From Chloroflexota bacterium (GTDB taxonomy: Bacteria > Chloroflexota > Dehalococcoidia > JACPEP01): a DNA stretch of 36,339 nucleotides. The notes under the pieces are model-generated. The model did no database searches and had not been told where the DNA came from. It was given only the letters and a program-made list of their open reading frames with translations. A program made the translations under genes and the position numbers. The DNA is taken from contig JACPEP010000044.1 of the NCBI GenBank assembly GCA_016183425.1, forward strand, positions 1 to 36,339, written 5' to 3'. This document shows positions 1-36,339 of this stretch, in pieces. Every line of letters begins with the position of its first letter. Within the stretch, counting starts at the first letter, position 1.

Positions 1-1
1 C

Positions 2-922
2 TATGCCTATGGGGCGGTGCGCAACCTGGTCAACAGCAATCCTATCCCTGGTGCCCTGGTGACTGTGGGCGGCAAAACAGTAATGACCCAGAACCCCCCT
101 GGTGACCCTTACTACTGGAGCGGGGGCTCCTACTACATCTATGGCCTCGCCACGGGAAGCTACACCATGGTGGTAGCACATATCCAGTACATACCCTACG
201 TCGGTAGCATATCCGTACCCGGTGGGGCCGGGGCAGAGAACAACGTTAACCTCCAGCCAAAGGGGGCTGAGCCCGTGGCGAAGATAAGCTACCCTCCTCC
301 AGGCGCAGGGATCAGCGGCACGGTCAGTATTATGGGCATCGCCTATGATGATGACTTTGATGGCTATCGTCTGCAATACTCATCCCTGACTACCCCTACC
401 ACATGGTACACAGTGACTGCGAGAACAGAGCAGGTGCTGTGGGGTGTCCTGGGCGCTTGGAATACCTCTGGTTTGGCGACAGGGGCTTACAACCTTCGTC
501 TCACCGCCCGAGATCTCGCTGGCTACGAAGCCACGGATGCCATTACGGTATCTGTCACCGCCGGAGTAGTGCCGCCTACGAGCATAGGTACCCTTCGGGG
601 CCAGGTGGTGCTCCAGGGACGAGCTGATGACAGCGGAGCTCTAGTAACTCTGGGCAGTAGTCCGTACTTCACGACCACCGCTGCCGACGGTATCTTCACC
701 ATCACCAACGTTGCTGCCGGCACCTATACTGCTACCGCCACCATGTCTGGCTACCTTAGCGCCACGCGGACGGGTATCGTAGTTGAAGCAGGGAGTACTA
801 CCACGTTGCCCCCCGTCACTCTTCGCGGTGGCGACCTCAATGGCGACGGCGTCATTGACATTTTTGACCTAGTTCTGGTGGGCATTAATTTTAGCGTCAG
901 CGGGCCCAGCCCCTGGCCATAG
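2..922 (+). CDS. Secreted/surface protein with carboxypeptidase-regulatory-like domains and dockerin-like C-terminus (5' partial)
   Basis: The frame is open to the left edge, so the gene begins outside the window and only its last ~306 residues are seen. The visible part starts in a CarboxypepD_reg-like beta-sandwich (GALVTVGG near the start, then a YIYGLATGSYTMVV segment). A central Ig/Big-like stretch follows, and then a second CarboxypepD_reg-like unit (GTLRGQVVLQGRADDSGALVTL, ITNVAAGTYTATATMSGY). It ends in GDLNGDGVIDIFDLVLVG, the calcium-binding loop-plus-helix of a dockerin type I repeat; only one copy is visible. Such proteins are extracellular, and the dockerin-like tail may mediate cell-surface attachment or complex assembly. 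No cohesin partner is in the window. The family assignment is good; the substrate and biological role are unknown. Confidence 0.75.
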   Translation, partial: YAYGAVRNLVNSNPIPGALVTVGGKTVMTQNPPGDPYYWSGGSYYIYGLATGSYTMVVAHIQYIPYVGSISVPGGAGAENNVNLQPKGAEPVAKISYPPPGAGISGTVSIMGIAYDDDFDGYRLQYSSLTTPTTWYTVTARTEQVLWGVLGAWNTSGLATGAYNLRLTARDLAGYEATDAITVSVTAGVVPPTSIGTLRGQVVLQGRADDSGALVTLGSSPYFTTTAADGIFTITNVAAGTYTATATMSGYLSATRTGIVVEAGSTTTLPPVTLRGGDLNGDGVIDIFDLVLVGINFSVSGPSPWP

Positions 923-1092
923 CCAAAAGGGAAGACCGAATCTTGGTGCACCGTAGGACTCGGCAAGAAGCATAAGTCCCCGTGGTATTTTGTAGGCCGG
1001 ATGCCACCCCGACCTCCCTTTGAATTGTATGCCGCTATGTCTTGCTTTTCAAGGATGGGTGTTTTTCGCCTTCAACCTGCCGACGGCTGCCC
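923..1092. other. Intergenic stretch with no recognised gene
   Basis: No convincing coding frame, RNA or hairpin is seen between the stop of the dockerin-like gene and the putative promoter at 1093. Confidence 0.5.
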
Positions 1093-1119
1093 TTGACAAA
1101 TTCACATAAGGGGTATAAA
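1093..1119 (+). promoter_or_regulatory. Putative sigma-70-type promoter for the solute-binding protein
   Basis: A perfect TTGACA box lies at 1093-1098 and a TATAAA box at 1114-1119. The spacer is only 15 bp, shorter than the usual 16-18, and a second TATAAA at 1135-1140 is too far for this -35. The position, about 135 bp upstream of the ATG at 1255, suits a promoter with a structured 5' leader. Confidence 0.45.
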
Positions 1120-1211
1120 AGGGGGTCACTCCTCTATAAAGGTGGCTCGGCTCATGGGGAGAATTAGAGGAGTAGTCTTGCCAGCAGAGAGGTGTGTAGT
1201 TGAAAGGCGAG

Positions 1212-1233
1212 CCAAGGTACTTGCTTACCTTGG
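1212..1233 (+). promoter_or_regulatory. Perfect hairpin in the 5' leader, just upstream of the ribosome binding site
   Basis: CCAAGGTA (1212-1219) and its exact reverse complement TACCTTGG (1226-1233) enclose a 6-nt loop. The stem ends 9 bp before the AGGAGG Shine-Dalgarno at 1243-1248. No U-run follows, so it is not an ordinary terminator. It could stabilise the transcript or serve as a binding site for an operator or RNA-binding protein. Confidence 0.45.
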
Positions 1234-1254
1234 GAAAGTAAGAGGAGGATCAAG

Positions 1255-2937
1255 ATGGAAAAGGAGAGGAAATATTGGCATCTTCAATTGCGAGTATCCC
1301 GGCGGGAGGTGCTGCGAAAGGCGGCTAAGGCGGGCATCGGCCTGACAGGGTTTGCGTTGATAGGGTGCGCTGCAGCGTCGACGACTACTCCCACCAGGGC
1401 CCCCACAGCTTCCCCTGTCCCCACCCCCACTTCAGCAAAACCCACGGCTGGAGGCACCTTAATAGTGGCACAGAGGGGAACCACAACCATGGATCCGGAC
1501 CAGGCATCGGGTGGAGCGGACGCTTACCTTTTTCCCAATCTCTATAACAGCCTTACCGCAGTAGACAAGGTGGGGAAGTCTGTTCCGGAGTTGGTGGAGT
1601 CCTGGGAGACCCCCGATTCGACCACCGTAATCCTTAAACTAAAGAAGGGCGTCAAGTTCCACGACGGGACGGCCTTCAACGCCCAGGCCGTCAAATTCAA
1701 CTATGACCGCTCCTATAACCCAGATCAGATCGGCTACCCTAAGTTCAAGAGCGGCTCCGCCCGACATCTGGAGCGGGTAAAGTCCTATGAGACGGTGGAC
1801 GATTATACCTTCAAGTTCACTCTTAAGGGACCTAGCAGCTCATTTCTGTACCTGGGTACTGGCGGTCAGATGTCTTCTGAGGCTCCAGGGTGGATGGTAT
1901 CTCCCGAGGGGGTGAAGAAGTTCGACAATGATCTACGTCAGCACGGGGTAGGTACGGGGCCTTTCCAGTTCGCCGAGTGGCGCATGGACGACCGCATCGC
2001 CCTGAAAAAGTTCCCAGACTACTGGGAGGCCGGAGTACCCTATCTAGATGGTATCACCTGGCGGGCTATCCCCGATTCCACGGCCGCCATGACTATGCTC
2101 AAGAACAACGAGGTTCAGTGGGATAACTGGTTCGACTTCAAAGATCTGGAAACCATGAAGGCAGATCCGAATCTGGTACTGATAGCGGATTCTGTTCCTG
2201 GCTTCGTTTACCTTATGTTAAATCAGAAAAAGCCTCCCTTCAATAACGTCGCCCTGCGACAGGCGGTAGCCTATGCTATAGACCGAGAGGCCATATCCAA
2301 AGTGGTATACAAGGGAGTGCATCCGGCCGCCGAGGCCTGGTTTGGCACTCATTCATGGGCCTATGACCCTAAGATCAAGGGCTACCCTTACGACCTGGCT
2401 AAAGCCCGTGAGAAGTTGAAGGAGGGAGGCAAGCCAGAAGGCTTCGAGTTCATCATAAGCGTCGCCAGCGCCTTTCCCGACTGGGTGCAGGCGGCGGAGT
2501 TAATGCAGGGCATGCTGACCAAGGTGAGCATTAAGGCCAAAATCGAGCTGGTCGAGCGGGCCACCATGAGTACGAGACGGAATACAGGTGAATACGTGGC
2601 TGAGTCGGTGGGTACATCGGGGGATGTGGACCCCCACCCCGACCTGGCCCGGATCCATGGCACCAAGAGCGGTTGGGGGCCCGCAGCTCTCGACCCTAAC
2701 GATGCCGTCACTAAGCAGGTGGATGCTCTTATTGACAAGGGAGATGCCGTCTATGACATCGAGGAGCGCAAGAAGATCTACAGCGAGGCACAAAAGATTC
2801 TAGTGGATCAGGTCCATTTCTTCCTAGTTCTGACATATCAAACCTCTCGCAATGTGCATTGGAAAGGCATAGCGGGCTACATACAGCACCCGGGGCGATT
2901 TTTCACCTCTTATCGTAAGGTATGGTTTCAAAAGTAG
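1255..2937 (+). CDS. ABC transporter solute-binding protein, family 5 (peptide/nickel type), Tat-exported lipoprotein
   Basis: The 560-aa protein starts at an ATG preceded by AGGAGG seven bases upstream. Its N-terminus carries a twin-arginine motif (SRREVL, Arg16-Arg17), a hydrophobic stretch and a lipobox ending at Cys38 (LIGC), so it is probably Tat-exported and anchored by lipid. A Thr/Pro-rich linker follows. The mature domain has the SBP_bac_5 hallmarks: LVESWETPDSTTVILKLKKG with VKFHDGT, and VALRQAVAYAIDREAI. Proteins of this family bind oligopeptides, nickel or other small organics for an ABC importer. No permease or ATPase gene is adjacent, so this is an orphan binding protein within the window. 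An FAD oxidoreductase and an AOR follow on the same strand, which may hint at a shared substrate; this is inference. Confidence 0.88.
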   Translation: MEKERKYWHLQLRVSRREVLRKAAKAGIGLTGFALIGCAAASTTTPTRAPTASPVPTPTSAKPTAGGTLIVAQRGTTTMDPDQASGGADAYLFPNLYNSLTAVDKVGKSVPELVESWETPDSTTVILKLKKGVKFHDGTAFNAQAVKFNYDRSYNPDQIGYPKFKSGSARHLERVKSYETVDDYTFKFTLKGPSSSFLYLGTGGQMSSEAPGWMVSPEGVKKFDNDLRQHGVGTGPFQFAEWRMDDRIALKKFPDYWEAGVPYLDGITWRAIPDSTAAMTMLKNNEVQWDNWFDFKDLETMKADPNLVLIADSVPGFVYLMLNQKKPPFNNVALRQAVAYAIDREAISKVVYKGVHPAAEAWFGTHSWAYDPKIKGYPYDLAKAREKLKEGGKPEGFEFIISVASAFPDWVQAAELMQGMLTKVSIKAKIELVERATMSTRRNTGEYVAESVGTSGDVDPHPDLARIHGTKSGWGPAALDPNDAVTKQVDALIDKGDAVYDIEERKKIYSEAQKILVDQVHFFLVLTYQTSRNVHWKGIAGYIQHPGRFFTSYRKVWFQK

Positions 2938-3144
2938 TAAGCCTCCCGCGAAACGAGCAAAAAGTATATGATGGTATGCACAATGGCTTCGGAAGTCCAA
3001 ACGTCGCTGGTCTCGCCAGATAAGGTCATGTTTACACGGTAGCGGATTTCGCGGAAAGCTCGTAGTCTGAGGGCTTGCTTTCTTAGCACAGGTCATAGAG
3101 AATAAAAGACTTAGCAGGGCGGTAGGCACGAGAAAGGGGGCAAA
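2938..3144. other. Intergenic gap upstream of the FAD oxidoreductase
   Basis: About 200 bp without a recognised gene. No clear promoter or terminator is seen; the only site of note is the GGGGG-containing purine run at 3131-3140 that serves the GTG start at 3145. Confidence 0.4.
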
Positions 3145-4401
3145 GTGGAAAGAGTGGTTATCGTTGGCGGCGGCCCGGCGGGCTGCGCGGCAGCGCTGGT
3201 GGCGGCCAAATCGGGCGTGGAGGTACTCCTTTTGGAGCGTATGGACACTCTCTCTGGGCTCTCCACCTGGTGTGGCCAGTTGATGGGGTGGGGGCCGCGG
3301 CAGGAGGCCAAGCTCATGGGAGGCGGGGATTTCTTCCAGGTATGGGAATCCCTCAAGATAGACCAAACCAGCGACCTGGGTATCCCCGATGGCAACCTCA
3401 CCTGGGACGTGACCAAAGTGGAGGAGGCGACGCGTCGAGCGGTGGAGGCGGCCGGGATAAAGGTGCTCTTGAGGTCTCGGGCCGTGGATGTGGTCATGGA
3501 TGGCGATACCATGAAGGCGGTTACCCTCGCTGACGGAACCCAGGTAACGGGGGATGCCTTCGTGGACGCCACCGGAGCCGGGGGGAGCATGGGTCTGTGC
3601 GAGGGGTACGGCCAGGGGTGTGCCCTGTGCGGTCTCAAATGCACCATCTTCGGCGACCGAGTGGCCACGTCCCGGGCGGCCAATGTCCCCGACATCGAGG
3701 AAGCGAAACCCAAATACTTTTCCATGAATTTTGTCCATCTGGATAGCCTGTCTCCCCAACTGAGGCAGGCCATCGATGATACCCCTGGCGGGTACTCCCA
3801 CCACAAGATAGTTCCGGAGGAGTTTTATGAGATAGACTTTACCTCCGAGTGGGCCCATCCGGAGCGCCCCATGAACATCCGGTGGAAGCGGCCAGATGTG
3901 GAGGTGATCAACGTAGGCTTCGCCAAGACCTTCCTCCTTCTGCCCCTAAAGTATATCCGTCGCATCCCTGGCTTCGAGAATGCCTGGATGAGCATGCCCT
4001 TGGCCGCCGATGGCATTGCCGTCAAGGAGAACTCCTACGCCCCCCATGAGGTCACTATGAAGGTCAAGGGCCTGGACAACCTCTTTGTGGGAGGGCTACG
4101 GGTGGGCGTTTACAGTGGTGGTGTGCCGTCTATCTTCACCGGCGAGCTGGCGGGACACAACGCAGCGCGCAAGGCCCTGGGGCGGGAGCTTCTTACCTTG
4201 CCCCGAAATACCATCCAGGGCTTCTTCCTCGCCGACATCAACCGGGGCAAGTCCCCGGGGGAGTGGGGTGGGGAAGGGCATGTGGATCCTCGGTGGGCAG
4301 CTAATGGCTTCGATATACCCCGGCTCACCGATTACGCCAAGATCAAGGAAGCCATCCAGGGGGCGGGGCTTATGGGCGTCTATGGGAAGAAAATGACCTA
4401 A
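3145..4401 (+). CDS. FAD-dependent oxidoreductase (FAD_oxidored-like)
   Basis: 418 aa from a GTG start with AAAGGGGG just upstream. The N-terminus is a Rossmann dinucleotide fold: VVIVGGGPAGCAAALVAAKSG with GGGPAG at residues 8-13, then the acidic strand end LLLER. The STWCGQLMGWG segment and a later DAFVDATGAGGSMGLCEGYG stretch resemble the FAD_oxidored (PF12831) group. A C-terminal NLFVGGLRVGVYSGG stretch looks like the second FAD-contact region. It has several cysteines (CEGYGQGCALCGLKC) that could bind a metal or form disulfides. It lies 62 bp upstream of the AOR gene on the same strand and may transfer electrons with it. The substrate is unknown. Confidence 0.75.
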   Translation: MERVVIVGGGPAGCAAALVAAKSGVEVLLLERMDTLSGLSTWCGQLMGWGPRQEAKLMGGGDFFQVWESLKIDQTSDLGIPDGNLTWDVTKVEEATRRAVEAAGIKVLLRSRAVDVVMDGDTMKAVTLADGTQVTGDAFVDATGAGGSMGLCEGYGQGCALCGLKCTIFGDRVATSRAANVPDIEEAKPKYFSMNFVHLDSLSPQLRQAIDDTPGGYSHHKIVPEEFYEIDFTSEWAHPERPMNIRWKRPDVEVINVGFAKTFLLLPLKYIRRIPGFENAWMSMPLAADGIAVKENSYAPHEVTMKVKGLDNLFVGGLRVGVYSGGVPSIFTGELAGHNAARKALGRELLTLPRNTIQGFFLADINRGKSPGEWGGEGHVDPRWAANGFDIPRLTDYAKIKEAIQGAGLMGVYGKKMT

Positions 4402-4463
4402 CCATCTAGGGCCTGGTACGGCTGTGTCAGCCCTTTGAAAACCTGGTTGATGAGGAGAAACGC

Positions 4464-6317
4464 ATGAATACTGGAGGCGTTAAAGGCTTTACTGGTCGTG
4501 TGCTGAGAGTGGACCTGTCCCAGGGAAGCCTGGCTACGGAGGTGGTGGCGGAGGGGGTTTTGCGACAGTACCTGGGGGGCACCGGCCTGGGGGCCTGGTT
4601 TCTTTATCGGGAGGTGCCGCCTGGGGTGGGCTGGGAGGAGCCGGAAAATCGCCTTATCTTGGCCTCCGGACCTCTGGGGGGCATCCGGGCCGGGGGGTCG
4701 GGCTGTTTCTCGGTAGTGACCAAGGGGCCGCTGACCAACGGGGCCACCAGCACCCAGGCCAACGGGTTCTTCGGGGCTTACCTCAAGTTTTCCGGCTTCG
4801 ACGGCGTTGTTCTCCAGGGCGCCTCCCCGGAATGGGTCTACCTGTACATTCATGACGGCACCGCTGAGCTCCGGGATGCTCGCCACTTGGTAGGCAAAGA
4901 CATCGGAGAGACGGAAAAGGCTATCAAGGAGGAGTTGGGAAAGGGCGAGAGGGAGCTAAGCGTCTTCAGCATCGGGCCCGCCGGGGAGAACCAGGTCAAG
5001 TTCGCCTTTATCGTCGGCGATGGCGGGCACGCCGCCTCTCGCAACGGGGTGGGGGCGGTGATGGGGGCCAAGAGGGTGAAGGCGGTGGTCGCTGCCCGGG
5101 GTCGGGCAAGGGTGCCCGTAGCTCAGGAAGAGCGGGTTCGCACCCTGGCTCAAGAGCTTCTGGGAGTCATAAAGAAGGACCCCCACGGGCGGCTAATGTA
5201 CCAATGGGGCCACTCCGTGGCCCTGGCGGAACGGGCCGAGGGGGGGAACCTGGCCGTAAGAAACCTCACCACCAATCTTTTCTCCGCCCCAGAGCGCTAC
5301 ATCCGACCCCACTATAAGAAGGTTTTGGCATTGGAGCCCAATCCCTGTTGGGCGTGCCGCTTCCACTGCCACCACATGGCCACGGTGCAAGAGGGGCCCT
5401 ACGCCGGCTACGTGGGCTACGAGCCTTCTTGCTTCGAGCACATGGCCGTATGGACGACCCTTATCGGCCAAGAGGATGTGGGGACAGCGGTGATGCTCCA
5501 CGACCTGAGCTACCGTCTGGGCCTGGAAACCAACGAGGGCGGCTATCTCATAGGGCTAGTGATGGAGTGCTTCGAGAAGGGCATCCTGACTCGAGAGGAT
5601 ACCGACGGCCTGGAGATGACATGGGGCAACGCCCAGGCGGTGGCGGCCATGCTGGGCCGCATCGCCCATCGCCAGGGCTTCGGCGACGTTCTGGCCGAGG
5701 GGGTGATGCGGGCGGCCCAGCGGATCGGCGGCGATGCCCCCAACCTGGCCGTCCACTACATAAAGGGAAACGCCCCTCGGGCCTACGACCCTCGGGGCCG
5801 CTGGACGAGCCTCCTGGACGGTGCCGTCGCCAACACCGCCACTACTGAGACGGGCCCCGCCCAGGTCAAGGACAACTTCTCCGCCTCGGAGGTGGCCGCC
5901 GCCCTGGCCCACAACAAGGGGCGGGGTCCCTTTATGGACTCCTTGGTCATGTGCACCATCGCCACGGACAATCTCCTGGGCAAGTACACTCCCCATATGG
6001 TGGAGATGTTAAACGCCGCTACGGGCTGGGACTTCACCCTGGATGAGGCTCTGACGGTGGGGGTGAGGGTGGCGAACCTGCTTCGGGCTTTCAACCTCCG
6101 CCACGGAATCACGCCGGCCATGGACTACCCATCGCCTCGGCTAGGCTCGGCGCCGGTGGACGGTCCGGCCCAGGGGAAGAGCGCCCTGGCCTCTTGGGAG
6201 GAGATGCTGGACATCTACTACCGGGAGATGGGGTGGGATCGAGAGTCCGGGCGTCCCTGGTCCCAGACCCTGGAGGGCCTGGGACTTGCCCATGTGATCC
6301 CCGACCTGTGGCCGTGA
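4464..6317 (+). CDS. Aldehyde:ferredoxin oxidoreductase family protein (tungstopterin enzyme)
   Basis: 617 aa, the family's usual length. The N-terminal domain begins GFTGRVLRVDLSQGSL and has YLGGTGLGAW, typical of AOR N-terminal domains, plus GPAGENQVKFAFIVGD and the SRNGVGAVMGAKRVKAV stretch. The [4Fe-4S] ligands are Cys295, Cys298 and Cys302 (CWACRFHC), with Cys497 as the likely fourth. LSYRLGLETNEGG corresponds to the tungstopterin-contact segment. AOR enzymes oxidise aldehydes to acids, or other substrates in subfamilies, with ferredoxin as acceptor, and are anaerobic tungsten enzymes. The FAD oxidoreductase immediately upstream may be an electron partner. Its 3' end faces the toxin gene at 6336, with 18 bp between the stops. 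The exact substrate cannot be told. Confidence 0.9.
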   Translation: MNTGGVKGFTGRVLRVDLSQGSLATEVVAEGVLRQYLGGTGLGAWFLYREVPPGVGWEEPENRLILASGPLGGIRAGGSGCFSVVTKGPLTNGATSTQANGFFGAYLKFSGFDGVVLQGASPEWVYLYIHDGTAELRDARHLVGKDIGETEKAIKEELGKGERELSVFSIGPAGENQVKFAFIVGDGGHAASRNGVGAVMGAKRVKAVVAARGRARVPVAQEERVRTLAQELLGVIKKDPHGRLMYQWGHSVALAERAEGGNLAVRNLTTNLFSAPERYIRPHYKKVLALEPNPCWACRFHCHHMATVQEGPYAGYVGYEPSCFEHMAVWTTLIGQEDVGTAVMLHDLSYRLGLETNEGGYLIGLVMECFEKGILTREDTDGLEMTWGNAQAVAAMLGRIAHRQGFGDVLAEGVMRAAQRIGGDAPNLAVHYIKGNAPRAYDPRGRWTSLLDGAVANTATTETGPAQVKDNFSASEVAAALAHNKGRGPFMDSLVMCTIATDNLLGKYTPHMVEMLNAATGWDFTLDEALTVGVRVANLLRAFNLRHGITPAMDYPSPRLGSAPVDGPAQGKSALASWEEMLDIYYREMGWDRESGRPWSQTLEGLGLAHVIPDLWP

Positions 6318-6335
6318 CGTCGGAAAGAGCATTTT

Positions 6336-6602
6336 TTAGCTCAGTAATTTATCGTAGTCAGCGTGGCTACCAACCCAAAACCACACCACGCCTTCAGGTA
6401 TTTCAACGGCGAGAGCGCGGTAATACAAGCCAATACGCACGGACCAAAAACGGCCTGCTTTCTTGAAATGTAAGGATGGATGGCGAGGATTGCTTTTCAG
6501 CAGAGCGTAACTTTTGTCTGCAAGCTTTTGGATCGGCGAGGGTAATCCTTCGTAACATACCCAGAACTCAGGAGAGGCAAAATGCTTCAAAACTCCGTGC
6601 AT
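6336..6602 (-). CDS. RelE/ParE-type toxin
   Basis: 88 aa. LPSPIQKLADKSYALLKSNP followed by HPSLHFKKAGRFWSVRIG and YRALAVE...VVWFWVGSHADYDKLL is the fold pattern of RelE/ParE-superfamily ribonuclease or gyrase-poison toxins, including the conserved 'W-SVRIG-YRAL' core and the C-terminal 'GSHADYDKLL' strand. Its start overlaps the end of the upstream antitoxin gene by 16 bp, the classical antitoxin-first operon. It is the last gene of the - strand accessory block and ends 18 bp from the AOR stop codon. No attC-like site follows it. Confidence 0.75.
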   Translation of the reverse strand: MHGVLKHFASPEFWVCYEGLPSPIQKLADKSYALLKSNPRHPSLHFKKAGRFWSVRIGLYYRALAVEIPEGVVWFWVGSHADYDKLLS

Positions 6603-6787
6603 CTCCCGGATTTGAACGCCTTGATTGCCTTATCCGCCAGAGTGTCCAACTTGCCAGCCAGCGCGTCTTCTTCAATCTGCCGATCCCAATTCTCCGTGTC
6701 GAACTCGTGGAACCACTTGCGGAAGTCCACGAGTTCTGATGGTGTTAATTCCTGAATTTCCCGTTCAATGTTTTCTATCTTGCTCAT
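6587..6787 (-). CDS. Antitoxin of the RelE/ParE-type pair
   Basis: 66 aa from the internal ATG at 6787. That start is chosen because GGAG lies about 9 bp upstream and the protein then begins MSKIENIEREIQELTPSEL, the usual opening of this small antitoxin family (helical, LTPSEL then FRKWF, then an acidic 'EEDALAGKLDTLADKAI' tail). A longer frame runs back to 6925, but this only reads through the remnant of hicA. The antitoxin is expected to bind and neutralise the toxin at 6336-6602. A TTAAAAT-like -10 just upstream (near 6818-6825) could drive the pair. Confidence 0.72.
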   Translation of the reverse strand: MSKIENIEREIQELTPSELVDFRKWFHEFDTENWDRQIEEDALAGKLDTLADKAIKAFKSGRCTEF

Positions 6788-6812
6788 TGGTATCTCCAAA
6801 ATCTGAGAGCAA

Positions 6813-6952
6813 TCACATTTTAACACAATTTTGAGGCGGCACTGGCTGTGATACGCTGCTATTTGGGTTCCGATACCAGTCGTGCTTGCCTCCATGCCGC
6901 ACCAGTACACAACCAGACCCCTCAATCACCCAATTAGGTCGGTTCGCTTCAT
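6813..6952 (-). pseudogene. hicA: Decayed hicA toxin gene (frameshift and 3' truncation)
   Basis: The reading begins ATG AAG CGA ACC GAC CTA ATT (MKRTDLI, the usual HicA opening) and then hits TGA in frame. One base shift restores GCVLVRHGGKHDWYRNPNSS and SQPVP, the conserved HicA core with its catalytic His in the 'GGKHDWY' segment. After PVP the family's C-terminal helix (usually PRHREI...) is missing and the sequence runs into the promoter of the next TA pair. The ATG overlaps the hicB stop as ATGA (6949-6952), as expected for an ancestral operon. A sequencing error could explain the frameshift, but not the missing 3' end. Confidence 0.65.
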
Positions 6953-7179
6953 GAAAGGAGCAGCTTGCCAATCGTGCGAATCCCGGGCAGCTCACCCCTG
7001 GTCAGGTCGAAATAGAGATCCTTCAGATGCTCCTTGAGGTCATCAAGAGTGTCGCCCTGTGTCCAGTAGTCGGGGTAGTCCTCAAGGTAACCAATCCAGG
7101 CGTCATCTTCTTGCCAGTAGACAAATCTTGCTGAAGCATCGCTGTGCTCCTCATTTCTGAGACTTGTCAACATTATCAT
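6949..7179 (-). CDS. hicB: HicB-family antitoxin
   Basis: 76 aa. RFVYWQEDDAWIGYLEDYPDYWTQGDTLDDLKEHLKDLYFDL is the partial-RNase-H-like HicB core, where 'W-GYLE-(Y/F)PD-WTQG-TL-ELK-NL-DLY' is conserved. The C-terminal RGELPGIRTIGKLLL is also typical. It precedes the broken hicA copy with an ATGA overlap, so it is an orphan antitoxin left after toxin decay. Its start lies only 10 bp downstream (on the - strand) of the attC-like element 7189-7247, as expected for the first gene of a cassette. Confidence 0.75.
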   Translation of the reverse strand: MIMLTSLRNEEHSDASARFVYWQEDDAWIGYLEDYPDYWTQGDTLDDLKEHLKDLYFDLTRGELPGIRTIGKLLLS

Positions 7180-7188
7180 TATACTTGA

Positions 7189-7247
7189 TTCTAACGCTGG
7201 GGTATCAGGCGCGGCTGGAAGCCGTCGGCTGTGACCCTTTGTTAGTC
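7189..7247 (-). other. Integron attC-like site, 59 bp (best of the set)
   Basis: On the - strand it starts GACTAAC (7247-7241) and ends GTTAGAA (7195-7189), so CTAAC pairs with GTTAG. Inside, GGGT pairs with ACCC, CAG with CTG, and CGGCT with AGCCG around a TCC loop, leaving a few unpaired bases. This imperfect-palindrome layout (R'', L'', loop, L', R') and the 59-bp length match the classical 59-base element. The outermost bases deviate from RYYYAAC/GTTRRRY. It sits directly before hicB. Confidence 0.5.
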
Positions 7248-7301
7248 CGCTTTTCCTTTATTATTTCAGACCTCTGGCCGTAGTGTCAGAAGCGAGGCAC
7301 T

Positions 7302-7441
7302 GCCTATTGGCGGGGGCGATACCACGATCGCCACATCCGCGCCGCCGTCGCGGGAAGCTCACTCTACACTTTACGCCAGGCTGGCAGAACAAGTGTCCAT
7401 TTCAGGCACGTAGGCGGGTCGGTTCCAGCGAGTTGTTAGGC
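7302..7441 (-). other. Integron attC-like site, long and degenerate on its right side
   Basis: On the - strand GCCTAAC (7441-7435), a perfect RYYYAAC, begins 11 bp after the TIR gene's stop and continues ACTCGCTGGAACCGAC, like many R''-L'' half-sites. The suggested end is AATAGGC (7308-7302), which pairs with GCCTA but has lost the GTT. A strong internal hairpin (GGCGAT / ATCGCC, 7315-7332) lies near that end. The left half is convincing; the right half is weak. Confidence 0.4.
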
Positions 7442-7452
7442 ACACTTGGTAG

Positions 7453-8217
7453 TCAGCTCGAGACTAGTCGCCTTATCGCTTCGTTGACAGAACCGTAAAT
7501 CTCATTGAGATGAGCGGAGGTGTACATCTGGAGGGGGGCGATGGGGTGGTGTTGCCACTTCACGGCGAGCCCCAGGTTGAGCCGGATGCGGTCGATTGGC
7601 GCAAGCAGTTGGTTGATGTGACTTGCGGCAACGATCTGCCCCTTCTTCATGAGACGGAACCTGGTCAAGTCGAGTCCGATGCGGTGCTCAACAGAATTGA
7701 TCGCCTGCATGATTCGATTCAGGTCGTACTCTTGAACCAACTCACCGTTTGTGAACGCGGGAAGGAGATGCAGTTCGAGGGAGTCAACGTTCTTCAACAT
7801 TGTGGAAACTGTGCCTTCTGGAAGTAGTCTGGCGAGGACTTGGTCTAAGCCTTTGGCGTAGTCCGACCGGAAATCCGCGTACATCTTGTCCTTTAGGAAT
7901 AGCGGGGCTTCGCACTCTGCGATGAGAGCCGGGATGACGAATAACTGACGCTTCTCAAGCTCCATGGACAACGCGGCGTTGAGTTCCTTCTTGACCCACG
8001 GGGACTCGACGGAGTGAGGGGAGAGGACAACCATGAGGTAGCCGCTGCTCCGAATGCCATGCTCTATCTTGTCGTGCAGGGAGTCGCCGACTCTGAGTTC
8101 CCATTCGTCGTACCAAACTGGGATGCCCCTCCTTCTGAGATCATATGCTAGCCTGCCCACTTTCACGTGATCTTCAGATGAATGTGCCAGAAAGACCTGG
8201 GGTAACTCGGCGTTCAT
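7453..8217 (-). CDS. TIR-domain protein
   Basis: 254 aa. The N-terminal ~125 residues form a TIR_2-type domain: QVFLAHSSEDHVKVGRLAYDL, then GIPVWYDEWELRVGDSL, then LMVVLSPHSVESPWVKKEL. Glu78 of the SPWVKKEL motif is at the position of the catalytic glutamate of NAD-cleaving TIR enzymes. The remaining half (LKNVDSLELHLLPAF... SVNEAIRRLVSS) shows no domain I recognise; it has a leucine-rich helical C-terminus and may sense or oligomerise. Bacterial TIR proteins often act in antiphage defence by depleting NAD or making signalling nucleotides; here that is inferred. It is the only full gene between two attC-like sites, an apparent single-gene cassette. Confidence 0.85.
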   Translation of the reverse strand: MNAELPQVFLAHSSEDHVKVGRLAYDLRRRGIPVWYDEWELRVGDSLHDKIEHGIRSSGYLMVVLSPHSVESPWVKKELNAALSMELEKRQLFVIPALIAECEAPLFLKDKMYADFRSDYAKGLDQVLARLLPEGTVSTMLKNVDSLELHLLPAFTNGELVQEYDLNRIMQAINSVEHRIGLDLTRFRLMKKGQIVAASHINQLLAPIDRIRLNLGLAVKWQHHPIAPLQMYTSAHLNEIYGSVNEAIRRLVSS

Positions 8218-8266
8218 GTTTCAGTCCCGTTGCTCAAGTGCGCCCAACTAGTGTCTATATTGATCA

Positions 8267-8317
8267 GTATAACACCCCAAGTATGGCTTCGAGTGCCGTA
8301 TAATTGACTTGTTATGC
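8267..8317 (-). other. Integron attC-like site, 51 bp
   Basis: On the - strand GCATAAC (8317-8311) and GTTATAC (8273-8267) pair at six of seven positions. CAAGT and ACTTG, then TACGGC and GCCATA, pair around an ACTCGAA loop. The site starts 15 bp after the stop of the CopG-type antitoxin gene. The stretch from TATA...GCACT...GAA.CCATA to the end closely resembles the right half of the element at 9883-9930. Confidence 0.45.
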
Positions 8318-8332
8318 CTACCTCCTGGCAAT

Positions 8333-8602
8333 TCAGGATACTTCCTTCAAACGCCCGCTCACATATTTGTGAAGTACGCTGGACATCAGAGTCTGATAAG
8401 GGATGCCCTCTTCGATTGCCTTCTTTTGGATATTTATGAGATCCCTCTCGGAAATCCGAATATTGACTCTCTTGTCTTTTCGGAACGTGGCTTTGGCATA
8501 TTCCCGATATCGCTTCGCTTCGTTATCCAGTTCGGGGACCGTTTTCCATTCGCCCCGCTCAACGGATTCAAGAAGTTCTTTTTCCTCTATATCAAGTTTC
8601 AC
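8333..8602 (-). CDS. CopG/BrnA-like ribbon-helix-helix antitoxin
   Basis: 89 aa from a GTG. Residues MKLDIEEKELLESVERGEWKTV form the amphipathic N-terminal part. RVNIRISERDLINIQKKAIEEGIPYQTLMSSVLHKYV is the ribbon-helix-helix DNA-binding core typical of PF12441-like antitoxins. A toxin gene normally precedes such antitoxins; here only a short possible toxin tail is left (8599-8675), so this is probably an orphan antitoxin. An attC-like site follows 15 bp after its stop. Confidence 0.72.
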   Translation of the reverse strand: MKLDIEEKELLESVERGEWKTVPELDNEAKRYREYAKATFRKDKRVNIRISERDLINIQKKAIEEGIPYQTLMSSVLHKYVSGRLKEVS

Positions 8603-8675
8603 TGTCTACTCTTGGTCATTTTAGTGATGATGGTTTTGAGAAACACAACAATTGTTGCCTGGTTCGGTGCTCCTA
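8599..8675 (-). pseudogene. Possible 3' remnant of a small toxin gene
   Basis: An open frame without a start reads GVIGAPNQATIVVFLKTIITKMTKSRQ and stops at TGA (8601-8599), overlapping the GTG of the CopG-type antitoxin. The 'IVVFLKTI-KKT' pattern recalls the C-terminal strand of RelE/Gp49-like toxins, which usually sit just upstream of such an antitoxin. The 5' part has been replaced by the DUF2283 gene. The fragment is too short to be certain. Confidence 0.25.
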
Positions 8676-8879
8676 TGACGCCTTGCCAACAACCTCTACG
8701 AAGGAAAACTCCTCTAGCTTCGCATTGGCGCGAGCATGTTCTATGGTCATGCTCACCAGGTTCCCTTTGCTGTCAAGATCGATATAGATGTTTTCGCTGA
8801 TCTCCTTTGTTTCACTGACCTCATTATCAGTGAATTCGACCAAGGCAGTATCTGTGTCAGGAAAGTATTTCACTTTCAT
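8673..8879 (-). CDS. DUF2283 family protein
   Basis: 68 aa. MKVKYFPDTDTALVEFTDNEVSETKEISENIYIDLDSKGNLVSMTIEHA matches DUF2283: an initial 'Y-tD-l-i-f', then 'dLD--G-lVgieIe-A'. These small proteins commonly sit beside a DUF4258-like gene and are thought to act as TA-type partners. Here it follows the remnant at 8885-9010 by five bases, supporting an ancestral two-gene unit. A second DUF2283 lies at 18612-18818. Confidence 0.8.
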   Translation of the reverse strand: MKVKYFPDTDTALVEFTDNEVSETKEISENIYIDLDSKGNLVSMTIEHARANAKLEEFSFVEVVGKAS

Positions 8880-8884
8880 ATTCG

Positions 8885-9010
8885 TTACTCCTTATACGTT
8901 CTGTCGAAGAACGCGTTGTGCACTGTCTCTCCGTCCTCAAGCAATATCACTCGAAGGTACCTATTCACTTCTTTGATAAATCCCCATTTCTTGATCCTGC
9001 CATCTGATTG
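8885..9010 (-). pseudogene. 5'-truncated remnant of the DUF2283 partner gene
   Basis: An open frame ending at TAA 8887-8885 reads RFQSDGRIKKWGFIKEVN then RYLRVILLEDGETVHNAFFDR and TYKE. The 'YLRV-L-EDGETVHNAFFDR' block looks like the conserved C-terminus of a small partner protein found upstream of DUF2283 genes. No start codon or N-terminal half is present; the frame merges into the end of the 281-aa gene, so the 5' part appears to have been deleted or replaced. Confidence 0.35.
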
Positions 9011-9018
9011 GAATCGTC

Positions 9019-9864
9019 TCAGGGTCGGCGAGCTTCCTGAAGGTCGTGGATCGACTTGTCGATTTGAAAGGCGAAGAGCAGGAACGTAAAAGCGATGTCA
9101 ATCAATTCTTGAGGCAAAAACCGGATCCTTTCGCCCAGAGGAACCATGCGGGCTGACGACGCAAAGTGCAAACTGATCGTCTCACCCGCTTCAACTCGAC
9201 CTGGAAGCTCTAATACTCTTTCACCTTTTTGACCACTAGCTGTTAGCTCTAGCCGTTTCCATTTGACTAGCAAGCCCTTCTCGGCCCTATCCCTCAGATC
9301 TTCCTGACCTACAATACCACCTCGGTGAGAAAGGCAATTCCGAGCCAGATTGAGACTTAGGATCTCATCGGAAAGCGGCAGTGGGCTAAGTCGATATTTC
9401 TCTTCAAGGTGATGCAACTTGCCAGGCAAAGGTAGGCGATCAAATTTCTTCGAGTACCGAACAATATTTCTATTCCAATCATTCCCTATTATTGTTGCTT
9501 CAAGGTGAAGAGAGCCATCTTCACGTGGCATGACGGCGCCTTCCCGAGTCCATAAAAAACATATCTTCCTCGCCCATTCGAGGCTTGGGCCAATTGCTTC
9601 GATGCAATCTCTGATCGCATTAGATATGACCCAAGATTGAAACTCATTACGCAATGTCTCAATATCAATAGCTGGGTTCTGAACGATATGGAGTTGCGTT
9701 CGCAACTGAGGGATTTCCAACGATTCAATCTTGGCCAAACTTGCTGACTGAAGCCCAAACGAAGCCAATTCTAGTGCCCTTTGCAGAGTCGATTGAATGA
9801 GTCCCATTGGATTCTTGAGTTCTAGACTCGGCACGGTGATATCCGCCTCATGTTGGAAATTCAA
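9019..9864 (-). CDS. Unknown protein with HEPN-like RNxxxH motif
   Basis: 281 aa from a TTG; other starts (GTG at 9834) are possible. I do not recognise a named family. It is mostly helical and soluble, with no signal peptide or membrane segment. Residues 175-180 (RNCLSH, within SLNLARNCLSHRGG) fit the R-N-x3-H catalytic motif of HEPN nucleases or inactive HEPN domains, preceded by helix LPLSDEILSLNLA. A second helix-rich part (IDIAFTFLLFAFQIDKSIHDL) closes the protein. HEPN proteins occur in TA, abortive-infection and RNA-processing systems. Its location beside TIR and TA genes fits that, but function is inferred from one motif. Confidence 0.5.
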   Translation of the reverse strand: MNFQHEADITVPSLELKNPMGLIQSTLQRALELASFGLQSASLAKIESLEIPQLRTQLHIVQNPAIDIETLRNEFQSWVISNAIRDCIEAIGPSLEWARKICFLWTREGAVMPREDGSLHLEATIIGNDWNRNIVRYSKKFDRLPLPGKLHHLEEKYRLSPLPLSDEILSLNLARNCLSHRGGIVGQEDLRDRAEKGLLVKWKRLELTASGQKGERVLELPGRVEAGETISLHFASSARMVPLGERIRFLPQELIDIAFTFLLFAFQIDKSIHDLQEARRP

Positions 9865-9882
9865 TTAGCTTCATATTGATCC

Positions 9883-10052
9883 GCCTTACCTCGCAACTAT
9901 GGTTTCCAGTGCTATATAAGACGCGGCCAACCGCGCCCTCATCTACGGTCTCACATCCGCTCCGGGGCCGTCATGCCCATGAGATGGAGGGTTCGGGCGA
10001 GGGTGATCTGCGCCCGCGGCCGCCAGCCGTCCGAATGAGTCAATTGTTAGGT
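9883..10052 (-). other. Integron attC-like site containing an argS-tail copy
   Basis: On the - strand ACCTAAC (10052-10046), a perfect RYYYAAC, begins 12 bp after the HicB stop and continues AATTGACTCATTCGGACGG. The likely end is GTAAGGC (9889-9883), one mismatch from GTTRRRY. Its right half matches the 51-bp element at 8267-8317 at most positions. The middle (9951-10027) is a copy of the argS 3' end, so the element is either a hybrid or an attC whose loop captured host sequence. Confidence 0.35.
9951..10027 (-). repeat. Direct-repeat copy of the argS 3' end
   Basis: This 77-bp stretch is nearly identical to 10623-10698, the end of argS, with a few substitutions and one indel. Translated on the - strand it still reads QITLARTLHLMGMTAPERM and stop, exactly the last 19 residues of ArgS. 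It lies downstream of argS in the same orientation, separated by the hicAB pair. Similarity continues weakly past the stop codon. Confidence 0.85.
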
Positions 10053-10064
10053 GCATATGTTTCT

Positions 10065-10280
10065 CTACGCAAATATCAATCTCTGTCCCTTAGGCTCTGG
10101 TATTGGATCGCCGAACTCCCTAGCAGTATCAATCCACAATTGAATTCCTTCTTTGGCGTTTCTCAATGCATCTTCAGGAGTGTCTCCATGCGCCATACAC
10201 CCAGGAAGCTCAGGAACTTCTGCTATAAAAGCCCCGTCTTCGTTGCTCCAGTAAATAATAATCTCATACTTATACATCAA
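10065..10280 (-). CDS. hicB: HicB-family antitoxin
   Basis: 71 aa. MYKYEIIIYWSNEDGAFIAEVPELPGCMAHGDTPEDALRNAKEGIQLWIDTA is the canonical HicB core ('Y-v-i-w-eed--y-AevPeLPGc-a-G-T-EEAl-n-keai--wi'). It ends EPKGQRLIFA. The start overlaps the hicA stop by four bases (10277-10280). It lacks the C-terminal DNA-binding domain of long HicB proteins. The region is clearly more AT-rich than argS next door, which suggests horizontal acquisition. Confidence 0.88.
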   Translation of the reverse strand: MMYKYEIIIYWSNEDGAFIAEVPELPGCMAHGDTPEDALRNAKEGIQLWIDTAREFGDPIPEPKGQRLIFA

Positions 10281-10531
10281 TATTTTCCTCCAAGTTTATA
10301 CTTTATTATAATGTTTCGTACTTGTTTTACCTGATACGGCTTAGCTTTACTCCCCTCTCGCTGAAGATTAATCTTTTCGACTATTCCTTCTTTTCTGAAT
10401 ATATGGTGACTGCCTCGAACACGTATTTCAAAGCCAAAATCTTTCAACAAGTTGCATAAATCTTCAAATTGAATATTTGCATCAGAAGTTCCACTTATAA
10501 TTTTCAGCAAGGACTTTTCATGTTTACCCAT
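10277..10531 (-). CDS. hicA: HicA-family mRNA interferase toxin
   Basis: 84 aa. ANIQFEDLCNLLKDFGFEIRVRGSHHIFRKEGIVEKINLQREGSKAKPYQVKQVRNIIIKY is the longer HicA variant with the double-stranded-RNA-binding-like fold. The catalytic histidine lies in the GSHHIF motif. The toxin cleaves mRNA during translation and is neutralised by the overlapping HicB. No good Shine-Dalgarno is seen before the ATG at 10531. It lies between two copies of the argS tail. Confidence 0.85.
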   Translation of the reverse strand: MGKHEKSLLKIISGTSDANIQFEDLCNLLKDFGFEIRVRGSHHIFRKEGIVEKINLQREGSKAKPYQVKQVRNIIIKYKLGGKY

Positions 10532-10622
10532 TTATTTTATCAGAAATCAATATCAGAGGCTTCGTATTTTCGGGATAACGCCTCCCATGGCGCGAAACGG
10601 CTCACCGCTCCATCTATAAGCA
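10532..10622. other. Junction between argS stop and hicA, with an R'-like core
   Basis: On the - strand the argS stop is followed by a region ending GCCATGGGAGGCGTTATCC. The GTTATCC at 10579-10573 is close to GTTRRRY, so it could be the right core of a truncated attC from which the hicAB cassette begins. The base composition shifts from GC-rich to AT-rich here. Confidence 0.3.
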
Positions 10623-12293
10623 TCACATCCGCTCCGGGGCCGTCATGCCCATGAGATGGAGGGTTCGGGCCAGGGTGATCTGGGCCGCGGCCACCAGCTT
10701 GAGCCGGGCGTGGGTCAATTTCTCATTCTTGGAGACGACGCGGCACTGCTTGTAGAAGCTGTGGAAGGCAGTGGCCAAGTCTTGAGAGTAGTGGGGGAGA
10801 TAGTGGGGCTCCAGGCTGAGGGCCACCGTCTCTACTAGCTCCTCCAGTTGAATCATCTTGCGCAGCAGGGCTTGCTCGGCGGGATGGGTGAGAAGGGCCA
10901 CGTCGCCGGAGGAATAGTCGATACCCCGCTCCTGGGCCAGGTGGAGGATGCTGGCGATGCGGGCGTGGGCGTACTGCACGTAGTACACCGGGTTTTCCGG
11001 CGCCTGGAGTTTGGCCAGCTCCAGGTCGAACTCCATCTGGCTATCGGCGGAGCGGGAGAGGAAGACGAAGCGGCAGGCATCGGCGCCCACCTCATCGACG
11101 AGCTCTCGCAGAGTCACGATGTCGCCGCTGCGTTTAGAGGCCCGCAGCAGGGCCTCACCCCGTTTCAGGGTCACCATCTGGGTGATGATGATGCGCAGCC
11201 GGTCGGGGTCGAAACCCAGGGCGCCCACCACCGCCTTCATTCGAGAAACGTGGCCCTGGTGATCGGCGCCCCAGATGTTGATAACCTGCTGGAAACCCCG
11301 CTCCTGGAACTTGTTGTAGTGATAGGCGACATCGGAGGCGAAGTAGGTGGGGGAGCCATCCCCGCGCACCAGGACGTTGTCCTTGTCCTCCCCCAGAGCG
11401 GTGGAGACGAACCAGACCGCTCCCTCCCGCTCCTCTATGTAGCCCTTGTCCCGCAGAATCGCCATGGCCCGCTGGTACTGGCCCTCCCGATACAGGCTCT
11501 GCTCGCTGAACCAAACGTCAAAGGTGACTCCCAGGCGGGCCAGGTCCTGGGCAATGGACTCCAGCACCTTCTTTACTCCTATCTTCCCTATCGCCTCCAC
11601 CGCCTCCGGTGGAGGCATGTTCAGGAAACGGTCTCCTTCCCGGGCGACGATCTCCCTGGCCATGTCTATGACATAGTCTCCCTGATAGCCGTCCGGGGGC
11701 AACTCCGCCTCCAGTCCCAGGGCCTGCTGGTAGCGGGCGAAGAGGGAGCGGTAGAAGGCGTTCATCTGGTTGCCAGCGTCGTTGATGTAGTACTCAGTGG
11801 CCACGGAGTAGCCAGCGGCGGCCAGGACTCGGGCCAGGGTGCTGCCCAAAATGGCCCCCCGCCCGTGGCCCACATGGAGGGGACCAGTGGGGTTGACGCT
11901 GACAAACTCCACCTGGATGGGTTTTCTCCCTCCCAGGTCCAGATTGCCGTATCCCTCCCCCAGCTCCAAGATGGTGTCTACCTGGCGGGCCAGCCAGGCG
12001 GGGTGGAGGGCGAAGTTGATGAAGCCGGGGGGGGCTGTAGTCACCTTCTGAACCTGAGGGGGGAGCTGAATGCAGGAGGTTATCGCCTGGGCGATGGCCA
12101 TGGGGTTCATACGGGCGGCGCGGGCCAGCTTCAGAGGCAAGCTGCTGGCGTGGTCGCCGTGCTCCGGGTTCTGGGGGCGCTCCAGGAGGACGTCGGGGAG
12201 GGCCACCAGGGGTATCAGGCCGCGACGCTGCGCGTCTCGAACCGCCTCTTCCAGGAGCCGAGCCATGTCCCTCTTAACCATGTTGCTACTCAA
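10623..12293 (-). CDS. argS: Arginyl-tRNA synthetase
   Basis: 556 aa. It charges tRNA-Arg with arginine in the cytosol. It has the N-terminal Arg-tRNA-synthetase additional domain, the class I HIGH box as HVGH (residues 140-143, in VNPTGPLHVGHGRGA), the 'EYYINDAGNQM' segment typical of ArgS, a KMSKS equivalent in LLRASKRSGD, and the C-terminal DALR anticodon-binding domain ending QITLARTLHLMGMTAPERM. The TTG at 12293 overlaps the recG stop (TTGA); an ATG at 12281 is an alternative start. It is the last gene of the FakA-DegV-recG-argS run. Its 3' tail is duplicated at 9951-10027. Confidence 0.95.
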   Translation of the reverse strand: MSSNMVKRDMARLLEEAVRDAQRRGLIPLVALPDVLLERPQNPEHGDHASSLPLKLARAARMNPMAIAQAITSCIQLPPQVQKVTTAPPGFINFALHPAWLARQVDTILELGEGYGNLDLGGRKPIQVEFVSVNPTGPLHVGHGRGAILGSTLARVLAAAGYSVATEYYINDAGNQMNAFYRSLFARYQQALGLEAELPPDGYQGDYVIDMAREIVAREGDRFLNMPPPEAVEAIGKIGVKKVLESIAQDLARLGVTFDVWFSEQSLYREGQYQRAMAILRDKGYIEEREGAVWFVSTALGEDKDNVLVRGDGSPTYFASDVAYHYNKFQERGFQQVINIWGADHQGHVSRMKAVVGALGFDPDRLRIIITQMVTLKRGEALLRASKRSGDIVTLRELVDEVGADACRFVFLSRSADSQMEFDLELAKLQAPENPVYYVQYAHARIASILHLAQERGIDYSSGDVALLTHPAEQALLRKMIQLEELVETVALSLEPHYLPHYSQDLATAFHSFYKQCRVVSKNEKLTHARLKLVAAAQITLARTLHLMGMTAPERM

Positions 12294-14710
12294 CTGATCT
12301 CGCCCCTTCTATTGTGCCAAAAGCGAGCCACTTCTTGTGCCAGGAGCTGATGCTGGGGGTTGGCCAGGTGGGGATCGGTCTGGAAAAGGTGCGCTGCCTC
12401 CCGGCGCGCCGTCTCCAGGATGGGCACGTCGGACAGGCGGGCCAGACGTAGCTCGGGAAGGCCGCTCTGGCGGGTGCCGAAAAACTCCCCCGGCCCCCGA
12501 AGCCTCAAGTCCTCTTCCGCCAGGCGGAAGCCATCCCCCGATTCTTCCAGAAGACGCAATCGCTCCATGGCCTCCCGGGTGGGCCGCTGGGACAAAAGGA
12601 GGCAATAGCTGCGGTGCTTTCCCCGACCTACCCGGCCCCGAAACTGGTGGAGCTGAGACAGCCCGAAACGTTCCGCCCCCTCCACCAACATGACCGTGGC
12701 GTTGGGGATGTCGATGCCCACCTCTACCACCGGCGTGGACACCATGATATCCAGCTCGCCCTCACGAAAGCGCTGCATCACCTCGTCCTTCTCCGCAGCC
12801 GACATCCGCCCATGGAGCAGGCCGAGGCGGAGGTCCGGAAAGACCCCTTGCGAAAGGCGCTCATACTCGGCCACGGCCGCCTTCGCTGCCACCTTCTCCG
12901 ACTCCTCAATGAGGGGGCAGAGGACGAAGGCCTGGCGGCCCTCCCTTACCTGCTGGCGCACGAAGTCGTAGGCTGCCGGGCGCTGACCGGCTCGTAGCCA
13001 ACGGGTGACGATGGGCTGCCGGCCCGGCGGCAGCTCGTCGATGACGGTTAGGTTCAGGTCACCGTAGAGGGTGAGGGCCAGGGTGCGGGGAATGGGGGTA
13101 GCCGTCATCACCAGCATATGGGGATTATAACCCTTCTGCCGCAGGGCGGAGCGTTGCAGGACGCCAAAGCGGTGCTGCTCATCCACGATGGCCAGGCCAA
13201 GGCGGGCAAAGCTCAGCCCCTCCTGGATGAGGCTATGGGTTCCCACCACTATATCGATTTTCCCTTCCGCAATACCCTGGTAAATCTCCTCTTTTCGCAG
13301 ACGGGGCGTGCCGCCGGTGAGAAGACACAGGCGCACCGGGCGGGAAAGATAGGGCAAGGAGAGGCAGGCTTCGTCTTCCTCCTCCGCTTCCCGCCTTCCC
13401 AAAAGATCCCGGATTTTGCGATAGTGTTGCTCGGCCAGGATCTCCGTGGGGGCCATGAGCACCCCCTGGTGGCCGTCGGCCACCGCCAAAATGAGGGCGG
13501 CCACCGCCACCACCGTTTTGCCGCTGCCCACCTCCCCTTGAAGAAGGCGGCTCATGGGCTGGCTCCCCCTTAGGTCGCCGGTTATCTCATCCAACGCCCG
13601 TGCCTGGGCGGCGGTGAGGGAAAAGGGCAGGGCGGCCAAAAACCCCTGGAGCACAGAGAGAGGTATGGCGAAGGGGTGGCCCGCCACCTCCTGCCACTCC
13701 CGTTTCTGGGCGAGAACGCCCAGTTGGAGGAGGAAAAGCTCGTCGAAGGCCAGGCGGCGACGTGCCTTGCCCTTCATCTCCTCGCTGTCGGGGAAGTGCA
13801 TCTGCCGCACAGCCTGGGGGAGTGCCATAAGGCCGGCCTTCTCCCGCAGCGATGGGGGCAGGAAGTCCTCCAAGAAAGGGAGCCACCGGCTCAGGGACCC
13901 CTTCATCACGCGGCGCAGGGTGCGGGCGTGGAGCCCCTGGGTGAGGGGGTAGACGGGCACCAGTCGCCCCGTGTGGATAAGCTCCTCACCCTCCTCCACG
14001 GGTTCCCACTCCGGGGATTCCATGACTTTTTGTCCCCGGAAGAGGTTGACCCGGCCGCTGAGGACGATGTGCCGGCTAAGGGGCAGGCGCTGGGCTAGGT
14101 AGGGCTGGTTAAACCACACTACTCGCAGTTTGCCGGTGCTGTCTCCGATCACCGCCTCCGTGGCTCCCCGCTTCCAGGAGCCGAAGCTCTTGGCGGCGGC
14201 CTGCAACACGGTGCCCACCACCGTTTGCTCCTCGCCAGAGGCGAGTTGGGAGATGGTCTTGATCTGGCTGAAGTCTTGATGGCGATGAGGGAAAAAGTAG
14301 AGGAGATCCCGCACCGTTTTGACCCCCATCTTGGTAAGGTGGGCGGTAGTAGGGGGAGGGACGCCTCTGATGTCGCTGAGTGGGGTGGTCAGGGAAACCG
14401 CCTCTTTTCGGGCCGGGACGACGGCTTTCGGAGGGGGAGGAAGGGGGCTGCCATTCTCCATAACCATCAGCCAGCCCAGGGCTTTCCCCACCCACTCCCG
14501 GCGTTGGAGCACATTTTGCCTGGCGTAGTCCGGGGAAATGAATCCCAGATGGGCGACGTCTCGCTGCGTCTGGGGATCCATCTGGCCCAGGTGCTGGCTG
14601 GCCCAGCGGCGCAGGTACTCATCCAGGCCGCCGATTACAGCGCCATTGGCATAGCCCCGCTGGCTTTCCAGCTTCAATATATCTCGCAAACGTTGAAAAG
14701 AGGCATCCAT
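12290..14710 (-). CDS. recG: ATP-dependent DNA helicase RecG
   Basis: About 806 aa from the ATG at 14710, chosen because it lies 8 bp after the DegV stop and avoids overlap; a GTG at 14740 is the longer option. RecG reverses stalled replication forks and branch-migrates Holliday junctions. Visible parts are the OB-fold wedge domain (QTVVGTVLQAA... VIGDSTGKLRVVWFNQPYL), Walker A LLQGEVGSGKTVVA, motif Ia MAPTEILAEQHY, the DEQH box (AIVDEQHRFGV), motif III MTATPIPRTLALT, and the C-terminal helicase motifs (STPVVEVGIDIPNA, QFRGRVGRG). The stop overlaps the argS start, so the two are probably translationally coupled. Confidence 0.95.
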   Translation of the reverse strand: MDASFQRLRDILKLESQRGYANGAVIGGLDEYLRRWASQHLGQMDPQTQRDVAHLGFISPDYARQNVLQRREWVGKALGWLMVMENGSPLPPPPKAVVPARKEAVSLTTPLSDIRGVPPPTTAHLTKMGVKTVRDLLYFFPHRHQDFSQIKTISQLASGEEQTVVGTVLQAAAKSFGSWKRGATEAVIGDSTGKLRVVWFNQPYLAQRLPLSRHIVLSGRVNLFRGQKVMESPEWEPVEEGEELIHTGRLVPVYPLTQGLHARTLRRVMKGSLSRWLPFLEDFLPPSLREKAGLMALPQAVRQMHFPDSEEMKGKARRRLAFDELFLLQLGVLAQKREWQEVAGHPFAIPLSVLQGFLAALPFSLTAAQARALDEITGDLRGSQPMSRLLQGEVGSGKTVVAVAALILAVADGHQGVLMAPTEILAEQHYRKIRDLLGRREAEEEDEACLSLPYLSRPVRLCLLTGGTPRLRKEEIYQGIAEGKIDIVVGTHSLIQEGLSFARLGLAIVDEQHRFGVLQRSALRQKGYNPHMLVMTATPIPRTLALTLYGDLNLTVIDELPPGRQPIVTRWLRAGQRPAAYDFVRQQVREGRQAFVLCPLIEESEKVAAKAAVAEYERLSQGVFPDLRLGLLHGRMSAAEKDEVMQRFREGELDIMVSTPVVEVGIDIPNATVMLVEGAERFGLSQLHQFRGRVGRGKHRSYCLLLSQRPTREAMERLRLLEESGDGFRLAEEDLRLRGPGEFFGTRQSGLPELRLARLSDVPILETARREAAHLFQTDPHLANPQHQLLAQEVARFWHNRRGEIS

Positions 14711-14717
14711 AGTCACT

Positions 14718-15560
14718 CTAGGGGTGGCCCGTGACCACAATGACGCCCATGGCGCCGGGCCCTATGTGGGCGCCAATGACGGCACAGCAGGTAGAAACCA
14801 GGATTCGCTCCCGGGGCAGCTTCGTCTCCAGACGCCGTGCCAGTTCCTGGGCCTCCTCAGGGGTGGTGGTGTAGACAACGGCCGCCTCCTCTATTTCGCC
14901 GGAGTCCTCGACAAGGGAGTATAGGGCTTCCAAAGCCCGGGGACGAGTGCGCACCTGCTTCAAAGGAACGATCTCCCCATCCCTCACGGCCAGGATGGGT
15001 TTCACCTGGAGGAGAGAACCCAGGAGGGCCTGAGCCTTTCCGATGCGCCCCCCCATCTCCAGGTATTTCAGGGTGTCTACCATGAGATAAGTGCGGGTTC
15101 GCCGAAGGGTGTCCTGGGCTGCTTGGGCAGCCTCTTTCAGGCTGGCCCCTGACCGCGCCGCCCGGACGGCGGCAAGGACAGCGAAGCCCGTACCCATGGA
15201 GCCGGTAAAAGAGTCCATCACCCGAAGGGAGCCTTCCACCCCCACCTCCTGGCTAGCAGTGAGGGCCGACTGATAGGTGCCGCTGAGACGAGAAGATATA
15301 TGAATAGAAAGAACCTGGTCACCCCTTTCCACCATCTGGCGGTACACCCGAAGGAAGTCCCCCACCGGAGGCTGGGAGGTGGCGGGCATGGTTAGACTCT
15401 CCTCCAGCCGGGCGAAGAACTGGTCGTTGTCCATGTCTATCCCGTCTCGGTAGCTCTCCTGGCCAAAACGGACAGTCAGGGGCACCACCGTTATGCCCAA
15501 CTCCTGGACGAGCATGGGAGGTATATCGCAGGTGCTATCCGTTACCACTCTAATGGCCAC
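14718..15560 (-). CDS. DegV family fatty-acid-binding protein (FakB-like)
   Basis: About 280 aa. IRVVTDSTCDIPPMLVQELGITVVPLTVRFGQESYRDGIDMDNDQFF is the DegV N-terminal signature, and ISSRLSGTYQSAL is the conserved fatty-acid carboxylate-binding segment. DegV/FakB proteins hold a fatty acid so that FakA can phosphorylate it for membrane lipid synthesis. The FakA-like gene is immediately upstream, ending 18 bp before this start, so the two probably form a functional pair. The GTG at 15560 is preferred over the TTG at 15563 because GAAGG lies six bases upstream of it. Confidence 0.88.
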   Translation of the reverse strand: MAIRVVTDSTCDIPPMLVQELGITVVPLTVRFGQESYRDGIDMDNDQFFARLEESLTMPATSQPPVGDFLRVYRQMVERGDQVLSIHISSRLSGTYQSALTASQEVGVEGSLRVMDSFTGSMGTGFAVLAAVRAARSGASLKEAAQAAQDTLRRTRTYLMVDTLKYLEMGGRIGKAQALLGSLLQVKPILAVRDGEIVPLKQVRTRPRALEALYSLVEDSGEIEEAAVVYTTTPEEAQELARRLETKLPRERILVSTCCAVIGAHIGPGAMGVIVVTGHP

Positions 15561-15578
15561 CAACCACCTTCACTTTCG

Positions 15579-17249
15579 CTACTCTACCGAGACGATATAC
15601 AGGTTGTGGGGTTGACCGCCCCAAACCAACTCCACCTGCTGCCCAGGGTATTCTTCTCTCACCGCCTGGGCCGCCTTTTCTGCCGCCTCGGAGTCGGTGT
15701 CCGCTCCGTAGTACAGGGTGATCACCTCCCCCGTCTCCGCCCCCATCTGAGCCAGGCTGTCGCGTAGAGCGACTATAGGTTCATCGGCCACCACCTTAAG
15801 GTCGCCGTCCAGCAGCGCTACCACCTGGCCGGCTCTAATGCTCAAGGCGCCCACGTGGCTGTCACGAACGGCTATGGCCAGCTCGGCGGTACGAATGGAG
15901 GCCATGGCCCTTTCCATGGCTTGAAGATTGGTAGCGAAGTCAGCGTTGTAGTCTACCGCCAGGAGGGCGGCCACCCCCTGGGGGATGGTGCGGGTGGGGA
16001 TAACGACCACCTCCTTTTTGGTCAGCTCCGGCACCCGACGGGCGGCGGCGATGATGTTGCCTTCGTTGGGCAGAAGAACCACCTGGTCTCCCGTCACCGC
16101 CTCCACCGCCTGCCATAGCTCCTCCACGCTGGGGTTCATAGTGGCCCCCCCGGAGACCACGGCGGTCGCCCCCAGGCCGCGAAAAACCCCCATCAGGCCC
16201 GCACCGGAGGCCACGGCCACCGTGGCCAGAGACAGGGGCGTTTCCTTTCGCCGCAGAGCGAGAAACTGGGCGTGCTGATCCGTCATGTTGTCCACCTTCA
16301 CCTGGTGCAGGCTGCCCAGGGATAGGGCATGGCTGAGCACGGCGCCGGGATCCAGGGTGTGGATGTGGATACGGACCACATTCCCATCTCCAGCCACCAG
16401 AAGGGACTGGCCCATGGCCGTCAGTCGCTGACTTATCTCCTCCCGGTTCAGGGCCTGCCCTTGCACGATGAACTCGGTGCAGTAGCCGAAGGGGTTCTCC
16501 TCCGGATGGAGGATAGGGGGCCTGAGGGGTATCTTCTCTTCCGGCTCCGGTTCCGTATCATCCCCCTTCAGGTAGCGCCGCGCTCCATCCAGGAGGAGGT
16601 AAAGCCCCTGGCCTCCGGCATCCACCACCCCCGCCTCCTTTAGCAGAGGAAGAAGGGAGGGGGTGCGGGCCACGGCCTCTTTGGCCGTCGCCGTGGCTAC
16701 CTCCATAAGGGCGACGGCGTCGCCCTCTCCCTGGTTGACAGCGTCCTGCACCGCCCGGGCGGTGTCTCGAATGACGGTAAGGATGGTGCCCTCCACGGGC
16801 TGGATGAGGGCTTTGTAAGCGGCGGACGTCCCCTCCCCCAGCCCCCGGGCCAGGTCACGGCCGTCCCATCCTACTTTACCGTCCATGCTCCGCGCCAGGC
16901 CGCTCAGTATCTGGGACAGGATGACGCCGCTGTTGCCCCGGGCACCCATGAGGGCTCCCTGGGCCAGGGCTCGGGCCACCGGGGACGCCCCCTCCTCAGA
17001 GCAGCTCTCCGCCTCCCGGAGGGCCGACCTCATGGTCAGGAGCATGTTGGTTCCCGTATCGCCGTCGGGCACCGGAAAGACGTTGATGGCGTTGATGGCC
17101 TCTACGTTGCGTTCCAGGCAACGGGTGGCGGCGGCGAACATGCGCCGCAGGTGGCTGCCGTCCCGTACCGCTAAATTTTGTTCGCTATCACCCCCGCCAG
17201 AAGGCGGTGATGTTTCCCGATACTCACTATCCTGGGGCATACTGGCCAT
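15579..17249 (-). CDS. fakA: DAK-type (YloV/FakA-like) fatty acid kinase subunit
   Basis: 556 aa. The N-terminal DhaL-like ATP-binding domain has AINVFPVPDGDTGTNM and GARGNSGVILSQIL, including the Asp residues that bind ADP-Mg. A middle linker carries EENPFGYCTEFIV and the DhaK-like DAK1_2 domain follows (VVSGGATMNPSVEEL... VVLLPNEGNIIAAA). This is the YloV/FakA architecture. FakA phosphorylates fatty acids presented by DegV/FakB, and a DegV gene follows directly. Start ATG with AAGAGGA upstream. It is divergent from rpmB across a 71-bp gap, an arrangement I recall from other Chloroflexota and Firmicutes. Confidence 0.88.
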   Translation of the reverse strand: MASMPQDSEYRETSPPSGGGDSEQNLAVRDGSHLRRMFAAATRCLERNVEAINAINVFPVPDGDTGTNMLLTMRSALREAESCSEEGASPVARALAQGALMGARGNSGVILSQILSGLARSMDGKVGWDGRDLARGLGEGTSAAYKALIQPVEGTILTVIRDTARAVQDAVNQGEGDAVALMEVATATAKEAVARTPSLLPLLKEAGVVDAGGQGLYLLLDGARRYLKGDDTEPEPEEKIPLRPPILHPEENPFGYCTEFIVQGQALNREEISQRLTAMGQSLLVAGDGNVVRIHIHTLDPGAVLSHALSLGSLHQVKVDNMTDQHAQFLALRRKETPLSLATVAVASGAGLMGVFRGLGATAVVSGGATMNPSVEELWQAVEAVTGDQVVLLPNEGNIIAAARRVPELTKKEVVVIPTRTIPQGVAALLAVDYNADFATNLQAMERAMASIRTAELAIAVRDSHVGALSIRAGQVVALLDGDLKVVADEPIVALRDSLAQMGAETGEVITLYYGADTDSEAAEKAAQAVREEYPGQQVELVWGGQPHNLYIVSVE

Positions 17250-17320
17250 ATTCCTCTTCTTGTGGTATTATTGCTTACTGATTGTACATAGAGAAGGATT
17301 CATCGTAAAGGGGGGAATGG

Positions 17321-17506
17321 GTGGCCAAGTGCGTCGTATGTGGTAAGGCGGTCAGCTTTGGGCACAACGTGAGCCACTCCAAGCGGCGAACCAGGCGGGA
17401 TTGGAGCCCGAATATTCAAAACCGCCTCATGGTTATAAATGGAAAGCGCAAGCGGGTCAGCCTCTGCACCCGATGCTTGAAGAGCGTCTATAAAGTTGCC
17501 TCTTAA
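17321..17506 (+). CDS. rpmB: 50S ribosomal protein L28
   Basis: 61 aa from GTG. MAKCVVCGKAVSFGHNVSHSKRRTRRDWSPNIQ is the L28 signature. CVVC near the N-terminus and CTRC near the C-terminus form a zinc-binding four-cysteine set, so this is the zinc (C+) form. It is transcribed alone, divergently from the fakA-like operon, and ends just before a strong intrinsic terminator. Confidence 0.95.
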   Translation: MAKCVVCGKAVSFGHNVSHSKRRTRRDWSPNIQNRLMVINGKRKRVSLCTRCLKSVYKVAS

Positions 17507-17523
17507 AACGGCGTTCAAACGCC

Positions 17524-17579
17524 TGTAGTCGGCCTCGTCCCCGAGGCCGACAGTCGGGGTCGTCATCGACCCCGACTAC
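17524..17579. repeat. Palindromic dispersed repeat, copy 1 (GTAGTCGG...CCGACTAC)
   Basis: Two hairpins side by side: one from GGCCTCGTCC / CGAGGCC and one from GTCGGGGTCG / CGACCCCGAC, with the outer ends GTAGTCGG and CCGACTAC also complementary. Related copies lie at 18524-18606 and 31076-31130; in the last the two hairpins occur in the opposite order. Here the second hairpin also serves as the rpmB terminator. Confidence 0.75.
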
Positions 17580-17588
17580 TATTTTTTA
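17553..17588 (+). terminator. Intrinsic terminator of rpmB
   Basis: A perfect 10-bp GC-rich stem (GTCGGGGTCG, loop TCAT, CGACCCCGAC) is followed by TACTATTTTTT. The T-run overlaps the last codon of the convergent rpe gene. Confidence 0.8.
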
Positions 17589-18260
17589 GCCCAGGCTGCG
17601 TCGCAGGGCCTCTATGGCCTCGGCCACCGTCTGCCTCTGGTTAAAGATGGCGGAGCCTGCCACCAGCACCTGGGCCCCGGCCCCGACTACCAGAGGCGCT
17701 ATCTGAGGGTTGATGCCCCCATCCACTGACAGATCCGCCCCGGAGCCCGCCTCATCCATAATGCGTCTGAGGCGGGCGACTTTTTTCTCCATGCCGGGGA
17801 TATAGCTCTGTCCCCCGAAGCCCGGGTTGACGGTCATCACCAGGAGCAAGTCCGCCTCCAAAAGCACCTCTTCCAGGGTGGCCAGGGGAGTGGCCGGGTT
17901 GAGGGCCACGCCCGCCCGGAGGCCCAGCTCCTTGATCTGTTGTAGGGTGCGATGCAGGTGAGGGCAGGCCTCCCCGTGGACAGTAATGATGTCGGCGCCG
18001 GCCTGGGCGAAGGCGGGGATAAGGCGTTCCGGGGCCGCTATCATAAGGTGGACATCCAGGGGGAGGTGGGTGTGGGGCCGGATGGCGGCCACGATGGGCG
18101 GCCCCATGGTCAGGTTGGGGACGAAGTGGCCGTCCATGACGTCCACGTGGATGTAGTCGGCGCCGGCGGCGGTGGCCTCTTTGACGGCTTCCCCCAGCCG
18201 GGCGAAGTCGGCGGAGAGGATGGAAGGGGCGAGCTTAATTTTAGTTAAAGACACCCTCAC
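17586..18260 (-). CDS. rpe: Ribulose-phosphate 3-epimerase
   Basis: 224 aa, TIM-barrel enzyme of the pentose phosphate pathway that interconverts ribulose-5-phosphate and xylulose-5-phosphate. LAPSILSADFARLGEAV, DYIHVDVMDGHFVPNLTMGPP, LDVHLMI, MTVNPGFGGQSYIPGM and LSVDGGINPQ contain the metal-binding His/Asp residues and the phosphate-binding loops. Start codon uncertain: GTG at 18260 or 18254, both immediately after a palindromic repeat and without an obvious Shine-Dalgarno. Confidence 0.95.
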   Translation of the reverse strand: MRVSLTKIKLAPSILSADFARLGEAVKEATAAGADYIHVDVMDGHFVPNLTMGPPIVAAIRPHTHLPLDVHLMIAAPERLIPAFAQAGADIITVHGEACPHLHRTLQQIKELGLRAGVALNPATPLATLEEVLLEADLLLVMTVNPGFGGQSYIPGMEKKVARLRRIMDEAGSGADLSVDGGINPQIAPLVVGAGAQVLVAGSAIFNQRQTVAEAIEALRRSLG

Positions 18261-18611
18261 CCCCCTTCGCTACCGCTCAGGGCAAGCTCTGACCCCCTCT
18301 CCCTCAAGGGAGAGGGGGAAGAATAACAATGGGAACTAGGGGACGCCCCTAGAACCCCGTCTAAGGGGCAGAGCCCCTTAGAAATCCCCGATTGTCGATA
18401 GCCCGTCGGCATCATTGGAGACCTTATCTCCTGACCCCCTTCTCCCTCCAGGAGAAGGGGAGATGTAAAGGCGAGAAACCCCATCCCTAACCCTCCTTTG
18501 GCTCATGTTTCCTCTCCGAAATTGTAGGCGGGGTCGTCCCCGACCTCGCCTCGGTGAGTCGCCTTCGGAGACCCGCCTCGTCGGCCTCGGGGACGAGGCC
18601 GACTACCACTT
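18261..18611. repeat. Gene-free cluster of palindromic dispersed repeats
   Basis: Contains CCCCTCTCCCT / AGGGAGAGGGG near 18293-18318 and CCCCTTCTCC (18436-18445) / GGAGAAGGGG (18451-18460). A GC-rich palindrome-like stretch (GGGGACGCCCCTAG, AAGGGGCAGAGCCCCTT) lies at 18339-18380, and copy 2 of the GTAGTCGG repeat at 18524-18606. No gene is seen. Confidence 0.6.
18524..18606. repeat. Palindromic dispersed repeat, copy 2
   Basis: 83 bp. It starts GTAGGCGGGGTCGTCC, carries an inserted middle (TCGGTGAGTCGCCTTCGGAG), and ends with TCGGCCTCGGGGACGAGGCCGA then CTAC, the same half-palindrome as copy 3. The last base lies 6 bp from the stop of the DUF2283 gene. Confidence 0.65.
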
Positions 18612-18818
18612 TCATGGCGACACCTGGTATGTAACGGGAAGCAGCCGCCCCAGATTCAGGTGCTTCGAGGCGTCAAGAATCTCGATGCCCACAATCTTGT
18701 CGCCTTCGCCAATGTCCAGCACGATGTCCTCGGATACTCGTTCATTCACTACTGGTTGCTTTCGGTCATCTAGGCGAATATAGAGGAGGTCTGTCTTGGA
18801 ATCGTAAACGATTTGCAC
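18612..18818 (-). CDS. DUF2283 family protein (orphan)
   Basis: 68 aa. MQIVYDSKTDLLYIRLDDRKQPVVNERVSEDIVLDIGEGDKIVGIEILDASKHL is a clear DUF2283 sequence ('YD---D-LYI-l', 'DigegdkiVGIEIldAs'). The usual DUF4258-like partner gene is missing: the gene upstream on the same strand is a lipoprotein, 31 bp away. Function unknown; probably a remaining half of a TA-like pair. Confidence 0.82.
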   Translation of the reverse strand: MQIVYDSKTDLLYIRLDDRKQPVVNERVSEDIVLDIGEGDKIVGIEILDASKHLNLGRLLPVTYQVSP

Positions 18819-18849
18819 CTTACCCCTACCCTTTTCCTGTCAGAGGCGT

Positions 18850-19563
18850 TTACCGTTCTATAGTCACTGTCCAATTGCCGTCGGCGGCTATATCAAAAGT
18901 GAACGTACCTGCACGTTTTATCCCAACTGCTTTGGCTCCGTCAAAGGAACCGATTACATTTACAAGTAGCTCGACACGTTGGCCATTGTCATCCAGCAGC
19001 CAAATGGCAAAATTGCGCCGACCGTCGTGCGTCATTCGAAATGTAGAAAGGCCTTGACCCAGGCTGAATCTCGGCGAAACCTGCTGGCCTTGTCCTGAAA
19101 AGGTGGTTGGCGCAACAACCTCGGCTGGGCCTCTCGGTTGTTCTATAACGGCTCGCCAGTTGCCGTCAGCAGAGATGTCTAAGACGTATGTGCCTGGGCG
19201 CTCTATTCCGATAGCTTTAGCCCCTTCGAACGGGCCGATTGTGTTTACCAGGAGTTCTATGCGTTCCCCATTGCCATCGAGCAACCAAATGGCAAAATTG
19301 CGCCGACCGTCGTGCGTCATTCGAAAGATGGCCAACCCTTTTGTGAGTTCGAACTTCGGTGGCACCTGTTGGCCACGCCCAGATAGGCTTTGAGGTGCTA
19401 CCGTGGGCACTGGCGAAGGCGTTTTTGTTGCCGTTGCCGTTGCCGTTGCCGTTGCCATAGGGGTCGCTGTTGGTGGTGGCGGTTGTTGCGTTTGTGTGCC
19501 ACATCCCACCAAAAGAATAGTAAGACTGACAAGGCTAAGAAGAACGTGTTTGAAAGCCAACAT
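18850..19563 (-). CDS. Lipoprotein with two tandem ~85-residue repeats
   Basis: 237 aa. A signal peptide with lipobox ends at Cys21 (ILLVGC), so the protein is exported and lipid-anchored. A Thr/Pro/Ala-rich linker follows, containing an (Ala-Thr) run encoded by a hexanucleotide microsatellite. Two repeats come next (about residues 57-143 and 150-237), each with FRMTHDGRRNFAIWLLD, ELLVN.IG and GAKA.GI, and ending DISADGNW or DIAADGNW. About 42 bp are identical between the repeats at DNA level (18999-19040 and 19287-19328), so the duplication is recent or kept homogeneous. Beta-rich, pre-peptidase/lectin-like appearance; the ligand is unknown. Confidence 0.8.
   Translation of the reverse strand: MLAFKHVLLSLVSLTILLVGCGTQTQQPPPPTATPMATATATATATKTPSPVPTVAPQSLSGRGQQVPPKFELTKGLAIFRMTHDGRRNFAIWLLDGNGERIELLVNTIGPFEGAKAIGIERPGTYVLDISADGNWRAVIEQPRGPAEVVAPTTFSGQGQQVSPRFSLGQGLSTFRMTHDGRRNFAIWLLDDNGQRVELLVNVIGSFDGAKAVGIKRAGTFTFDIAADGNWTVTIER
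19427..19456. repeat. Hexanucleotide microsatellite, (GTTGCC)5
   Basis: Five perfect GTTGCC units, encoding alternating Ala-Thr on the - strand in the lipoprotein linker. Six-base units change linker length without shifting the frame. Confidence 0.9.
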
Positions 19564-19598
19564 TACTGTCTCCTTCCTATCCTGACCCCACCCTTCCC

Positions 19599-19628
19599 CT
19601 CACCTGCTCTGGGGCGGTGCCACCGGGG
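19599..19628. repeat. Short echo of the argH 3' end
   Basis: About 29 bp (CTCACCTGCTCTGGGGCGGT then GCCACCGGG) match argH at 19795-19827 with two differences, in the same orientation. It lies on the other side of a nested palindrome from argH. Confidence 0.5.
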
Positions 19629-19657
19629 AGGTTGCGCGCCGCCACCTTGGGGCACCC

Positions 19658-19737
19658 GTCATTGCGAGGGGCCAAGCCCCGAAGCAATCTCAGCGCCACG
19701 AGAAGAGATGCGATTGCTTCGCTTCGCTCGCAATGAC
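19658..19737. repeat. 80-bp nested inverted repeat
   Basis: Outer arms GTCATTGCGAG (19658-19668) and CTCGCAATGAC (19727-19737) are perfect complements. Inner arms GAAGCAATC (19681-19689) and GATTGCTTC (19712-19720) are also perfect. A related, more diverged element lies at 34299-34415. The terminal inverted repeats suggest a MITE-like or REP-like element. Confidence 0.7.
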
Positions 19738-19754
19738 ATACTGGGCGCCACGCT

Positions 19755-21131
19755 CTAAGCGCCCTCTAGCCTTCGCCTCGCCTCGGCCAGTGCCCGCCTC
19801 ACCTGCTCCGGGGCGGTGCCGCCGGGCCGACTCCGCATCGCTAAAGAGGCCGTCACCGTGAGGCTCAGGACATCGGCCTCGAAGAGGGGCGAGAAGCGTT
19901 GATACTCCTCCAGGGAAAGCTCCCCCAGCTCCTTACCCTGCTCCATGGCGTATCTTACCACACTGGCCACCACGCCGTGGGCCTGGCGGAAGGGGAAGCC
20001 CTTTCGCACCAAATAGTCGGCCAGATCGGTAGCCAGGAGGAAGCCCTTTTCCGTGGCCTCCTTCATGCGAGAGGCGTTGACCTTCAGCGTCCCCACCATG
20101 CCGGCGAAGACGCCAAGGGTGGACAGGAGGGTGTCCACGGCGTCGAAAAGGGCTTCCTTATCCTCCTGGAGGTCCCGGTTGTAGGTGAGGGGGAGGCCCT
20201 TCATGGTGGTGAGGAGGGCCATGAGGTGGCCGAAGACCCGCCCCGCCTTGCCCCGCCCCAGCTCGGCCACATCGGGGTTTCGCTTCTGGGGCATGATGCT
20301 GCTTCCCGTGGCGTAGGCATCGGCAACGGCCACGAAGCCGAACTCCTCCGAGGACCAGAGGACGATCTCCTCCGCCAGGCGGGAGAGGTGCATCATGGCT
20401 ATGGAGGCGGCGGCCAGGTACTCGATGACGAAATCCCGGTCGGCCACGGCGTCCATGCTGTTGGCCGATATGCGAGGGAAGCCCAGCTCCCGGGCCAGAA
20501 ACTCCCTGTCCACGGGGTAGGGCGTCCCCGCCAGAGCACTGCTGCCCAGGGGGAGGACGTCGGCGCGTCTCAGGCAGTCCTGGAAGCGCTCCCTGTCCCG
20601 CTCCAGCATCTCAAAGTAGGCCAGGAGGTGGTGAGCCAAGAGGACGGGCTGGGCCCGCTGGAGGTGGGTGTAGCCGGGCATGACGGCGTCCGGGTGGGCC
20701 TCGGCCAGGGTTATCAGGGCCTCCTGAAGCTGGCGCAGGGCCTTCAGGGTATCCCCGACAGCCTCTTTCAGGTAGAGCCTCATGTCCAGGGCCACCTGGT
20801 CGTTGCGGGAGCGGCCGGTGTGGAGCTTCCCCGCCACCTCGCCTATTTTGTCGTGGAGGCGGGCCTCGATGTTCATATGGATGTCCTCCCACTCCTCCCG
20901 AAAGGGGAACTCCCCCCGCTCTATCTCCTCCCGAATGGAGACCAGGCTCATGATGATGATCTCCATCTCCTTATCGGTGAGGATGGCCGCCCGGTTCAGG
21001 GCCTTGGCCTGGGCGATGGAGCCAGCGATGTCGTGGCGATACAGCCGCCGGTCGAAGGCGAGGGAGGCGGTGTATGCTTCCACCGCCTTAGCGGGCTTTT
21101 GGTTGAGGGGGGAGGACGGAGGGTTCATCAA
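19755..21131 (-). CDS. argH: Argininosuccinate lyase
   Basis: 458 aa. Splits argininosuccinate to arginine and fumarate, the last step of arginine synthesis. It carries AYTASLAFDRRLYRHDIAGSIAQAKAL, the EDIHMNIEARL and KLHTGRSRNDQV segments, the GYTHLQRAQP motif and the superfamily signature GSSIMPQKRNPD, whose Ser is the catalytic base. The usual N-terminal LWGGRF is not present; the protein begins MNPPSSPLNQKPAKAVEAYT, so the N-terminus is diverged or the start differs. A short echo of its 3' end lies downstream at 19599-19628. Confidence 0.94.
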   Translation of the reverse strand: MMNPPSSPLNQKPAKAVEAYTASLAFDRRLYRHDIAGSIAQAKALNRAAILTDKEMEIIIMSLVSIREEIERGEFPFREEWEDIHMNIEARLHDKIGEVAGKLHTGRSRNDQVALDMRLYLKEAVGDTLKALRQLQEALITLAEAHPDAVMPGYTHLQRAQPVLLAHHLLAYFEMLERDRERFQDCLRRADVLPLGSSALAGTPYPVDREFLARELGFPRISANSMDAVADRDFVIEYLAAASIAMMHLSRLAEEIVLWSSEEFGFVAVADAYATGSSIMPQKRNPDVAELGRGKAGRVFGHLMALLTTMKGLPLTYNRDLQEDKEALFDAVDTLLSTLGVFAGMVGTLKVNASRMKEATEKGFLLATDLADYLVRKGFPFRQAHGVVASVVRYAMEQGKELGELSLEEYQRFSPLFEADVLSLTVTASLAMRSRPGGTAPEQVRRALAEARRRLEGA

Positions 21132-21244
21132 ATCACAGTTTCCTATTCCCTTGCCACTACCGTGTGTTCCCGAAACCAGTGGGCTGCTATCGGCAGGCCC
21201 ATTATAGCAGATAGGTCTTAACCTAAGCCACCGACCGATACGCC

Positions 21245-21273
21245 TTGACGCCAGAAGCCGCCTTTGATATATT
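21245..21273 (+). promoter_or_regulatory. Putative sigma-70 promoter for the fixC operon
   Basis: TTGACG (21245-21250), a 17-bp spacer and TATATT (21268-21273) fit a sigma-70 promoter well. It points toward fixC, 88 bp downstream of the -10, in the gap divergent from argH. Confidence 0.5.
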
Positions 21274-21295
21274 GAAAGAGCTTATGAAGAGGTGT

Positions 21296-21321
21296 AACCC
21301 CCTGAGTCGGAGACGGGGGTT
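21296..21321 (+). promoter_or_regulatory. Hairpin in the fixC leader, possibly an attenuator
   Basis: AACCCCC (21296-21302) and GGGGGTT (21315-21321) form a 7-bp stem followed by TATTTTAT. It lies between the putative promoter and the fixC start, so it could end transcription early under some condition or be a weak terminator. Confidence 0.4.
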
Positions 21322-21360
21322 TATTTTATGCCGCCGTGAGAAGGCTGGCGATGGGTTACT

Positions 21361-22662
21361 ATGGAAGAAAAGTTTGACGCTATAGTGGTGGGGGCGGGGC
21401 CGGCGGGCACTACGGCGGCCTATCTCCTGGCGAAGGCGGGCCTCAACATTATCCTCCTGGAACGGGGCGATTACCCGGGGACGAAGAACGTTTTCGGCGG
21501 CGTGCTCTATAGCAGCGTCCTCAATCGTCTCATCCCCAACTTCTGGGAGGAGGCCCCGGTGGAAAGGCATGTCTCGGCGCGCCAGTGGTACCTTCTCTCT
21601 CCCACCGACGCCCTCTCCTTTGGCTTTCAGAGCCAGGAGTTCGACTCTCCTCCCTTCAATAACAGCTTCACCGTCCTTCGCTCCCAGTTCGATAGGTGGT
21701 ACGCCGCCAAAGCGGAGGAGGCGGGGGCTTTCCTCATCACCAGCACGGTAGTGGACGACCTTCTCATAGAGGGCGAGCGGGTGGTGGGCGTCCGGGCCCG
21801 TCGAGATGAGGGGGAATTGTACGCTGACGTGGTCATCGCCGCCGACGGCGTGAATTCACTGCTGGCACAAAAAGCTGGCTTCCGGGAGGAGCTGAAGCCG
21901 GAGGCAGTGGCCTTGGGCATTAAAGAGGTTATCGCCCTGCCGACGGCGGTTCTGGAAGAACGCTTTCACATCTCCGGGGACCGGGGCCTGGCTATGGAGT
22001 TCTTCGGCGAGGGGGCGACCAAAGGGCTGGAGGGCAGCGCCTTCCTATACACCAACAAGGATAGCCTCTCCCTGGGAGTGACCGTGGTGCTCAAGTCCCT
22101 CTTCGAGAAAAAAGAGAAATCCGTGGAGCTGGTGGAGCATTTCAAGAGCCATCCCGTGGTCAAGGAGCTAATAAAGGGCGGTGAGCTGAGGGAGTATCAG
22201 GCTCACCTTATTCCCTACGGCAACCGCACACTGCTTACGGGTCTGTGCCGCGACGGTCTCCTGGTGGTGGGGGATGCCGCCGGTCTGGTAAACCCCACCC
22301 TATATTACGAAGGAACCAACATGGCCATGGCCTCGGGAGCCATGGCGGCGGAGGCCATCCTGGCCGCCCGGGAGGAGGGAGACTTTTCCCAGCGCTCCCT
22401 GTCTCGCTACCAGCAAAGGCTGGAACAGAGCTTCGTGGGGCAAGACCTTACTCAGTATCGGGGCTTGGGCCGTCTCATGGAGGAAAGGCCCCAGCTCTAC
22501 ACCTCCTATGCTACCCTCCTCTGCCGCCTAGCGGCGGAGTTCCTGGCGGTGAGGGAGGAACCCCGAGGAATGCGAGAAAGAGCCATGGCCGGGAGAGTAC
22601 AGAAGGAAATGCCCGACCTTTGGGAAGCCTGGCAAACTGTTAGAAGGTGGTATGAAACGTGA
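21361..22662 (+). CDS. fixC: FixC-type electron-transfer flavoprotein:quinone oxidoreductase, flavoprotein part
   Basis: 433 aa. FDAIVVGAGPAGTTAAYLLAKAGLNIILLERGDYPGTKNVFGGVLY is the FAD-binding start of FixC/ETF-QO, and DGLLVVGDAAGLVNPTLYYEGTNMAM is the second FAD motif. It accepts electrons from an electron-transfer flavoprotein and, with FixX, delivers them to the quinone pool. Its stop overlaps the fixX start (22659-22662). No etfAB genes are in the window. The downstream HdrD-like membrane protein suggests one pathway from acyl-CoA oxidation or similar to menaquinone. Confidence 0.92.
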   Translation: MEEKFDAIVVGAGPAGTTAAYLLAKAGLNIILLERGDYPGTKNVFGGVLYSSVLNRLIPNFWEEAPVERHVSARQWYLLSPTDALSFGFQSQEFDSPPFNNSFTVLRSQFDRWYAAKAEEAGAFLITSTVVDDLLIEGERVVGVRARRDEGELYADVVIAADGVNSLLAQKAGFREELKPEAVALGIKEVIALPTAVLEERFHISGDRGLAMEFFGEGATKGLEGSAFLYTNKDSLSLGVTVVLKSLFEKKEKSVELVEHFKSHPVVKELIKGGELREYQAHLIPYGNRTLLTGLCRDGLLVVGDAAGLVNPTLYYEGTNMAMASGAMAAEAILAAREEGDFSQRSLSRYQQRLEQSFVGQDLTQYRGLGRLMEERPQLYTSYATLLCRLAAEFLAVREEPRGMRERAMAGRVQKEMPDLWEAWQTVRRWYET

Positions 22663-22931
22663 TGGAGATCGCCGACAAGCTGGCCCTGAACAAGTTCAGT
22701 GTGGACACTATCCCCCACTTGAAGATAGACCAGGAAAAGTGCCACCCCTGTCCCCACAAGAACTGCACCCTCGTCTGTCCGGTGAGCAACTACACCCAGG
22801 AGGGGGATCGCGTCGTCTTGAGCTGGGAGGGGTGCCTGGAGTGCGGCACCTGCCGCATAGCCTGCGACCAGGGGAGCCTACAATGGCAGTACCCCCGGGG
22901 CGGTTTTGGAATCGCCTACCGGTTGGGGTAG
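22659..22931 (+). CDS. fixX: FixX-type ferredoxin
   Basis: 90 aa, GTG at 22659 or ATG at 22662. IDQEKCHPCPHKNCTLVCPVSNY and GCLECGTCRIACDQGSLQW supply the cysteines of the Fe-S site; the C-terminus WQYPRGGFGIAYRLG is the FixX hallmark. It corresponds to the ferredoxin-like domain of ETF-QO and works with FixC. Overlap with fixC implies translational coupling. Confidence 0.92.
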   Translation: MMEIADKLALNKFSVDTIPHLKIDQEKCHPCPHKNCTLVCPVSNYTQEGDRVVLSWEGCLECGTCRIACDQGSLQWQYPRGGFGIAYRLG

Positions 22932-23019
22932 AAAAAGCCACGCTCTTGCCCTGGAAAAAAGAAGGATTAGGGGCAGGAGCACTATCGTTATCTGAACCAC
23001 ACCCGCGGAAGGAGGTATT

Positions 23020-25035
23020 ATGACTCCCCCTGCCAATCCTTTTGGTTTCATTCCCTTATGGGCAGCCGTCTACTTCGCCGCTCTGGTAGCCTTTAGCCTC
23101 GCTACTTTCCTTCTCTACCATCGCTTCATCAGGCTCATCCGTATCGGGAAGCCAGCGGAGCGCAGCGGCCGATGGGGGCTTCGGCTTTGGGGCCTGGTGC
23201 CGGTGGTTCTGGGGCAAGGGCGCGTCCTTCAGAGTGTCTCTTTGCGCTGGAGAGACCTGGCGGGAGTGGGGCACACCATCATATTCGGTGGCTTCCTTCT
23301 CTTCTCCCTCAGCTACCTCATCTTCATCTTCGGCGATTCCCTCTGGCCTCCCTTCTCCCGCGCCTTACTCACCGAGACGGGGGTACGGGTCTACGCCTTC
23401 ATCATGGACATCGTGGCGACGGCGATACTGGCCGTCATCCTGTGGGCACTGGTGCGCCGCTGGATTGTGCGACCCCACCGGCTGTCCTTCGACCTGACCC
23501 GCAAGCCCGATACCATGGTCATATTGGCCTTTATTGGCGGCTTGATGTTATTCTCTCTCATGGCGGAGGCGGCGCTGCAAATGGCAGAGGGGCCATGGGG
23601 AGCGCCGGTGTCGGGGGCTTTGGCTTCATGGCTGGGGGGGTTGGGAGTGTCGCCCTCCGCGGCCACTTTATATCATGGCCTCTTTTGGTGGCTCCACTAC
23701 TTCACTATCCTGGGCTTCGCCGTGTACATCCCTTTCTCCAAGCACATGCACCTGGTGGCATCGCCGGTAAACGTCTTCTTCCGACGCCTGGAGCCTATGG
23801 GCACTCTGCCTCCCATTAAGGATTTGGAGACGGCGGAGTCTTTCGGCGCCGCCCGATTGGAGAGCTTCACCTGGAAAGAGCTCTTGGACGGCTACGCCTG
23901 TGCTGTCTGTGGCCGTTGCAGCGATGCCTGTCCCGCCAACCTGAGTGGCAAGGTCCTCTCCCCCATGCACGTGGTGGAGAGCATCAAGGAATGCCTGCTG
24001 AGAGACGGCCCCGGTGTGGCTCGAGGCGAAGCTTCAGAACCGGTCACTGGCCACGAGGTGCCCGAACAGGCGGTGTGGGATTGCCTCACCTGTGGCGCTT
24101 GCATGGCGGAGTGCCCGGTCACTGTGGAACATGTGAACTCCATCGTGGACATGCGTCGCTACCTGGTGCTGGAAGAAGCCCGGATGCCCGAACAGACCCA
24201 GATGACCCTGACGAATATAGAGAGACGAGGCCATCCCTGGCGAGGGACCCAGCTTACCCGAGAGACCTGGACCCAGGGTCTGAACATCAAGAAGGCGTCT
24301 CCCGACGACCCCGGGGAGGTCCTATACTGGGTGGGGTGCACCGGTGCCCTGGAGGAGCGCAGCACCAAGGTGGTCATCGCCCTGGCCCAGGTGCTGCAAC
24401 GGGGGGGGGTGGACTTTCGCATTCTGGGCAACGGAGAGATGTGCTGCGGCGACCCGGCGCGGCGCATGGGCAACGAATACCTCTATCAGACCCTGGTTCA
24501 GCAAAACATCGAAGCCCTCCGTGGCTATGGGGTTACCAAAATCGTGACCCACTGTCCCCACTGCTACAACACCCTCAAAAACGAGTACCCCCAGTTCGGG
24601 GGCCGCTTTGAGGTTACCCATCATACCCAGTTTCTGGCCCAGCTTCTGGAGACGGGCCGGCTGCGGCTGTCCAAGGCCCTGGATACCGAGATCGCCTACC
24701 ACGATTCCTGCTACCTGGGACGCCACAACTCCATCTATCGAGAGCCGAGGCGCATCCTGGACTTCATCCCCCAAGTGGAGTTGGTGGAGTTCCCCCGCTC
24801 CGGCCGCCGAAGCTTCTGCTGCGGCGCCGGCGGCGGGCATTTGTGGATGGAGGAATCAGGGGGCACCCGTATCAACCAGATGCGGGTAGAGGAGGCCATG
24901 AAGACCCAGGCCAAGGTCATCGCCACCGCCTGCGTCTACTGTCTTCAAATGATGGAGGATGGCATCAAGGGCAAGAACGTAGAGGGAACCATGGAGGTCG
25001 CCGACGTGGCGGAGCTGCTGCAGCGAGCCATGTAG
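23020..25035 (+). CDS. Membrane-bound HdrD-like (Fe-S)-binding reductase
   Basis: 671 aa with AGGAGG before the ATG. The N-terminal ~260 residues have about six membrane segments in the style of a nitrate-reductase gamma cytochrome b subunit (PLWAAVYFAALVAFSLATFL, HTIIFGGFLLFSLSYLIFIF, IVATAILAVILWALV). Two [4Fe-4S] motifs follow (CAVCGRCSDACP and CLTCGACMAECP). The C-terminal half has two CCG domains: EMCCGDPARRMG with HCPHCYNTL, and HDSCYLGRHNSIYREPR with FCCGAGGG and ACVYCLQMM. This architecture is seen beside etf/fix genes and probably exchanges electrons between ETF and menaquinone. It follows fixX by 88 bp. Confidence 0.88.
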   Translation: MTPPANPFGFIPLWAAVYFAALVAFSLATFLLYHRFIRLIRIGKPAERSGRWGLRLWGLVPVVLGQGRVLQSVSLRWRDLAGVGHTIIFGGFLLFSLSYLIFIFGDSLWPPFSRALLTETGVRVYAFIMDIVATAILAVILWALVRRWIVRPHRLSFDLTRKPDTMVILAFIGGLMLFSLMAEAALQMAEGPWGAPVSGALASWLGGLGVSPSAATLYHGLFWWLHYFTILGFAVYIPFSKHMHLVASPVNVFFRRLEPMGTLPPIKDLETAESFGAARLESFTWKELLDGYACAVCGRCSDACPANLSGKVLSPMHVVESIKECLLRDGPGVARGEASEPVTGHEVPEQAVWDCLTCGACMAECPVTVEHVNSIVDMRRYLVLEEARMPEQTQMTLTNIERRGHPWRGTQLTRETWTQGLNIKKASPDDPGEVLYWVGCTGALEERSTKVVIALAQVLQRGGVDFRILGNGEMCCGDPARRMGNEYLYQTLVQQNIEALRGYGVTKIVTHCPHCYNTLKNEYPQFGGRFEVTHHTQFLAQLLETGRLRLSKALDTEIAYHDSCYLGRHNSIYREPRRILDFIPQVELVEFPRSGRRSFCCGAGGGHLWMEESGGTRINQMRVEEAMKTQAKVIATACVYCLQMMEDGIKGKNVEGTMEVADVAELLQRAM

Positions 25036-25132
25036 CACCTCCTCCCCTCCAAACCTTCCCATTGCGGGCCGCGCCACCGGCTCTTATCATTCCTCTAGCT
25101 TGTCATAGACTCGGCTCTGGTGAGATGATACG

Positions 25133-26038
25133 ATGAATCTGAGCTACCTTAAGACCTATCTGGAGGTGGTGCGGCGGGGCAGCTTCTCAGGAGCCGCTCG
25201 GGCGTTGAGTATAAGTCAGCCCGCCATCTCCTTCCATATCCAGCGCCTGGAGGAGGAGATGGGGGTGAAGCTCCTGGAGCGGCGCAGCGGTCGGGTGGAG
25301 ATGACGGCGGCGGGGAAGGACTTTCACCGCTTCGCCCTCAAGGTGGCTGCGGAGGACGAGCAGCTTCGCGCCCGCTTGGTGGCGCAGCAGGAGGAGGTGG
25401 CCGGCTATCTCTCATTAGGGGCGAGCACCATCCCCGGGGAGTACATCGTCCCTCTTCTGGTGGCCGCTTTCCAGGGGCGCTACCCCCAGGTGCGGGCATC
25501 CATCGCCGTGGCCGACTCGGCCCGGGTGGTGGACATGATTGTCAACGGCGACGGCGACATGGGGTTCATCGGCGCCCCCATGGCCCGGCGGCCCCTTCGC
25601 ATGGCCAAACTGGCCCAGGACGAGATTGTCCTCGTCACTGCCCCCGGCCACCCTTTAGCGCAGCGCCCAGAAGTTGCGTTGGCGGAACTCCCCTCCCAGG
25701 CCTGGGTGGGACGGGAGGAGGGCTCAGGCACCCAGTGGAGCGTGGAGCAACAGCTTCGGCAAAGGGGGCTGGGCACCCTTCACTTCGTCCTGGTGGTGGG
25801 CAGCAGCCAGGGGGTGGTGGCGGCGGTGGAGGCGGGGGCGGGCATCGCCTTCGTCTCCCGCCTGGCGGCGGAGAAAAGCTTGGCTCTGGGACGCCTGCGG
25901 CAGGTGGCCGTAGAAGGTCTTACCCTTAGACGCGACATCTACTATATCTATCACCAGCGATTCACTACCTCTCGCCTGACCAGGGAGTTTCTGGCCTTTG
26001 TGGAGCGGTGGCCGTCTCGCCCTGGGGAGTCTTCCTAG
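25133..26038 (+). CDS. LysR-family transcriptional regulator
   Basis: 301 aa. The N-terminal winged helix-turn-helix (MNLSYLKTYLEVVRRGSFSGAARALSISQPAISFHIQRLEEEMGVKLLER) and the C-terminal LysR substrate-binding domain (GYLSLGASTIPGEYIVPLL... GIAFVSRLAAEKSL) are both clear and full length. It resembles the CysB/CysL-like branch. It lies 97 bp after the HdrD-like gene on the same strand; a regulatory link to the fixCX operon is possible but unproven. Confidence 0.92.
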   Translation: MNLSYLKTYLEVVRRGSFSGAARALSISQPAISFHIQRLEEEMGVKLLERRSGRVEMTAAGKDFHRFALKVAAEDEQLRARLVAQQEEVAGYLSLGASTIPGEYIVPLLVAAFQGRYPQVRASIAVADSARVVDMIVNGDGDMGFIGAPMARRPLRMAKLAQDEIVLVTAPGHPLAQRPEVALAELPSQAWVGREEGSGTQWSVEQQLRQRGLGTLHFVLVVGSSQGVVAAVEAGAGIAFVSRLAAEKSLALGRLRQVAVEGLTLRRDIYYIYHQRFTTSRLTREFLAFVERWPSRPGESS

Positions 26039-26055
26039 TCCACCTCTAGCGGATT

Positions 26056-26078
26056 CTCCCTCCCACCAGGGGAGGGAG
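26056..26078. repeat. Purine/pyrimidine palindrome (CTCCCTCCC...GGGGAGGGAG)
   Basis: CTCCCTCCC (26056-26064) pairs with GGGAGGGAG (26070-26078) in the gap between lysR and nadD, which point toward each other. Same style as the palindromes at 18293, 18436 and 32774, and may act as a bidirectional terminator. Confidence 0.55.
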
Positions 26079-26117
26079 TTAGAGGGAGGGGGATTGTTCG
26101 AGGGATGAGACTTGGTG

Positions 26118-26729
26118 CTAAGAACGGTACAGCCCGTGCTCCCTGATATACTCCTCCACCGCCAGCGGCACCTGGTAGCGGATGGGATGGCCCTGGGCCA
26201 CCCGCTCCCGAAGGGAATCGGAGCTAATGCCCAGGAGGGGGATGGCCAGGGAGGTGAGGCGCCGGGAGAGGCCAGGTACGGCGTCCTCCAGAGGCTCCAG
26301 GTCAAAGCTCTCCCACCCCGGGCGGCGCACCACCACCAGATGGCACATCTCTATCAGGCGGGCCGGCTCTTTCCACAAGGGAAGCCCCAGGAGGGCGTCC
26401 ATGCCCAGGATGAAGTAGAAAGCGGCCTCCCCTTCCCACTGGCGTTGTAGGTCGGCAATAGTATCCACAGTATAGGTCGGCCCCGGCCGATCCACGTCCA
26501 CCGTGGACACCTCAAAGTAAGGGTTGGACACGATTCCCCGGCGCACCATCTCCAGACGGTGGGGGGCTGGGGTAACGCGCCGGTGGGCCTTGAGCCAGGG
26601 CTGCCCGGTGGGGACAAAGAGCACCTTCTCCAGGGAGAGCATGACCCGGGCCTCCTCCGCCACCACCAGGTGGGCCATGTGGATGGGGTCGAAGGTGCCC
26701 CCCAGCACCCCTATCTTTGTTTGTGCCAT
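26118..26729 (-). CDS. nadD: Nicotinate-nucleotide adenylyltransferase
   Basis: 203 aa. Adenylates nicotinate mononucleotide in NAD synthesis. GVLGGTFDPIHMAHLVVAEEA has the nucleotidyltransferase GGTFDP and HxxH (HMAH) motifs. VPTGQPWLK and ISSDSLRERVAQG (the SSTxIR equivalent) are conserved, and YFILGMDALLGL is the family's 'GaD' segment. Ends IREHGLYRS. Confidence 0.95.
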   Translation of the reverse strand: MAQTKIGVLGGTFDPIHMAHLVVAEEARVMLSLEKVLFVPTGQPWLKAHRRVTPAPHRLEMVRRGIVSNPYFEVSTVDVDRPGPTYTVDTIADLQRQWEGEAAFYFILGMDALLGLPLWKEPARLIEMCHLVVVRRPGWESFDLEPLEDAVPGLSRRLTSLAIPLLGISSDSLRERVAQGHPIRYQVPLAVEEYIREHGLYRS

Positions 26730-27116
26730 CTGTTCTCTTTCCCCTCATAGCGCCCGACGCCAAAGATCAATTTTTCAGGCCACTTTCTTCGATTACCCCT
26801 AATAAAGGTCACCCCCGATATTGCTTAAGCCCACCATTTGGCATCCCAGCCCTTTGGAGATGCTTCTCCGCCTTAGGCTGATCAGCATGACTTGCTTTTC
26901 TGTCACCCTGAGAGGCTGTGAATAAATTGGTTTTGGGCACCTGTCCAAGGGGTCAGCCAGATACGAAATCATGGCGTTCGAGGCGCTTCCCCACAAAAAA
27001 CTCACAGGCTCTGAGCGCAGCTGCTCCTGGTTCGACAGGCTCACCATGAGCGACAGCCGCTCACCCTGAGCTCGCGAAGGGCCTGATCCGCCCGGGGTGG
27101 GCGAAGGGTCTCCCCG
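26730..27116. other. Gene-free stretch rich in dispersed repeats
   Basis: Contains a copy of the 102-bp MITE-like element (26911-27012) and, next to the 688-aa gene, a stretch GGTTCGACAGGCTCACCATG then AGCGACAGCCGCTCACCCTG, a type of repeat common in environmental genomes. No gene is seen. Confidence 0.5.
26911..27012 (+). repeat. 102-bp MITE-like element, copy 1
   Basis: Starts AGAGGCTGTGA and ends TCACAGGCTCT, nearly complementary ends. The middle shares TTGGTTTTGGGCACCTGTCC and AAGGGGTCAGCCAGATAC with copies 2 and 3. All three copies are exactly 102 bp. Confidence 0.8.
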
Positions 27117-29183
27117 TCACGGATGGCTGCCCTGATTTCCATGCCTTGAACCAAAAATCCTGTATATCTGTTCAATAACTGAAGGCTGTCTTATCCCCAA
27201 AACGAGCTCCCTCAGTTTCTCAAGTGCCTCTCGCTCGGACTTATAAGACATAAGACCATGTTCAGCAATGTTACGCTGGCGTTGAATCTTGCCCAAAGGC
27301 TCCACGAGTACTTTTATCTCACCAAGATTCAGCTTGGGCCACCTCCGCCTGACAAAAGTCTTTACGTGTAGATTCTCTTTACCCTTCAGGCTAGGGTCGT
27401 TAACTGCTTCAAAAATACCGCACCACTTGCTGAGGGACACTCTCGACGCAAGAAAGTCAACTGGGCATGTCTCTTCTACTAGTTCTTTTTTCTGTCTATT
27501 GTAGTTCCAGAAACACAAAGACACTGATGGTAAACCGTCTTTTGTTAGGTAGTCGCCGAAGGGATAGATAAAATAACGGCGAAGACATGCCTCTACAGCG
27601 GCATGAAACCTCTTTATTACTTCTTTGGTTGATGTGCCTGTTCGCGAGCCAGACTGGTAAGCCCACTCGGCAGCTATCAAAGCATCAACGGCATCGGATG
27701 AAAGTTCGGGGCATATGCCGCTAAAGTAGCCTTCTAACGACTGAAGTATCTTGCCTTCTGATGGCAGCAATCGCTCGTCCTGGGACTGCTTCATTTCCTT
27801 CACTTCATGCAATATTTTCATCACGTTTATAGAAATGCGGCTGTCCATGTCCCCTACCGCCTGAATGTCCCATCGAGGGGTGCTTGGCTCTATCGTCTGC
27901 GGCGACGGCACCAGCGATTGCTCCTTCCCCAGCGATTCCAGTATCTTGTCGGCGAAGCCGATGCGCATGGCCCAGTACAGGTCCATGTGCGGCCCGATCT
28001 CATGCACGGCTGCCCCGCCCCACCTATCCGAATGGTGCCATATATGAATGTAAAACTCCCGCGCCCTTGACCAGTCCCGCTGTGGATCGTACTCCGAAAC
28101 CAGGGTAGCGGCCGTGGCTGCGCTTCTGTATTCCCCTTCAACTACAGCCAGATCCTCTTTCGCATACTCTGCATAGTCCTCCTTTAGAATACCGGTAAAA
28201 ACATCAAAAAATCGTTCGAGGCCTTTCCAGGGGTTTGCCCGAAACTTTTCCACCATTGCGTACCTACCTACCAACTGACCAAACTTCCAGGCTAGGTATT
28301 GGGCAGACTCCTTGTTATATTCTGACGGCAGAGCATCTGAGCAATCCCACTGTCTACAGAAACCTAAAATATCACTGGCCGCCAGGAATAGACTAATCCA
28401 GTCGTAGAACCTATAGTCTATTTCATATTTTTCTTCGTCGGAGCAGGTCTCCTTCTTCTCGCAGGCTTCGGCCCATGAATCCAGAAGCTTGCAGGCAAAC
28501 TCGGCCAGGGGACCAATATAAACACTGCTTCGCCCTGCCGATTTTATCGCATAGAGTGTCTCAATATAATAATTCGCATTACTTTGAGACACAACATAAG
28601 GCATTGAAATGGCGGTAATGCACTTTCCTAGGACTATATCTGCCGTGTTGGTCAAGACTCCCACTCCCGAATCCTGAGGAAACGACGTTGTACCTCCAGG
28701 ACCGTACTCCACCGAAAGCCTGGTGGCCGCCATGGCGTGCCAGAGCTGCATAGCCCGTTCCAGGTCGCCCTTCGTCAAGCATACCCACCCCAGGGCGAAG
28801 CGAGTGTGAAAGAGAACCCGCGCCTCTTCATCCGTCAAGGGCCCCCGCTCAGCCCTCTCTGTGAGAGAGGCGAGCAGGGCTTCGCAAGGCTCCAGAAATG
28901 CCGCTGCTATACTGGATAGAGGTGATTGTTTGAGCTCAATTTCCTCTGGCTTCCAGGAGAAACGCAAAAAGGAAAGAAAACGAAAATATATAGCTATGGA
29001 AACCAGGGCCTGCCAGCAAAGCTCGCCCTGCTTAACGAGGTCTATTGCCCCCATCAGGCCCTCCAGGCTTGAGTAACGCTCCGCCTCTTCGTCACTCATG
29101 AAGAGTGCCAGGTAACTCATTAAGAGTGCCAGCCATGCATCCGGCTCTGAAGGCTTCAGTTCCTCTTCGTCTTTTTCACCCAT
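27117..29183 (-). CDS. Large unknown protein with C-terminal RNxxxH motif
   Basis: 688 aa, soluble, no signal peptide. I do not recognise the family. The first ~450 residues are helical with TPR-like character (AFLEPCEALLASL, LFHTRFALGWVCLTKGDLERAMQLWHAM). The C-terminal part (from about residue 500) has ALIAAEWAYQSGSRTGTSTKEVIKRFHAAVEACLRRYF, and near the end QRQRNIAEHGLM; R637-H642 (RNIAEH) fits the HEPN R-N-x3-H motif, and the preceding helices resemble an Apea-like HEPN fold. A HEPN nuclease with a TPR-like sensor is a reasonable guess; not shown. Its own codon use looks more mixed than neighbouring housekeeping genes. Repeats flank its 3' side. Confidence 0.6.
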   Translation of the reverse strand: MGEKDEEELKPSEPDAWLALLMSYLALFMSDEEAERYSSLEGLMGAIDLVKQGELCWQALVSIAIYFRFLSFLRFSWKPEEIELKQSPLSSIAAAFLEPCEALLASLTERAERGPLTDEEARVLFHTRFALGWVCLTKGDLERAMQLWHAMAATRLSVEYGPGGTTSFPQDSGVGVLTNTADIVLGKCITAISMPYVVSQSNANYYIETLYAIKSAGRSSVYIGPLAEFACKLLDSWAEACEKKETCSDEEKYEIDYRFYDWISLFLAASDILGFCRQWDCSDALPSEYNKESAQYLAWKFGQLVGRYAMVEKFRANPWKGLERFFDVFTGILKEDYAEYAKEDLAVVEGEYRSAATAATLVSEYDPQRDWSRAREFYIHIWHHSDRWGGAAVHEIGPHMDLYWAMRIGFADKILESLGKEQSLVPSPQTIEPSTPRWDIQAVGDMDSRISINVMKILHEVKEMKQSQDERLLPSEGKILQSLEGYFSGICPELSSDAVDALIAAEWAYQSGSRTGTSTKEVIKRFHAAVEACLRRYFIYPFGDYLTKDGLPSVSLCFWNYNRQKKELVEETCPVDFLASRVSLSKWCGIFEAVNDPSLKGKENLHVKTFVRRRWPKLNLGEIKVLVEPLGKIQRQRNIAEHGLMSYKSEREALEKLRELVLGIRQPSVIEQIYRIFGSRHGNQGSHP

Positions 29184-29296
29184 CGCATTCCCTCCAGCCA
29201 GTCCCTTTTGATAAAGCTAAAAAGGGACTTTTGGAAGCCATTTTACCATAGGATCCTATCTATGAGTGCAGCAGCCGTGACGTCTGCCATGCCTCT
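29184..29296. other. Short gap between two - strand genes
   Basis: 113 bp with no gene. No clear promoter is seen; a weak TAGGATCC-containing stretch lies between. Confidence 0.4.
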
Positions 29297-30949
29297 CTAA
29301 AACACCAGGGACTCCTTCTGCTCACCAAAGACGCCCCGCAGGGCGTCGCACATCTCCCCCAGGGTGGCATAGGCCTCGACGCAGCGGATGAAGTGGGGCA
29401 TGGTGTTCTCCTGCCCCCGCGCCGCCGCCTCCAGCTCCGCCAGGGCAGCCGTCACCTGAGCGCCGTCCCGGCTGGCCTTGACCTCCGCCAGGCGCTGCCT
29501 CTGCCGCCTCTCCTCCTGGGGGTCGATGCGCAGCAATCCCCCGATCTCCGGCTGCGGCCCCGGGAAGCGATTGACCCCCACCACCACCTGCTGCCCTGCC
29601 TCCACCTCCCGTAGGTGGCGATAGGCGCTATCCTGTATCTCCCGCTGGGGGAACCCCCTTTCGATGGCCACCAGAGCGCCCCCCATGGCATCAATGCGGT
29701 CCAGGTACTGGCGCGCCCTCTCCTCCATGGCGTCGGTGAGCGCCTCCACAAAGTAAGAGCCTCCCAGGGGGTCCACGGTGTCCGCCACGCCGCTCTCGTG
29801 GGCCAGGACCTGCTGGGTGCGCAAGGAGAGGATAACCGACTCCTCGCTGGGGAGGGCCAAGGCCTCGTCCCAGGAGCAGGAGTGCAGGGACTGGGTGCCG
29901 CCCAGGATGGCGGCCAGGGTCTGGATGGTGACCCGGACGATGTTGTTGTGGGGCTGCTGGGCGGTGAGGGTGGAGCCCAGGGTCTGGACATGGAAGCGGA
30001 GCATCCAGGAGCGGGGGTCCTTGGCCTGGAAGCGATGGCGCATTATTCTGGCCCACAAGCGCCGGGCGGCCCGAAACTTGGCCACCTCCTCGAAGAGGTT
30101 GTTATGGCTGCCGAAGAAGAAGGAGAGGCGCCCGGCAAAGGCATCCACGTCCTGTCCCGTCTCCACCGCCGCCTGGACATAGGCGATGCCATCGGCCAGG
30201 GTGAAAGCCAGCTCCTGGGCGGCGGTGGCTCCCGCCTCCCGAATGTGATAGCCGCTGATGCTGATGGTGTTCCACGGGGGGACTTCCTGGCTGCAAAAGC
30301 TGAAGATGTCGGTAGTGAGGCGCAGGGAGGGGCGGGGGGGAAAGATGTATGTGCCGCGAGCGACATATTCCTTGAGAATATCGTTCTGGATGGTGCCGTT
30401 GAGGTGGGAGAGGGGGACACCCTGCCTTTTGGCCAGGGCGATGTACATGGCAAGAAGGATGGGGGCGGTGGCGTTGATGGTCATGGAGGTGCTTACCCGC
30501 TCCAGGGGAATATCCTGGAACATTACCTCCATGTCCCGGAGGGTGCATACAGGCACCCCCGTCTTGCCCACCTCACCGGCGGCCAGGGGGTGATCCGAGT
30601 CGTAGCCCATCTGAGTGGGCAAGTCGAAGGCGATGCTCAGCCCCGTCTGGCCCTGCTCCAGGAGGTATCGGAAGCGTCGGTTGGTCTCCTCCGCGGAGGC
30701 GAACCCGGAATACTGGCGCATAGTCCACAGCCGGCCTCGGTACATGGTGGGCTGCACCCCCCTAGTGAAGGGGTACTCCCCAGAGTAGCCCAGGGCCTCG
30801 GAATACTGGAAGCCGGGGTCATCCTCCGGGGTGTAGAGGGTGTCTATGGGGATGCCGGAGTTGGTCTCAAACTGTCGTTCCGGAAAGCGCTTCAGGACCG
30901 GGGCCAGGGTCTTATCCCGCCACTCTTCTTTGTCTTTGCTGGTCGTCAT
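29297..30949 (-). CDS. mcmA: Methylmalonyl-CoA mutase, large (catalytic) subunit
   Basis: 550 aa, AGGAGG before ATG. Interconverts methylmalonyl-CoA and succinyl-CoA with adenosylcobalamin. [56 protein letters not shown] and [13 protein letters not shown] are family signatures. Tyr80, Thr186, Gln188, Arg198 and His235 fall at the spacing of P. shermanii MutB Tyr89, Thr195, Gln197, Arg207 and His244; Tyr and Arg distinguish it from isobutyryl-CoA mutase (Phe, Gln). The B12-binding domain is absent, as in two-part mutases, and the partner subunit is not in the window. The next gene upstream is a B12-binding radical SAM protein, with no evidence of a shared pathway beyond the cofactor. Confidence 0.93.
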
Positions 30950-31075
30950 AAGTGCCTCCTTCCCTCATGCCTACGTGTAGAAAAGAGACCGTCAAGCCTC
31001 ATAAGGGAGGTCGTTTATTAACACCCCCGGCTGAGGGTCATCAAAAAATAATCTGCTAAACGGCGAACAGCCCAT

Positions 31076-31130
31076 GTAGTCGGGGTCGTCCCTGACCCCG
31101 ACCGTCGGCCTCGGGGACGAGGCCGACTAC
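31076..31130. repeat. Palindromic dispersed repeat, copy 3
   Basis: GTAGTCGGGGTCGTCC with CTGACCCCGAC followed by CGTCGGCCTCGG with GGACGAGGCCGA then CTAC. The two hairpins occur in the reverse order of copy 1, as if the repeat were inverted. Confidence 0.75.
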
Positions 31131-31200
31131 CGTCCTCAAGGGTGCGGGCTGGTGAGATTGCTTTGTCATTGTATTTAGTTTACCATAAGCCAGGGGTTTG

Positions 31201-31226
31201 ATGCCCCATGCTTTAGTGTGGGGCAT
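31201..31226. terminator. Possible terminator hairpin downstream of the radical SAM gene
   Basis: ATGCCCCA (31201-31208) and TGGGGCAT (31219-31226) make a perfect 8-bp stem just after the stop of the radical SAM gene on the - strand. No U-run follows, so its terminator role is uncertain. Confidence 0.35.
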
Positions 31227-31238
31227 TCCTAAACACCC

Positions 31239-32612
31239 TCACCCGCGACCCCAAGTCTCTAGCGTCGAAGGCTCGACTCCAGGGGGGCTGCCTTTTCCTT
31301 GCCCCTCCTCATTCATAGCCTTCACGAACTCCTCCAGGTACTCCCTATCCAGACCGTGGGGGACAAAAACGGGGTGCATGAGGCTCATCTGCCGCCAGTC
31401 ATCCTGGAAGGACCCGTACTGATGGGCAACTGGATAAATCTCCGTGTTGGGCAAGGGAGTGAAGTGGGAGAAAGAAAAGAAGTCGAAGGGCAAGCGGTGG
31501 ATGAAGTCTACGGTGCGGGCCAGGGTGTCTTTGGTCTCCAGGGGGCAGCCAGCTATGAACAGGCCTTTTATGGACATGCCGGCCTCCTTGGTCATCCGGA
31601 CCCCCCGCTCCATATCCTCTACGCTCATGTGCCGCTTCATGAAGTCCAGGATCTCCTGGCAACCGCTTTCCATGCCGTATGTTATCTGCCAGCAGCCGGC
31701 CTCCCGCATCCAGCGCAGCACCTCCGGGGTGGCGGCGTCGGCCCGCCCCCAGGTGGACCATACCAGGTCTAGCTTTTCCTCCTTCAGGAGGTCGCAGACC
31801 TCCCGAAGCCACTTCTTGTTGACCATGAAGTGGTCGTCCCGGATGTTTATATCTTTGATGCCGTAGGTTTGGTGGAGGTGCTTCATGTGGCTCACCACGT
31901 ACTGGGGGCTGAAGCCCCTCCATTTGCGCCCCCACATGGCCCGGTCGCAGTAGATGCACTGGAAGGGACAGCCCCGGGAGGTGCTCATGGAGGTGGCCGG
32001 GAGACGGCTGTAGTTATGGGGGGAAGGGGTGTAGCTCTCCGCTACCGAGGGCAGCAGGTCCCAGGCCGGGAGGGGCAGTTCCTCCAAGTGAGAGATATAG
32101 GGCCGCCGCGGCGTGAGGAAGGCTCGCCCGTCCCGGCGCAGCACCAAGCCCGGTATGCGAGCCAGGTCTTCCACCGACGCCCGACGGTCAAGAGCCTCCA
32201 GGAGCTCCATCAGGGTCCGCTCTCCCTCTCCATAAACGCCCATGTCGATCTGGGGAAAGAGCTCCATGGTTTCCCGGGGAAGGGCGGTAATGTGGGGCCC
32301 ACCCAGCAGGACGGTCACCTGGGGCACTTGCACTTTAACCTGAAGGGCGATGTCCGCCACTCGGTGGATGTTCATGGTCACGCTGTAAAAGCCCAAGTAC
32401 CGAGGTGAAGCCTGGAGGATGCGCTCCACCGTCTCCTTGATGGTCAGCCCCAGGGCCACCGCATCCAGGATGGCGATGCGGTAACCCCTTTGTCGCGCTA
32501 CTGCTGCCAGATGGAGGGGGCCCATGGGCGGAAAGGCATGTCTTACCGCTTTTCGTCTCTCCGTCAGCCTCTCTTCCAGGGTAACTGGTGGGCTGACAAG
32601 AAGGATGTCCAT
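31239..32612 (-). CDS. B12-binding domain radical SAM protein
   Basis: About 457 aa. I chose the ATG at 32612 (GGAG 9 bp upstream) over the TTG at 32618. The N-terminal ~150 residues are a cobalamin-binding Rossmann-like domain (ILLVSPPVTLEERL, PPMGPLHLAAVARQRGYRIAILDA, VTVLLGGPHITALPRE). Cys217, Cys221 and Cys224 (RGCPFQCIYCDR, counted from the TTG) are the radical SAM CxxxCxxC ligands of the [4Fe-4S] cluster, and GMESGCQEILDFMKR is the SAM-contact/Elp3-like strand. Such proteins methylate or rearrange unreactive carbons, for example in cofactors, antibiotics or hopanoids. The substrate is unknown; no biosynthetic neighbour gives a clue. Confidence 0.88.
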   Translation of the reverse strand: MDILLVSPPVTLEERLTERRKAVRHAFPPMGPLHLAAVARQRGYRIAILDAVALGLTIKETVERILQASPRYLGFYSVTMNIHRVADIALQVKVQVPQVTVLLGGPHITALPRETMELFPQIDMGVYGEGERTLMELLEALDRRASVEDLARIPGLVLRRDGRAFLTPRRPYISHLEELPLPAWDLLPSVAESYTPSPHNYSRLPATSMSTSRGCPFQCIYCDRAMWGRKWRGFSPQYVVSHMKHLHQTYGIKDINIRDDHFMVNKKWLREVCDLLKEEKLDLVWSTWGRADAATPEVLRWMREAGCWQITYGMESGCQEILDFMKRHMSVEDMERGVRMTKEAGMSIKGLFIAGCPLETKDTLARTVDFIHRLPFDFFSFSHFTPLPNTEIYPVAHQYGSFQDDWRQMSLMHPVFVPHGLDREYLEEFVKAMNEEGQGKGSPPGVEPSTLETWGRG

Positions 32613-33114
32613 CCTCAATCTCCTTCCCCAAATGTCTTGCTGGAGCCGAGCCTTCGTTGAAACTGATGAGATTCTTCGTCGTCCCCGCTAGAGGCGGGAG
32701 GCTCCTCAGAATCATCATGTGCCTTTGGCGCACCACGAAGGATGAAAATGCCTCTCTGCCCTTATCCCCTTAGTCCCCTTCTCCCCCGGGGAGAAGGGGA
32801 GATGGATGATATTTGGGGGACACCCATTCGGCAAGCTCAGGGCAGGCTCCCAAACCCCCGTCGGGGGGCTTTGCCCCCTGGACCCCCAGAGGGGATGTCG
32901 CAGCATCCCCTCTGGGCAGTCGCCGCAGCGGTATTTTCATAGCAATGACATTGCTAAACAGTCTCCATATCCTCTTCCCTAGATTAGCACAACCCTGGTA
33001 TACTACGCCAGATGCAGGGGGTGACGAAGTGGAAGAATGAGCGCTGCGGCATGGTTTGTGACATTTCGGGCTTAATACCGGGGACCCGGGGCCGCATGGA
33101 GTGAGGAGACAAAT
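32613..33114. other. Gene-free stretch with purine-rich palindromes
   Basis: TCCCCTTCTCCC (32774-32785) and GGGAGAAGGGGA (32789-32800) form a strong hairpin. A second palindromic run (CAGAGGGGATG / CATCCCCTCTG) lies at 32886-32917. The rest holds no recognisable gene. The two flanking genes diverge, so promoters should lie here, but none is convincing. Confidence 0.5.
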
Positions 33115-34113
33115 ATGCCTCTGATCGTGCTTTTGCTACTGGGGAGCATGGTGGTCATCGTGGGCGCCTGCGAGCTCTTCGTCAACAGTGTAGAGTGGCT
33201 GGGCAAACGCCTGGGGCTGGGGGAGGGGGTGGTGGGAAGCATCCTGGCCGCCGTGGGCACGGCCCTGCCGGAAACCATCCTTCCCCTGGTGGCCATCCTT
33301 CTGGTGGGTGGGGAGGAAGGCAATAAGGTGGGCATCGGGGCTATCCTGGGCGCTCCTTTTATGCTCTCCACGGCCGCCTTCTTCGCCACCGGCACCGCCG
33401 TTCTCATCTTTACTGCCCGAGGGCGACGAAAAAACAATATGAACGTAAACGCTACCATCCTGGGTAGAGATATGAGGTTCTTCCTCATCGTCTATGCAAT
33501 TGCCATCGCCGCCGCCTTCCTCCCGGCCCACTCTCTGAAACTAGGCATGGCCATCTTGCTTCTTGGCTTGTATGCTTACTATGTTTACCGGACCTTCCGC
33601 GACGACGCCTCCTTGGGGGGGGAGGATCTGGCCCCACTCTACTTCGCCCGCCGTTCTCCCCTCCCTCCCCTAATTTTGGTGGTGGCCCAGCTTCTCATCG
33701 CCCTGGCCGTCATCATCCTGGGTGCCCGGGTGTTTGTCACGGGCATCGAGGCGGCGGCTCAAGCCCTGGGGGTGCCCGCGCTCATCTTGTCCCTCATCAT
33801 CGCCCCTCTGGCCACGGAGCTGCCGGAGAAGGTCAACAGCGTGCTCTGGGTCAGGCGAAGTAAAGATACCCTGGCCCTGGGCAATATCAGCGGCGCTATG
33901 GTCTTTCAAGGCTGCATTCCGGTAGCCGTAGGGTTGGTCTTTACCCCTTGGGAGCTCACCCCCCCCGCCCTGGCCAGCGCCGCAATCGCCATCCTATCCA
34001 CCGGTCTCGTCTACACCACCCTACGACGCCGCCAAGTTTTGAGCCCGTATGTCCTGCTCATGGGCGGCCTCTTCTACCTGGCCTTCATCGGCTATGTCGT
34101 TTTCCTAAACTAG
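33115..34113 (+). CDS. CaCA-family sodium/calcium (or cation/proton) antiporter
   Basis: 332 aa, about ten membrane helices. The two alpha-repeat motifs are seen: GSILAAVGTALPETILPLVA near residue 50 and IIAPLATELPEKVNSVLWVR near residue 230, each with the conserved Glu after a Pro. It swaps cations across the inner membrane. Ion specificity cannot be told. ATG preceded by GAGGAG. Start ATG follows a run with no other gene. Confidence 0.9.
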   Translation: MPLIVLLLLGSMVVIVGACELFVNSVEWLGKRLGLGEGVVGSILAAVGTALPETILPLVAILLVGGEEGNKVGIGAILGAPFMLSTAAFFATGTAVLIFTARGRRKNNMNVNATILGRDMRFFLIVYAIAIAAAFLPAHSLKLGMAILLLGLYAYYVYRTFRDDASLGGEDLAPLYFARRSPLPPLILVVAQLLIALAVIILGARVFVTGIEAAAQALGVPALILSLIIAPLATELPEKVNSVLWVRRSKDTLALGNISGAMVFQGCIPVAVGLVFTPWELTPPALASAAIAILSTGLVYTTLRRRQVLSPYVLLMGGLFYLAFIGYVVFLN

Positions 34114-34171
34114 AACTTGGTTCGAAAGTCAGCGTCATCTCAGAGCCGACCTGAGACCCTTCGCTTCGCTC

Positions 34172-34273
34172 AGAGGCTGTGAAGCAATTGGTTTTGGGCA
34201 CCTGTCCAAGGGGTCAGTTAGATACAAAATCATGGTGTTCGAGGCGCTCCCCCGCGAAAAACTCACAGCCTCT
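34172..34273 (+). repeat. 102-bp MITE-like element, copy 2 (perfect terminal repeats)
   Basis: AGAGGCTGTGA (34172-34182) and TCACAGCCTCT (34263-34273) are exact reverse complements; one more base on each side also pairs. The interior matches copies 1 and 3. Confidence 0.88.
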
Positions 34274-34298
34274 GTGGCTTGCGATGACCGTTTTAGCC

Positions 34299-34415
34299 GT
34301 CATTCCGAGGCCTCGACCCGCAAACGCAGTGAAGCGGAAGAGGCCGTGGGAATCCGTAACCCCAGGTGCGTTGTGACGGATTGCCACACCCTTCTGCGGA
34401 AGGGCTCGCAATGAC
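34299..34415. repeat. Diverged inverted-repeat element of the GTCATT...AATGAC type
   Basis: Arms GTCATTCCGAG and CTCGCAATGAC pair with one mismatch. It is related to the 80-bp element at 19658-19737. It ends 7 bp before the GIY-YIG gene. Confidence 0.6.
34371..34387 (+). repeat. 17-bp direct repeat, left copy
   Basis: TTGTGACGGATTGCCAC here is identical to 34704-34720. The pair flanks the GIY-YIG gene; the right copy overlaps its last codons. Confidence 0.85.
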
Positions 34416-34421
34416 AGTTCG

Positions 34422-34709
34422 GTGCAAAGGCAGTACTACTTTTACATCATGACAAACAGCACGAACGTTGCGGTCTATACTGGCATGACGAATGACCTCA
34501 AGAGGAGGGTATTCCAGCACAGGGAGAAGATGGTTGAGGGCTTCACCAAGAGGTACGATATTGGCAAGCTGGTGTACTATGAGTGCTGCCAGGATGTCCG
34601 AAGTGCAATCGAGAGGGAGAAGCAGATCAAAAGCTGGTCTCGGGCGAGGAAGAACAGCCTAGTGGTTGGCCTGAACCCACGGTGGAGAGACTTGTACGAC
34701 GAGTTGTGA
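34422..34709 (+). CDS. GIY-YIG nuclease-superfamily protein (UPF0213-like)
   Basis: 95 aa from GTG, no good Shine-Dalgarno. YYFYIMTNSTNVAVYTGMTNDLKRRVFQHRE matches the GIY-YIG core, with YIM and YTG at the GIY and YIG strand positions and Arg28 in the conserved 'LKRRV-QH' helix, then the 'AIEREKQIKSWSRARK' helix with the catalytic Glu. Small stand-alone members of this group are common, of uncertain function. It lies between two copies of the 102-bp MITE-like element and two 17-bp direct repeats, so the gene may have been moved with them. Confidence 0.85.
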   Translation: MQRQYYFYIMTNSTNVAVYTGMTNDLKRRVFQHREKMVEGFTKRYDIGKLVYYECCQDVRSAIEREKQIKSWSRARKNSLVVGLNPRWRDLYDEL

Positions 34710-34720
34710 CGGATTGCCAC
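34704..34720 (+). repeat. 17-bp direct repeat, right copy
   Basis: Identical to 34371-34387. It covers the 3' end of the GIY-YIG gene (the stop codon lies inside), so the gene's own tail may supply one copy. Confidence 0.85.
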
Positions 34721-34739
34721 GCCCCCACACTACACCCCG

Positions 34740-34841
34740 AGAGGCTGTGAAGGAATTGGTTTTGGGCACCTGTCCAAGGGGTCAGCTAGATACAAAATCA
34801 TGGTGTTCGAGGCGCTCACCCTCGAAAAACTCACAAGCTCT
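34740..34841 (+). repeat. 102-bp MITE-like element, copy 3
   Basis: Starts AGAGGCTGTGA and ends TCACAAGCTCT. The inner TTCGAGG / CCTCGAA arms of the copies are complementary here. Same orientation and length as copies 1 and 2. It lies 30 bp beyond the GIY-YIG stop and 64 bp before the IS630-family element. Confidence 0.88.
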
Positions 34842-34919
34842 GAGCCGAAGCACAGCGGAGGCGAAGAATCTCGGTTAGCACGCCGATTTATGCAACTTGG
34901 TACTAGTACTCTGTATCAC

Positions 34920-35617
34920 TTACAGTTTCGGATAAAGATGTTTGAGTTTTGTACGTGCTTGGGCCGTAGAAAAGCGCCAGTTTATCTTGGATTGTCGGTT
35001 GTTCCTGTCACTCTCCCAAGCGGCAATCTGGGTTTGCATGGTTGCCAGGTCGGGAATCCGCCTGTTCAAGCACTGTCCATTACGGGCGCTGAGTTCGATC
35101 TCCGCCATGTTGAGCCAACTGCCGTGTTTAGGCGTGTAATGGATGTCAAGGCGTTGGGCCATTCTCCGAGCCTCCGTGGGAGGAAAGGTCTCGTAGAGAG
35201 AAGCGGGACAATGGGTATTCAAATTGTCCAGGACGAGCCGTATCTGTATGGCGTTCGGGTAGCGCGCGTCGAGCATGCCTTTGATCCACCATGCCCAATC
35301 TTCTTTAGTCCGGTGCTCAGTGGCCGCCACGTGACGTCTGCCGGTCAGCGGTTCCACCTCGAGAAAGATCTCAGCCACGCCGTTACGGGCATATTCATGG
35401 TCCACCCGCACCGGTCTGCCAGGAGCACAAGCTATAGGCTCATGCACATCTCCGATAAGTTGCTTGCAGGTCTCATCCATGCAGACCACCGGATAGTCAG
35501 GATCATAGGGCAGTTCATACACGGCGATAATATCTTCCATATTGGCTACAAATGCAGCGCTCTCCTTGGGCGGTATTTTCCAATACTTCCGGAGGTGAGG
35601 CTTAAGTTCGTTTTTTT
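34920..35617 (-). CDS. IS630 transposase, C-terminal part (after -1 frameshift)
   Basis: Reads from the A7 run through KNELKPHLRKYWKIPPKESA into MEDIIAVYELPYDPDYPVVCMDE, the DDE catalytic domain. The three catalytic acidic residues are visible as the Asp of MDE, the Asp of LVLDN, and the Glu of NMAEIEL. A free-standing start exists at 35540, but the normal product would be a fusion with the upstream frame. Fusion requires a -1 shift at the seven-A run (35611-35617 on the + strand as T7). Confidence 0.82.
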
Positions 35618-36052
35618 AAGTATGCGATGCACGGTCATGGGTGATACGCTTGGTGTCAGATTTAGTTCGACAGCTTTTTCAGCCAGCAATCGTATCGTCC
35701 AGCGTTGTCTTCCCTTCGGCGCTTCCGAACATGCAAGTGCGGTAAGCCGGGCCTCAAAAGCCCCGTCAAAAAGAACTTCACGTGGAGGTTTCTCTCGCGG
35801 TTTACGCTCCAACGCTGCTGCCAATCCTTCTTCTACAAAGCGCTTCTTCAAATGTTCGATGGTGCGCGGGGTTACTCCCATGGCTTCAGATGTTCTTTCC
35901 ACAGTCCAGGACGGCCCATGTGGGCTTGCGTCACAAAGGAGCAAAGCGCGTGCGTAGAGAAACTGCCTGGCATTGGTTCTTGTCGTTCTTGTCAACCCAT
36001 CAAGCTCCTGCCGTTCCTGTTCTGTCAAGGTCACCCGGTAGCGTGGCTTCAT
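35546..36052 (-). CDS. IS630 transposase, N-terminal part
   Basis: Start taken at ATG 36052 (AAGGAGGG just upstream); 36079 is the longer option. MKPRYRVTLTEQERQELDGLTRTT and the helix-turn-helix pair (WTVERTSEAMGVTPRTIEHLKKRF; RWTIRLLAEKAVELNLTPSVSPMTVHRILKK) are the IS630 DNA-binding domain. After ILKK the frame diverges into SLTSGSIGKYRPRRALHL, which is not IS630 sequence. Confidence 0.82.
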   Translation of the reverse strand: MKPRYRVTLTEQERQELDGLTRTTRTNARQFLYARALLLCDASPHGPSWTVERTSEAMGVTPRTIEHLKKRFVEEGLAAALERKPREKPPREVLFDGAFEARLTALACSEAPKGRQRWTIRLLAEKAVELNLTPSVSPMTVHRILKKTNLSLTSGSIGKYRPRRALHL

Positions 36053-36126
36053 GGCAAACCCTCCTTGGAGATTTACCATGATTATACCACTTTCATACGA
36101 AATATTACATGATACATGGTACTAGT

Positions 36127-36235
36127 GTCCTGTCTTCGAAATTTCTTGAACAATCCGCTCCTCCTTCGACACGCTCAGGATGAGCGGGGAAGAAGGGTTT
36201 CCCCGCTCGTGGTGAGCCTGATTACTATATGGAAG
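36127..36235. repeat. Dispersed palindrome-like repeat
   Basis: TTCGACACGCTCAGGATGAG followed by CGGGGAAGAAGGGTTTCCCC and CTCGTGGTGAGCC makes inverted segments (CGGGGAA / TTCCCCG). It resembles the repeat near 27020 and has no gene. Confidence 0.4.
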
Positions 36236-36337
36236 TCAAGGTCTAGCGAGGGCGAAATGGCGAGGCATCTCTTGGTGAGGGTCATAGGGTCTACCGGTTT
36301 TGAGAACGGCGTAGATGACAGAAAGGAGCTTGCGGCC
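36236..36337 (-). CDS. C-terminal fragment of a second transposase, probably IS110 family (partial)
   Basis: The frame is open to the right edge. It reads GRKLLSVIYAVLKTGRPYDPHQEM then PRHFALARP and stop. The 'RKLL-VIYavLkTG-PYDP' tail is typical of the C-terminus of IS110/IS116 transposases. Only 33 residues are in the window. Confidence 0.5.
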   Translation of the reverse strand, partial: GRKLLSVIYAVLKTGRPYDPHQEMPRHFALARP

Positions 36338-36339
36338 CA

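Follow-up and report, generated by a model that had tools for sequence, protein, structure and literature searches.

A stand-alone Chloroflexota gene joining a helical body to a predicted HEPN RNase domain, a candidate single-gene sensor–effector

The stretch of DNA analysed here, referred to as the window, is 36,339 nucleotides long and comes from a Chloroflexota bacterium of the class Dehalococcoidia. On its minus strand, positions 27117–29183 are filled by one open reading frame of 688 codons, a stand-alone gene whose product consists of a helical body and a C-terminal HEPN domain; the plus strand of the same interval is full of stops. A sequence-only reading made earlier had given the position and length of this frame exactly, with no strand assigned, and its numbering of Arg637 and His642 agrees with the translation. 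Because relatives in other genomes match most of the length of the protein (E values of 3.4e-60, 4.4e-52, and 2.8e-41), the frame is a real gene, and a chance ORF was ruled out. The same reading had recognised no family, and none emerged from our searches, in which the 688-aa protein matched 0 families in Pfam at E values up to 10, 0 models in PADLOC-DB 2.0, 0 in NCBIfam, and 0 in PHROGs.

The gene is flanked upstream, across a 113-bp gap and on the same strand, by a methylmalonyl-CoA mutase gene (29297–30949, minus strand), and downstream by a gene for a cytidylyltransferase-like protein (26118–26729, minus strand), both assigned by Pfam scan. Its GC content is the lowest of the 19 ORFs listed for the window (50.7%, with the others at 52.8%–65.9%), compared with 59.2% for the rest of the window. 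Located 66 bases past the 3′ end of the gene is a copy of a dispersed genome repeat, TTCGACAGGCTCACCATGAG (27031–27050, plus strand), which is overlapped by a short tandem at 27033–27071. This repeat occurs at 20 further places in the genome, giving 21 copies with at most two mismatches, and the reversed control has none; it looks like a REP-type element. The proposal that mobile-type repeats lie on one side of the gene therefore holds as far as the tandem and the dispersed repeat are concerned, but a Pfam scan of ten neighbouring ORFs detected no transposase or integrase. A scan for promoters and terminators near the gene returned sites no more numerous than in shuffled sequences, and no Rfam family was found in the window.

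Other features of the window were recorded alongside. Positions 7453–8217 (minus strand) encode a 254-aa protein in which a TIR domain at the N-terminus (PF13676, E = 3.9e-30) is the only family recognised; with 54.6% GC among neighbours that are mostly above 60%, this is another single gene of immunity type in the window. The B12-binding radical SAM protein encoded at 31239–32618 (minus strand) matches the PADLOC candidate PDC-M51A (E = 5.4e-17), a match that probably reflects only the shared radical SAM domain. A perfect (GTTGCC)x5 hexamer array is present at 19427–19456, near the argininosuccinate lyase gene.

The C-terminal domain (residues 476–688; 27117–27758, minus strand) was delimited by conservation, a domain model, and a fold match. 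HEPN RNase sites are defined by an Rx4-6H motif (Anantharaman et al. 2013, PMC3710099), and the window protein carries Arg637-Asn-Ile-Ala-Glu-His642, a predicted RNase motif of the Rx4H form (27258–27275, minus strand), at the end of helix 3. The preceding long helix, residues 519–548, contains the invariant acidic residue Glu531 (27591–27593, minus strand). The protein thus shows three features of the HEPN superfamily, namely the Rx4-6H motif, its location at the end of helix 3, and a conserved acidic residue in helix 2. Alignment of the six family members that carry this domain showed Glu531 and His642 in all six and Arg637 in five; the former two account for two of the seven invariant C-terminal columns, and all three are among the 14 of 213 C-terminal positions of the window protein at which at least five of the six members share a residue. 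Five members read as Rx4H (RNIAEH, RGGSAH, RGGAAH, RGSSAH, and RGGAAH). The exception is the copy in genome G496, which has Asp in the Arg637 column and is readable only as Rx6H. A polar residue (Asn, Asp or His) after the Arg, another HEPN feature, is provided by Asn638 in the window protein, but it is not a family-wide feature because the relatives have Gly (four) or Ser (one). The Ex3[KR] form of the helix-2 acidic motif is found in two of the six members, and the residue three positions before Glu531 is basic in five of the six and Ala in the window copy. The C-terminal parts of the relatives are only 17%–30% identical to that of the window protein, and the catalytic motif is still kept.

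A structure prediction of the domain alone (219 residues; pLDDT 84.9, pTM 0.84) placed the two active-site helices on either side of a long β-hairpin, with model helix 151–172 (residues 620–641) ending directly before His642. When the Foldseek candidates were re-aligned by VIA, in which helical bundles may score up to about Z = 13 through generic similarity, the top six rows were RnlA entries (Z = 9.2–10.7), with RnlA 6y2q fitting the model at Z = 10.7 and 3.2 Å over 139 residues. Next came a Sulfolobus protein (Z = 8.5), a pair of Roquin ROQ structures (Z = 7.9), which contain HEPN parts, and then HepT and HEPN-MNT toxins; Csm6 (6tug, Z = 7.1) and the AbiA HEPN domain stood further down, and the first clearly non-HEPN row was a designed protein at Z = 7.3. 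By title or known identity, about 20 of the 50 rows are HEPN proteins. Foldseek alone gave no match to the PDB at E ≤ 0.001 for the HEPN model, and a PDB sequence-profile search with the HEPN part yielded only ferritin and other weak, unrelated rows. Because Foldseek returned nothing at E ≤ 0.001 and the Z scores are within the generic range, the case for HEPN rests jointly on the motif, its position, and the fold.

Taken together, the conserved Glu531, Arg637, and His642, the motif at the end of helix 3, and the fold shared with RnlA and other HEPN proteins leave us highly confident that the C-terminus has a HEPN fold, as the sequence-only reading had suggested, and RNase activity of this domain is predicted as likely. 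That reading had named AlphaFold and Foldseek as a check; the predicted C-terminus is HEPN-like by VIA, but Foldseek taken by itself gave nothing at E ≤ 0.001. Its further assignment of the domain as Apea-like was not sustained, as the Apea HEPN model PF18739 matched neither the protein (hmmscan, E up to 10) nor anything else in its genome, and was present in 4 of 119 genomes of the class. In hhalign comparisons, the probability was 0.2 against Apea, represented by only four sequences, and 0.2 against DUF4209, represented by only two sequences; two HEPN families, Apea and DUF4209, reach just 0.4 against each other, so these comparisons have too little power to speak for or against either family.

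The N-terminal body (residues 1–475; 27759–29183, minus strand), defined by searches and modelling and proposed to act as sensor and restraint, is common to a relative that lacks the HEPN domain. It is predicted with modest confidence to be composed entirely of helical hairpins (whole-protein pLDDT 64). The closest solved folds are 14-3-3 (Z = 10.6 over 170 residues) and SNAP/LGN-type repeats (Z = 8–9), which are largely peptide-binding or scaffold folds, at Z scores within the generic range for helical proteins; Foldseek with the full-length model found nothing at E ≤ 0.001. The body had earlier been called TPR-like. Helical hairpins are indeed predicted throughout, but no 34-residue TPR motif was detected in the protein with Pfam at E values up to 10, and ‘TPR-like’ would serve here as a loose description of the modelled body. 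Two motifs stand out in the seven-member alignment, QYLAWKFGQLVGR (residues 295–307; 28263–28301, minus strand), in which Gln295, Ala298, Trp299, Gly302, and Arg307 are invariant in all seven sequences, and GPHMDLYWAMRIGFAD (residues 397–412; 27948–27995, minus strand), in which Asp401, Leu402, Trp404, Gly409, and Phe410 are likewise invariant. Both motifs are candidates for a recognition or restraint surface.

The family comprises seven members in all, the window protein and one in each of six other genomes, all from Chloroflexota: G007 (Chloroflexi FW602_bin.16), G047 (Dehalococcoidia AUK178), G496 (Dehalococcoidales STB_68), G690, and L012 and L013 (both uncultured Dehalococcoidia). Six members are of the HEPN type, and the seventh, in G007, is of the MIT_C type. 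Their bodies are 20%–33% identical to that of the window protein over the aligned columns of the seven-member alignment. Matches were found in 3 of 197 genomes around the window’s own, with the window included, in 2 of 84 genomes of one order, in 5 of the 393 class genomes searched with a body profile, and in 3 of 400 genomes of the phylum. For the last figure, two of five matches (G123 and G218) were excluded as not being body relatives because they match only profile columns 495–637, which are the MIT_C part contributed by G007. When genome contigs were scanned, the single protein as query gave no relative among 12 pattern hits, and a four-member alignment gave five relatives among 43 pattern hits, three of them already found and two new (L012 and L013). 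The gene family is rare and patchy. The genome searches were centred on Chloroflexota, and members outside this phylum may be missed because the search patterns were derived from close relatives.

At each of the seven loci, the AT content of the gene exceeds that of its flanks, with differences between 0.8 and 11.1 points. We found no homologue of the protein by tblastn in 72,556 plasmid and 50,697 phage records, no match of the L013 relative in the plasmid records, and no relative among 20 pattern hits when viral contigs were scanned with the seven-member alignment; a plasmid or phage gene was accordingly rejected as an identity for it. The G047 copy (L005, 115–2026) has a frame break near codon 67, by a run of seven T, and an in-frame TAG, and is therefore either decayed or affected by an assembly error.

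The MIT_C-type member differs from the others at its effector end. The G007 protein is 37% identical to the window protein over body residues 42–475 and does not match it beyond; it has no HEPN domain, and its last ~140 residues are instead MIT_C (PF16565, ‘phospholipase D-like’, E = 7.2e-51). This C-terminus matches positions 518–694 of the 698 in the PADLOC BrxL model (E = 1.9e-48). A Thioflavicoccus plasmid encodes a BrxL whose C-terminus shares 59.3% identity with it across 175 residues; there, brxL adjoins a PglZ gene in a BREX-type locus. In Hymenobacter, the MIT_C stretch has a reading frame of its own, which follows pieces of BrxL and PglZ. Matches to the G007 C-terminus occur in 24 plasmid records, and an annotated brxL lies beneath 14 of the 20 among the matches listed. 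A PDB sequence-profile search with the whole alignment reached MITD1, through its MIT_C row. In BrxL, Lon has been reported to be replaced by an ‘HKD-endoDNase’ in 1,030 of 2,913 proteins (PMC12839542), and PF16565 is named among BREX components (PMC12715929). Since both are placed at the BrxL C-terminus, we infer that the HKD domain of the former and the PF16565 of the latter are the same domain. The presence of either of two defence-associated effectors on one body is the strongest pointer to function here.

Gene neighbourhoods provided a less uniform picture. In G047, type III Mod and Res genes lie directly upstream on the same strand, with a 79-bp gap; in L013, a PIN-domain gene and a small ORF are directly upstream, with a UvrD-type helicase gene further up; and in G007, nucleotidyltransferase and DUF3800 genes flank the relative on the opposite strand. 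No recognisable defence gene adjoins the relatives in G496, G690, and L012 or the window gene. The context is therefore suggestive of defence in one to three of the seven loci and absent in four; in most relatives the neighbours are metabolic or unrelated, and there is no conserved partner across the seven. The enrichment in defence islands that had been put forward as a check was not shown by these loci. In G690, a gene upstream of the relative and on the other strand (L020, 3–443) encodes a DCD-like domain (PF10539, Development and cell death; E = 1e-19), a domain best known from plants.

These neighbourhoods bear on three other explanations. The G047 arrangement would suit a second line of restriction–modification in the manner of PrrC, with the body monitoring a host R-M enzyme and freeing the RNase when that enzyme is inhibited, and linkage between HEPN genes and R-M systems is common (PMC3710099, section 10). 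However, this linkage is seen in only one of the seven loci, in the very copy with the frame break and internal TAG, and no R-M gene was found among the scanned neighbours of the window gene; we consider this the least probable of the explanations weighed here. Only slightly less improbable is that the HEPN domain binds RNA or protein without being catalytic and that the protein serves as an adaptor, for example one regulating the neighbouring methylmalonyl-CoA mutase operon, given that the gene follows the mutase by 113 bp on the same strand and that HEPN domains devoid of RNase activity exist (PMC3710099). This idea conflicts with the retention of the catalytic motif across such divergent C-terminal parts, with a GC content sharply unlike that of the mutase (50.7% vs 65.1%), and with the other six loci, in which no mutase was seen beside the gene (translated ORFs inspected by eye, and part of them scanned).

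A third explanation, unlikely but with a better claim than these two, is that the protein is a HEPN RNase for internal stress or growth control, with the body sensing a host signal such as starvation, redox, or translation stress. The window gene lies outside any defence island and its nearest neighbours are metabolic, and HEPN domains also serve in stress responses and RNA processing (PMC3710099). Yet the distribution is patchy, with 5 of 393 genomes rather than conservation across the class, the body exchanges its effector for a BrxL-type domain, and one of the copies adjoins type III R-M genes.

Weighing these data, we favour a single-gene, self-contained defence-type sensor–effector in which the body restrains and triggers a C-terminal RNase, leading to abortive infection, and assign this reading a probability of roughly two in three. 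An antiviral protein that combines sensor and effector in itself would be expected to look like this, with a helical body followed by a HEPN domain or, at the same position, by a BrxL-type domain. The resemblance to defence proteins noted in the sequence-only reading is upheld indirectly, through the effector swap and the one type III R-M operon. Counting against the defence reading are the lack of a conserved neighbour, the lack of homologues in the phage, plasmid, and viral searches, and a membership of only seven, of which one, in G047, is broken. The generic range of the Z scores, the missing Foldseek match at E ≤ 0.001 for the HEPN model, the Asp of G496 in the Arg637 column, and the Ala of the window copy three positions before Glu531 also weigh on that side.

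Based on these findings, we propose a plausible mechanism for the defence-type protein. The body would hold the HEPN (or MIT_C) domain silent until it detects a signal that stems from an invader or from stress; the site of recognition may be a pocket or surface formed by the motifs at 295–307 and 397–412. Once activated, the HEPN domains would dimerise and cleave RNA of the host (or of the phage) in a metal-independent manner, and this RNA cutting would stop growth, thereby conferring a putative benefit against phage by abortive infection. A separate antitoxin or partner would not be needed, because the body is proposed to play that part. Whether the body constitutes a new, unnamed single-gene immune sensor of Chloroflexota, partner-free, with two body motifs reading the invader’s signal and with exchangeable C-terminal effectors, either HEPN as a predicted RNA cutter or the MIT_C/HKD-type domain of BrxL, is a more specific claim, for which we see the odds as even. 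If this is true, a bacterial class that is difficult to culture, and whose immunity has been little sampled, gains a one-gene, partner-free type of defence, and the BrxL-type MIT_C/HKD domain also serves as an exchangeable effector in a protein that is not part of BREX. With an RNase-type effector in one case and a nuclease-like one in the other, the body also provides a natural experiment, in which it could be tested as a trigger independently of the domain that it releases.

Among known systems, the closest solved fold to the C-terminal domain is that of RnlA, the HEPN toxin of the anti-phage RNase LS of E. coli. In five of the six RnlA rows the VIA-aligned ranges end with the same offset (150), and Arg637 would fall at RnlA Arg318, the residue mutated in 6y2s, if the last 39 residues are gap-free, a correspondence obtained by arithmetic and not by residue alignment; a search of the literature for RnlA residue names found none. 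RnlA has an antitoxin partner, RnlB. No such partner was seen beside the window gene, in an inspection made without an RnlB model. No sequence similarity between RnlA and the window protein was detected, and the N-terminal body of the latter is longer and matches no family.

The TPR-HEPN fusions of the LA2681 type (PF18733) and the C6orf70/DUF4209 type (PF13910) likewise combine a helical repeat-like body and a HEPN domain in one chain, and the C6orf70-type HEPN occurs in R-M-related operons (PMC3710099, Table 1). Neither Pfam model matches the window protein or occurs in the window genome, although the PF18733 search matched no genome, controls included. A DUF4209 (PF13910) protein was observed in genome G024 (L045, 1–2265), with a frame that runs on into a nucleotidyltransferase-like C-terminus (GSHARGEAGPDSDVDLL, identified by eye). 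As for BREX, the C-terminal HKD/MIT_C domain of BrxL sits at the place of HEPN in the G007 relative, whereas the window protein has neither a BrxL match nor MIT_C, and the body was unrelated to BrxL in every search.

Proteins that join a sensor to HEPN, also with TPR bodies, are already known (PMC3710099, Table 1). In the open-licence literature on HEPN/TPR anti-phage proteins, on PF16565/MIT_C, and on HEPN in Dehalococcoidia and Chloroflexi, we recognised no description of the 688-aa family, and the exchange of HEPN and BrxL-type domains on one body is, as far as could be checked in that literature, undescribed. The CARF-effector proteins Csm6/Csx1 and the CBS-HEPN protein DS-11 likewise consist of a sensor domain and HEPN, although neither a CARF nor a CBS domain was found in the window protein with Pfam and PADLOC. 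Effector exchange is known for CARF proteins (PMC3710099), and DS-11, a HEPN defence system consisting of one protein, has been tested (PMC13092281).
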